A DNA stretch of 64,000 nucleotides from Liolophura sinensis (lineage: Eukaryota; Mollusca; Polyplacophora; Chitonida; Chitonidae): positions 19,849,501-19,913,500 of the forward strand of contig NC_088303.1 of the NCBI RefSeq assembly GCF_032854445.1, given 5' to 3'. The notes beneath the pieces were generated by a model. That model saw nothing but the letters and a program-made list of their open reading frames with translations. It did no database searches and was not told the origin of the DNA. Shown piece after piece: positions 1-64,000 of this stretch; positions within the stretch are counted from its first letter, which is position 1, and each line of letters begins with the position of its first letter. The position numbers were made by a program, and so were the translations under genes.

Positions 1-2851
1 GTGGATTTTTTGGACTCATGGTAATGCTTTGGTACTGTGGACAAATGTAGAGATATATTGATGTAGGCAAATAGTTGCACTCTTGATGAGTAAAAGTAGT
101 AAGTAATTCCAGACACAATATCTTGTGAATCCAATGAGTGATGTAATTTTGTAAGAGTAAAAAGCACTCATTTATTACGGTATTTAAATGGAAATATGTC
201 CAAGGCTGAGCTGGTACATATACGCTGAACTAGATACGCCACAAAAGTCTTCACCTTGATACTTGATTCCAGACAGACATTTGGAGTGGTACTGTACTGA
301 TGTACTGAAGACCATTTTTATTGGTTGTTGAGGAAAATGTACATCTATAATTTTGCCATATGACTAAATGCTGGGCATCCTCCTACAAGTCTCTTGAGTA
401 CAGCATAAACTTCCAGTGAACTAGATAAAGAAATATTAGTAGTCTGGGTTACCTAGGTAATCACTCCCATCGGCAATTGACTCTGCTCATGACGATAGAG
501 AAACGATAATACTTGCAACTAATATTTGGCAATAAGCTCACAACATTCAGCTACTGGATTACTCTGTCAGTGCTTTGCTTCAAGAGTTGTATTGATCGTG
601 AATTGTGTGCAAATGTTTGTAGAACATAGATGTAACCGCATCTTGACATTGGTCACTGTATGTACCCTAAATGACTTAAAATTTTGCTCACAAAAGTGCA
701 TTTTAAGAGTCAAATAAATGTAACAAAGTGAAATTTTTGATGCTGAAACTCTTCAGCTGAATATCTTCTCATGTTCCAATGAAACCTCAAAACAATTATC
801 TAAAATGAATAGAACTCTCAGAATCAGGAAAATCAAGGAAGAAATTTATGGTCATTTAGTGTACATGGATTATTAAACTCCTGATACCAAGGGCATCCTT
901 ATGCATGTAGACAAATATACAATGTGCACACATTTTCACATTAGATTGGTTTTTTTTTTATTTTTGGTATGTGTAAACAGAAATATTAAAGTACAATTTA
1001 CAGAAACTACAGGCAATTGTCATTTGCACTATCTCAAGTTTTCATATGACTTCACGATCAAAGTTCATGTCATTGATACTGGTAATTATCACTATATGCT
1101 CATGCTCCCTGACACCCATGCATGGTGCTAATATGGTGTGTTATCCAGGAGGTTTAGCGATAGTGCTTACAGCTGAACTTTCATGCTGTGTGGTTAACCA
1201 CTGCCTCTGAAAGCTTATCATACAGAGCTGTTGATATGTCTGGCACCTAAACACAAAATTATTTTGAGTGACTTGTCCATATTCTCAAGCAGAGTATAAT
1301 TTAATAAACTATAATTTTGTAATAGTAAACATATTGACAAAGATATTAGAGACATTTTATCTTACAGAAATGACATTGCAATTTTTTTTTCAAGTGCAGT
1401 GTGGCATTTAACCCTAATCATTCACTCATGTCAAATATAAATCGTCTCTAAAAGCATTCAGGTCTTGCCCCAATATATACTTTCTCATTTTCAACCAAAA
1501 ATGTATATTTTATCTGCTTTATAGAATACTGTACAAGTTCTTCTTAAGAAAACTTTTAAAGTAATCTTCATTTAGACACTTATGATTTGTTATAACTCAG
1601 CTATGTGTACCTCCTGCAGCTCATGCATATGCAGTGATGTTTTGCATTTACACTTGAAATGTGATCATGTTATTGTATCAAAATTCAACTTTCACAAAAT
1701 CATCTGTCAGCTTGACACAAAGTCTACTTATACTAGTGTGTTGTGTATGAAACATGTAGCAGAATGAATAGTTTAGGTGCAGTTTATGTTGTGGGAAAAT
1801 GTTAGGATTTGTTCTCAATAGTATTTCGAAATTACCAGGCATGCAAGAGGCTCATTAGGGGTGGACTTGTTAAACAACAGCTTAGGTTGTTTTGCAAATT
1901 GCAGAACACATGTTCATTTATTTATATTAATAATATTACCATGTGTTTTACCTGTTATGTATTAATCATAGCTTTCAAAGTATGCTCAAATATTGTGATT
2001 ATAAGAATACTTCAACTGATACAGTGTTGATACACATACAGTATACAAGTATGATTCAAGCCCCACTTATTGAGAGCCTCATTGACAGGGCCACCATGCA
2101 TTGGTGTGAAGCCCCCCAGTGTTGAGCCTCTCTCTAGACAACCTTGAGGCCAGTGAGATGAGAGCACATGTGTAGCTGTGTGATATTGGCTGATACAATA
2201 GACCTGCACACACTAAGAAGGTTTTGCCTCTCAAGGATTTATTGAGCTGCGCTTTGATAGAGTCAGTCTGTGAGAAGAGGGGATTGACAGGGGTACTTCT
2301 GGCAAATTCCAGTCGTTTAGGTAAGACAGGAAGAGGCTGTGGGCAGTGTGACCTGGCCTATGAGGCCATGTGCTCTTTAGTGTGTAGCACATTTCTGATA
2401 CAGTCCTCAGCATTTTCACAGGTCACCCCACCAGGACCTGGCAGATCAGTAGTCAGAGCCATGATTGGAACAGTCACATGCATGTACATGAACATGAAAT
2501 GTAACGTAAGCATGTGGCAGCACCTGTGACAACCACATTACGTAAGCCATTTGTAATATCAGAAGCTGTGCTGAGTTTACTGCTAATCTGGGCTTGGTTT
2601 CATTTCCAGTAAGTAGGTTTGGTGCATGTAACCACATATGTTTTCATTCATCATTTTTACTATTACCGCACCTGTTTAATTATCAGTGGGAAAGTGTTTG
2701 TTAAACTATTGGGTATAATTGAAGACTTCAGATGTAAAATTCAGCTACTGCCCATGTACTTGTTTTGACAAAGATAATGTTATACGGTATGAGAAGCTTT
2801 AACGAATTAGTATCTCAGACTTTGTTCTTTTAAAATATACTTTTATTACAA

Positions 2852-3065
2852 ATTATTTATTTATTTCATTCATGTTTTATGCCATGCCGAAAAATATTTT
2901 ACATATTCTATGACGGCATCATGGAGGGAGAAAACCGAGCAGAGAAGGTTGCTGGCATACCTCCCTTTTTACATGTATGACCAGAAAGGAAGCCGGCATG
3001 AGCTAGACTTGAACTCATAATAACCGCATTGGCAAGAGGATCCTACCCACTAAGCCATAGAGGGA
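2852..3065 (-). mobile_element. Degenerate tRNA-derived SINE
   Basis: On the plus strand it reads as the reverse complement of the window's main SINE: a TTATTTATTT tail, TTTTATGCCATGCC, GGTTGCTGGCA, GGCATGAGCTAGACTTGAAC, ACCGCATTGGCA, then TAAGCCATAGAGGGA at the tRNA-like head. It is heavily diverged, so an old copy. Confidence 0.75.
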
Positions 3066-4468
3066 ACACCCCCCCCCCCTTGAGTTACAAATTATGCAGA
3101 CATAATATCATTTGGACATATAACCATTTGCTTGTTGGTTTACACCATGTGTTTTGTAGATGTGTTGTTGTAGGAATTCCTGAATTCATAAATTTTTGTA
3201 AAGTTTATTAGAGCATTATGCAAAAGGCCAGTGAGGAATGTTCAGGCAGGTATTAAATTATTACATGTACACGTGTTATTGTAATGACATGATCATGTTA
3301 ATCTAGATGGTCTATATATCGTTAATGAGATAGTGACATGACTTGCATTGTACGTACACACTGATGTAACTATATTAAAAGGGAAATTGCATGATTCATC
3401 ATAATCTTAAGTTAATTTGGATTTAATTCTGGGGTCAAGATGAACTACATGTTGATGTATTATACAGCTAGTCAAGGAGGCACGATTCCGCCTAAAGAGG
3501 TTGTATAGCAGCCATGTTGTCACAGATGTCCAAGATGTTCAGATTAGAATGTTGCTGCTCCTAATACTGAATGGAAGACTTGACAGTGCTGCGGTGTTTA
3601 TGCCGCATCATTTATGAAATTATATATCTGTGCTGCTGATGACTTATCTCTGTTGTATTTTTATGTTGAGCAGAATGCTCTTATTAGCAATCAGCGGGCA
3701 GCTCACAGACTTGATGTTTACATGTATATGTATAAGCACTTGTTACATGCAACTTTAGCCTATCGACTGATTTTGTCTGTGTTCTGTGCCTTACATGGAT
3801 GATACAACAGGGTGTGGTCGCCACGTCTGCGTGTAATTTGCCTGGGCTGTTATCATGGCTTGGAGGGTAACACAAAAGGTACAGAGAAGATTGGAACAAT
3901 TGCATCTTTTCCAGTCAATCCCTTAATTATTCTGCTTCATCCATCCCAAAAATCTTTGGTTAAAGACTCGAAGTTGTGTACATGTAGCTTATACATGGCT
4001 TTCCCATCTTTTATGATACAGTCTCAAACATTTGAGTTCAGATTACGATAGGATAATGCATAGCTGAAGTATATCGCAGTTAAAGTTGTTCTGAATATAG
4101 GGTTCTTCTGAATGTAAGCTTAAGCTGTTACATAATCATGGAGGTTAGTGTATTATCTTGGGAGCAAGATATTCCAGTTTTTCTGTTAAGGTGCCACATT
4201 TGTATAAATGAAATATTCTTGAATGCGGTATAAAACACAATCAAATTAGTCAACACTGTGATGACAGATTTAGTATGTAAATGTTATGGGAGGATGATAA
4301 ATCGTCTTTTGAGCTGTTTAGTCCGATGCTTCTATCTCGTCTCCCAAGTTGTACATGTATACACTGGGACTTTTATTGTGTATGATATAATTCAGGGTTA
4401 TTACCATCAATCTCGTTTATTTACTCAAGAACACTGTCCATTCCTGAATGTTAAATGGTTTGACTAGA

Positions 4469-4682
4469 TACCCTAATTCTTCAACCTTTCAGCAGCCTCT
4501 ACAACCAATATTTTGAAACATTCTGACAGAGCTTTGAGGTGTAAACAATTAATATGCACTTTTTTATGAAGCCTGCATCTTTAAAGACTCAAACATTTTT
4601 AGCGTCGTTTTCATAATTATTTGCATAAATTCCACTGAAAAAAAGCGCTGCAGTGGTGGAAAAGGTTGAAGATCTACAGTAA
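4469..4682 (+). mobile_element. MITE-like element, family A copy 1
   Basis: It begins CCCTAATTCTTCAACCTTTC and ends with the inverted form AAAAGGTTGAAGATCTACAG. Interior blocks TTTTGAAACATTCTGA and TATGAAGCCTGCATCTTTAA are shared with 13176-13376. No coding capacity. Confidence 0.8.
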
Positions 4683-5866
4683 TATCACATAGTTCTAACC
4701 AGTTGATACGAGTGAAAACCATCTGCTGTGAATAAGCTGGCTGTTCTCTTGGAGAGGGTTGCCAGTTTTAAATGGTATGAAGGGCACAGGCTTGATTTGT
4801 GTATACTGTCTGATGTGGGAGTATATTTTTCTTTAATTCACATTTCTCACTCCTGGGCTCAAGTTAAGTGGCTGTTTAAAAGAACAGACACAATGTTGTG
4901 TCCGCAGAACTTCCACAGCAGTAAGTGTTGTGGGTCCAGTGTATATTACATTGGCATTATAGTTACATACATGTATGCTTTGTACACTGTTTCTGTTCTA
5001 GACCTACATTTCTGCCACCTGCTTTGCAGTACTCCGTTGTTTCATTCTCACAACAGATGTGCTAATAATACCACTACCACTTCTCCATTCTAACAACCAA
5101 GCTACATTATTCCTGACGTTACGTCATTACTAGACCTAAATTTCAAACATGACTGTTGATTTTACGAATTTTTCTTGAAACAGAGATTTCTGTTCATCTT
5201 AGGAAGAGGTTTTAAGGTTTGTTTGGGAAATGGGATGGTACAATTATCATAGGGGAAGAATGTGAGTTTCATCACCAAAATTAATATTTTTAGACCTTTA
5301 TGTACCTCGAAAAAACCAGGCTATGAACAAAGAATAAGCAGACTCCCTTGCTTTCATTGCTTGTGGAGTCAATAAGCAGTCCATGACACTCGAGTGGACA
5401 TTTGCAGTGTCTGATGGTTGGTGAAGGATGCTTGTTTTCCACCATTATCATGTGCATATATTCGTTCTCCAAATGTGGGAAAGTTCATCTGTTTCCATCA
5501 CTCGTACAACCATGAAAATTGACCATCATCATGAAAAGTTCCTGAAAATAGCCTCAAGCAACCTCTTAAAATGTACTCTTTTTTTTTTTCATGCAACTGT
5601 TGCAATAATGTGCAATAAATGCAATAGTGTTTCACCTGTGTGCAAGAACTTCATTTGTATTTTGCTTATCAGATTTAACCCATTGTGATGTCCTGATGAT
5701 TGTGATTTGAAATTTGGAAAGAAGTACAAATCACGTGGCTACATTGTCAAATTCACCAAAGGCCCCAAAATCATAAAGTAAGACAAGGCCTATGGCTACT
5801 TTGACTATTTTGATGCTGAAAATGTGTTTTACAATATCTCAGTTTCTTTTATATTCTGTATTATAG

Positions 5867-6538
5867 AAGAGGAAGAGCGTCAGCGTTTACTTGAGCAGAG
5901 TCAGGAAGAACAAAGACAAGAGGCTGTGAGTGAGGCAGCAAGTGCCGGGGACCAAAGTGTCAGCGAACCCAAGGGTGAGGAAGTGGGGGCAGGGGATCAA
6001 GTGCCAAGTAAACCAGTAAGCCAAGAAGACCAACCCAAGGAGGCCACACCCTCAGCTCCAGAGGAAAACATGCGTCAAACTAGGCGCAGTCGGCGATCAG
6101 GGGACTCCACAATAAGCAACAACAACAACACTGCTGCAGACAAGGGAGGTAATGGGGATGCTACAGCCGAGGTGATGGCCCCTGTTGAGGAGAAGCGGTC
6201 GTCACGGCGTAGGTGGAGTCGAAAGGATTCAAAGCAGAAGGAGGAGAGTGCAGAGGAAATTGCATCGGTCCAGAAAGGTGAAGAGTCAAGCCCTGCTGTG
6301 GTAGTAACAGACACTAGTGGTCATCAGGCTGATAATAAGAAGTTAGGGGAAGATGTTGTACCTAGTGAAGAGCAGCCCAAAGAGAGTACAACAGTACCAA
6401 CTGACAGTACGAAAGGAACCAAGGAAACCATGGACACAAATCCCACAGAGGAAGAAAAGCGAGCAGACACTGAAGAGAGTGACCAGAAACAGAGGAAAGT
6501 TTCAGAGAAGACGGCAGAAAAAGAAGAAAGCAATCCAG
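5867..6538 (+). CDS. ACIN1: ACIN1 large acidic exon (Glu/Gln/Lys-rich)
   Basis: This is the first exon supported in the window. Acceptor TTATAG ends at 5866; the donor is CCAG|GTATAG. It encodes about 224 residues starting [11 protein letters not shown], low in complexity and rich in Glu, Gln, Ser and Lys, with a basic patch ([10 protein letters not shown]) and runs such as SNNNNT. The exon is entered in phase 1, so it is not the first coding exon. The open frame extends upstream of the acceptor only for a short way before a stop at 5779. Confidence 0.85.
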
Positions 6539-9500
6539 GTATAGTGGTATATATGTGTAATGCAGTCTCCTATGTCTGACCAAAGACATATTGTCATGTA
6601 GGTCCATATGTTTTACATGAGAGACATACATATCTGTTGTAGAAAGTCTGAACAGCATGTACATAAATTTCATTATTTTTACAAATACATGTACAAATTT
6701 CACTTATATTATTATTTTGGGACACACCCCTTCCGATTCAGGAGGTTTGTCGGCTGATAGACCGACAACTTGTAAAGGAAGAAATTTACAACCACCACCA
6801 AAGGTCTTACAATGTCTCCAGGCATAGAAGGCTGTTGAATTTCCATATTTTCGGATTATTATGTGGCATGTTAAGTCTCTTTTTTTTTTGTTTCACCATT
6901 GGTTTTGATGTTCAGAATGTGTTCATATTCACAAGATATATACTTTCATTTTTTGTGGTTTAGAAGGAGGACAAAAGTCTCTCCGTGAACGACCAGCAAG
7001 AAGCAGAAAGAAAAGGTCATCTGAATCCAGTGAAGCCTCGGCATCTTCAGACTCTTCATCTTCATCCTCCAGATCTCGATCAGGATCGTAAGTCTTTTAT
7101 CTTTTTGTCTTAAGATTTATGTATTTGATTGGTGTTTAATGCCGTACTCAATATGTCACTTATACAATGGCAGCAAGCATTATGGTGGGCGGAAACCGAG
7201 GAGAGCCCAGGGGATTCTCACGACCATCCGCAGGTTGCTGTGAGACCTTACCACGTTCGATCGGAGAGGAAGCCAGCATAAGCTGGATTTGAACTCAAAG
7301 CAGTCCCATTGGTGAAAGGCTTCTGTCTTGAGAGTGTAGGTGACAAGTTATTCGACTGAATCAATTACGTGCCCTAAAGACGCATACAGATTGAGACGAA
7401 AGTATCATTGATTGTGTGATATGTAGTGTATTCCATCCATTGATTGGAACATAAAAATACACAAAAATGATACTTTTGATGCCAGCACTCAAGTTTTCTT
7501 GAGGAAAAACTCAAGTTTTCTTGAGTACATATCTCATATTGTTTTCATCATTTCCTTACCATCAGTTCTTCCAGTAAAAGCTCTAGCTCCGATTCAAGGT
7601 CTAGGTCACCGAAGAGGACACAGGGAAAAGTACAAAAACGTAGGTCATCAAAGTTGGAAGAAGACAAGAAATCAGACACAAAAGTGTCTGAAAGGCAAAG
7701 ACCCGATTCCCCAATGGAGACTTCAGAAGCACAGGAGATCTCTAAGGAGGGACAGAAGCCTCGTTCAAGGTCGAGATCACCAAAAGATTCTCCCAAAGAG
7801 CCAAATCCTAAACTAGCAGGAAATGAGAACCCACCAGTGCTTGAGGAGGTTAAAATGGAGACCTCTTCTCCCAGATCTGCCCCACGTGAAGTGAAATCCA
7901 TCAGCTCTAGCACCAAGAAGAAACATCTCAGGAGATCTAGGTCAAGCTCCAGCTCTAGCTCTGACTCCAGATCTAGGTCGAGGTCATTCTCTGGCTCAAG
8001 GTCAAGGTCAAGGTCTCCTCCAAAGATGAAGAAAGAGATTAATAATAGTGCAGTAGAAAATGGAGAGGTGAGTATACATGTCTTAATGAAAAGCGCACAA
8101 ATTATCAGCTATTCTTTGAGTAAGGCATGTTTCTGTCTATATTTCCCGTGTTTCCCACCGATAGGATGACTATTACTGCTCTGAGGCAACTCAAATCCAA
8201 GGAAATAAATTTGCTTTCAGGTTTACAGTGGGTGTAGTTTATAAGAACATGGATTGAAGGCATAAAATATTTCCAGACATTATGACTGTTTCAAAGTTAT
8301 CTTGTTAGAGATACATGTATAATCTCTTGTCAGCTTTGTGCCAGCTTTGGTGGAAATTCAGCTAGTACATGTTAACATGATATACTGGTTACTGCTAAGA
8401 ATGTTGAGCAACCTGCAAAGTTCACTTCAGTTTGGCACATTTCATGGGTCTTTGTCACCTGACTTGGAAGCTAATATATTGTTCATAATAGATGGCGGTC
8501 CAAAAAAGTAAAGACAGTAAGGTGGAATCCGGAGATGTTCATGTTGGAGGGGAGGACGCTAACAGGAAGGCAGTAGATGATGAGAAGAAACAGAAGCAAG
8601 ACAAGCGAGAGGAAAACGAGAGGCGAGTCAAAAGGGATACAAAGTCTGAGGACAGGTAAATGCATAACTTGTCTTCATCATGGCTAAAGACTTCAGGCTA
8701 TTTTAAAGGTGGAAGTTTGTTTTTGGATTTTGAACAGTCATTGTGAACGTGGGTACTGCCCAAAGTAAGTGCCATGTGTAATGCCATTTCTCTGGGTATT
8801 TGTATCCAGTATCTTGCTGGTTTCAGGTTTTGTGGGGAAAGTTCTACATATTTCTTCTGAAAGTATTCCAATGGTTCTATGTCTTCTGTACTCAAGCAAC
8901 TCTAGTGTAAATGAAAGTGCTGTATATGTATGCCATTAATTTCCATGAAAATAATAAGCCTGTATAACATTAGCACAATGCAATGGCACTAATAAACTGC
9001 TTCAGAATACCAGACATGTTCACATAAAACCATACATGTTCACATAATACCACACATGTTCACGTAATACCACACATGTTCACATACGGAGGGAATGCCT
9101 CCTTGTCTGCTCTTTTGTAGTGACAGTGAAAACAAGGATGGTGAAGGTTCCATGGAAACTGATGAAAACTCTGATAATGTGAAAGATTCAGAACAGGTGA
9201 GTTTCAGCCTTTGTGCAGTACTTTTATTTTTTATTTCTATGCTTTCAGGGAAGGAGTTGAGAAACTTTAGGTTAATGCATCATTCTGGACAAGAAATCTT
9301 TGTTTAATTTGTGTATCACATATTTTAAGGGTCAGGCTTAATCTTAAGTGTTGTTTGCAATGCTTTTAAGCTGGGATCTTCCAACAGATGAGGATCTGTT
9401 TATAATTATTTATCTGCAGACCTCAAGTACAATCTTTTCCAAAAGTTAATATGAATTGATTAAGCAGAGATGAAAGTTTTCAGGATTTATCCAGAATTCA

Positions 9501-12500
9501 GAATTCTTTTAGTTTTTCACATATTGAAATTCTGTTTAGAAAAATTACAGAAATTTACTAAATTTTTGCATATAAAATGGTCAGTTTTTTTTTGACAGTT
9601 CTGTGCTTTCATCTCTGAGAAATTATAACTATTTGTTCCTTATCAAAGGCTCTTTACATAAGTGCGAAGAAAACATTTTTTCTTACGGAAATGCATGGAA
9701 TTTTAAGACATTGTAATGGTCATTTTCTATTTGTTTTTAACTTAAGAATGATTTGACTAGTGGAGATTGTTGTGATTAACTAACTCAATCTGAATGTAAT
9801 CCACTCCTTCCCTGGAGCATTTCCCATTGATTCTGTTGTCTCCAATGCATACAATAGAGGTTAACAGCTTGGCAGATGTATGGAGATGAGCCACCAGTCA
9901 AAACCCTTGACTTCCATAACACATGTGCTCCTATTGGCTGAAGAGATGTCAAAACCTGTAGCTCATTTGTCAGCTGAATCGAAAGGAAGATGCCTGTAAC
10001 CGTCTCCCTCAGTGATAAGAACTTCAAAAGGGAGGTCCCAGCCTCTGGGAAACTGTCACACTCAACTGCCACTGGTGAATTCAGCTCTACAAACCTAGAA
10101 TCTTACTGTTTGCTTGGTGTGTCCAGTTCTGTACTACGAAATGTGGACATTTTATATACAACCTCTACATCACATGGAATTGGGATTATTGTGACTGTCA
10201 GTGGACGATTAACCATTTGAAAGCATTGCTTGTGTGATCTGTGAACATTTGTACGTCTTCCTTGGGATGAAGATTCTGATTTGCCCATCTGCAAACGTCA
10301 TTGTGTGATATCTGACTGCCCTGCACAAAACCAGACATCAGGTGATGGTCTTACTCTATAAAGCAGCATGGAAACTGCTTTTCAAGTACAAGTTCTCCAT
10401 TTGCAAGCCTGCACAGACTTGCAAAAGTTACAAGACTACGAAGACCAGTCACTATTGGTATTATCTGGAAATTTCCCTGAACAGTGATAACCGAAGATTT
10501 AAACATCGTTGTGTAAAACATGTGGCCAGCAAATGGCTGATTAACATTGTGTGGCCTCTTCATCAACATTGCCAGTATCAATCTGGAAGGAATCAAAGAG
10601 TAACGATGAATTCCACAGAGATTGGTACAGAAATCTTGGTACTGTTGAGGACGTAATGGAACTGTACTTTACTGTGTGTCAACTCAAACCTTTTGATTTG
10701 TGACAATCAGGCAGAGCTTCCCATGTATACCTTCTGTAGACACTATTAAGAAAATTCAGAGACACCAGTGCCTGTTGGGTCGCGCAGTGAGAGACATTCC
10801 ATTTGTCTTCAGTAAGCACATCTCTGTGCTATGTGATGTGGATAAACTGTTTGTATGGCTGTGTATGTTCCTGACGTATTTGTAAATGGATTGCTAAAAT
10901 CAGTGTCTTCTGAGGATACATGTTGTGGGACAGCCATGGTGATTCCTAAAGTGACAGTGTTTTCTGTGATAGTACTTTGTGACGATGCACACACTACATG
11001 TATGTGACTGTGGTGGTGATTTCGTGCATTGACAGTGCTTCTGATGATGCACACACCAGGTGCCAGTGGTGGCGATTCGTACAGTGAGTGTTTCCTGATA
11101 GTAAATACACCATGTGACCATGGTGGCGATTTCGTGCATTGACAGTGCTTCTGATGATGCACACACCACGTGCCAATGGTGGCGATTCGTACAGTGAGTG
11201 TTTCCTGATAGTAAATACGCTATGTGACCATGGTGGCGATTTCGTGCATTGACAGTGCTTCTGATGCACACACCACGTACCAGTGGTGGCGATTCGTACA
11301 ATGAGTGTTTCCTGATAGTAAATACGCTATGTGACCGTGGTGGCAATTCGTACAGCAACAGTGCTTCTGATGATGCACACACTGTGTGACAGTGGTGGTA
11401 ATTCATACAGTGACAGTGTTTCCTGATAATGCACATGCCATGCGACAGTCTTTGTGATTCATTCCGTGACCGTCCTGATGACATGACACAATATGTAACA
11501 GTGGTGATGATTCATACCGTGACAGTGCTTCCAATGATGTACACACTGTGCGACAGTGGTGGCAATTCGTACAGTGAGAGTGTTTCATGATAATGCACAT
11601 GCCATGTGACAGTCTTTGTGATTCATTCTGTGGCCGTCCTGATGATATGACACAGTAGGTAAGAGTGGTGGTGATTCATACCGTGACAGTGCTTCAGATG
11701 ATGTACACACTGTGTGACCGTGGTGGCGATTCGTACAGTGTGAGTGTTTCCTGATAATGCACATGCCATGTGAAGGTCTTTGTGATTCATACTGTGAAAT
11801 TCCTTCTGACATGACACGCTATGCGACAGTGGTGGCAATTCGTCTAGTAACAGTGTTTCCTAATAATACACAAGCTGTGTGACAGTGTTGGCGATACGTT
11901 TTAGGAGTTCTTCTTGGTATGCCCGCACTATGTGACAGTCTTGGTGATTCATACAGTGACAGTGTTTTCTGATGGCACGCGCTATGTGACAGTCATCATG
12001 ATTCTTACATTGACAGTAAGATGATGTGCTCACTGGATGACATTTGTGGTGTAGTTTGTTGTGTCTCATGTGACATACGTGCGCAGTGTTTTTCCAGTGA
12101 CATGGAACCCTTTAGATACAAACCCTGGAAACTGGAGAGGCTTGTGTACCAGTGATGGTATATGTGAGCATGTTAATAGTGATGGTGCTGTAGAGAGACT
12201 TGAATACTCATAAACAACATCCTTAAGGACAGTCTTGCATGTTCATTTCAAAGTCAAGACTGCCTTTCAATGTGAAACTCATTGTGAACAACATTTATGA
12301 CCTGAGTATTTCACTCTATGACTTGTGCCAGAGTGTGTACATTGCACTAAGAACATGAAGAAGCCTAACTCTGTCACTGAGGATCTGACCGTTGACCCTA
12401 ATGAGCCATGTGTAGGCCAACCTTAAGTCTGCCCTTGGAGATGAATTAGAAACGCACTGTTACCTGGGTTTCCAGCTCGCTAATCAACTGTGGTCAACGG

Positions 12501-15500
12501 TACTTAGTGGATAGGGGGGTGGGAATTCATGTCGATAATTTCGTTAAAAAAGTTTCCAAAAAAAAATTGGAATTAACCAATTGACAATAACCCTTTCTCC
12601 TAAAAGAGTCAACCAAAATTCAAAATGTTTAACGTAAAATTGGACTGCATTTTTTGGGTTGCATGAATAACGTAAAATTAAAGGTGCAAGAATCAGAATC
12701 AGTATAACTAATGGCTTTCTATTGCAAGTACTTGCATTCACCATTATCCATATCATCAGGAGCCAGAAACTATGGAAAAAGAAATGGTGCAGTCCCAAAT
12801 GCTAACATTTTTACATTCATGTTATTAACTGGGAGTTGTTGTGTTTTACTATGTCTACAGACCAGAACTCTGACCGAAGACACTGGCGCCGCCACCAAGC
12901 CTACACGGCGGATTTCTAGACCAAGTTTGTACTCTCTTCCTCTTGACCAGGCATAAATGTTATATTATCATGCCACAGTGTACATATAAACCATTAGTGC
13001 TGTAAGCCTTTAATCCCAGCAGTATATGAAACTGTTAACAGCATTTCTCTCTGCAACTGCAGTTTCGGTGTAAAAGGTTATTGTTTATATACAAATGTGG
13101 GTATCATATGTGCAGTGCAGTGGTACTTTCTATGTTACAGGCCATATCAAAGGACTGAAATTTGCTGAAGTTCTTCCTAATTCTTCAACCTTTCCAACCA
13201 CATCTGCAATTAATATTTTGAAACATTCTGAGAGAAATGTGGGTGTAGAGAAATAATTTGCCCAGTTTTATGAAGCCTGCATCTTTAAATAAGCAAGCAA
13301 ATCATTTTTAGCATCCTTTTCATACAATACACTGAAACAAGTGCTTTAGTGGTTGAAAAGGTTGAAGAATTACAGTGACTGTTAGTATTTGTAATAAATT
13401 TGTACAAATTTTTTTGTTAATGGACATGAGTGAGGATAATGTTCTGTTCTTCATGCTTTCTGAAATGTGTACTTATGCTGTGAGATGTTTTCTGTGCGTA
13501 TCAGATGACAAAGATGGAGGGAGGGGAAGCACAGAGACCAAAGAGGGCACAGAGAAGCCGGCAAGGAAGAGACGCTGGGGATCCTCCACCGCCAAGTCAA
13601 CCAGCAAAACTACCACAGTCAACATCTCCACTGACTCGCTCAAGGTACACTAGTACTCAGCTGATATCATCTACTTTTTAGCATATGTCCTGAGCTTCAG
13701 TGTCCAGTATCAGTGGAAGCAATGTTAAAATGTTAGGAGTGGTTTCTTAAAAAGTACTGCATGTACATAGCTCGTGTTTTGCATACATATAGAGCACAAT
13801 AACACAAGAGGGATATTCCATTGTTGGGTGCGTATTAAATACCATAAAGTAAATTCATGACCTAGTGTATTATGTATGAGAATCAATGTTAAACTAAATG
13901 TTAGGGGTGGTATCGTAAAAAGTACTGTATGTATTGAGGTCAGATTTTGAACACATGTAGAGCACAATAACACGATAGGGATATTCCACCATTGATTTGT
14001 TTTGTGTTTTAAATTTAGGCTTTTAGCCTTCCATTATTAATTAATATTAATTTGGCCTTCATCCTCTGAGGTTGGTTGAGCTCTCTTTACTGGGTTGATC
14101 TGGGGTAGAGTCCACAAATCCGATATGTAAAAACCGCATCACTACACTCTTTATTACTGAAAGTTCAAATTTTGACCCAGTTAACATTTATGAAGTGATC
14201 AATATTTTGATATCTGCAGCCCAGTGCTTAATAGAGAATTCCAGTTTTGACTTCAGTCATAAAAGACTTTGTGGAATCCACACCAGCTCTTGGCAGCTGG
14301 GCTGTCTTTCCAGTGTTCAGGCGTAGATTGTCTGTAACGGTTGCAAGACCAGATATTACATGCTTTAACCGTTTTCGAACACAAGGCAACTTTCAAATCT
14401 CACATGGAAGTCTTTGTCTCAGAAGTTTTTGTACCTGAGTTTTTGTCTACTTGCTATAGAGCCTGATACCGGAGATAAAGACAACAGCCTTGACCGCTGA
14501 CCCTATCCTTGACCTGGGGATGATGGACGGCTCACTGTCAGACACAGAGGAAGATAAAAGGGACATAAAGATCAAGAGAACTGTTGTACAGGTGAGTCAA
14601 GAAAATGTTGTCCTGACGGGAACCATTTAATATCAAATATGGGTTTTACTAGACCGTTTACCGTAAGCTGTCGCTGTGAGTTCAAGTCCAGCTCATGCTG
14701 GCTTCTCTCTCCGGCTGTACGCGGGAAGGTTTGCCAGCAACCTGCGGTCTCTGCCATTTTTCTTATGAGTGAAATATTCTTGAGTACAGCGTTAAACACC
14801 AATCAGATAAATAGATAATTATTAAATGTATGTCGGAGATGTGTCATGATTTAGCCATCCAGCGATATCTAAGAGTGGGCATACCCAAATTATATGTCAA
14901 GATGATATAAGCTGTCATGTAACTCAGAATTAATTTTGCCAGTGTTAAAGTGATAAAGAAGAGAATGAATGAGTGATTATGGCTTAATGCCACATCAGCA
15001 ATATTGCAACGATATTGTGGCGTTCAAGAAGAGAATGATGTTTAATTGGGAAATACAGAATACTTCTGCTTTCTCCTCCTTTAACTGATGATTCATTAAT
15101 AAAGTAGACAGTGATTATCCGACTGATACATGATCCCATGTCACTGTCAGCGGTATTGGATGATATCACATACTGGGAAAACCTAAGGGCCTCAATGCTT
15201 TTTCAGTGTGGTATAAAAAAGCATTAGTCTCCACTGTTCTTCTATTGTTCCTGGCATTTGCATTACAGTTGTTAACAATTTGTATGTATGTATTTATAAC
15301 ATTTTGCACTCTCCTTGGACATTCTGACTTTGCTGTTAAAAGTGTGGAATTCTTGCATGGGTGCTATACTGAAACTCTGGGCTGTTCCAATCTGGGTTTA
15401 TCCTGTACCTAAGATTGTCACAAACCCAGAAACAAATGACTCCAGGTGGCAAAGGTTCCTCGCTGGGCAATAATCATGACATTGTCAGAACACCAGAATT

Positions 15501-18500
15501 ACAGAAAATCATCAAAAGGCTATGTTTACTGTGGACCTGTTTTACAGCGACCTGCTGATGAGAGTGATGAAGAAGAGGACGGCGAGGAGAAGGTACATGT
15601 AGTTGAGGTTGTACAGAAGGAGGAGATGGTTGTCAGGGAGGTGAAGAAGGAGGTCAGCAATGGTAAGCTGATTAGACTACCCCAATAGACATGCTTTTGA
15701 AAGTTATCATTACATGTAATAATAAGTGACAAACAAGTCCTGTTTCAATGCACTAGGTTACGCTGAGCTAACGTGATTGGCTGAAAACTAATTTTTCTTG
15801 CCTGTTACAATTCTTTCCTTCTTTTGGTCTAATGAAGCAGATAGTTAAAACAAATTAAGTTTCAAATAATCGGTTATAGTTTACTGAAAATTGTTCACTG
15901 ATTTAACTGTTTCGCTAATGTGAAAAGTTTTGCCTTATTTAATTTTCTTGCATTTAAGCATTATTGCACTCTCCTTGGACATTCGTACTTTGCTCTTATA
16001 GTATGGAATTCTTGCATGGTTGCTACATTAAAGTTTGGGCTGTTCCAATCTGGGCTATTCTGTATCAAAGATTATCACAAACCCAGTACCATTTTGTTCA
16101 GAGTTGTTTCCAAGAACTGTTGTACTAGTACTTTATCCGCTTGATTAGGTCATAATTCACTCATTCCACCTAACGAATGGAATATTTACCCACTGAGGAA
16201 ACATTTTCTACCATTTCCATGTGAAACAAATATTGTCATTCTCATTGTGGATGTATTGATAGGTAAAACAAATAAGATACTGTTTGCATTATCTTTGTTG
16301 ACTAAGTAATGATATACATGCATAGCTTTAATATTTGCCCATTGTGGCATGCAGCCCTAACCAGTCATTCCTTCATTTTAGTGCAAAACTTGACCATCAC
16401 TTAAGTGCAATACAGCATGAAACATTCTAGTTAAATACTATATTTTTTTGAAAAAGTGGCAAAGATTACAGATCCTGATCCTATTAAGAAAACTCAAGGT
16501 AAGCACATTAGTAACCTCCCCTTTTGTAACTCTTACAGATCCCATGATTGTCCGTCAGACCAGTAGGACACTTCCATCACTCCCCCTAGAGACAGAAGAG
16601 CCTGAGAAGGCGCGGAGATCCCCGTCCCCACCCCGAAATCCTGTAACAAAGATTGTACATGTGTGTAACTTGGTGCGGCCGTTCACCCTTCTCCAGCTGA
16701 CAGAGCTTCTGAAGAGGACAGGTACCCTGGTGGAGGGAGGCTTCTGGATAGACAAGATCAAGTCACATTGCTACGCCACGGTGAGCATGCATGCATGCAG
16801 GTTTCTTTTGAATGAATATAGGTTGATTTGGGTGAGTTCTATTGAGTCCATATCAGCCAGTATTACTTAATAACCTATTTATTATACACCAAACTTTTCA
16901 CAATTCATCTAGTGAGCAAAAGCTAGTGCACTTGAATCACAGAAAATGAACCTTTGAGAAAAAAAATGAAAGGTAGTGGAACTTGTAATACTTCGATGAC
17001 TGGGGCAAGAATGTCTACAGAGGAAGAAGACATGGTGGACAAGTTAGTAAGTTACATAGGCGAAAGCCAATACAGTTAACAACCATTGTGTTTGTATGTA
17101 TGTAACTTTTTAATAGCTCCACTTCCAAACTGGCATACATGGAAAGGTCTGTCAGCAACCTAAGGATGGCTGTGGGTTCTCTCTTGGCTCTGCCCGGTTT
17201 CCTCCCAACATAATGCTGGCTGCTGCAGTATAAGTGAGATATTCTTAAGTACGATGTGAGACACCAATCCAGAAAATAAATCCAAACTGGCAATGTGCAA
17301 GTAATGCAGGACAAACAAAATTCTATGACACAGCTTTACAGTTATGATTATGCCTTATCCCCAAGTAGTACTGTGGATAGATACAGCAGATGCATTGTAC
17401 TTTGATGACTGAAGGTTTGCACTATCCTTGGACATTCTCACTTTGTTTTCAAAGTGTGGAATTCTTGCAAAGGTGCAACATTAAAATTTGGGCTGTTCCA
17501 ATCTGGGCTTAAACAGTACCCAAGATTGTCACACACCCAGAAACATTTAGTCAAGGTTTGTTCCCATAAACTTATATAGTTGTAGTTTCTTCCAATTGTT
17601 TGATAATTTTGTCGTAATCTAAATTTTCTTATTTAGTACTGCAAGTATACAGTATGTACCATTTTCGTTTGGATTTATGGTAACCCAGATTAACAAAGTA
17701 ATAATTCCATGATTAAGGCCATGAAAGCAGCCAAATGTTGGATTCTTCTTAGCCAGGTCTTCCGTTATTTACTAGAAAACCATACGTGGGAAGGTATGAC
17801 AGAAACCTGCAGATGGTTGCGGGTTTTCTTCCCGGGTTCTGGCCGGTTTCCTCTCACCATAATGCTGGCTAGCGTCATATAAGTGAAATATTCTTGGCGT
17901 AAAACATGAGTCAAATATAAGTGCATAAATTTATTACAAAACACATGCTGTAGAATATATTTGTACTTCCCAGAAATCAAGCAGGGATAAATTTCCATTT
18001 ACACCTTTCTATCCACCCACAAATCACAACATTGGATAAATAGATTATGAACGCTGCTGTTTATTTTGGCAGTCAGCTGTAGGCGTTTTTGTACATATCA
18101 GTGTCATCATGTGTTGGTGATTTCTCACAGTTTGAGACAGAAGACCAGGCTTTTGAGACGAGGAAAGCTTTACATGGAACAAGATGGCCTTCCTCAAACC
18201 CTAAGATACTGAGGGTAGAGTTTGCTCAGGAAGATGAGGTAAGACCAGGGACCCATTCCAAGATTACTTCTCAAATCAGTTTCCATAGTTTTTTGTTCAG
18301 TGACATAGCCGAATGGTACTGTTACCCATAAAGTGTCATTTATGATAAAGCTTCATAAGATGTGGCCTCAGGTCTCTACCTCAAAAATGCCTTTATAGAA
18401 CTGTTCGCTTCCAGACCCCAAAAATACCAGGTTGTTTCTACGGGGGTTTTCTTGTGTATAACTACCAATTGATAATAAGAGAAGCAACTGGCTGGACATC

Positions 18501-20736
18501 ACCTGCAGTTTTTGGCTTATATCTGTAACAAGGAGCTCTGTTATACATTTAGTGCAACATTGATGTTGGCTATGATGATCTTGTTTGCTTCATTGCAGTT
18601 AGTGTGATTGCACATCTGTCATCTTTTCATCCTATGACATTTCTTACTTTACTTCCAAAGTGTTAAATTCTTGGCTGTTTCAAGCTGGTCATATTCTTTG
18701 CCTCAGCTATCTTACATACCAGACAACACATGGAACAATTTGTTTTGTGTTTCGCTTTGTTATAGTTTTGGCGTCACAAAGCCACCGATGATGGGTCTGT
18801 CCCAGTGAAGAAAGACCCGAAACGTGAAAGTTCAACCAGGAAAAGGCGGGAATCTGAGAAAAGTCCAAGGGATTCCAAGAAAAGGGAAGAACAGAGAAAA
18901 CAACACGTTCGGGAATGGGACAGAGACAAGCTGACCCAGAGGTCACGATCAAGGTCACCCCAGGGGTCAAGGTCAAAGTCCAGAGAGAGGAGAAGGCAGG
19001 AGAGATTAAGGGAGAGGAAAGAAAGGAAAGGTAAGTAGTCAGTGGATGGAATTATCTTGTGCAAGTGCACAAACTTACAATGATTTTGAACCATGTTAGC
19101 TTATCTGCTAGATGTCAGGGAGTTCTTCATGTACTTATTGGTTACTCAAAAGTTTCCCCACATTGGGCATAAATAAAGTCAAAATAAATAATCTTAGATA
19201 TAAAGTTACACACAATATGTTTTAATCATTTCTGATCTGGGATGCATGTCATTGTCATGGACTTTGAACTGAATTAATTGATTTGACCATGGATGTTGTT
19301 TACAGAGAAGAAGGTGGAAGAAGAAGCTCCAGCTAAGCTGCTTGATGACCTGTTTAAGAAGACAAAAGCCACACCATGTATTTACTGGTTACCTCTAACT
19401 GAGGAACAGGTGAGCAGTGTATGACCTTATCCGTTAGTAAGCATGGCTCTAATGTTGCAAGTGTGGCATAAAGCCGTAATCAGTCGTTCAGCATTCCACA
19501 ACCACATGTTAAACTGTTTAGTAGTCATCTAGGATGACTCCCAAAAAACTTAGTATGCAGATTTATCGTTAGAGATGACATCACAATACAGATTGTTACG
19601 AATTAACAGAGGGTATATCTGTATTAAGCCTGCTGAAATTCACCTCAGGTTCGTTGAAATTTGCTGTTGAGTGTAGTATGCTTTGCAATTGAAACCGTTC
19701 AGTTTGTATCAAGGTATGAGTTTGTGCACTGAAGCCATTTCATGTTTGTTTAGATTGTGAAGCGTGATGAGGAGCGGAAGAACCGACAGGTGGAGCGAGA
19801 GAAGAGGAAGAAAGAGCTGGATGCTCGTGAAGCTGCCGAAAAGAAACTGCAGCAGCACAAATCAGCAGAGGCAGCTGGTAGGTCCCAGAGACCGCGGAGC
19901 AGGAGTCCTCAGCGTGGCCGTGATCAGAGGGCACAGAGGGAGAGGGTAAGATAGTCTACTGTAATCATGTGAACTATCATGTTTTTCCTTAGATTCTTTC
20001 ATGAATTAGTTTGGCTTGGTGGAATTCTACTTCATTAGAACCTCAGAAAGAAAGTAAAGAATATATTGATCAGTGAGAGTGCCTGGACACAATTTCCTTT
20101 TTATGACCTGAAAAACGTACAATTCACTCATTGTGGAAAAACATCAATACACAGATGAGATCATACGTCAACCTTAGGGTGATACAGTCTTAACAAGATT
20201 GTTTGTACCGTAACGCTTCAGCCCTTTTTTTCTGAAGACTTCTCTGAAGTCCTAAAAATGGCCAATCCAACAGTGTAGTTTTGCCTTCAAAATCAAATTG
20301 AAAACATGCATGCATTGCTCTAAAAGTTGCTCTTTCATATGCGAAAAGGCTGAAGAATTAGGGTGTTTGTGGGTTGGGAGACATTGGGACCATACTCAAA
20401 TGACAGTAATCATGTGTGGTGAATACTATAGCTACCAGGCATTTATCAGATAAAGCAGTACAGAGCTGTACCCCAAACATCCTAATATTGTATATATACC
20501 CTGACAAACCTCAACTACAGCGAATGTCTAATCTGTTGTTCAAGTGGAGATTAACTCAAGATTAAACGCCAAGTGGACACTAAGTATTTGGGATTGTCTT
20601 TCAGGATCGCTCGCCCGACCGAGAACAAAGGCGTCGCCCGGGTGAGTCTGCTCGATCAGGCCGTGACCGCAGAAGCCCACCACTCCGTGCTAGAAGTCGT
20701 AGCAGGAGTCGCAGTAGGGGCGCTCGAAGACGCTAG
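5867..20736 (+). CDS. ACIN1: Acinus, apoptotic chromatin condensation inducer (3' 16 exons; N terminus missing)
   Basis: Acinus is a nuclear RNA-binding protein of the ASAP/PSAP complexes (with RNPS1 and SAP18 or Pinin) that joins the exon-junction complex. Exons: 5867-6538, 6964-7087, 7566-8067, 8492-8655, 9121-9196, 12861-12924, 13505-13644, 14460-14591, 15548-15662, 16472-16498 (tentative), 16539-16780, 18131-18238, 18766-19030, 19306-19409, 19754-19945, 20605-20736 (TAG). All phases join, giving about 1018 residues. Order seen: acidic Glu/Gln-rich start; Ser-Arg-rich stretches (about residues 230-450); a KRRWG-type motif with the following SLKSLIPEIK stretch, as I recall it from vertebrate Acinus; an RRM (about 709-785) starting [12 protein letters not shown]; a charged RE/RS region; the RSB motif [19 protein letters not shown] (about 888-906); an RS tail. 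The SAP domain of long isoforms is not in the window. Identity rests on recalled family sequence, but several motifs agree in order. Confidence 0.94.
6964..8067 (+). CDS. ACIN1: ACIN1 RS-rich exons (6964-7087 and 7566-8067)
   Basis: Two exons joined in phase 2 (TC|T, Ser). The first encodes Ser runs ending SRSRSGS. The second encodes [15 protein letters not shown], then [10 protein letters not shown], then [15 protein letters not shown]. Such RS dipeptides are phosphorylated by SR protein kinases in Acinus and SR proteins. The intron between them carries a reverse-orientation SINE (7112-7330). Confidence 0.85.
7112..7330 (-). mobile_element. tRNA-derived SINE in ACIN1 intron, reverse orientation
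   Basis: It matches the family core: GATTGGTGTTTAATGCCG, AGCATTATGGTGGGCGGAAA, GACCATCCGCAGGTTGCTG, GGAAGCCAGCATAAGCTGG. The tRNA-like head is truncated or diverged beyond about 7325. Confidence 0.85.
8492..9196 (+). CDS. ACIN1: ACIN1 charged exons (8492-8655 and 9121-9196)
   Basis: The first exon follows an AATAG acceptor and encodes a Lys/Glu/Asp-rich segment containing [17 protein letters not shown]; donor GACAG|GTAAAT. The second starts after TTTTGTAG and encodes [19 protein letters not shown] up to the CAG|GTGAGT donor. They join in phase 2 and the second ends in phase 0. A short tandem repeat (9010-9086) lies 34 bp before the second acceptor. Confidence 0.82.
9010..9086 (+). repeat. 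About 4 copies of a 19-20 bp tandem repeat beside a splice acceptor
   Basis: The unit is approximately ACCACACATGTTCACATAA. The array stops 34 bp before the ACIN1 acceptor at 9120 and so sits in or near the branch-point region of that intron. Confidence 0.85.
9197..12860. other. Large ACIN1 intron, no exon recognised
   Basis: This 3.7 kb intron holds the 110-bp tandem array (10985-12060) and otherwise unremarkable AT-rich sequence. ORFs of 60-194 codons in it follow the tandem array and change frame with it because 110 is not a multiple of three. Confidence 0.7.
10985..12060. repeat. Tandem array, 110-bp unit built of two about 55-bp halves
   Basis: Near-identical copies recur at 110-bp spacing (CTGATGATGC at 11041 and 11151, CTGATGCACA at 11261). 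Each contains GTGACAGTG...GGTGGCGATTCGT...GTTTCCTGATA blocks, so the array looks like diverged 55-bp subunits that then amplified as dimers. The 3' part (11400-12060) is more diverged. On the minus strand it gives a 194-codon open frame that I do not regard as a gene. Confidence 0.9.
12861..12924 (+). CDS. ACIN1: ACIN1 64-nt exon with weak donor (phase-required)
   Basis: Acceptor GTCTACAG ends at 12860. The reading frame, entered in phase 0, gives [20 protein letters not shown]. The preceding exon ends in phase 0 and the next (13505) must be entered in phase 1, so an intervening exon of length 1 mod 3 is needed. Ending at 12924 (CCAA|GTTTGT) gives 64 nt and restores the frame. The donor is far from consensus, so the 3' boundary is an inference. 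Confidence 0.55.
13176..13376 (+). mobile_element. MITE-like element, family A copy 2
   Basis: CCTAATTCTTCAACCTTTCC at the left and GAAAAGGTTGAAGAATTACA at the right form terminal inverted repeats. The interior matches copy 1. It ends about 130 bp before the ACIN1 exon at 13505. Confidence 0.82.
13505..14591 (+). CDS. ACIN1: ACIN1 KRRWG / SLKSLIPEIK exons (13505-13644 and 14460-14591)
   Basis: The first exon encodes [18 protein letters not shown], then [16 protein letters not shown] and NISTDSLK; the second continues [14 protein letters not shown] and [17 protein letters not shown]. In vertebrate Acinus the equivalent order (RRWGAST, then a Ser/Thr-rich stretch, then SLKSLIPDIK) precedes the RRM, which supports the gene identity. 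Both junctions are phase 0 (CTCAAG|GTACAC and TTGCTATAG|AGC). Confidence 0.92.
14668..14816 (+). mobile_element. SINE copy, partly deleted
   Basis: It starts in the B-box (GTGAGTTCAAGTCCAGCTCA), continues GGTTTGCCAGCAACCTGCGG, skips the central region, and ends TGAAATATTCTTGAGTACAG, TTAAACACCAATCAGATAAA. It lies within 80 bp of an ACIN1 donor. Confidence 0.85.
14962..15030 (+). mobile_element. Fragment of a second short-repeat family
   Basis: GAGTGATTATGGCTTAATGC followed by CAGCAATATTGCAACGATAT and GTGGCG resembles a different interspersed repeat common in molluscs, as I recall it (GAGTGAGTGAGTTT... AGCAATATTCCAGC). Only one fragment is seen here. Confidence 0.4.
15302..15437 (+). repeat. 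About 135-bp dispersed repeat, copy 1 (ACIN1 intron)
   Basis: It contains CTCCTTGGACATTC, GTGGAATTCTTGCATGG, GGCTGTTCCAATCTGGG and ATTGTCACAAACCCAG in order. The same blocks in the same order and orientation occur at 15957-16092 and 17414-17551. No terminal repeats or poly-A tail are seen. Confidence 0.85.
15548..15662 (+). CDS. ACIN1: ACIN1 acidic linker exon
   Basis: Acceptor TTTTACAG at 15547, donor AATG|GTAAGC. It encodes [15 protein letters not shown] followed by [18 protein letters not shown], an acidic linker between the KRRWG region and the RRM. It enters in phase 0 and leaves in phase 1. Confidence 0.85.
15957..16092 (+). repeat. About 135-bp dispersed repeat, copy 2 (next ACIN1 intron)
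   Basis: It shares CTCCTTGGACATTC, ATGGAATTCTTGCATGG, GGCTGTTCCAATCTGGG and ATCACAAACCCAG with copy 1, with scattered substitutions. Confidence 0.85.
16472..16498 (+). CDS. ACIN1: Possible 27-nt ACIN1 microexon
   Basis: Between GATTACAG and a strong donor CAAG|GTAAGC lie 27 nt that enter and leave in phase 1 and would add DPDPIKKTQ just before the exon starting at 16539, which itself begins DPMIVRQ. Being frame-neutral it could be included or skipped. The polypyrimidine tract upstream is short, so this may be a regulated or a false exon. Confidence 0.45.
16539..18238 (+). CDS. ACIN1: ACIN1 RRM exons (16539-16780 and 18131-18238)
   Basis: The first exon ends in the [23 protein letters not shown] (RNP2-like strand and helix), then [22 protein letters not shown]. 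The second encodes [20 protein letters not shown] and [15 protein letters not shown]. Human Acinus, as I recall it, has [20 protein letters not shown] and [16 protein letters not shown] at matching places. The Acinus RRM is noncanonical and binds RNPS1 as well as RNA. The phase-0 intron falls in the loop after the CYAT strand. Confidence 0.95.
17130..17282 (+). mobile_element. SINE 3' half
   Basis: GGAAAGGTCTGTCAGCAACC, CTGCCCGGTTTCCTCCCAAC, ATAATGCTGGCTGC, GAGATATTCTTAAGTACGAT, CACCAATCCAGAAAATAAA. It is 5'-truncated. Confidence 0.8.
17414..17551 (+). repeat. About 135-bp dispersed repeat, copy 3 (third ACIN1 intron)
   Basis: It shares TATCCTTGGACATTC, GTGGAATTCTTGCA, GGCTGTTCCAATCTGGG and AGATTGTCACACACCCAG with the other two. 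A much weaker relative may lie at 18597-18715. Confidence 0.8.
17785..17920 (+). mobile_element. SINE 3' half
   Basis: ACGTGGGAAGGTATGACAG, GGCCGGTTTCCTCTCACCAT, AATGCTGGCTAGCGTCATAT, AAGTGAAATATTCTTGGCGT. It is 5'-truncated, in the same intron as the previous copy. Confidence 0.8.
18766..19030 (+). CDS. ACIN1: ACIN1 RE/RS-rich exon after the RRM
   Basis: It follows GTTATAG and encodes [20 protein letters not shown], then basic, coiled RE/RK repeats and [19 protein letters not shown]. The EWDRDK motif is also present before the RSB region in vertebrate Acinus. The donor is GGAAAG|GTAAGT; the exon leaves in phase 1. Confidence 0.9.
19306..19409 (+). CDS. ACIN1: ACIN1 RSB-motif exon (RNPS1/SAP18 binding)
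   Basis: It encodes [10 protein letters not shown], then [19 protein letters not shown], then LTEEQ. This is the RSB motif, known in Acinus and Pinin to contact SAP18 and RNPS1 to build the ASAP/PSAP complex. As recalled, human Acinus differs at only a few positions (LLDDLFRKTKAAPCIYWLP). This is the strongest single identifier of the gene. Confidence 0.96.
19754..20736 (+). CDS. ACIN1: ACIN1 C-terminal exons (19754-19945 and 20605-20736)
   Basis: The first exon encodes a highly charged helix ([20 protein letters not shown]) and [16 protein letters not shown]. The last encodes [14 protein letters not shown], then [15 protein letters not shown] and the stop TAG at 20734-20736. The RS tail is typical of the C terminus of Acinus. 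No AATAAA polyadenylation signal is evident within the next kilobase. Confidence 0.9.
20206..20366 (+). mobile_element. MITE-like element, family B copy 1
   Basis: Its termini (GCTTCAGCCCTTTTT and GAAAAGGCTGAAGAATTAGG) resemble those of family A, but the interior differs (TTGCCTTCAAAATCAAATTG, GCATTGCTCTAAAAGTTGCT). The reverse complement of the interior recurs at 39690-39810. Confidence 0.75.
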
Positions 20737-21921
20737 CCCTGGAATAGCAGCTGAGGCTTACGTATTGTAACAAAGGATCTATTGACGATCAGTTGTATAA
20801 AGTGTTTTAAAATATAACTGCATTTTTGTTTTGTCCTCCAAATCTGTTTGATCATGTAAGTGGGCAAATATTCTGTTGCTTTGGTGTGTTAAATAACCAA
20901 AGGTAAGTACAGTCTGTGTGTCAATTTAAAACTTGCACATTTTATAACTGCTTTCTTGATCTCGCATTTCAACGCTATGCATTTTACATGCTCAGTCCTT
21001 TTTACTGCTTGCACAGGTAAAGAAGAAAAATAGTTTTTACACTCTTGCTTTTTTAAAATGAGGGCATTATAAAAAATACATGCACTACATTTCATTTATT
21101 TTATCACTGAACTGGTCATCAGTAACTGCCCATTTCACCACAGGGCAACACAATACTTTTGTCCAGACATGTGTGTAAAGAAAAAACATATACCATCATA
21201 AAAATATCGTCATACTTAACAACCTGCCAGCGTAGACTTCACAGCTGGTGATGGAAGTTGCATTGTCAAGTAAACCACCTCCATTTTCTCAGTGAGTAAA
21301 CATTGGGCGAGTGTATTTAGAAGCATTTAAGAAATGAACACTAGAATTATCTTGTAGTTTGTGGTACATGTAAGACTTTACCAGCAGTGGACGGTGGCTT
21401 TCTTTCTGCTGTCTTGAATACTAGGTACAATTCACAACACACATCTAGTATAGATTACACATGACTACATGTATATGTACCATACGCGCTGGTGTTGTAA
21501 TTATCTTGCGGCCCTGAAAGTTACCTCTGCATAAAACAGTTGTAGATCAGAACCCATATGTGCTGTCATAGGCATAATTCTTCCGGTGGTATACACTTAA
21601 TTACAGTAAGGCCAGTATTCAAATAGAAAGGCGCCGTTTGTATTTTTTGCGTGAATTTGTCATATAGCAGCCCTCTTGTATGTTTTGATCATCGCTTTGT
21701 TTTAATTCATAGATTTTCATTTATATGTCTAATCATGTTCATGCAAGTTATTAGTAAATACTTTGTGAATGATAAACATAGTAGAAAGTAAAGAAAATGG
21801 TCCTGTTTATTCTCTTACCGATTTCTTTATTCTGTAAGTGATGTGGAAATGTCCAGCATTGATGTGCCTCCTGCATCTAGTAATGGTCTGCATTATATTA
21901 CTTGTAAAAGAGCTGGCTTCC

Positions 21922-22070
21922 TCATCGGTCGTAGGTGGAAAGGTCTGCAGCAATCTGTGGCTTCCCCCGGGCTCGGCTCGGTTTCTTCCCACCATAATGC
22001 TGGCCGCCGTCATATAAGTGAAATATTCTTGAGTACGGCGTAAAACACCAATGAAATAAATAAATACTTC
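21922..22070 (+). mobile_element. SINE 3' half with AAATAAATAAA tail
   Basis: GTGGAAAGGTCTGCAGCAAT, CGGGCTCGGCTCGGTTTCTT, CCACCATAATGCTGGCCGCC, TGAAATATTCTTGAGTACGG, CGTAAAACACCAATGAAATA. It is 5'-truncated and little diverged. Confidence 0.88.
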
Positions 22071-22494
22071 TAAAAGAACAGCCAGAGTTATAGGTGACTG
22101 TCTGGGAACTGAGAACGTCTGCCCGTGTCACAAGTGGCTGACTGTATGTTCAGTTTAAGACGAGCAATTAGTAGATTCTCCCACGGACCAAGAGACAGAG
22201 AGTGGTGGGCCACCCTTGTGTGGACGTACGGTGAAGACCAATTCCACTATTATGCTTTGTGTACCTGTACGGCACATGTGGGAAAGTCAGTAACTTGCCC
22301 ATATGATTTCTCATGGACGTTCATTTCCTCACATTCAGCATGAAGGGGATAGTGCAACGACTAGTTGATCCGCACCAGTATAATGGCTCAGGTGAGGCAG
22401 CTTACTTACCTTCGGTAAAGCGTCCGAGTGAAGCAGCACTAGATAAAAGAGCGGTGGAAATCCGTCCTGCAACAAGGCGGGACATTACATGCAC

Positions 22495-22650
22495 TCTAAG
22501 GATTCCTTCATCCTCATATGACCGAAAAATTGTTAGTACAACATTAAACCCCAAACACTCACTCACTCCGTTTCCTCCGCCCATGAAACTGTTCGCCGTA
22601 ATATAAGTGAAAAATTCTTGTGTTTGTCAAACATCACTCAAGTAAATAAG
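22495..22650 (+). mobile_element. Two short SINE tails back to back
   Basis: The first (about 22510-22570) reads CATATGACCGAAAAATTGTT, ACATTAAACCCCAAACACTC, ACTCACTC, a tail that recurs at 27801-27856 and belongs to a separate family. The second (22575-22650) is a diverged tail of the main SINE family (CCGTAATATAAGTGAAAAAT). Confidence 0.65.
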
Positions 22651-22754
22651 TGAAGTCATAAGTAATTTCCAGACCAAAAAAAAAAAAAAAAAGTCTATTG
22701 ATTATGACAGGACAAAGCTATCAACCCAACTGGGAGCTGCTATATGCTGAGCGT

Positions 22755-22885
22755 TCATGCGGCTGTGAGATTACAAGTCCAGCTAATGCCATCTTCCTCT
22801 CCGACTGTACCTGGGAAGGTCTGTCAGCAACCTGCGGATGTCCTGGGTTTACCTCACTTTCCTACTACCATAATGCTGGCTGCCT
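22755..22885 (+). mobile_element. SINE body fragment
   Basis: CGGCTGTGAGATTACAAGTC, CTCCGACTGTACCTGGGAAG, GTCTGTCAGCAACCTGCGGA, CATAATGCTGGCTGCC. Both ends are missing. Confidence 0.78.
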
Positions 22886-23891
22886 TGATTGATGTACAAT
22901 CCCGTGTCCAAGATGTCTGTGACCAGAACTATAGATTTGAAACTTGGCCTTTCTCACTGGTTTCTCCCCAAAGAGGATGTCTGGATGTTAATTTTTTTTT
23001 TTTTATTCTTTCCATCATGGCTACAAAGGGCTATGAATTATTAGACCTGAAGCGTGTCAATTTTTTTTTTCAAAGATTTTTTTTACATGCCAGACAGTGA
23101 ACAAGAACACATTTTATCTATGGATTAATTTATGCTGTGAATTTTTTTCCCCTCTCGTCCTGGCCAATAACGTGGATGGAGGATCAAAACTAAAGTGCCC
23201 AGAGTAAATCTGACTGCTTCGCCATGTGTAGAATTGCCTTACCGAGATAACTAGTTTAGCGTGTGTTATAAAGCAAAAAAGTCACCAAAAGAAAACAGAG
23301 AATGTGTAAATTATACATACTTTATTACCTATCACAGTAAATACATGTTTGTATCTGTAACATGTAAAACTATATTTAACGCTACATAACAAACCACTAA
23401 TAATTCTCAAGTTCTCCTCAAAAACAACCCTAAAAATATTCTTTTTGGATATGTTCAGCAACCTGAATGGAAAAATATTGCTTCTGTCATTTCCTCTATG
23501 AAAATCGACACGTTCACACAAGCTGTTTAAATATCCTCTAAATGGATAGTCTGTCACCATAACAGTATAAAGTGTGTATGTTGACAAAACAGAAAAAGCT
23601 GGATGGACAACTTTCAAAGCACAATATTAAGCAGTATGGGACTTAAGAGTGCCTGTAAATAGTAAAAAAACCAGCCTGTATTTGTTCATCATGATTAATC
23701 TTACTGATAATAAACACCCAAACCCATACATGTGTGTCGTGGGATCAAATGGCGGCGCAGTATGCCATACCACCCATGCAGAAGCTTTATATAGCACTAT
23801 CCTATTCAACAGTAAGAAGACATGTATCTGTAGTTTTGAGTCCATATGACCAAAATACATGTACCGTGAATGTTGCCACCTTACACTTACC

Positions 23892-24012
23892 TTACGTGGG
23901 AAGGTTTTCCAGCAACCTGCGGATGGTCACGGGTTTCCTCTGATCATAATGCTAGCAGCCATCGTTAGTGCAATATTCTTGAGTACGGCGGAAACCCCAA
24001 TTAAATAAAAAT
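23892..24012 (+). mobile_element. SINE 3' half
   Basis: ACGTGGGAAGGTTTTCCAGC, AACCTGCGGATGGTCACGGG, ATAATGCTAGCAGCC, CAATATTCTTGAGTACGGCG, AACCCCAATTAAATAAA. Confidence 0.85.
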
Positions 24013-24211
24013 GAACGTGAAATGATCACACAACTGAACACACCTTTTTATTCTAACTCGCCATAACCTATCCCATTCTCAAGTGCAACAAGCGGCTGTC
24101 AGTCGGCCATTTCTGATTCCTGACATCCTGCCTTTTAACATGGGCCATTCCCTTAATCATTTTGCAAGATGTTGCAGTTATGATGCATTTTCTCACCACT
24201 GATATCATGGA

Positions 24212-24479
24212 TTTTTTTTTTTTTTTTGATTGGTATTTTACACCGTACTCAAGAATATTTCACTTATACGACGGTCGCCAGCATTATGGTGGGTGGAAAC
24301 CGGGCACAGCCCGGGGGAAACCCACGGCCATCCGCAGGTTGCTGGCCGACCTCCCCACATACGGCCGGAGAGGAAGCCAGCATGAGCTGGACTTGAACTC
24401 ACAGCGACCGCATTGGTGAGAGACTCCTGGGTCATTACGCTGCGCTAGCGTGCTAACCAACTGAGCCACGGAGGCCCCT
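24212..24479 (-). mobile_element. Full-length tRNA-derived SINE with 12-bp target-site duplication
   Basis: Read on the minus strand: a tRNA-like head (GGGGCCTCCGTGGCTCAGTT for the A-box, GTGAGTTCAAGTCCAGCTCA for the B-box), a conserved body, and a 3' end with poly-A. The target TGATATCATGGA is present on both sides (24200-24211 and 24480-24491), direct evidence of retroposition. The layout fits a V-SINE-type element such as molluscan RUDI; the family name is from memory and not checked. Confidence 0.93.
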
Positions 24480-25780
24480 TGATATCATGGAAGTTCTTTT
24501 TTTGTACATCCAGATAAAGATGGTCACAAATAATCTGGAAGTGTCAGTATGTCAGAAGTCTGTGCGACCCACTATCTTTTACCATGAGCCATTCACTAAT
24601 CTTCTTTTGCAAGATGTCACAGTTATGCATCTGCATTGTTTTTTTCCCCCCACCACTGATATTATGGAAATTTTTGTCGACACTCAAACAAAGAGGGTCT
24701 TCAATCTATGAAAACAAGATATACATGTAGAATACTCTGCTCACAAACCAGTGCAAAAGCACACATGCTACATAAACATAAAACAATGTCTGGACGGATA
24801 AACTGGTCCGCTAGTGCACAGCACCACACTGAAGAATGCAGTACTCATGTAATGATGAAATGCTAAGCATAAACCCATACAGAACAAGCTGTAGAATAAT
24901 AAATAACTTAACACATGTATAATGCCTCAAAGATTAATTCGGCTGATCAAAAGGTCCTTTTCGATTAAAAACAAAACAGGACAGAAGTGTATTTTCTTTG
25001 GACGTTGCACGCTGTGCAACCATTCTGTCACAAACTTGGACGGAATGATTAAACATCTGAACAACCTCTAATCTCCCAACAAAAATGTACAGTACTTTGT
25101 CACCAATAGCCACAAATGACACCATATGTGCACAAAAAATGAGTTCTCTCCGAGGACAGGTGAAGGTTTAGCTGATCAAATATTCTTGGACTGTCCATTC
25201 CAAGGAACTTATCTCCCCTTGAGGTAGTGTTGGACATAGTCTTTTGAGCAGGACAAGTTCTTCACAATAATGGTGTCCCGGTGGACACTCAGCTGGATAC
25301 TGTGTGAAACACTGAGCATGTCAGTGATTGGCAATGTCTGACATTTACTCGTATGACCTTGAACAGGTGCAAAGGTCTTTCAGCTGAAAGTCGATCATGG
25401 TGAATAACCCAGTCCTATATTTCTTCCCAGGGCAAACCAAGGGAGATAACTACACTTATCCAAAGGGTTAACAAATCACAGGGCCTGTACCTTGATCAAT
25501 ATCACCCCTTATTTTTTATTTACCCATGAACTCTTGCACAGGTACACTCATAACTAAACCACCTTTAAATCCCAGTCATAATCAGCAAAGTTCCTGGGAT
25601 ACTCAGTAAAGACCTGACCCTTCAGCTGTGTAAAATACTGTTATCTGTGTGAGACTTCAGCACAGGTGTGTCAACAGATCACATTCCCTGTCACCCAGCA
25701 CCTCTTGCTTCTGTAATCATGAAGAGCACACCTTATCCATCCACCTAACAGCTACTGACCGACAACACACAAGCATGTTT

Positions 25781-25964
25781 CTATTTATCCACATCGTCTT
25801 CGTCAGAAGACACATAAAGCAGTTCTTGGTTGTCAGGCTCACACACGCCCTGCAAGCCTTTGTGGTGGCGTAGTCTGCGTACACTTTTCCTCAGGGTCTC
25901 CTGCATAGTTCTGTTCTCTGAGTTTGCTGCCTGCCACATCACCTCTAAATCCTCCTCCACAGCC
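25781..25964 (-). CDS. CEP89: CEP89 last coding exon
   Basis: After TTGTTACAG it encodes AVEEDLEVMWQAANSENRTM, QETLRKSVRRLRHH, and an acidic end YVSSDEDDVDK before TAG at 25783-25781. The start parallels human [20 protein letters not shown], as recalled; the human protein then ends in a Cys-containing tail that is replaced here by an acidic one. Confidence 0.93.
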
Positions 25965-28900
25965 CTGTAACAACGACAAAATATTACAAACCACTTTCTA
26001 AATACATTTACCTATGGGAAGGGCTTTCCACAATATGAAGTTAGATCACACTCTTGGCTCCATTATCATCTTTTCTTTATCATAAACGTATTCCACATGA
26101 TTCTGTAATGTTCCTGATCCCAAATTTTCTCCCTCCTACTCCTGATAATCATTTCTCTATCCTGACCTAGTCTCTTCTCTCTCCCATACTCCTGACCTAG
26201 TCTCTTCTCTCTCCTATACTCCTGACCTAGTCTCTTCTCTCTCCCATACTCCTGACCTAGTCTCTTCTCTCTCCCATACTCCTGACCCAGTCTCTTCTCT
26301 CTCCCATACTCCTGACCTAGTCTCTTCTCTCTCCCATACTCCTGACTTAGTCTCTTCTCTCTCCCATACTCGTGACACAATCATTTCTCTCCACATACTC
26401 CTGACACCATTTTTTCTCTCCCCCATACTCCTGATACAATTATTTCTCCCCCCCTTGCTCCTGACCAAATTTTTTCTGTCTCCCATACCCCTGAACTAAT
26501 CTTTCCTCTCTCATACTCCTGACTTAATCTTTTGACCTAACCTTTTTTCTCCCATACCCCTGACATCTTGCCTCTACCATACTCCTTACCTAATATTTCC
26601 CTCTCTCATACCTGTCCTAATCTTTTCTCTCTCCTACTCCTTATCTAACATTTTCTCTTTCCTACTCCTGATCTAATCTTTTCTCTCCCCTACTCCTCGC
26701 CCAATCTTTTCTCTATCCTACTCCTGACCTACTCTTTCCTCTCCATCATACTCCTGACCTAATCCTTCCTCTCTCTCCTACTCTGACCTAATCTTTTCTC
26801 TCACTCCTACTCCTGGTCCAGGAGCCTCCGTGGCTCAGTTGGTTAGCATGCTAGCGCAGCGTGATGACCCAGCAATCTCTCACCAATGCGGTCGCTGTGA
26901 GTTCAAGTCCAGGTCATGCATGCTCTCTCTCCGGCCGTACGTGGGAATGCCTGCCAGCAACCTGTGGATGGTCGTGGGTTTCCCCCGGGCTCAGCCCGGT
27001 TTCCACCTATTCTTGAGTAGGGCGTAAAACACCAATCAAATGAAATAAATAAATAAATACTCCTGGTCCAATATTTTCTCTCTCCTACTCCTGTTCTAAC
27101 CTTTCCTCTCTCAAATAATACCGACAAACTATGTTTCCTCTTTGACACACAAGTACTTGTGACCTCACCTTTTCTCAGTGTCAGCTGACTGTAGCATCAA
27201 CTCCTTCTCTTTCACCAATAGCCTCAAGTGTTTAATCTCTCTTTCATACTCGAGCCTTTCACTTTGAAACTTTTCTTCCTGTTCAGAAAACCTGAAATTC
27301 AAAAACATAATGAATTAAGGAAGAATTACTATTCAACTAACAACAGCCAAAAAGCACTGAAATGCTATGTGTAGTATAAATTTGACGCTAGTAAACCTTC
27401 TACAACTACTGTGACAAATTCACACCTTCATGTATGCCAATGAAATTCCCATTACCACAACAACCAGTGTCTGTGTCCATACATTCATTGCTTCTCACAC
27501 TCAAACCAGAACACCCACTGTACATACCTGGCAGCCACTGTGTTCAGTTTTGCGGCAGCCTTTACTTTATACGTCTGAAATACAGAGAAAAGCAGATTAT
27601 CAGGGTAGTGATCACCTATTACAAGTAATCCAGCTTCAAGTCAGAAAGTGCTCAAAGGTTAATGGTTCACTCTGGTTTCCACTCATCAACCTGACTGCTG
27701 TCGCATATAAAAGAAAAATTAATCAGCCTGGCCTAAAACACTTCATTGATCAATCTAGATGCAATGCTCTTTACCTATTTTCCTCTCGCCATAACTCGTC
27801 GTCATATGACTGAAAAATTGTTGAGTACGACGTTAAACCCCAAGCACTCACTCACTCTCGCCATAACACTGCCCACAATCATGTAAGCGAACTTTAATTG
27901 AGTACAGTGTAAACACCACGCAAATAAATAAATGTGGCTGGATTAATCCTCATCAAGTGAATACAAAACATAATATTCTGTATTCTGTTTAACGGTTTCA
28001 TTATTGTATGCATTCACAGAAGCTCACAGTTTCAGACTAATCTAAATTTAAACAAGTGTTCAGGCGAACACAACATATGCCCCAACAAATGCATTTGTTT
28101 GAAATGTATAAAAGAACACCAGTAGCATTTTGGTGAATATAAAACCTGAAGGGAATCTTCATAAGTGTTGATGATAGACTTGTGGTTACCATGACAACCG
28201 CGCAAGTGGGTATATGTGTCCACCAAAACTTTATGCCGAAAACTGTTGAAGTTACAGCCCAGACACCAAATCATATCTATTTACATAAATAAAGTATACA
28301 TAGGGAAATGGCAATCTGGTTACCATGACAACTGCAGAAATGGACAAATGTGAGTCATGACCCACGTATGAACCATGGTGCATGCACCAACCACTCACCT
28401 TGAGCTTTTCCTCCAGCTTGCCCACTGTGACATTCCCCTCTATTAGCTTGTTCATGGCTCTCCTGGTTTCATGTTCCTGATCTTTAGCCTACAAAGTATG
28501 TCAAAAAATAATTTAATAACTTAAATAATAAGTTAAAGTATATGTATGCATTATGAGCACTTTAATTTTATATCATATTGAACAATTTTTCAGTCATATG
28601 ATGACAAAGAGTCATCACATGTAGGTGTGTGTGTCCATATACTGTATCTTCCTGTGACAGGAGTCCATGATGCCAAACTGCCGCCACTGAAGCATCATCC
28701 CACAATAGAAAAAACAATTTTGACACGTGAAACGTTGCAGTCTACTCTCCTTTCAACAACACTCGTTACAACACCATACTTGACTTCCAACACAAAACAC
28801 AAGGGCAGAAACATATAGCTACATGTATGTTAACCACCTGAATATTTAACGACACCAACAATGCTTTATCGACAAACAAAGCCAAATCCCACTGACTTGT

Positions 28901-31900
28901 GCTCACCATGCCAAATGACTGCGCGGGGTTTCAGCTGAGGCTACCTCAAAAATCTGTTTCCTAGAGAAGGATTATGAATGCACTGGTTTCTAGATTGGGT
29001 TGTCAAAAAACACCGGCTAACACTTACCACTTTGGCATAGGTGTCCCTCTCAAAGGCATTTCTCTCAGCCTAAAACACAAAACCACAGTTCCAGTACCCA
29101 AAGAAACTTTTGCAACATCAAGCTTCAACCTTTTCAACCTCTAAAGTACATTTTTAGAGGGATTTAAGCATGCAATGATTATCAAAATGATAATGTCGCT
29201 CAGAATGATGTGTTTGTGTCACTAATAATGCAAGCTTCATAAAACTGTGCAAATTATTTTTCTGCAACCTATAGTTCTCTCAAAATCTTTTAAAATATTG
29301 GTAGCAGAGACAGTTGAAGAATTAGGGTAGCTATAATTACTGGCTCATCAAGGACATAATGTTCATAATTACACTTGACAGAAGTACGTAAAACAAACTG
29401 ACAGCATCAGACGTTAATCACATGTCAGGAAGAACTTACCAGTTTAATCAGTGCAGCTAGGTGATCATGGGCAGACAGCTCTTTGTTCTCAGACAACTCT
29501 AATGCTTTGTTCATCAACTGGATTTTATTCTGCACTTTCCTGATAAATAAAGACAACAATGTCACATTAGCAAGGCCTCCCAAATAAATGTGTAGTCTCT
29601 ATCTTACTGATAAAAAAAGTTCCCGCTGGCATATGCAGTTAAGACGCTCCTATGGCCATGCCCAGCTGTCGCTCATTCAGCTGCAGGCCATGCCCAGCTG
29701 TCGCTCATTCAGCTGCAGGCCATGTACAGCTGTCACTCATTCAGCTGCAGGCCATGTCCAGCTATCACTCATCCAGCTGCAGGCCATGTCCAGCTGTCGC
29801 TCATTCAGCTGCAGGCCATGTCCAGCTGTCGCTCATTCAGCTGCAGGCCATGTCCAGCTGTCGCTCATTCAGCTGCAGGTCATGTCCAGCTGTCACTCAT
29901 TCAGCTGCAGGCCATGTCCAGCTGTCGCTCATTCAGCTGCAGCTTAAAGCCAGGAGGACTGTCAGGTGCCTGTGCTAGACATCAAAAAAAATAGCCATGT
30001 CTATTTGACAGGAGAAACTTGGATGATCAGGAAAATGACTACAAAAACACAACACAGGTGCCAAATTTATTATACTCAAAATTTAATTCACTTATTTTTA
30101 CTTAGTTTCATGGGCAAAATTAAGAAACTTATCACATGTAAGGCCAGCAACAAACCAATGTCCCGACACACTGCCACTATGGGGCATTCACTCTCATAAG
30201 GGACCATCCCCATAAATCGTTTGCATTCGTTTATTTTTTCTTTTCTCCAAAAAGCCGAATTCGACCTACACCCTTCCTTTGCCCATTCAGTTAACATGAT
30301 TTAAACAAATCAAACGAATCCCTGTATCGGTCAGCCACTGCATAGTGATACGTTTAAACACCATTGTGTAAACCGACGATCGGTAAAGAGGTTTTCAACG
30401 CTAGTCTACACAAGAAACAAACCCAAAGAATCAACAGCAAAAGTGGTTCAACTCATGAAACTTACATATTTTCACGATAGTCTACCAACACCCAAAGTAT
30501 AGGCCTAAATATATGATCGGGCATATCCGTCAGAAACTCATACTGGCCTAGGCTACACTCGTACAAGTAGGCCCACAAGTGAGCCAAGTCACACCAGGTC
30601 CTGCAGGTTTTGTACCAGCCGATGTTGAGTGTTGACAACTATATAGCGCGATGGATACTTGTCCAAATCTGTGCTTGAGATCTAATAAAGAATATTTAAA
30701 TCATCTAGTATGAACTGTATGTTATATCCAGCTTTGGGACTCGGGGTGTGACCGAGGCCGTCATGCAGGTGCTGGGGGTTCCTGCTGATCAAGCCCTGCT
30801 TCCTGTTAATTGAAAGTCTTACTTGTCATACATAACTAGGTGTCAGCATCTACTCACCTTGAATCTTGGTGAAACAAAATGTGCATATTTCTTTATTTCA
30901 CAGCAGGCAATCCTTCCTTCACAAACATAAGTAGGCCTAGCAGCGGGCTTACAGATGAATATGGAAGGCCCCTTCAAATCCCCACTAGATACATACAAGC
31001 TGTCAACTCCAGCTTTTATTATTCCCAAATAATATTTTAATCATGCTTTATGTTTTGTGTTTGTTATCTGCTAATAATTTCTGAAGTAAATACATGTACC
31101 AGTTGTCGTTCAGTCTGATGTAATCCATATACACTGTACAGTTTGTTTCTCTATTGTTCAACTGAAAAGTCTGTCAAGAGTTCAGTTCAATCCAAGTCTG
31201 AGTTGAGGCTTTCAAAGGATGGGAGAAGAGGTGATGTACTTAATGGAAATGAAATTTACTCCAAGTCATACTGCATCATTAGTATCTTCGAGTATACCTT
31301 TAGGATAAGTAGTTTATATATATAATATATATAGTTTGGTATTTAATTTAACGCCAACGTGTCATGTAGTTTCATTTCATTTCATTTCATTGGTGTTTTA
31401 CGCCTTACTCAAGCATATTTCACTCATACGACAGCGGCCAGCATTATGGTGGGTGGAAACCGGGCACCGCCTGGGGGAAACCCACGACCATCCGCAGGCT
31501 GCTGACAAACCTTCCCATGTACGGCCGGAGAGAAAGACAGCATGAGCTGGACTGGAACTCACAGCGACCGCATTGGTGAGAGACTCCTGGGTCATAACGC
31601 TGTGCTAGCGCGCTAACCAACTGAGCCACAGAGGCTGTCGTTGTTGTAGTCGAAATTCCCTGCTGTGCTAGCGGGACTACTTTCGCCAGGCCTGCTCCCT
31701 CTTCCGCTGTTTCCAATAATCGGCTCCAAGAAAAAAAAAAACAAATGAACCAATCCGACACTCATCGTCTGAGTGTTCGGTCGTTTCATTCGTTTTACCG
31801 AACCCGAGGCAAACGATTTATGGGGACAGTCCCTAAGACAATACTTTCAAAATCTGAACAGAGCTTTGTCAGTACATTTCATCACAGCACAAATCAGGTT

Positions 31901-34900
31901 TTCTTTTTTCACTTACTTCAGGGCCTTCTGTGAGGACTTCACCTCTGCTTCTAACTCATGATTTTTGGCTTTCAAATCAGTCAACTCATAAGCCAGATTT
32001 TTGCGTTCTACTTGAAGTGCCTGGAAACAGAAATCATTAACATTCATACACAGAAAGAAAATGTACAACTTCTGGAAAAGACCACAATTTGTAAAGATAT
32101 GCATCAAAATCTGACAACATGAACTAAATTTAGAACACTTTTAACTTAATACACACCTTTTTCTTCATAAATAGATATTTAAAAACTACAATGAAATGAT
32201 CAAGTTGTTAGAGCACCTGCCTTGAAAGTCAAAAGCCTGAGGTCAATGCTGAGTTTTTTGAAGTCTTTAAAAATTTGTAATCTACGCACTTCATCACTTC
32301 ATCATATTTACATTGTTAATAACAGATACTTATCCCTTACCTGGTATTTGGTGCTGAGATTTTCTATTTCCTTCTGGTGAATTTCCTTTGACTCTGTTAA
32401 TGTTCTGAAATATGACATACTCGTACTTTAGAGCACTGAAGTTTCAATGTATAAAATATACATATATGGGCAACAAAACTTTCAAATGAACAAAAACTAA
32501 ACGGGCACAAATTTTTGGTCTCAAATCAGACAATTTAGAGCAGTTATTTTGTAGTAATCAAGGTGTGATAGAGAGACAAATAAATTAATATCCCTCACTC
32601 TTGTAGAAGTGTGAAACAACAAACTCTCGTGGAAGTGTGGGACAACAAATTCTCATGGGAGGGTGGGACAACAAACTCTCATGGGAGGGTGGGATAACAA
32701 ACTCTCATGGGAGGGTGGGATAACAAACTCTCATGGGAGGGTGGGATAACAAATTCTCATGGGAGGGTGGGACAACAAACTCTCATGGGAGGGTGGGATA
32801 ACAAACTCTCATGGGAGGGTGGGATAACAAAATCTCATGGGAGGGTGGGATAACAAACTCTCATGGGAGGGTGGGATAACAAACTCTCATGGGAGGGTGG
32901 GATAACAAACTCTCATGGGAGGGTGGGACAACAAACTCTCATGGGAGGGTGGGACAACAAACTCTCATGGGAGGGTGGGACCTCAAACTCTCATGGGAGG
33001 GTGGGATAACAAACTCTCAAGGGAGGGTGGGATAACAAACTCTCACGGGAGGGTGGGATAACAAACTCTCATGAGAGGGTGGGATAACAAACTCTAGGGA
33101 AAGTCTGCGATATTAACAAACTCTTGTAGAAGAGTGGCATAACACTCTCTTGTGGAAGTGTGGACTAACACTCTTGTGGAAGTGTGGAATAACATACTCT
33201 TGAGAAAGTGTGGGAAAACAAACATTTGAGGAAGAGTGGGATAAAACACGCTCGTGGAAGTGTGAGAAAACAAACCCTTCTGCAAGTGTGGGATAACAAA
33301 CTCTTCTGCAAGTGTGGGATAACAAATTCTAGTGGAACCATGGAATAACAAATTCTCATGGAAATGTGGGATAATAAACTCTCCTGGAAGAGTGGATAAC
33401 ATTCTTTTGTGGACATGTGGGATAACAAACTCTCCTGGAAATATGAATAGCCACACAATGTAAGAACTGCTAGCCCTCACCTCTTTATCTCTGTGACCGT
33501 ATGAATGGTCCTATCTTCTGTGTGCACCAAACTCTCCTGGAAATATGAATAGCCACACACTGTAAGAACTGCTAGCCCTCACCTCTTTATCTCTGTGACC
33601 GTATGAACGGTCCTATCTTCTGTGTGCACCAAGCTTTCATCATACTTCTCCTTCAGTTGTTTCAGAGACTTTCTCAGCTGCTCAATCTCTCGCTCACTGT
33701 CTGCCTTCTCAGAGGAAATACTCACCACACGCCGTGACAGCTTGGCCACTGGATGGACAGGTAAATACACAGTTTGGGATAAACAATGCTTTAAGCTTGG
33801 GCGAAGAACTAGGTATAGGTTTACAGAAACTTTAGCAGTTCTAAAGACTAGGGTGACCCTCTTCTTAGTCAATCAGCTCCTTCTCAGATGTTTACTGTGA
33901 ATTTTACCACGTGACACCACCCTCAAGTTTAAAATTCCAGAAACGTTGAATGAATACTTAATCAGGAGTTTTGGTAAATTTTTTCACACTTGTATGGACA
34001 TGTAAATGTAGGGATGTGTGTAGTGTGTACAAATTATAGGCAATTTTTTATCATATTTGTTGCACAGCATTTTACATATTGCTAGTGTGATGAATTACAT
34101 AAGTAAATAGACCTGCATTATATTTACTTATTTATTTGCTTGGAAGTTGAGCTCTGGGGAAACCCAGGACCATTTGTCAGTTGACTGGCATTATAAGAAA
34201 AGAGAACGCCTGACAGTGGTCACTTACTTTCCTGTGAATGTGCCTTGTGTAGATCTTTGAACTTGTTTTGCTGGACATTAATTTGCTCCATAAGAATCTG
34301 GTTCTCCTCCAGTATAAGCCTGGCCTGCTCCTCAAGCTTGGACCTACAGCAAACAGACATGTGTAAATGACAGGTAGTGCAAGAAGAATAACAGTTGTGG
34401 TTCTGTTTAGCATACAAAAGAGAAACATTCAATTTCTACAAGAAATTATTGCATATACACATGGCATGGGAATGTCTGGACCAAAATCAAAGCAGGGGCC
34501 TCCGTGGCTCAGTCGGTTAGCGCGCTAGCGCAGCGTAGTGACCCAGAAGCCTCTCACCAATGCGGTCGCTGTGAGTTCAAGACCAGCTCATGCTGGCTTC
34601 CTCTCCGGCCGTACGTGGGAAGGTCTGCCAGCAACCTGCGGATGGTCGTGGGTTTCCGCCGGGCTCTGCCCGGTTTCCACCCACCATAATGCTGGCCGCC
34701 GTCGTATAAGTGAAATATTCTTGAGTACGGCGTAAAACACCAATCAAAAAAAAAAAAAAAAAAAAAAAAATCAAAGCATGCCCTAATTATAGGACAGTGT
34801 TCTAAACACGTGGTTCTGAACATCCACAAGTCATGGCAATGTCTGGACCAAAATCAAAGCATGCCTTAATCATAGGACAGTGTTCTAAACACTTGGTTCT

Positions 34901-37900
34901 GAACATCCACAAGTCATGGGAATGTCTGGACCAAAATCAAAGCATGCCTTAATTATAGGACAGTGTTCTGAACACCTGGTCCTGCACACACACATGGCAT
35001 GGCAATGTCTGGACCAAAATCAAAGCATGCCTTAATCATAGGACAGTGTTCTGAACACTTGGTTCTGAACATCCACAAGTCATGGCAATGTCTGGACCAA
35101 AATCAAAGCATGCCTTAATCATAGGACAGTGTTCTGAACACTTGGTTCTGAACATCCACAAGTCATGGGAATGTCTGGACCAAAATCAAAGCATGCCTTA
35201 ATTATAGGACAGTGTTCTGAACACCTGGCTCTGAACATCCACAGGTCATGGGAATGTCTGAACCAAAATCAAAGCATGCCTTAATTATAGGACAGTGTTC
35301 TGAACACCTAGTCCTGCACACACACATTGCATGGCACTGTCTTGGCCCAAATCAAAGCATGCCTTAATTATAGGACAGTGTTCTGAACACCTGGCTCTGA
35401 ACATCCACAGGTCATGGGAATGTCTGGACCAAAATCAAAGCATGCCTTAATTATAGGACAGTGTTCTGAACACCTAGTCCTGCACACACACATTGCATGG
35501 CAATGTCTTGGCCAAAATCAAAGCATGCCTTAATCATAGGACAGTGTTCTGAACACCTGGTCCTGCACACACACATGGCATGGCAATGTCTGGGCCAAAA
35601 TCAAAGCATGCCTTAATCATAGGACAGTGTTCTGAACACTTGGTTCTGAACATCCACAAGTCATGAGAATGTCTGGACCAAAATCAAAGCATGCCCTAAT
35701 TATAGGACAGTGTTCTGAACACCTGGTCCTGCACACACACATGGCATGGCAATGTCTGGGCCAAAATCAAAGCATGCCTTAATCATAGGACAGTGTTCTG
35801 AACACTTGGTTCTGAACATCCACAAGTCATGGGAATGTCTGGACCAAAATCAAAGCATGCCTTAATTATAGGACAGTGTTCTGAACACCTAGTCCTGCAC
35901 ACACACATTGCATGGCACTGTCTTGGCCAAAATCAAAGCATGCCTTAATTATAGGACAGTGTTCTGAACACCTGGCTCTGAACATCGACAGGTCATGGGA
36001 ATGTCTGGACCAAAATCAAAGCATGCCTTAATCATAGGACAGTGTTCTGAACACCTGGTCCTGCACACACACATGGCATGGCAATGTCTGGACCAAAATC
36101 AAAGCATGCCTTAATCATAGGACAGTGTTCTGAACACTTGGTCCTGCACACACACATGGCATGGCAATGTCTGGACCAAAATCAAAGCATGCCTTAATCA
36201 TAGGACAGTGTTCTGAACACTTGGTTCTGAACATCCACAAGTCATGGGAATGTCTGGACCAAAATCAAAGCATGCCTTAATTATAGGACAGTGTTCTGAA
36301 CACCTGGTCCTGCACACTCATATGGCATGGCAATGTCTGGGCCAAAATCAAAGCATGCCTTATTCATAGGACAGTGTTCTAAACACTTGGTTCTGAACAT
36401 CCACAGGTCATGGGAATGTCTGGACCAAAATCAAAGCATGCCTTAATTATAGGACAGTGTTCTGAACACCTGGTCCTGCACACACACATGGCATGGCACT
36501 GTCTGGGCCAAAATCAAAGCATGCCTTAATCATAGGACAGTGTTCTAAACACTTGGTTCTGAACATCCACAGGTCATGGGAATGTCTGGACCAAAATCAA
36601 AGCATGCCCTAATTATAGGACAGTGTTCTGAACACCTGGTCCTGCACACACACATGGCATGGCAATGTCTGGGCCAAAATCAAAGCATGCCTTAATCGTA
36701 GGACAGTGTTCTGAACACTTGGTTCTGAAAATGCACAAGTCATGGGAATGTCTGGACCAAAATCAAAGCATGCCTTAATTATAGGACTTAATTTGTCTGG
36801 CTGGTGTTTCACTCTGTACTCAAGAGTATTTCACTTCTACGATGAGAGCTAGCATTATGGTGGAAGACAACCGGGCAGAGCCTGGGGGAAACGCATGACC
36901 ATCCGCAGGTTGCTGTTAAAATTTTCAGCATATAGACATCTGGCGGTGCCTTGGTACTACAGCATTCCTCCTCCCAGCTCCCATTACGAGACTCACCAGT
37001 CCTGGTCGCCAGAACCTCCCTTCTGACTCCTGGTTACCAGCACCTCATTCTCCTTCACCACCTCCTCTGTCCTCATCTTCAATGACTCCATGATCTCCTG
37101 CAGCACAGGTCACCAGTTTTTGTAAGGGTTTAACAGGAACAACAAAGCTGTCATTGGATCACCTGTAGCTTTACAAGAGCAAGTGACATGTAAGATTTAT
37201 TTACTTTACTGGTGTTTTACACCGTACTCAAGAAATATTTCACCTAGACAACAGTCTACAACATTATGGTGGGGTGAAACCCGGCAGAGTCCTTGGGAAA
37301 CCCACATCGTGGGTTGACAGCAGACCCTCCCACACATGACCAGAGAGGAAGTCAGCATGAGCTGGACTTGAACTCACAGCCACCCCATGTATAATTATGT
37401 CCACAAAGCCAGAAGCAATCCTGCAATAGCATTAAGATTAAATGATGACAACATAGTGATATGGATCCACCTCATACTGATGAATAGCCTGGTCCTTCTT
37501 ACTCAGCTCATCATCATAGGCCAGAAACAAGGGGGCCAGGTACTTGGTGTTAATCTGGAATCAAACAAATGTACAGACTGTATTGAGGATCAACTTGCTG
37601 CACAAGTACGGAATTAGCACCAGTATTATGGAAATTTGTCATCTTCCCATTCACAAGAATTCAGTGCAGTCTCGGTGTAAAGCATTAAAACCTGTCTGAT
37701 AAAACAGAAGAATTATGACACAGGTCAAAACAGTCGTCACATTCTTGAAATTCACAGAGCATGTAATCTATTTATTAATTTGACTGGTGTTTCTGGCTTT
37801 AGATAGAAACGTGGTACACAGCTGAAAGTTTCACATAACCTAACCTAGGGCAGACCTTTTAGCGTGCTTCAAGTACAATATAAATCAACTTTATGCAAGA

Positions 37901-40900
37901 CACAATACAGATCACTTATAACCTACAACAGACACAATACAGATCACGTATAACCTACAATCTCTGGATGTTTGGTTACTTTTACAACACATTTAACATG
38001 ACAGTCACTGTTGGATTACGGTATCACATACTGTCTGACCGTACTATGCAAAATCATGTAGATTTCATGATGTTTAGAAGATAATAATTCACTTACCAGC
38101 CATGACGGAATTGGGCCTTTCGAGGGCAATCCTACAATCTCCTGAGCCTGTTAAGTAGATGATCATATACCTGTACACTGAGTAACAACACCGGTACATA
38201 CACAACAACCACCTGTACACTGAGTAACAACATCAGTACATACACAACAACTACCTGTGCATTGAGTAACAACACCGGTAAATACACAACAAACACATGT
38301 ACACTGAGTAACAACATCGGTACACAGACAACAACTACCTGTGCATTGAGTAACAACATTGGTACATACACAACAACTACCTGTGCATTGAGTAACAACA
38401 CCGGTACATGCACAACAAACACATGTACACTGAGTAACAACATCGGTACACAGACAACAACTACCTGTGCATTGAGTAACAACATTGGTACATACACAAC
38501 AACTACCTGTGCATTGAGTAACAACACCGGTACATACACAACAACTACCTGTACACTGAGTAACAACACCGGTACATACACAACAACTACCTGTACACTG
38601 AGTAACAACACCGGTACATACACAACAACTACCTGTACACTGAGTAACAACACCGGTACATACACAACAACTACCTGTGCATTGAGTAACAACACCGGTA
38701 CATACACAACAACCACCTGTACACTGAGTAACAACATCAGTACATACACAACAACTACCTGTGCACTGAGTAACAACACCAGTACATACACAACAACTAC
38801 CTGTGCATTGAGTAACAACACCGGTACATACACAACAACTACCTGTACACTGAGTAACAACGCTGGTACATACACAACAACTACCTGTACATTGAGTAAC
38901 AACACCGGTACATACACAATAACCACATGTATATTTTAGAAAACTAAAGTTTCAGGAAATTTTTGTCATTTTAACAGGAATAACAAAGGTCCCCTGTTAT
39001 TACTATTATCGCGCATGCATGTAAACATACATGTACGTGTGACTACTATGGAGGCCATTGCAGTATGTCCCCACAGAATTCAGGTAAACACACAAAATGC
39101 ACTAATTGATATCAGCCCCAGTAAAACAGCATTCATAGGAATTTCCCGCTCGTGGTCCAGACTGGGACAACAGCTTGTACGAGGTAAACTCAATGAATAT
39201 AATCCTTACTCCACAATTAAATATTCCTTAATGATTCAAACATTACCAACTGACAATGGATTGTTCAATCTGCAAATGGCAACAATGACAGCTATTAAGT
39301 CTTTGCTAGACCATGCACGACTCTGTAGCTTGATTCTGTAATTTTACTATTAGCTGCAGTAACAGTGTTAGCACAGTACTTTTGCCCTGCCTCAAATTAT
39401 TTCATGCAAACAAATCTTGATACGCATCCAGTCCTGACGCAGTCTGAAGCACACGGTCATGACTGCCCTTGATATTAAAATATTGAACAAAAACATCCCC
39501 CCCCACTTATAAATTTAGATGCCCTCTCTGCTGTCATTCTAGTATTGACATTCCAAATTATCAGCCCTTGTACCCTAACAGAACTTCCGCGATCGCAATT
39601 TCCTAATGGTAGCAGATGAACCATGAAAATTTACCATCTTTGTGGGCTAGGGTCTAGATTTAGGACTGATGTCAGGTGTTAGTCAGATTACCCCATTCTT
39701 TAACCTTTCCACACATGAAAGAGCAACTTTCAGAGCAATTTATGCATATTTTCATGCTGACTTCGAAGACAAAACTACATTGGTTGGATAGGCCAATTTC
39801 AAAGCTTCACAAAAAGTATAACTTAGTCAGTCTGCGCAAAATAATACCTACAGAATATGACTGAAAAAACACATCACAAACAGTCCTGCTAATTCACCTC
39901 ACTGCCATACTGCACTGGACGATACTTGGCCTGGTACTTGCTCAGCTCTATGTTCAGACGATGCACTGTGCTCTTCAGGATGTCACAATCTTCCTTCAGC
40001 TCGTGTAACTGTTTCTTTAACACTGAGGAGCCTACCCTGTCTGACAGGTAGAAAACAGAACAAAAGTCCGTTGAAAACATGTGGATATTTATTATCTTGT
40101 GATATAAAAAAATATAAGCACATTTGTATGTAAATTGTCAGTGCCTTTATGTGTATGAAACCCGATCACCTAATGTATGATATTCACCTTCCCAATGTCA
40201 TGTTAGTTATTTACTTGATCCGTATTTCATATAATGCTCAAGGATGACGGTAAGGTTCATTGGTAAAACCGAACTGGGAAACATCATTCAGAGTACTTTC
40301 CCCATGAATCACCCACTCCATTAAAGAGCTAATCTAGCATCAAAACATGTATGTCCTAAAAGCAAAGTTAAATAATAAGGATCGAAATAGTCAGAATTGC
40401 TTTATTAAATTGTAAAAAAAAAAACATTGTATTAAAGCTGTTGTTATTAGTTTGAGAGGATAATACAATACTACAATTTTGCTTGCAATGATGTTGGGCA
40501 AGAACACATGACATCACCCATAACTGACATATTGCCACGAATTGACGTCATTCCCAATAAAACTGCCTTATATTTGACGTCATATCTGCCCGATTTATTG
40601 TCACATAATGAATATTATCACATCACGTCAGGAAAAGTTTATGGAAACTGCTGAGAACTTTGTTTTTAAGGACTTCATTTATGGGGGTTAAATAATGTTA
40701 TTCACCCCAAATTTATTTGAACCGTGTTTCTAGATATATTCCATAGGGAGTCCTTCAAATCATTTTAATGTTTCTGCCTGGTTTCTCTTTGGACTTGAGT
40801 AGCACTTTCATACCTTCGCCTTTCCTCAGGGCAGAGTTCTCAGAGCGTAAATCTTCGCTGTATCTCTGCAGGTCAATAATCTGGACCTCCAGTCTTTTCA

Positions 40901-43900
40901 ACACTTCTTGTTGTCTTTCGATGGAAATATCTTGATACACCACAAAATACAAAAGAATTCAACATCATGAACATGTTTATATAAATTCACATGCAATTTT
41001 GTTTAGTCTTTTCATTTGATTGGTGTTTTATGAAGCACTCAATAATTTTTCACTTCAGCGAGAGCAGTCAGGTATATGGGTGGAGGAAACAGGAGTAAAC
41101 CGCAAAGTCAAAGTAACGACTGGCCGAGAAAAGATCTGAAATGAAGCAGTATCCGGTATAGTTTCAATCACACAAGCCACAACACAAACTAATGACAACA
41201 ACAGTTTTTTCTCATTAATTAAGGTCTGATGTAGAATACATGTATAACATGTAGATGCACTTTTCAATTTTTATATTTTGAAACAAAATTTCCTTTCAAT
41301 TATTGGTGACAGATTTTGTTGGAGTAAACTAGCCACACCAGCACCAAAAAACCCCATCTTACTCAGTACTGGCATAAACACCTGTAAGCCACAGTTCCAG
41401 CACAGAAGGTATAGTCTACCATTACTTTATTTACAAGGTCGTAGTCAACAGGTAATGCTTTCAGTACTGAATCCACTAATTTCCTGCCTTAGCTGTCATA
41501 CAAAGAACCTTATTTCTACTGACAAAACAAAAATCATTTTACAAATGTCTTTTACCAGCTATGTTTAATACTAAGGCTTTACCATGATCCCTGAGTTTTC
41601 GCAATGATTCCTTGAGTTCTGCACTGTTCTTATCCAGGTCATTCTTTGCCAGCTGAAACACAATCATGATTTAAATATCAGACAAATCCACAACAAAAAT
41701 AGTGCACTTGGGATTCATTACAAACCCCAAAATCTGTAAATGATACAGAAGCCCTCTCTGGATATTTGTCACTGAATGTGGTGACTACCTGTATGTGGCG
41801 TCATATTTTATATTACAGCAGACATTAATGCTTAAAAACTTGAGGTGATCAGTCTCACTCTCTATAGTCATTACCTCACCACAAACCCCTTTTCCAGTAG
41901 GGTTTTCCATAAATACATTTTATTTGTAAAAAGTTTACCATAAGTTATCATCATTTGCCAGAAATAGTTATAAAAAATTCTAATAAAAATTTGTGAGCAG
42001 GGGTTTTATATTCATTTCACATAACTGGAAATAGGACCTGCTACAGGGGTTTTATATTCACTTCACAAAGGTTAAAATAGGACCTGCCACATGAGTAATG
42101 TACAGGACATACATTATCTTCCGAGTCGATGGCCGGGAGGTCCCTGACAGCTCTCATGGCATCGCGGACCTCGCGTGCCGTGTTGGGTACAGTCCTGCGC
42201 AGCGTCTGTGGGGTAGTGGCCAGGTCCTCTTGGTGATAACGCTTCATGGCTAGGGACTCCTCAGGGTCAGAGTCAACGTGCTGCTCCGCAGCCGCCGCTA
42301 TTGCTAACCCGCTGTGACGGTGATGTTTCTGAAATGTTAAAATCATGACCTTAAACTGTGGATAAAATGTCATTTGATCTGATACATCTAACATATCACA
42401 GACAGAATTATATTTTATTTATTTATTTATTGTATTGGTATTTAAAACTGTGCTCCTGCACGTTTAACCTTCAGGATGGCATTCAGGTTCATGGGTGGAG
42501 GAAAACTAGAGAGCCAGGGAGAACCAGTGACCTTTGCCAGATATACAATTACTGTATTTCACCTAGAGTTTGATATAAAAATGCACTTTAGGAAGCACAT
42601 CAAGGTCATTTAGATGTGAACACTTAGGTGTCAATTGAATAATGCTAAAAAATATACCGGTGAAATACAGTATACTTAATATTCATGTAACATATTATTC
42701 AAATATCTTTTAATATTTCCAATAACCATTTTAGCGCGTTCCCTTGTACTGTCACACATTTGCCACAAATAAGGTGACAGACAGTGATGTATCCAGAGAT
42801 TTTTTAGGTGCACTTTTTTTGACAAACATTTTCATTCTACTTTGTCTTCTATTCTTTTGAGGCTCCAAAACCCCTGATACAAATCTTCACAAAGCAAAAA
42901 ATAGAAATCAAGCCCATAGGTATTAATGTGCAAGTCCTTTACCTTGCCAGTCATGTTGACATTCATCATAAACTTTCAGACAATGTATGGCTCGTGTTAT
43001 ACTAAGAATGTTTACAGCAGATTTGACACTGATGAAACAAAACAGATCAGATGAACCCAAACCTCAGTCAAATGAAGAGAACAAAATGACTGATCGCATG
43101 TTGGTATAATCATTACTTAAACATGCTCTTACCCATCACTGACTGTTGTATACATGTACGTCACTCCACACTATCCTCTAACCCTCTCACAACCGAGAAC
43201 ACACCTACTACTGAAGACAGTCAGCCTTCCAGCATTCTCTACCTGGTATACCATTACTGGTGTGCACAAGCTGTGAACTTTTACAGGCAGTACATTAAAC
43301 ATACATAAGAGTGTATGTCTGGGCACAAGCTTAATCCTAAGCCCTATACAGGTATTCTATTGTTACTCCAATCCAGGTGTTAAGTCTTTACTTTCCAATA
43401 AAGTCACACAGAAGTTAGCCACAAACTGACTTTGTTCTTTGGCAAATTAACTGTGTTCCACATGTCTATATCACATTCAATAATACATATACATGCAGTC
43501 ACCCATTTGACTGAGAAACTAAATTAAAAACACAACAAACAACAAACATTAACAGCTACAAAATGCAGAATTAGTGTATACTTTAAAGCCACCATTTATG
43601 ATTGCAATTCATATGAATAGCAAAGTGGTGTATGATTTTTTTCAAAATCTGATTTCACTCATAAGCGGCGCTCACATGAAATTTTTATCCACGAACCCCA
43701 TGGTTCATTCACATTTGTGCTAATGGTTTGCGATGCACCCATGACTCTCATCTCTACAAAGACAAGAAATTGGCTGTGAACTTTTAATTCTGGGTAACAA
43801 CGCCCAAAGCAGAATTCCTGTATTTTAAGAGCCTTCCCACAAGTATGTCTGCAGAACAAAAATACCTCCCAAAACAAACTTGGCAAAGTCAGGTGAAATA

Positions 43901-46900
43901 CAATCGTCGACATCTTTGCTGTCTTCTCATTTTGACCTCACTCACAGACATATACGAGTGGCAATTCCAATAAATCTCTTGTGCCCTATACACAACAGTC
44001 TCTGTGAAAATCCTTGTTTCTGAATCCGTGATTTGTTCGTGCGCACTGGTTCTCTGTTCTCTAACTGGTCATACTCAAGTAAGGTTAGAAGTCAATTTCA
44101 CAACATGTTTGATGTACCAGAGACATGGCCAAGAGGAGTGCCGGTAGAACTGGGGCCTGTTCTAGCTTGTCAAGCCCCTGCTGTATCTCAGGTGTACCAA
44201 TAGAACCTTACACATAATACACACCTTCTGTGAGATGAGCTTATTAGGGACAGCACAGAGTCTGCCACTGGGTTTTGTTTTAAAACCCATCAAGCCCGTA
44301 CCGTATCTCAGGTGTACCAATAGAACCTTACACATAATACACACCTTCTGTGAGATGAGCTTATTAGGGACAGTATAGACTCCTGCTCCAAGGTCCTGTC
44401 CTAACCCATCAAGCCCCTGCTGTATCTCAGGTGTACCAACAGAACCTTACACATAATACACACCTTCTGTGAGATGACCTTGTTAGGGATAGCATACACT
44501 CCTGCTCCAAGATCCTGTCCTAACCCATCAAGCCCCTGCTGTATCTCAGGTGTACCAATAGAACCTTACACATAATACACACCTTCTGTGAGATGAACTT
44601 GTTAGGGACAGCATAGACTCCTGCTCCAAGGTCCTGTCCTAACCCATCAAGCCCCTGCTGTATCTCAGGTGTACCAATAGAACCTTACACATAATACACA
44701 CCTTCTGCGAGATGAGCTTAATGGGGTAGCATAGAGTCCTGCTCCAAGGTCCTGTCCTAACCCATCAAGCCCCTGCTGTATCTCAGGTGTACCAATAGAA
44801 CCTTACACATAATACACACCTTCTGTGAGATGAGCTTATTAGGGACAGCATAGACTCCTGCTCCAAGGTCCTGTCCTAACCCATCAAGCCCCTGCTGTAT
44901 CTCAGGTGTACCAATAGAACCTTACACATAATACACACCTTCTGTGAGATGAGCGTTATGGGGTAGCATAGAGTCCTGCTCCAAGGTCCTGTCCTAACCC
45001 GTCAAGCCCCTGCTGTATCTCAGGTGTACCAATAGAACCTTACACATAATACACAACTTCTGCGAGATGAGCTTAATGGGGTAGCATAGTCCTGCTCTAA
45101 GGTCCTGTCCTAACCCATCAAGCCCCTGCTGTATCTCAGGTGTACCAACAGAACCTTACACATAATACACACCTTCTGTGAGATGACCTTGTTAGGGACA
45201 GCATAGAGTGCTGCCACTGGGTCCTGCTGTAACCCGTCCAGCTCCTGTTTAATCTCAGATGGCTCCAGAATGTGATACCTATGGCCTGGAACACCAAGCA
45301 AATCCATCAAGTTTGAATGCAATCTATAGACATATGTAAATTATACAAATGTTTGGTGTGGAACATCACACGTAAGAATTCACGTTTATCCACTGGCTTA
45401 TTTTACCTAGGAAGCCAAATACATCTCGAGGGAAACTATTACATCTGGCCTAGTATCAAATCGTGATAATTACTCAAGAATATTATTGGATCGTAAAAAA
45501 TACAGGATATTTAAATCCTTCACAAAGTAACAAGATTTAAGAGAATAATCAGCTGCACATATACGAACAGTCTCAGATCAATATGTTCAAGCATTCAAAT
45601 TCACCTTGGGACCTCTGTGGCCCAGTTGGTTAGCACGCTAGCACAGCGTAATGACCCAGGAGCCTCTCACCAATGCGGTCTCCGTGAGTTCAAGTCCAGC
45701 TCATGTTGGCTTCCTCTCTGGCCGTGCGTGGGAAGGTCTGGCAGCAACCTGCGGATGGTTGTCGGTTTCCCACAGGCTTGGCCTGGTTTCCTCCCACCAT
45801 AATGCCGGCCGCCGTTGAATAAGTGAAATATTCTTGAGTACGGTGTAAAACACCAATCAGATAAATAAATAAATAAATAAATAAATCAATTTCACCTTCT
45901 CCTAGTTTTTCTTTTTTCACATTTTTCTGTATAACAATGGACACAATAGTTATCACAAGCCATTTCTAGGTGAAGCACTTAATACCTTGTGACTGTTCCT
46001 CTGCTTCATTAATGTCCACTGGTGTGTTGCGTGGGGACCCCAGACGCTCCCTCTCTGCTTGTCGCCGTCTCTCCAATGTCCCAAAATCCACAGTGGCATA
46101 TCTAAACATGAAAACCAGAAAATCAATGAGGTGAAAGTATACAGTTTCATACCCTGAAATTCTACAATATTTTTGTCCTTGAATAATATATAACATAATT
46201 ATAATAATATAATGATGCTTGCTTCTTGCACGTGTATCCTCTCCTGAGTATTCACAAACTAAAGCCTAAATAAAAAAACTTTAATAAAATGATTTGGATT
46301 AAACAGCATGCCCCCAAAAAACACCTCATGATCGCAAACATAAAATAAATGCATTTAAACAAAATTTGCCATAAACTTTCCCAATCAGGCATTTTCACTA
46401 CGGCATTAAAGAGTTTGACTAACTATATATAATTATGATTATTTAATGCTGTACACAATAATTTTTCACTTACATGACTGCTTAGGCCAACCCTAAGGAA
46501 ACATTCTTAGTTATGCAAAAACGTTATGCAAACAATGTGAGATCAAGTGATAATTCCCCCACTTTTCAATTTCATACCAAACTATTGTAATATTTCTATA
46601 GAGTAAAAGTTTCCCTTACCCTGGGTCATTCATATGTTCATAATCGTACAGGCTACTGTCTGGGTCACTGAAGGCATCATCAATAACAGGCGGGGCAGTG
46701 TGTGACAGTCGACCAATGGCAGAAGTGTTCAGCATTTCCGACACCAGACCAGTGTTGCGTGGGACAGGTTTCGTCACTGGGGGAGGTGTACTTGGTACGG
46801 CCAAGAAAGCCATTGGTGGCAAGAGGGCAGCTCCTATTGTGGACTGTACAAAAACACAAAACAACAATATCAGCAAAAATGGTTAACAAAACTATATTCA

Positions 46901-48880
46901 TGCTGGCTTGTTCTTCGATTGTGGACCAACATAACTAACATGTATGTATTTCCCAGTCAGTAACAATGTACGTCAGTTCAACATCTAGAAACCAGAAAAA
47001 TACTTGGCTGCCTGGTAATATTCCTTATAATATCTTTATGTGCATACATTTCTCAGGACTGGCAGTTTGGTTGTAATTTACAGCTTAGCTAAGGGTATTA
47101 TATTGTCAGCGTTGGTGTTGACTTAAAATAAGTGTGATTTGCACATCATCACACAAGCTTTGTATCAGTATTTTTTACAACCAGCATAGTGACTGATCTG
47201 GGAAAAAAATTAACAATTTTATTAGTTTAACTGAAACAGCAGTGCTTCACACAGAGGAGAGAATTGGCCGACAGGAAAGAACGCCATAGCAATTTGGCTT
47301 TACTCCCCCACTAAAATTATGATGTTGAGGATACCATCCAGTGAGCAAGCAGTTTTAGTCGGCAGATACTGGTACTATCTTTACCAGTTACCATACGTTA
47401 GGAAATATGACTCTCTGTCAACAAGTCATGTTGCATATTAGCTCTATGGCAGGTGATGTTTGTAGATCATGTAAATAAAGTTTTGGTCCAGATCTCGTAT
47501 GCAAGACGAAGCATATCACTAAACTGACATACATCTGACACAGAAATGGACAGGGACCTCAGACAACCACATCATACCGAGGGCAACATCAGTATGATGA
47601 GGAGAAAACTCTAAGAACCACTGAGTGCTGCGTAAGTCAATGTTTCTACATAAATATATATATATATACACCCACACACATATACTGGCCCACGATGAAT
47701 TGTATATTTATGTCACTAGTATTTTTTCTGAAAGATTGACTCTTGATAAAACAAAGTCATATTATGTGCATTAACATGTAAAGGTAGACATTACAGATAC
47801 TTATCGTGCATGGCACATTCGGCCATTCCCAAATTGAATGTCGGGAGCCTTTACCCATGCATAAAAAAACGGAATTTCATGTGACACGCTTTTATATACA
47901 TATTCTACAGTAATCAGATATGTCAAAATAGAATGAAATTGGACATTTAGAAGAGCTGTCTTACCCCATCTTGTCCTCTCCCCCACTTAGTTTAGAAATA
48001 TGGACGACAGTATGCCAGAATCAATGATGGCAAACTATTCTCGTGGTCATATATTCTTACCGGTGTTTGTTTTTATTTTACAGATATAAGTGTAATGGAG
48101 ATTATTCTATTTTTGGTGAAATATGCATGGTCCCTTGTAAAATTTTTCTATTTCGATAATGCCCCTTTATTTTCTGCAAAAATCAGGAAACATGTGTCGC
48201 TTTACACTACATTTTGACAGTTTACTTTCTAAGGAATTCCCTAGTCCAACAGCCATGGAGGTCAATGTGTGTATAGTATAGTTTTTTTTAGTATTTAGTA
48301 TTTACTGCCTGAGCTCATGGACCATACATGGACTAAACTACAACTACATGTCCCAACAAAGGAAGAAATGGTATGAATAAAATCTAGGCACCGAGAGGAG
48401 AATCTAAATATTTTGCTGTAATGTCTAACTGAGGGCTAGTCTAGCTGCCCAGTAAATTGATTCCTTCAATCTTTCGTCCATGTTTTCTTATTTATTTATG
48501 ACACGTATACTTCTGGAATCGATAAATGTTCATGTTTATCTCATATCTCATGTTAATCCATCCCTCCTTATGATTAAAGTTCACATGGGAAATATTTCAT
48601 ACTATAAAATTAACAAGCTGTCAGTATAGTCATGTTGTTGTTGTTGTTATCTGTGTACAGACATGTTGAGCTGTCACATTCCTGTCTACTGCCAGAAGAA
48701 TGCACTTGAGGAAACGGCCGCAAGTCTATCAAACAAAATAGCCAGCCCTTTCTAAAATTACCAGAAATTTAGCATAACACACAAGTAATCTCTGGGTCAC
48801 TGTGTTTTGAAACAGAACGTAACTCTCACCATATCGGAGGCCGACTTGGTCCGTCGTCGAGCGCCCGCTTTCCCCACCAT
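25781..48880 (-). CDS. CEP89: Centrosomal protein of 89 kDa, complete (21 coding exons, 773 aa)
   Basis: CEP89 (CCDC123) is a coiled-coil protein of the mother-centriole distal appendages needed for ciliogenesis; a mitochondrial role is also reported. Exons in transcript order: 48880-48830, 46843-46620, 46101-45986, 45285-45173, 42328-42113, 41652-41583, 40930-40814, 40040-39898, 38147-38097, 37554-37471, 37097-36997, 34343-34228, 33748-33583, 32404-32341, 32020-31917, 29539-29440, 29069-29028, 28488-28399, 27574-27528, 27291-27169, 25964-25781 (TAG). They total 2322 nt, every phase joins and every intron is GT-AG. Family matches in order: LYAVPNK, TVHRLNIELSKYQAKY, GLPSKGPIPSWL, LILEENQILMEQ, ELSAHDHLAALI, VGKLEEKLK and the C-terminal EEDLEVMWQ. 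Residues from about 210 to 740 are mostly coiled coil. Length and motif order match human CEP89 as recalled. Introns carry an exceptional load of tandem arrays. Confidence 0.95.
26090..27120. repeat. CT-rich tandem array, 30-bp unit, in CEP89 intron
   Basis: The unit is about CTAGTCTCTTCTCTCTCCCA plus TACTCCTGAC, nearly perfect from 26146 to 26390 and degenerating to the right. A SINE (26821-27057) splits it. On the minus strand it is purine-rich and gives a ten-residue repeat ORF (EYGREKRLGQ) that lies in an intron. On the transcribed strand it is polypurine, unlike a normal polypyrimidine tract. Confidence 0.92.
26821..27057 (+). mobile_element. Full-length SINE inserted in the 30-bp array, 13-bp target-site duplication
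   Basis: The head is GGAGCCTCCGTGGCTCAGTT. The duplicated target TACTCCTGGTCCA lies at 26808-26820 and 27058-27070, and both copies are part of the surrounding CT-rich array. The element lacks about 35 bp of the usual CATAATGCTGGC...TATAAGTG section and ends AAATAAATAAATAAA. Confidence 0.93.
29126..29332 (-). mobile_element. MITE-like element, family A copy 3 (reverse)
   Basis: Read in reverse it matches copies 1 and 2: GCTTCATAAAACTGTGCAAA and AATCTTTTAAAATATTGGTA correspond to their interior, and GTTGAAGAATTAGGG is the terminal repeat. It lies in a CEP89 intron. Confidence 0.78.
29655..29943. repeat. Tandem array, nine copies of a 32-bp unit
   Basis: The unit is GCCATGTCCAGCTGTCGCTC plus ATTCAGCTGCAG, with very few differences between copies, which suggests recent expansion. 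CAGCTG occurs twice per unit. It starts about 115 bp upstream of the acceptor of the CEP89 exon at 29539. Confidence 0.95.
30000..31370. other. CEP89 intron, no feature recognised
   Basis: Between the 32-bp array and the SINE at 31372 I see only unique-looking intronic DNA, including an isolated TATATATAATATATATA run near 31317. No exon with family similarity was found; the flanking exons join in phase without one. Confidence 0.6.
31372..31640 (-). mobile_element. Full-length SINE, reverse orientation
   Basis: A (TTTCA)n tail, then TTGGTGTTTTACGCCTTACT, GCCAGCATTATGGTGGGTGG, ACGGCCGGAGAGAAAGACAG, GCGCTAACCAACTGAGCCAC and AGAGGC at the head. Target duplication not certain. It lies in a CEP89 intron. 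Confidence 0.88.
32595..33450. repeat. Tandem array, 26-bp unit (about 18 tight copies plus diverged copies)
   Basis: The unit is AACAAACTCTCATGGGAGGG plus TGGGAT, almost invariant from 32640 to 33095. From 33117 to 33450 diverged versions follow (CTCTTGTGGAAGTGTGG, CTCTTCTGCAAGTGTGG). The gradient from diverged (next to CEP89 exon 13) to homogeneous implies growth away from the exon. Confidence 0.93.
33429..33632. repeat. 102-bp tandem duplication spanning the CEP89 exon 13 donor
   Basis: Two copies (about 33429-33530 and 33531-33632) share CTCCTGGAAATATGAATAGC, GTAAGAACTGCTAGCCCTCA, CCTCTTTATCTCTGTGACCG and TCCTATCTTCTGTGTGCACC. The right copy contains the genuine exon end; the left copy is a decoy with an intact donor and a possible acceptor (CATATTTCCAG on the minus strand). 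They differ at only a few positions. Confidence 0.93.
33583..33748 (-). CDS. CEP89: CEP89 exon 13, with 3' end duplicated downstream
   Basis: It encodes MAKLSRRVVSISSEKADSER, EIEQLRKSLKQLKEKYDES, then LVHTEDRTVHTVTEIKR, ending AGAG|GTGAGG in phase 2. The last 50 or so exon bases plus the start of the intron occur again 102 bp further on (see 33429-33632). Confidence 0.92.
34228..34343 (-). CDS. CEP89: CEP89 exon 12
   Basis: After the Trp completed across the junction (TG|G) it reads SKLEEQARLILEENQILMEQ, then NVQQNKFKDLHKAHSQE. Human has QTQAKLVLEENKLLLEQ, as recalled. The 83-bp satellite begins about 100 bases upstream of its acceptor. Confidence 0.94.
34440..36787. repeat. Satellite-like array, 83-bp unit, about 25 copies
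   Basis: Repeats recur at exactly 83 bp (AATGTCTGG at 34838, 34921, 35004). Constant part: GTCTGGACCAAAATCAAAGC, ATGCCTTAAT, ATAGGACAGTGTTCTGAACA. The remainder has two forms, one with CTGAACATCCACAAGTCATG and one with CCTGCACACACACATGGCAT, which often alternate and give a partial 166-bp higher-order period. It fills most of one CEP89 intron. Confidence 0.95.
34495..34770 (+). mobile_element. Full-length SINE inserted in the 83-bp satellite, about 12-bp target-site duplication
   Basis: The head is GGGGCCTCCGTGGCTCAGTC with B-box GTGAGTTCAAGACCAGCTCA; the 3' end is GGCGTAAAACACCAATC plus about 25 A. The target AAAATCAAAGCA is duplicated (34483-34494 and 34767-34778, the second merging with the poly-A). 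The element interrupts the first 83-bp unit of the array. Confidence 0.94.
36790..36925 (-). mobile_element. SINE, 3' half, reverse orientation
   Basis: GGCTGGTGTTTCACTCTGTA, CTCAAGAGTATTTCACTTCT, AGCATTATGGTGG, CGGGCAGAGCCTGGGGGAAA, ACCATCCGCAGGTTGCTG. It abuts the end of the 83-bp array. Confidence 0.82.
37195..37388 (-). mobile_element. SINE lacking the head, reverse orientation
   Basis: CTGGTGTTTTACACCGTACT, CAAGAAATATTTCACCTAGA, ACATTATGGTGGGG, GAAGTCAGCATGAGCTGGAC, TTGAACTCACAGCCACC. It stops before the A-box. Confidence 0.85.
38097..38147 (-). CDS. CEP89: CEP89 exon 9, 51-nt exon with the GLPSKGPIP motif
   Basis: It encodes AQEIVGLPSKGPIPSWL. The human protein has GLPSKGPIPPWLLD at the same place, as recalled. 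Acceptor CTTAACAG, donor CTG|GTAAGT. The 42-bp tandem array begins about ten bases upstream of its acceptor, so the branch point must lie in or beyond repeat DNA. Confidence 0.94.
38152..38938. repeat. Tandem array, 42-bp unit, about 18 copies, open on both strands
   Basis: The unit is ACACTGAGTAACAACACCGG plus TACATACACAACAACTACCTGT in two parts. Because 42 is a multiple of three and the unit lacks stops, it leaves 264 codons open on the minus strand (VVVYVPVLLLSVQ) and 225 on the plus strand (TCTLSNNTGTYTT). Neither is a gene: it is intronic. On the minus strand each unit contains TACAG|GTAG. Confidence 0.95.
39690..39810 (-). mobile_element. MITE-like element, family B copy 2 (reverse, partial)
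   Basis: It starts ACCCCATTCTTTAACCTTTC, then ATGAAAGAGCAACTTTCAGA, then GAAGACAAAACTACATTGGT and GGATAGGCCAATTT. These are the inverted counterparts of family B copy 1. The distal end is lost. Confidence 0.72.
39898..40040 (-). CDS. CEP89: CEP89 exon 8, conserved coiled-coil core
   Basis: It encodes DRVGSSVLKKQLHELKEDCD, then TVHRLNIELSKYQAKYRP. The human sequence, as recalled, has MTVHRLNVELSRYQTKFR. The acceptor must be CTGTCAG|ACAGG: the AG four bases further on would put TAG in frame. Confidence 0.95.
41008..41105 (-). mobile_element. Fragment of another short-repeat family
   Basis: TTGATTGGTGTTTTATGAAG, CACTCAATAATTTTTCACTT, ATGGGTGGAGGAAACAGGAG. The GGTGTTTTA start resembles the main SINE tail, but the ATGGGTGGAGGAAAC body is different. 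A relative is at 42412-42540 (TTCATGGGTGGAGGAAAACT). Confidence 0.55.
42113..42328 (-). CDS. CEP89: CEP89 exon 5
   Basis: A 72-codon exon in phase 0: KHHRHSGLAIAAAAEQHVDS, DPEESLAMKRYHQEDLATTP and REVRDAMRAVRDLPAIDSED, ending AAT|GTATGT. It is markedly more GC-rich than its surroundings. No specific motif is recognised; it lies just before the coiled-coil region. Confidence 0.9.
42412..42540 (-). mobile_element. Fragment of the same second family
   Basis: TTATTTATTTATTGTATTGG, TATTTAAAACTGTGCTC, TTCATGGGTGGAGGAAAACT, GGGAGAACCAGTGACCTTTG. It shares the ATGGGTGGAGGAAA block with 41008-41105. Confidence 0.55.
42580..44150. other. CEP89 intron, no feature recognised
   Basis: AT-rich intronic sequence with no exon, array or repeat I can name. 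The flanking exons 4 and 5 join in phase 0 without an extra exon. Confidence 0.6.
44166..45240. repeat. 119-bp tandem array made of an exon end plus its splice donor
   Basis: On the minus strand each unit reads GAGATACAGCAGGGGCTTGA, a diverged copy of the exon 4 coding part (VYAVPNKLISQK), AAG|GTGTGT, then 35 bases of intron. Nine donor-bearing positions are seen: the genuine one at 45173 and about eight decoys. At least six decoys keep AAG|GTGTGT; the one near 45054 has lost the GT. Unit length drifts from 120 to 118, so most copies do not keep frame with each other. Confidence 0.93.
45173..45285 (-). CDS. CEP89: CEP89 exon 4 (LYAVPNK motif), source of the 119-bp array
   Basis: The acceptor is GTGTTCCAG. 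It encodes GHRYHILEPSEIKQELDG, then LQQDPVAALYAVPNKVISQK, ending AAG|GTGTGT. LYAVP is also present in the human N-terminal region as I recall it (DLYAVPHR). Its last 80 or so bases and the first 35 of the intron are the parent of the downstream tandem array (44166-45170). Confidence 0.93.
45608..45890 (+). mobile_element. Full-length SINE with 8-bp target-site duplication
   Basis: The head is GGGACCTCTGTGGCCCAGTT with B-box GTGAGTTCAAGTCCAGCTCA; a complete body follows; the tail is (AAAT)n. TTCACCTT flanks both sides (45600-45607 and 45891-45898). It lies in the CEP89 intron between exons 3 and 4. Confidence 0.9.
46620..46843 (-). CDS. CEP89: CEP89 exon 2, proline-rich N-terminal region
   Basis: It encodes STIGAALLPPMAFLAVPSTP, then SEMLNTSAIGRLSHTAPP and DDAFSDPDSSLYDYEHMNDP. 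Low-complexity Pro/Ser-rich sequence precedes the coiled coil, as in vertebrate CEP89. The donor is GACCCAGG|GTAAGG, leaving in phase 2; a donor one base earlier is possible but weaker. Confidence 0.88.
46900..48829. other. CEP89 intron 1, no exon recognised
   Basis: About 2 kb of AT-rich DNA with a short TA/CA microsatellite at 47653-47682. Exons 1 and 2 join in phase 0, so no missing exon is required. Confidence 0.65.
48830..48880 (-). CDS. CEP89: CEP89 first coding exon
   Basis: The ATG at 48880 lies in a favourable context (CAAAATGG) and encodes MVGKAGARRRTKSASDM before the donor GATATG|GTGAGA. The basic, Ser-containing N terminus resembles other CEP89 proteins. The exon ends in phase 0 and fits exon 2, whose acceptor is TTTGTACAG. 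Confidence 0.8.
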
Positions 48881-49010
48881 TTTGAAAACCGCGAAGCAAC
48901 CGTAAACAGTGCGCACTGCGCATGTCAGAGAGACCAGACGTCACCACTTTCGTTTTCGCCGCCGAACGTTTAGTATCATTAATTTATCACAAGCTAGGAC
49001 CAAACAAGCT
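48881..49010 (-). promoter_or_regulatory. CEP89: Probable CEP89 5' UTR and promoter region
   Basis: The 130 bp before the CEP89 ATG are richer in GC and CpG than the flanks (CGTCACCACTTTCGTTTTCG, CCGCCGAACG) and lack an obvious TATA box, which would fit a housekeeping-type promoter. No transcription start can be fixed from sequence alone. Confidence 0.35.
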
Positions 49011-49947
49011 GAACGTAAGTCTGTCAGTGACGTAAAAGAACCAAACGCATTGCAATTTAATTCCTACACAAACGTGTACGTGTATTTGTTTTTATTATGA
49101 ATACGGTGGAAAACACCGTATAAATAAATAATTTATCGGTGTTCAGGCGCATGCCGCCATAGGCCACGCTGATTTATATTTCACTTAGGCCTACATGGCG
49201 GTAGTCTGGTTTGATTATCAAAGAAAACCATAATTAATTCTTTGTGACATGTTGGTATGTGTTAAACAATTATGAATGCTATGTTGTTTTAAAAGATCTG
49301 ATTAATTAGCTGAATATCATGAACTAAATAAAATGGCTCATAGGCTTGTATAAAGAAATATGCATCCGCGTTTAGTGGGCTAGGCCACTGCTGCATATGC
49401 ATGGTAACGTGGACATTTCCGCAGGCAAAGAATAAGAAAATGTAGGGACTATTATATATAGGCCATAACGCAGATCAAATTTAAAATATCGCCGTTATTT
49501 ATATTAGAACTAAAATGACACGTACGTTCGATGCCACCAGGATTCTACTTTGACGACTGAATTTGGATTCCCGCATTGGTAGAACCAAAATTATGATGTT
49601 CATGGCTCTTAATGTAAACAATCTGATTCATCTTTCCGTGGAGCAACGCTCAGTGATGTAAAATGATATAGGCAACGCATATACTATGAGCATGCGATGG
49701 CATGTAGATTGCCATAACTGAATGATATTTTCGTAACAACGAGCTATGAATTGTTCCATTCAGTATCCCGATATTCAGAGCCTGTGTGTGTTTGTAAGGG
49801 TGTCCACGAGGCATTGCCGTAACCGCCCGCAATAATTGTAGGTATACATATTCCGGCATGTATATTTATCTACAGATACCACCCGGAGCTCAAAATGTAC
49901 GCCGTCCATGGTACACCATATGATTTGGTTGACAACATATAGAAAAA

Positions 49948-50095
49948 GGGGCCTCCGGCCGTGGCGGAGGTGGTTATAGCGTGTCAGCGCGGCGCAGTTC
50001 TGCCCGCTTTCTTCCCACTATGATATTGACCGCCATGATATATGTGAAATATCCTTGAGTACAGTGAAAAAAAAGGCAATCAAATAAATAAATAT
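49948..50095 (+). mobile_element. SINE with large internal deletion
   Basis: The head GGGGCCTCCGGCCGTGGC and GTGTCAGCGCGGCGCAG is followed directly by the 3' part (TTCTTCCCACTATGATATTG, GTGAAATATCCTTGAGTACA) and AAATAAATAAATA. Confidence 0.8.
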
Positions 50096-50251
50096 ATGGA
50101 AAAAGCAAGCATACAATATATGTGGCCTATGTAGTATGGTTTACCTGCATGTGTAAGAATATATCCGTGCGGTCTTGAATGCACGTGTGTATGTAAATGC
50201 ATTTGTATTTCGGCTTAAGGTAATGTACCGGTAAATCATGGAAATCTATAC

Positions 50252-50552
50252 ACAGTATTATCGTTGATGGGGATTACACTTTCTGAATATAGCACAGATT
50301 CTAATGCTGAAAACTGACTGAGACCACTGTGGGTTTCGAACCAGCGAGTCAGGCACCAAAACGCCAGCAATACTTGTTAACCGTCTAGACCACTCGACCA
50401 ACAGGCCTTCTACGAAAACAGAAGGTAGTTGACCGGTAGACTTCACAGCGAACATGCATTACCCATCTGATGATCACAAATGACACCACTCCCTTAGGTG
50501 AATATATCAGATTATATTCAGAAAGTGTAATCCATATTAACGATAATACTGT
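50252..50552. mobile_element. 301-bp MITE-like element with about 40-bp inverted repeats and a tRNA-like core
   Basis: The left arm 50252-50291 (ACAGTATTATCGTTGATGGG, GATTACACTTTCTGAATATA) is the inverse of 50513-50552 with about three mismatches. Inside, on the minus strand, are an A-box-like TGGTCGAGTGGTCTAGACGG and a B-box-like CTGGTTCGAAACCC, 45 or so bases apart, as in a tRNA-Leu/Ser-derived sequence. The combination of long TIRs and a tRNA-like core is unusual. Confidence 0.75.
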
Positions 50553-52674
50553 TACTTAATCCACTTTCTAAAATGACATCTAAAACCTGTCAAATCTATA
50601 CACCCCCAAAGTACATAATAAGGTTGTACATAAACTTACCCAAGCGTTTCAAAGTACAAAGTGTGCAAAGGAGATTAATTAGTATAAATTAGACTTACAC
50701 ATACAAATACAATTAACTTAATGCAGATAAGGTTTAAACACATGAGGTATTCATTAATAGCCAATATTTAAGTGAGTGAATTGAAGTGTATATACTACTT
50801 GTATTTCTATATAGGCATACTTCAACATCAGGCGACGAACACTACACAGTGCTTTGTTCAAGGCCATACATGAACTCCATGGTCAGCGACTGTAACATAT
50901 ATTGCTTTAGTATGTAGCTTATGTACTATTACATGCACGCTTTTTGTACCATTTAAAATACATTGTTCAGATCTTGTTAACATAAATGTTTTACGGGCGA
51001 CATAATTAAGAAATGAAAATTCAAAGAAAGCAGCTCCATATAACACTGTGAAATAGTTTGGAAAAGGGTGTCACAGGTTCGAATACGGACTGGGATCGGC
51101 TTTAATGCGAGAGGTTTGTCAGATGTCTGCAGGCGAGTACAATGTATGAAGTTCGTTTTATATACTCCACCCATAAACCTGATAACCATCTCCAGAATGG
51201 CGTTCAATGCACCCATCAAATACAGAGAAACAAATAAATAAGAAACTTATCATAATATCTGGAAAAGAAAGGTAATCATTATTCATGCGAAAAGCCATGC
51301 AGATAACAGAAAGGTGTGAATATATTAAATGACCATTTGTGAACTATTTCGTAGGGCACCTTGGCTATATTAAAATATATAACACTCACGCCGCACCAAC
51401 GAAAGCTTGTTTTTTTTTCTTCTCCATGTTAGATCACATTCAACTTTTTACTTGTTCATACAAAATATATTGTTAGGACAACTGCGCCTGATTTTTGACC
51501 GTCGATATACAACGCCGTATAATTGCATGGATGGATATCAGGATATCCCTGTTTGATGAAGACATATGTTAATGGTAATACACATGTAATCGACTTACAA
51601 CCTGTTAACAATCCGAAATGAATTAGGGGCCAGCCATGAATTATACCAGCCAAAGCATGTGCTTTACTGTTTCCAACATTTGTCCCTCACATTTCTTTAA
51701 CATGTTTCTGTTGGGATAACACTTTTCTGTGTTAAATGAAAACAACACAAGTTTCTGTGTTAGATTTCAACAGAGGTGTTTTTTTTGTGTGTGTGTTGTT
51801 AACAGAGAATATAAAGCATTTGCCGTGGAATTTATTGAGTGATGTTTCAGTATATTCAGAGGGCAAATGAATGTACATTATCTTATATGCAATGCATGGA
51901 CACTTGATCGATTTTTATGTATAAAGGTACACCAAAAACAATAGTTCCTTCGCATTATGAGGTGAATCCGAGCCCAGCAGTCATGGCCACATTTATCACA
52001 TTATTAACAAAAGAATTGTTCTCTACAAACTATGATTGTACATGTGTATAAAACCATTTCACATATATGTGCAATAACCGTTTATTTTACATGTGTATAA
52101 ATAATTGAACATAATTGAACAATTGTACAATTGTTTTACATATATTTATAATTAGAGACTGGGATTTAACATATATATTAATCCCAGCTTGACATAATGA
52201 ACCAACATTAGAAAAATGTTTGATATCTTTGAGGGAAGTGCTCACTATTGGTAGTTAATTAATCTAATTACAGTTAACACGGGATACAATGCATCCGCAC
52301 ACGCAAATAGATGACAATATAATGTAAAAGACTCACCTACGTCTACTCTAACGTCACATATACATATACATGTATAATAGAACCTGAATGAACTTCAAAC
52401 GTTGTAGGTAGAACTTGCTCCTGTAGCCTTGGTCACCTACGTTTGCCCAATCTATGTCATGACCGGATTTCACTTTGGCAGTCCGGCCAAATGCATGTAA
52501 TTATATTAGGTCTGTCCTCAAGGGCTCTCGGTGGCCAATATACCTGGCTTCAGTCGGACGTCCAATGTAGGTCCTATAGCCCTTCACCACTGAGTTCGAC
52601 TGTTCGGTAAAATCGAATAGATATTTCGATAAAATAATTTTAAAATCAGAGGGACCGGTCGTGGTCGATTACTT

Positions 52675-52738
52675 ATTTATCTGATTGGAATTTTAAGCCG
52701 AACTGAAGAATATTTCACTTATACTACAGTGGCCAGCA
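52675..52738 (-). mobile_element. SINE tail fragment, reverse orientation
   Basis: TTATTTATCTGATTGGAATT, TTAAGCCGAACTGAAGAATA, TTTCACTTATACTACAGTGG, CCAGC; the rest is absent. Confidence 0.75.
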
Positions 52739-55395
52739 AACCTCGTGGTCTGTTAGTAAAGCGTGATGCGTTTCTGCCAAGTCAAATGATATACGATGCG
52801 TTGTGCAGTCTGTCGCAGGAAATCACTGAGGTTCTCATTCTCAGCTCCTCTTGGGTCTTGGGTCTTGCGATTAAGCGGTCGACAACGCCAAAAAGCCAGT
52901 TCTATATAGGTGGCCTAGCTTACATGGAGATGATTTGCCAGTTACTGGGAGAAGGCTCGAGCATTTCGCTTTCCTAAACCCATATTTCTTAAAATATTCT
53001 TCAACACAACACTGAACAATATTCATGTAGGTATATCAGACGAGGCGTTCTTAACTCAGCGAAATTTGACATCCACTATAAGGTTATAGTTGGACATGCG
53101 ACCACAATGTTTCGATAATGTGCAAAAGACCTCTTTGATACCATAACTTTAGTTTTAGTCTGCACCAGGGGTTGCACAAATTACAAAAAGCAGGAGAAAC
53201 ATCAATATATCGTGGACTCTCAGTTAATAATATAATAAGACCGATGTAAAAGGGTGGATTGTATTGTTTATGAAGCAAAGAAAATTGAGCAGTCTATATT
53301 TCATGCACACTATTAGCTGAATATTCAGTTGACCTATACATTTACATATACATGTAAGATTTGCAAGGTTTTCAGCTGGCTTGATAACAACTCGTCAACA
53401 GTCTATATGCCCAGCGGTGTAGTTCTTTTATTTACACCCATTATTACGGTGAGTTAAGGTAGATTAGCTCAGGTAAGTAAACGCTCTTGTCATTTCCTTA
53501 CCTGAATATACAAGTCTGAAAACTGCATTGTCAGAGCAAATATCTGATTTTTTGACTTTCCTTCAAGACTATTGGTAATTGACAGTTTGAGGACTAAGAT
53601 TAAGGACTTTATTATTCCGTAATACTCTTTACAGAGTGAAAATGTTTACTTTGAAGTTGGACAAAAAAGAAGCAAAAAAAAAAAAAAATAAAATAAAATA
53701 AAAAAACAGTTCTGAAGTGCATGTCAAATTTTTACAACCTAGTAAATTAAGTTTTTATTTCCACTTGATAAAATCAGTCTTCTAAACTACTACATCAAAA
53801 TGTACGGACGTACTTGTATAGAGCCTTGTATAAATGCATTAACTGAATAGACCCTAAAGTAATTTATTTCTTAATGGATATATCATTCGTTGATGAACGC
53901 AATACTATGAAAATTCATTGTTTTGATGATGACACTGAATCCTTGATATCGCAAGAAGATTTGGTTCGAGAAACATTCTACAACGAGCGGTGGACATCAG
54001 GCAACATGGCTTGAACACTGACAAACTTCGAAGTTAACATGACCGCTAGTTCAGTAGCATTTTCATCATGACAAAGACTTGACTATTCTATCCAAAGGTG
54101 CTTGTGATTAACCTGTAACTAGCACCTGTAGATTTTCCGGGGATACATCAACCACTTCCAGAATGTTCGACCCAAAACGTTGTTCTGTAGATCTCTAGAT
54201 ATTCGCTATTTAGAGATGACATTGTGCCCGTACTCTCTCCCAGCAGTAAAGTGGACAACCATGTTTCAAGGGCATGTATCATGTAAATGCAGTTGTTTTC
54301 TACTGGACAAAAACAAACGAGCCTCCTGTCCAAATTGCAGTTTCCTTTGGTGTTTGGGGTCATGGAAAGACCTCTACTGTGTACCATTCGGAATTTAACA
54401 TTTGGATATTTAGACCTGAACTTAACAGTTAATATTTTAGGGCACAACTAGGATAGAATGCCCTAAAATGTTGTCTTCTGTCGTTTTCTGGCTGCAAAGG
54501 AAGCTACTGGTGCAGTCTTTCTCTTCCCTGTAGCTCACATCTCTCCCAATCCATAAAGGGACAAAATTTGATCATTCATCGGCAAATCAGCAAAATCTAT
54601 GTTTGAAAAGATTAGGTTGAATTAGTTAAGGAAATATTCCTGAAGGTTGAGTTGATTGCTGAGTTGATTGGGAGTTCAAATAGCGCTGTTATTGTATGAC
54701 TGTTGGCAATATATGAGTTACCACACTGAACAGTGAGTATGCTTGTTAAAGGGGTAACTTCTGCTAAGTTGAGACGAGAGATGAGACGTACGAGATGGTA
54801 CATTGAACAAAACAAAAGAAAGCTGTTATGCTTCTTACACAGCAGCTCTTCACTGCTTAGTGCATCAAAGAACAGGGATATAGTAGCGACTTTTCTTCAA
54901 TAACTCTTCTTCTCGAAAAGCACTCCGGAGTAATATATTTTGAAAATAAGCATTACCTTTAATTGTGGATATATGAAAGAAACTCTGTACATACCGCACA
55001 GTTCTGTAAAGGTCCACAATAAAATCCTGATTAAGTGGAGTCTTAAACACGTGTTTCGTAAGGAAAAAAATATTCATTTTTCATACGACGCATGTAGTAT
55101 GCATTTTGAACCTATTTTTTTCTCTATCTCAAGCCGCCAAGGAACGCAGCATTTCACCGAATCGCTCCAAATAAAAGTCCAACCGTCCCTGTCAAAGAGG
55201 TTGCCACCTTTAGGTCTGTCATATTGTCTTCTAGGGTAAATGGCGATTTGTGTAGGTTTCCTTATAATACCTGCCCAGTTTCCCCTGATAATAAACCTAT
55301 AGCCGCCATTATGGAAGATAGATACTGACCAGAGCAGAGTGTTTAGGTATTTAACACTAATTATATATGTGTGCGTATTACATTGCTGTTTTTTT

Positions 55396-55735
55396 AGGTC
55401 TGGTAGCAACCTGCGGATTTTACGGCCACCATCATGCAGGCCGTGGTCGTGTAAGTTTATTTATTTATTCCCTTGATTGGTGTTTTACGCCGTAGTCAAG
55501 AATATTTCATACTACGTCGGCCAGATCACGGTGAGAGGAAATCGGGCACAGCTCGAGAAGAAGCCAATATGAACTGGACTTGAACTCACAGCTACCGCAT
55601 TGGTGGGAGGTTCCTAGGTCATTGTGCCGAGCTGGAGTGCTAGCCCCTTCGGCCATGGAGACACCTCCTTCCCCCTCCCATTCATCGTCCTTGAGTATGG
55701 CGTAAAACACTAATCAAAATAAATAAATAAATATA
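55396..55735. mobile_element. Nested SINEs: plus-strand copy split by a minus-strand copy
   Basis: The plus-strand fragment 55396-55446 (TCTGGTAGCAACCTGCGGAT, ending CCGTGGTCGTGTAAGT) is interrupted by a minus-strand SINE (about 55447-55680, from TTATTTATTTATT through GTTTTACGCCGTAGTCAAGA to GGCCATGGAGAC). The plus-strand copy then resumes at TCCTTGAGTATGGCGTAAAA. The break falls at a single place in the family consensus. Confidence 0.75.
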
Positions 55736-55989
55736 ACGGTTTTTAAGAACTGAAAGACCATAAATTACGACCAACAGGAAAGTCTCTTGGTGCGAACAAA
55801 AAATAGTTTACTGCTATTCTGTGTCTTTGTCGCAGACTGGAACCTGGTGTAAAAGACAAAATAAACCATCCCAACCAGACACAGTGTATGGACATCCGGC
55901 TGATGCCGGTCACCACCTCGTGTTGAGCACCAAGCCATCGAAGGAGGTGTAATAAGAGCGCTAATTTTAAAGTCTTCGGCTTTGGTTTG

Positions 55990-56050
55990 GACTGCAGTTT
56001 GAACCGCGAGTCTCCTTAAAAGGTGAACATTCTAACCTCTCCGCCACTTG
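55990..56050 (-). mobile_element. tRNA-like fragment (Leu/Ser type)
   Basis: On the minus strand CAAGTGGCGGAGAGGTTAGA resembles an A-box region and GCGGTTCAAACTGC a B-box. It lacks pairing acceptor arms that I can see, so it is more likely a SINE head or tRNA relic than a functional gene. Confidence 0.35.
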
Positions 56051-56239
56051 AGTAAGTGACAACTTTAATTTAGACGGAATGATGAATGACAGACTCTTGT
56101 TGAACGCCAAACTCAAGTATTTTTCACTAATACGATGTGGAAGAAACCTGAGGTAAACAACTGAACTTTGGCAAGTTTCTGATGAACGTTGCACCACCAC
56201 GTAAACAACTTATTGTTGGTCAGGCCGCTACAAAGCGCG

Positions 56240-56345
56240 AGGGTAGGGGAATGTACAAATTCCTTCTTAATGCCAGGGGTTGAACCCGAGCCGTTCGTGC
56301 CTCTGGGTTACCGTCGCGTACCTTTCTCACTGAGCTACATGTCCC
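56240..56345 (-). mobile_element. tRNA-derived SINE head or tRNA relic
   Basis: On the minus strand: GGGACATGTAGCTCAGTGAG (A-box), then CGGCTCGGGTTCAACCCCTG (B-box). The spacing is longer than in an ordinary tRNA and the 5' and 3' ends do not pair, so I call it a tRNA-derived element of a family different from the main SINE. Confidence 0.5.
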
Positions 56346-56460
56346 GTTCCACTTCCCATGGAGAAACAAATATTTCCTGTTCAAGCTTACTAGTTCTGAC
56401 ATTACTTTAATACTATGCAGTATAGTACAGGAATCGATGTTGGTAGGCTGAAGAAGACAA

Positions 56461-58618
56461 GCATGAAAAACAAAATCTAAATCTTTGTATGTATAAAATC
56501 ATTTATTTTATAAACTGAGTGATCTAAAAAAATTTTTTTAATCTATTTACAAGTAGGATTTACAAAAGTTTTAAATGTTATTCTGAGGCGTAATCATGGG
56601 CACAATGTATATGGAATATGTATATAAATCCTGAAATTAATAGTGATGGATGATATACAAAAACTGATGACAAGGTTAGCGGAACTTTCCAGAACTGAGA
56701 TAGTTACTATTAGACAGATTAGAATTAATCCCCAAGTATTATCACAAAGTCCTAGGCAACAGAGCAGACTCAACATGGGTCTTTCAGGTCACCTAGACTT
56801 TTACATAGAAATGCAGCATTTCATAAAGCACTTGATGGAGAATAGTTCAGATGTAAATAAGAACCTACATCAAAACGGCTTTTTTCATTTTTCCACAATA
56901 GCAGGATATAAATATATACAATGATAAAATGTGCTATAATAATATACAGTTATGTCAGTATTTTTTTATATAACTAAAATGGAAAAAGTGCAAACACGGC
57001 AAAAATATGGACACAAAGGTAAAATATCAGTTGATGATATGGTCATAAAAATGTTACCAGTAATGGTGGAGATAAACCTGAAGCAAACGTAAAATCTCTA
57101 ACATAATTAGCAATAAAATGTTAACTGTCTTGCACAGAAAATCGTTTATTGGTTCTAAAATATATGTAAGTTTTTTTCTCTACATAAAACTTTTGTTGGA
57201 ATGTATAGGAATGTGTACACTTGAAACTATGCATAATTTTGTGTTCTACCTAACACATCCGTCACCAACCTTACCAGACACACACCTGGCAACACACTTA
57301 GTCAATACAAATGATCACTCTTATGCACCATAGTTCACCTACTAGAGCTAAATATACAAACACAGAGTACAAAAATATACAGTTGCAAATATCCCATACA
57401 TAAACGGGACAGATCTTTACAGGTAATAACAGTTTATACATAGATATACATGTGGATCTTTAGTTTCCCAGCTTAATAGTATGTCTACCATATATTGGCA
57501 AAAACAAATTTGCAAGAAGAAGATCGCATGACTGGAAAAGAAAAAACCTTTTCACCTGCTATTTGATGTTTAGGAACAAAATCTCAGATTCAAAAATCGG
57601 TTCAAGAATCCATCTTTGCGTTATTTCCTTGTTATGATTAACATGTCCAACGTCTCATTTTTGTGAAAATTTATATCAAAAAAGGAGTAAAGTCCAGCAG
57701 ACATTAAAAAAAGTGGAACAAGGCAGACAAAACCAGAAAATTAATAGAAATATCTTACTGCTGGTATGAAATATCACTGCAGAAATGAATATCAATTATA
57801 TACACTTCCTTACAGACACCTGTGCTTTTTCATAGCAATCTATTTCAATTACACAACATCTACTACTTGCCACGTGCCGATACAAACCATGATCAACAAG
57901 CTGGTCTTCATTTAAATCATTACATTTCCATACTTTTCAAATATTTTCTCTGGTTGAGAATTTATTCATTGATCACAAGGTCAGTGAATGTATGAAAAAA
58001 CATTAAAGAGGAAAACGGAGAGATCAAAGAAAAGTGAGTTGTACACCATGAGTATAGAGCTATAAGGTGATCTCTCTGGGAGTTGAACCCCTTCCTAGAG
58101 TGCATTAAAGTCACAGGTATATATAGTAGAGTATGTCAGAAAAGTCTGACAGTTTAGATCTATGAGCATTAAAGAAGAGCATTAAAGAAGAGCACAAAAG
58201 ACAAAACCAAGAACCAAAAGAAAAAAAATTGCCCAAGTTACAAACCTAAGAAGAAAAATTTGTTCTTCACAAAAGATATAGCTGTTTTTAACACCAAAAA
58301 TAACAGAATGGTTGCAAGCATCAGCTGCTTGAGGGAATGACGATTTTCTCAAACAAATAAAAGCCATTAGAGCTAGCATGTAGCTGACATAGGACAGGTA
58401 AAATATACTTTAACAAAACAATCTTTTCCAAATCTTGCGTTTAGGATTTTCCAGGCAATATTCTGACCACTTATTACACGTATATAACTAAAATAACAAG
58501 CATTGCCTGATCTAATATGCACTATTTAAATTTTTGCAATACAAGTAATTACACAGATTTTTATTTACAGATGAATGCAGATGTTATTATGAATGGCAGA
58601 AAAAAATCCCAGAAACTA
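56461..58618 (-). other. Probable 3' UTR of the CD109-like gene
   Basis: AT-rich sequence without exons follows the stop codon at 58619. A minus-strand AATAAA hexamer at 56507-56502 would give a 3' UTR of about 2.1 kb. No SINE is recognised in this stretch, in contrast to both sides, which fits a transcribed UTR. The end is an inference. Confidence 0.4.
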
Positions 58619-58803
58619 TCAGGTTCGCAAGAGATACCGATGTGTTAAATATGCCAGCAATAGAGATAAAACAGTAAAGCTGCTTTTGATGATGGTGGCT
58701 GCATTAAATGTGGGGCAATATGGACACTGAAATGAGCCACAGACCCAGCATAAATTCTGGTTAAACAAGTTGTTTGTGGTGTACAGCGTTGTGTTGTGAA
58801 GAC
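58619..58803 (-). CDS. CD109-like last exon with GPI-anchor-type tail
   Basis: It encodes GLHNTTLYTTNNLFNQNLCW, then VCGSFQCPYCPTFNAATIIK, then a hydrophobic SSFTVLSLLLAYL and a short basic end THRYLLRT before TGA. Four Cys in CWVC..CPYC recall the Cys cluster before the CD109 GPI signal. The hydrophobic stretch (about 13 residues) is short, and the basic end is unusual for a GPI signal, so a single-pass membrane anchor is an alternative. Confidence 0.85.
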
Positions 58804-61800
58804 CTGTGAATAAACAAACAGATTTCAAAGTTACTGAAGACATCAAGTGAAGAACAAATAACGTATGAACTAAAGAATGTCAAAATTATAAATATTTATT
58901 TTAGGGCAATATTACAATGATTTTGATGAATTTGTGTTTTACACAAGCAGGGTTTACAGGTAGAGAAATTTGCCATCAGGTACATGCTTCTGACAAGCCT
59001 CCCATTTGCAATGTTTTCACAAGAATGACACAGTATTTTTTGTTATTCTAGATCTGCAAAGTGTCATAATTGGCTACTTACATCACTGCAGTTTTTATAC
59101 CTATTTCAGTTTAGGCCCCAGGCAGCATGTTAGTTGCTGCTGTCTAAATATTTACATGTAACAGTTAAAATAAAACCCCAAGGAGACCCTTTGAAAATTG
59201 AAACTGAATTTAACTGGTTACAAGTAAGTATTTGCCAGCTATCACACTGTCGTTGCTGCCCTGGTTTTACTCTCTGTACACTTTACAGTCTTATATATAT
59301 ATATCATATAGCATTCAGCCAGTGATTGATCCAAAACAAATAAAGTCATGTTAATTTACTGATCATGTAACAAGTTGTTGCTGATTGCTGGATCTCACCT
59401 GGCTCATAATAATCGTACACTCTCATCTGGTGCTGTATGGTGGCATTAGCAGCGGGGTACCAGCGGTCAGCGCGAAATCGGACACACGTCTTACTCTGGT
59501 CAAGCTGAAACCAGGGAAAAAAATAGTTTAAGCCTGTGGTATTAAACCAGTACACCCAGTTTACATTACATCATACATGTAAAAATGACAGGTAAAAAAA
59601 CTTCAAATGTTTAGTTCAGGTAAGAAACATGTAAAAAAACAAAAAAACAAACAAACCTGGGAGCAACTTAAAAACTCAGAAATTAAAAGGTGATGCAAGA
59701 ATATATTTGTTTATTTGAGTTTCCCATTGGCCATGGAGACCTCCTGCAATAATACAGGTATGTACTGTCGGCTCATCCCCATCTAAGCTAAACTACAGGC
59801 CTAAGATGAGGTCAAGTGCTTTCACATAACTCACATAATCAAAATAGAAGACAACTTTTCTGTAGTAGAATTCTGCTCGTTTCAGATTGGGGACAGTTCT
59901 GGCCTGGACATAGGAGCGCAGGGTATCATTCATCACCACAAATCCCGTGGGTATGTCCACTTCCATGACTGCCAAGCCTGAGCGCAAACTCTTTTCCAAA
60001 TATGTCCATCTGAATTAGGCAAACAATATGACATGTATATATATTCAACACCAAAATTCCATTCCAACTATGCCTATGTGTAAAACAAGGCAAGTGAAAA
60101 CAGACCGCTGACGTAAATGTTGTTGAACAACATGGCTATATACTAATTGTTAATGAACTCAACTCAAGAAATAGCAGATAATGAGTGACTTGACCGATAA
60201 AGGACGTAATATTTATTCATCTGATAGGTGTTTTACAACGAATTCAAGAATATTTCACTTATATAACAGCAACCAGAATTATGGTGGGAGGAACCCGGGC
60301 AGAGGGAAACCCACGCCCATCTGCAGGTAGCTGGCAGACCTAACATACATCATAAGGTCCAAGAACAAAATAATGGCAGGCAATTATTTAAAAACCAGAC
60401 AAAATCCAGACAAAATGAGTGTACAGATATGAACTATCTCACCTGGCACATGTAGTCATTTCCACCATTGAGATATTGCGTCCTCCCCAGCTGATGTGGT
60501 CCATTATCATGTCAAAGGCTTTGACTGGAGGCTCCTTCTGCTGCCAGGGGTATTCCACATTGACAGACACAGCCAGCTGGAAACCAAAGCGGAATCACCA
60601 TAGATTATCTTACTGCAACTCAGCACCTGCATTATTCATCTACAATTCTGCCTCCCAGAAGCAGCCAGGCTTTAGGACATGAATCAGGCAAGCAAACGTG
60701 GATGAATTCAGAGGTCATTTTTGGTCATAAAAGTTTGCATAAACCATTGAGAATTATCTTTCTCCAAGTCTTAAGGTGAATGGTGCTACCTTAAACAGGA
60801 GATTTGCGTGCGCATGCAGGACAGGTCACAATAATAAGGTCACCATGATAAGATACCTAGATGTTTACCTGGATGTTGACTAACTAAACTTTTAAAAATG
60901 GAGTTGTTCTGAAGATTAAAGACATTTGCCTGTTCATCATGTTTTTAACTTATGTATTTATTTTTTGATTTGATTGTGACAATGGTGGGAGGGAACAGTG
61001 CAGAGCCCGGGGGAAACCCAAGACCATATGCAGGCTGCTGGCAGACCTTCCCAGGTACCTGGAGAGAAAGCCAGCATGAGGAGGACTTGAACTTACAACA
61101 GTCGCATTAATGAGAGGCTCCCGAGTCAATGTGCTGTGTTAGCATGCTAACCACTAGGCCCTGGACGCTCCACATCATCCTCCATTACCATACACTAACA
61201 AACAATAGGCTATTTTGGTGAACCAAGACCATCCTTTGATGTAGGTTCCTTGTGCATGCGAAAAAGTTAAAATTGTTATCATATAAACTGTTGATATCAA
61301 ACAATATGGGTAATAATCCACCTGTGCCATAGATAACTTACATTTGGCCTGCTGGAACACGTTGTCCTCCATGAGCATATGGCATTTTTGGGATGGGAAT
61401 CTTTTATTTCCAATGGCTTTTATTCCGGAAAGTAATGAAGACAACAAAACAACTACCTGAGAGCAAGCTACCTTAGAAATTGCCAGCTCACCTGTAACAT
61501 GGCTCTACCCGCTCCTTGAGACTCTACCTGGACCAAACCCCAGACATTGGGCAGCTGAAATCAGGTAACCACAGGTGGTGAAACAGACATAATGGACACA
61601 AACATATAATTGCTTGAGAATGGATATATGTACAGGTGTACAAAGATCGAGAAAAGTATTTTTCTTCAAAAATGTCCATGGTTAAAACAAGTATAAAATG
61701 TTATAAAACATTAGAAGAAAATGACTACTACGAATAAATACACAAGTTTCAAAGCCCTAGGTTTCCAAAGATTTGTGAATTTTCATGGACATAAATAAAA

Positions 61801-63230
61801 CTTTACTTATTCAGTCCTTCATTTTACTTGATTGATGTATGATGTTTTTGCACTAGAGAATTTTTCGTTTGTATGACAATTGCCAGGTTTTTTGGAAAAT
61901 GCCATCTGTTACTTACCTCTGCCACCTGAAGATTAGTGTAGTTGTCTCTGGACAAAATACTGAAGGCCTTCCAGCTGGGAGTGGCTGTGGACTCCAGCGT
62001 GACAGCCATGTCAAACACGTTACGATTGGGATCCACTTTGGTGAAGGCCACGAGCGCTTCCATGGCAGCCAAGGTGTCCTATTGACCAGGAATAAAGGAT
62101 TGAAAAAATCAGCAAGTACAACAACTGCTTCCACAGTGAGAAAGATTCTTGAGGAAGATTTAGCACGTAGGAAATTATTACAAAGATGTAACATATACAC
62201 AGACACTCTGATCCATGTCAGATTTGTTACAATAAGTAGAGTGCCTAGAGAAACCACATTCCTTTATACAGTTCCTGACTATTAAACCTCCTGATACATG
62301 TATATGACTATAACCTGAGACATGATTGGTGAACTGCCTCAATCAACTGCACCAATCATAACACATCTGCTGTCTGGCTTCGGGATTTATTTCCTCTCTT
62401 AAATGTCATATTGGTTGAAGGCAAGTGTGTGACATGGTTTTACCTGTGTGTGACATGTTTATACCTGTGTGTGACATGTTTATACCTGCTGTGTGACATG
62501 TTTATACCTGCTGTGTGTGACATGGGTTTACCTGCGTGATGTATTTACACCAGTGTGACATGTTTACCTGTGTGTGACATGTTTATACCTGTGTGTGACA
62601 TGGTTTTACCTGTGTGACATGTTTATACCTGTGTGACATGTTTACCTGTGTGTGACATGTGTTTATACCAGTGTGACATGTTTACCTGTGTGTGACATGT
62701 TTATACCTGTGTGTGACATGGGTTTACCTGTGTGTGACATGGGTTTACCTGCATGATGTGTTTATACCAGTGTGACATGTTTACCTGTGTGTGACATGTT
62801 TACCTGTGTGTGACATGTTTATACCTGTGTGTGACATGGTTTTACCTGTGTGTGACATGTTTATACCTGCTGCGTGTGACATGTTTATACTTGCTGCGTG
62901 ACATGGTTTTACTTGTGTGACATGTTTATACCTGTGTGTGACATGGTTTTACCTGTGTGTGACATGTTTATACCTGCATGTAACATGGTTTTACCTGTGT
63001 GGAGACAAAACCACCATTGTAGTTCCTCATGTTGTTCAGCCACCTCATGATGGAATCCCGCTCATATTTCAGGCCGTCATGGCTGATATGGGCCATGAGA
63101 GCGTATGCTGTTGTGTGCACAGCATAAGCGTCATTTTCCAGCTCCAGACGAGGGTCCAGATAACGAATAGCATTCTGGATGTTGGACGGGTTGGGAGGTA
63201 CTACCTGGTCTGCCCAGTACAACTCCTCAG
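58619..63230 (-). CDS. CD109-like thioester-containing protein (A2M family), C-terminal seven exons
   Basis: A2M-family proteins (alpha-2-macroglobulin, C3, TEPs, CD109) are secreted or GPI-anchored and bind proteases or microbes through a thioester domain. Exons in order: 63230-62995, 62078-61917, 61554-61492, 60576-60443, 60009-59835, 59504-59399, 58803-58619 (TGA); about 352 residues; all phases join. Seen: the end of the thioester domain (DAYAVHTTAYALMAH, then RWLNNMRNYNGGFVSTQ|DTLAAMEALVAF), the following MG/CUB-like strands, the receptor-binding domain (SGLAVMEVDIPTGFVVMND, ending RVYDYYEPG), then a short Cys-containing tail with a final hydrophobic segment. VxDYYEP followed by Cys residues and a hydrophobic end is the CD109 pattern rather than that of C3 or A2M. 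The thioester GCGEQ site and bait region lie beyond the window's right edge, so activity cannot be judged. Confidence 0.92.
59399..60009 (-). CDS. CD109-like receptor-binding-domain exons (60009-59835 and 59504-59399)
   Basis: The first, joined in phase 2 to TGTGCC AG|, encodes RWTYLEKSLRSGLAVMEVD, IPTGFVVMNDTLRSYVQART, and FYYRKVVFYFDY. The second encodes LDQSKTCVRFRADRWYPAAN, ATIQHQMRVYDYYEP. The order (GLAVMEV, TGF, C-x-F, VYDYYEP) matches the receptor-binding beta-sandwich of the A2M family, with AN-AT an N-glycosylation sequon. Confidence 0.92.
60213..60345 (-). mobile_element. SINE 3' half, reverse orientation
   Basis: TCTGATAGGTGTTTTACAAC, TCAAGAATATTTCACTTATA, AGAATTATGGTGGGAGGAAC, CCATCTGCAGGTAGCTGGCA. 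It lies in a CD109-like intron. Confidence 0.82.
60955..61172 (-). mobile_element. SINE, diverged at the 3' end, reverse orientation
   Basis: TGGTGGGAGGGAACAGTGCA, GAGCCCGGGGGAAACCCAAG, GAGAAAGCCAGCATGAGGAG, GCATGCTAACCACTAGGCCC. The segment normally next to the tail is missing. Confidence 0.82.
62425..62994. repeat. 21-bp tandem array starting at a splice donor, about 27 units
   Basis: On the minus strand units read GTAAAACCATGTTACATGCAG or GTATAAACATGTCACACACAG, each starting GTA and ending CAG. The first unit begins exactly at the exon-intron boundary (62994), so its GTAAAA is the donor itself. The array fills the first 570 bp of the intron. Unit length varies slightly (17-23). Confidence 0.92.
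62995..63230 (-). CDS. CD109-like exon: end of the thioester domain
   Basis: Entered in phase 1 after TTGTTTTCAG; encodes EELYWADQVVPPNPSNIQN, YLDPRLELENDAYAVHTTAY and NNMRNYNGGFVSTQ. The TTAYAL and GGFxSTQ motifs are hallmarks of the alpha-alpha-toroid thioester domain. The donor CACACAG|GTAAAA is the first unit of the 21-bp tandem array that follows. Confidence 0.93.
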
Positions 63231-64000
63231 CTGAAAACAAAGAAAAGCCCAATATACATGAAACAATCTGTATTACATTGTTTTTGTGTTTCTCTGCTGT
63301 TACACTACATTCAAGAATTTTTCCAATTATAAAATATGATTTGTAGAGAAAACTTCAGTGCACAAAAAATAAAACCCACTGTAATTCACCATTCACGCAT
63401 GTAACCTTCTGACTTAAACCCACAACTGATGTTTAGCAACCAATCCACTCTGACAAGAAAAAATTTTCCTTAAGCTAAAAACATTTAATGCAATTGGAAT
63501 GTTTACTTTTGGACCCTGAGACAAAATAATAAGAAATAGGTCAATAAATGTTACATCAACAATATATAACTCCAATATATGGGCCCATAAAATAAGTATG
63601 CATTTAAGTGATAACTGTTGACTTAATGGGACATACCGCTGATGTCAAAAAAATTGTGCTGTTTAGACCTATCTACATTAAGTTGAGACTTTCAGATGTC
63701 TACTGACACATACCTGACTCTGAGTGGACGATCGAATGTTTAGTTTTATTCGAGGCTTCCCTTCAACCATCAACTCACTCAAATCGCTACATTTACAAAG
63801 TTTTTTTAGTCAGTTACCTCCCCTTGTCTAGACGACGACAGATGTTCGATGAACTTGAAATGTCAGACGCGGCACTGTGTTGTAATTATGTGGTCTACCC
63901 TGTAATTTCAGTTCTGCCATTGGCAATTACGAGTACTTTATAAAACATTATCAATAGAAAGGAAGATCGTATTTGATTTACTAGACCTCTGATTTACTTT
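63231..64000. other. Intron of the CD109-like gene, no confident exon
   Basis: The exon at 63230 needs an upstream exon ending in phase 1. A minus-strand donor-like AGTCAG|GTATGT at 63714 exists, but the frame before it meets a stop within 16 codons and has no convincing acceptor. I see no thioester motif here. Confidence 0.6.

Follow-up and report, generated by a model that had tools for sequence, protein, structure and literature searches.

In the 64,000-nt stretch of Liolophura sinensis DNA analyzed here (hereafter the window), the end of a coding exon in a minus-strand gene is repeated, together with its 5' splice site, eight times and in part a ninth downstream of the genuine exon end. 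What are these copies, and could the donors they carry have a role? The host gene, which we provisionally take, from the vertebrate protein, to be CEP89, encodes a protein that gave nothing above a cut-off against Pfam and no significant match against PDB. Exons e2-e11 of the gene model, spliced together by way of the donor at 45173, form a single open frame, and the exon end is for this reason real within the model; e17-e21 are likewise open and end in their own stop. Joining e12-e15 after e11 as modelled was rejected, as it yields 11 stops and points to a missing small exon or a wrong border there. Because no first coding exon could be identified for the gene model, the label "exon 4" for the repeated exon is plausible only.

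The array was recovered by Tandem Repeats Finder with a period of 119, 8.8 copies, 92% matches and a score of 1720, and by an ungapped repeat search as nine copies at spacings of 116-120. Its unit joins the terminal 85 nt of the 113-nt exon to the 34 intron nucleotides that follow, and the exon end is itself the first unit (Table 1). The last exon-like base lies at 45173 in the genuine exon and at 45057, 44939, 44820, 44702, 44583, 44464, 44345, and 44225 in copies u1-u8, which gives spacings of 116, 118, 119, 118, 119, 119, 119, and 120. Nine minus-strand sites in the array read AAG followed by G or T and then TGTGTATT. GT is intact in seven of the eight copied donors, all seven being GTGTGT; in u1, the copy nearest the exon, TT takes its place. 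An earlier note on this DNA had described an amplified exon 4, with about eight copies each followed by AAG/GTGTGT, lying inside the next intron. Its derivation of the array from the exon end and 5' splice site is borne out by the alignment, as are the eight downstream copies, but only 85 of the 113 exon nucleotides were copied, along with 34 nt of intron, the donor of u1 is lost, and the array overlaps the exon instead of lying wholly within the intron. The coding end given there, VYAVPNKLISQK, is mistaken, the genuine exon ending in LYAVPNKVISQK.

Table 1. Positions of the CEP89 array and of other boundary-spanning arrays (window coordinates, except for the sampled loci, designated L; slash, exon-intron border).
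Feature	Position	Strand	Evidence or remarks
Genuine exon (e4 of model); its last 85 nt form the array's first unit	45173..45285	-	Acceptor TTCCAG/GCCATAGG, donor AAG/GTGTGT
119-bp tandem array, eight copies past the genuine exon end	44170..45214	-	Repeat searches and alignment
u1 donor to just before u2 donor; u1 is the nearest decoy, TTGTGT	44941..45057	-	Alignment
Last copied donor (u8), GTGTGT; exon-like CCCAGTGGCAG block kept, absent from u1-u7	44225..44225	-	Alignment
Decayed partial ninth copy, approximate; starts TGAGATACAGCAGG, then diverges	44107..44191	-	Alignment; ungapped search copy from 44128, 72%
TAG 20 codons past the skipped 45173 donor (…ISQK VCIMCKVLLVHLRYSRGLMG, stop)	45110..45112	-	Sequence
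Second case, CEP89: 102-bp unit x2.0, 98% matches; exon end …TVTEIK and donor GTGAGG	33426..33632	-	Genuine donor follows 33583; copied donor follows 33481
Third case, neighboring macroglobulin-type gene: 21-bp unit x28 with CACACAG/GTAAAA	62425..63001	-	Genuine donor after 62995 (…GGFVSTQ)
L023, donor-side, 66 bp x8			
L031, donor-side, 32 bp x7.5			7 of 8 donors intact
L036, donor-side, one diverged second copy			77%
L057, donor-side, 58 bp x2.2			
L085, donor-side, 99 bp x8.3			Donors AAG/GT(A or G)AGT
L048, acceptor-side, 66 bp x22	L048 91-1536		

The array is real. Tandem arrays are sometimes misassembled, but here the copies differ mutually, the array of about 1 kb is short beside the HiFi reads (mean 8,347 bp in the published assembly report), and arrays of this form recur independently at other places in the genome; an assembly artefact is thus extremely improbable. 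In the one assembly searched, the array DNA has a single matching place.

Do the copies encode anything? A nascent repeat-domain expansion of the protein had been proposed, and the exon-like part is indeed still recognisable in the copies. However, seven of the eight spacings are not multiples of three, and not every copy continues the exon as an open frame: the exon frame runs unbroken up to the donor in u3, u5, u6, and u7, and in u1 with three bases missing, but u2, u4, and u8 break it. Moreover, the exon read straight through runs into the TAG within the first copy. With three of eight copies frame-broken and a stop 20 codons into the read-through, a growing repeat domain has practically no chance of being the explanation. 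Among the four in-frame 85-nt copies (six pairs; about 19 synonymous and 65 non-synonymous sites per pair) there are 10 synonymous and 11 non-synonymous differences, which stem from only about seven changes; on these few changes, the synonymous share (10 of 21 pairwise differences) does not favor pure neutrality. Between the exon and the in-frame copies the counts are 7-9 synonymous and 9-10 non-synonymous, as expected with one side constrained. Taken as a set and judged from their letters, the copies nonetheless appear clearly free of coding constraint, which was the best supported of the suggestions first made for this locus.

A second possibility is that introns or exons are being gained, the copies acting as 75-nt mini-exons that add QGLDGLGQDLGAGVYAVPNKLISQK segments between 44-nt introns running from GTGTGT to GATACAG. 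The 44-nt interval is as first described, and the 75 nt are in frame and open in the 119-nt copies u3, u5, u6, and u7; only in 119-nt copies would removal of the 44-nt stretch join in-frame 75-nt pieces. Intron gain from repeats of this kind was proposed by authors working on lancelets. Against it, u2, u4, and u8 break the frame, u1 has no donor, and GATACAG is not preceded by a pyrimidine-rich tract. The mini-intron reading is therefore geometrically possible for some copies and unsupported, and we consider intron or exon gain very unlikely here. Intron gain through tandem genomic duplication of an AGGT-containing exon is reported in two further papers (PMC4974935, PMC3443670); a proto-splice site is copied there as in the chiton array, whose likeness to that process is one of geometry alone.

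Could the copied donors instead be functional? As a decoy array, they would bind U1 snRNP and shift some transcripts to stop-containing forms, so that copy number would tune the output of the gene. Several features are consistent with this: GT persists in seven of eight copies, a quiet block surrounds the donor, the stop is always met 20 codons into the read-through, and the one GT lost is precisely that of the nearest and most competitive decoy (one in eight by chance). The quietest stretch of the unit spans about 55 columns around the donor, with a ratio of 7.6 and none of 5000 permutations reaching it when the exon and u1-u8 are compared, and with p 0.013 for u1-u7 only; for four control arrays from the window the same test yielded p 0.61, 0.013, 0.89, and 0.32. 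However, a window centered on the donor (-4 to +8) is no quieter than the rest of the unit in five arrays (circular-shift ranks 31/119, 22/66, 55/99, 2/32, and 9/20; combined p 0.21). Special conservation of the copied donors, hinted at by the best-window result, was accordingly rejected as unproved, and selection on them is not detectable. Similar arrays are also found in unrelated genes, about as often as chance overlap would place them there. The decoy donors of the earlier note thus survive as sequence, their positions being no quieter than others in the unit, and a functional decoy array seems unlikely.

The divergence among units gives some indication of their history. Copies u1-u7 are mutually 91-99% alike and u8 is 84-89% like them; u8 and the partial ninth copy share an exon-like CCCAGT…GGCA block. 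The array is thus presumably old, with its middle re-amplified, and turnover in the middle with decay at one edge is the usual pattern. The exon and u6 differ in 18 of the leading 61 columns (43/61 identical) but agree throughout the final 58, a contrast with p 1.4e-6 under uniform divergence, although a uniform rate ignores differing constraint along the unit. In this alignment the exon end and donor appear plainly homogenized with a u6-like copy, and exchange or gene conversion would be the likely route.

The locus is probably best described as a minisatellite that overlaps an exon end, is tolerated, and is homogenized with its intronic copies. It would have grown from the coding exon/intron junction by tandem duplication and unequal exchange. 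The first donor would be the one used in splicing, giving the 113-nt exon, and the downstream copies would leave with the intron. Were a copied donor used, the message would gain a stop 20 codons further along and would likely be degraded, and for this reason the copies would be tolerated rather than useful. With many tandem arrays in the genome, any that overlapped an exon edge would necessarily copy a splice site.

Two further donor-side cases lie in the window (Table 1). The exon fragment of the macroglobulin-type gene matches TED_complement (Pfam, E 1.6e-10). A second copied donor in this gene, 21 nt past the genuine one (62974-62995, minus strand), is in frame and open and adds VKPCYMQ; it could therefore be a harmless alternative donor. 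The second CEP89 case adjoins a 26-bp array (x31.6, 32618-33438), which has GAGAGTTTG in common with the 102-bp unit and with the exon (GAAAGCTTG); the 26-bp array may possibly have seeded the 102-bp duplication. The window is rich in minisatellites. A 42-bp array (x18, 38168-38931) stops some 20 nt short of the acceptor belonging to exon 38097-38147, a 46-bp repeat (x2, 41998-42091) begins about 20 nt past the donor at 42113, and more long minisatellites with units of 30, 32, 83, and about 109 bp lie at 26160-26815, 29654-29942, 34767-36787, and 10996-12017.

How common are such overlaps in the genome? Exons were sampled by their matches to Myosin_head (81), DHC_N2 (86), and UCH (57), and the 30, 25, and 25 best, respectively, were taken as loci, which makes the best 80 of 224, some of them sharing a gene. 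Exon ends were judged by reading frame and splice consensus, and the sample was read by eye except for short repeats beside L028, L033, L074, and L080, and for an array that falls within the match at L045. Five donor-side cases and one acceptor-side case were found among these 80 (Table 1), L085 being assigned by visual inspection, since its HMM match starts within the array. At L015, L025, and L029, arrays lie near the donor and not over it. As a separate observation on this assembly, COX1 is matched seven times along contig C99 (108,685 bases), at intervals of about 15.5 kb; these are tandem copies of mitochondrial DNA and probably arose in assembly. The order of the mitochondrial genes is mollusc-like. 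A search for the GFP family, as a test for cephalochordate origin, gave 0 matches, and its control gave none either.

Of the 240,000 bases beside the exon matches, 21,581 (9.0%) fall in arrays, as do, at a stricter setting, 5.3% of the first 100 bases after matches; chance placement would therefore cover about 4-7 of 80 donors. The five donor-side cases in the best 80 of 224 loci are therefore roughly what chance overlap would give. Preferential seeding at splice sites was rejected, since array cover does not climb toward exon ends: on the donor side it is 5.3% (0-100), 6.2% (100-200), and 6.9-9.5% further out, and on the acceptor side 3.7%, 5.7%, and then 8.2-13.2% moving outward. Nor is a donor-over-acceptor bias significant (5:1 in the sample, p 0.22; 7:1 once the other two cases of the window are added, p 0.07).

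The two kinds of copied site may have fared differently. At L048, AG survives in 6 of the 21 acceptor copies that lie upstream (five GAG, one TAG), the other 15 being AT, and CAG occurs in the used acceptor alone. Intact decoys number 20 of 21 among donors (CEP89, L023, L085) against these 6 of 21, but the Fisher value of 1.4e-5 comes from an unfair test, as copies within an array are non-independent, a single acceptor array is involved, and L031 and the 21-bp array were left out. The counts fit the idea that extra downstream donors would be harmless and extra upstream acceptors would not, with one acceptor array behind it.

To our knowledge, this structure is known in print only from lancelets, with a looser form in human duplicated genes. 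The first such "mirage" was reportedly described in Adh3 in about 2002. In the lancelet papers, mirages occur in Adh3, the globins BflGb6 and BflGb9, TnC, and PGBD5, and are reported to leave regular splicing undisturbed (PMC3087553, PMC3902484). Mirages and the chiton array have in common a minisatellite-like tandem duplication of an intron/exon boundary, splice signals in the copies, and a homogenized middle with a diverged edge. The CEP89 unit spans the exon-intron boundary, its array sits in the intron beside a genuine boundary that is itself one unit, and its interior (u1-u7) is homogenized and its edge copy (u8) diverged. Mirage units measure 10-160 bp and may lie on the donor or acceptor side, the chiton unit being 119 bp and donor-side; the mirage host is a cephalochordate, whereas here it is a mollusc, known from the sequence of one assembly. 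Human duplicated genes carry internal tandem repeats at exon-intron boundaries, which are reported to give rise to alternative splicing through novel introns (PMC2812944). Both are tandem repeats at such boundaries, but the human repeats were found by repeat-number differences between recent paralogues and have transcript support, whereas the chiton locus is single-copy and read from its DNA. Among the matches listed in a literature search, whose scope took in few subscription papers, titles and openings mention no boundary-spanning repeats of this kind in a mollusc.

What is new, then, is a mirage-like structure outside lancelets, in a mollusc, and in several unrelated genes of one genome; the function of the CEP89 array is ordinary as far as can be seen. 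We suggest, tentatively and as somewhat less than an even prospect, that exon ends within boundary arrays may evolve in concert with their intronic copies, the intron serving as a reservoir that would rewrite the last codons and 5' splice site of a live exon at roughly one in sixteen donors (a small sample), with decoy donors tolerated and decoy acceptors decaying (one array, 6 of 21 keeping AG). Arrays that carry near-identical donors at a fixed spacing offer natural experiments on the spliceosome's choice among equal 5' splice sites and on the alteration of exon ends by exchange with intron DNA.
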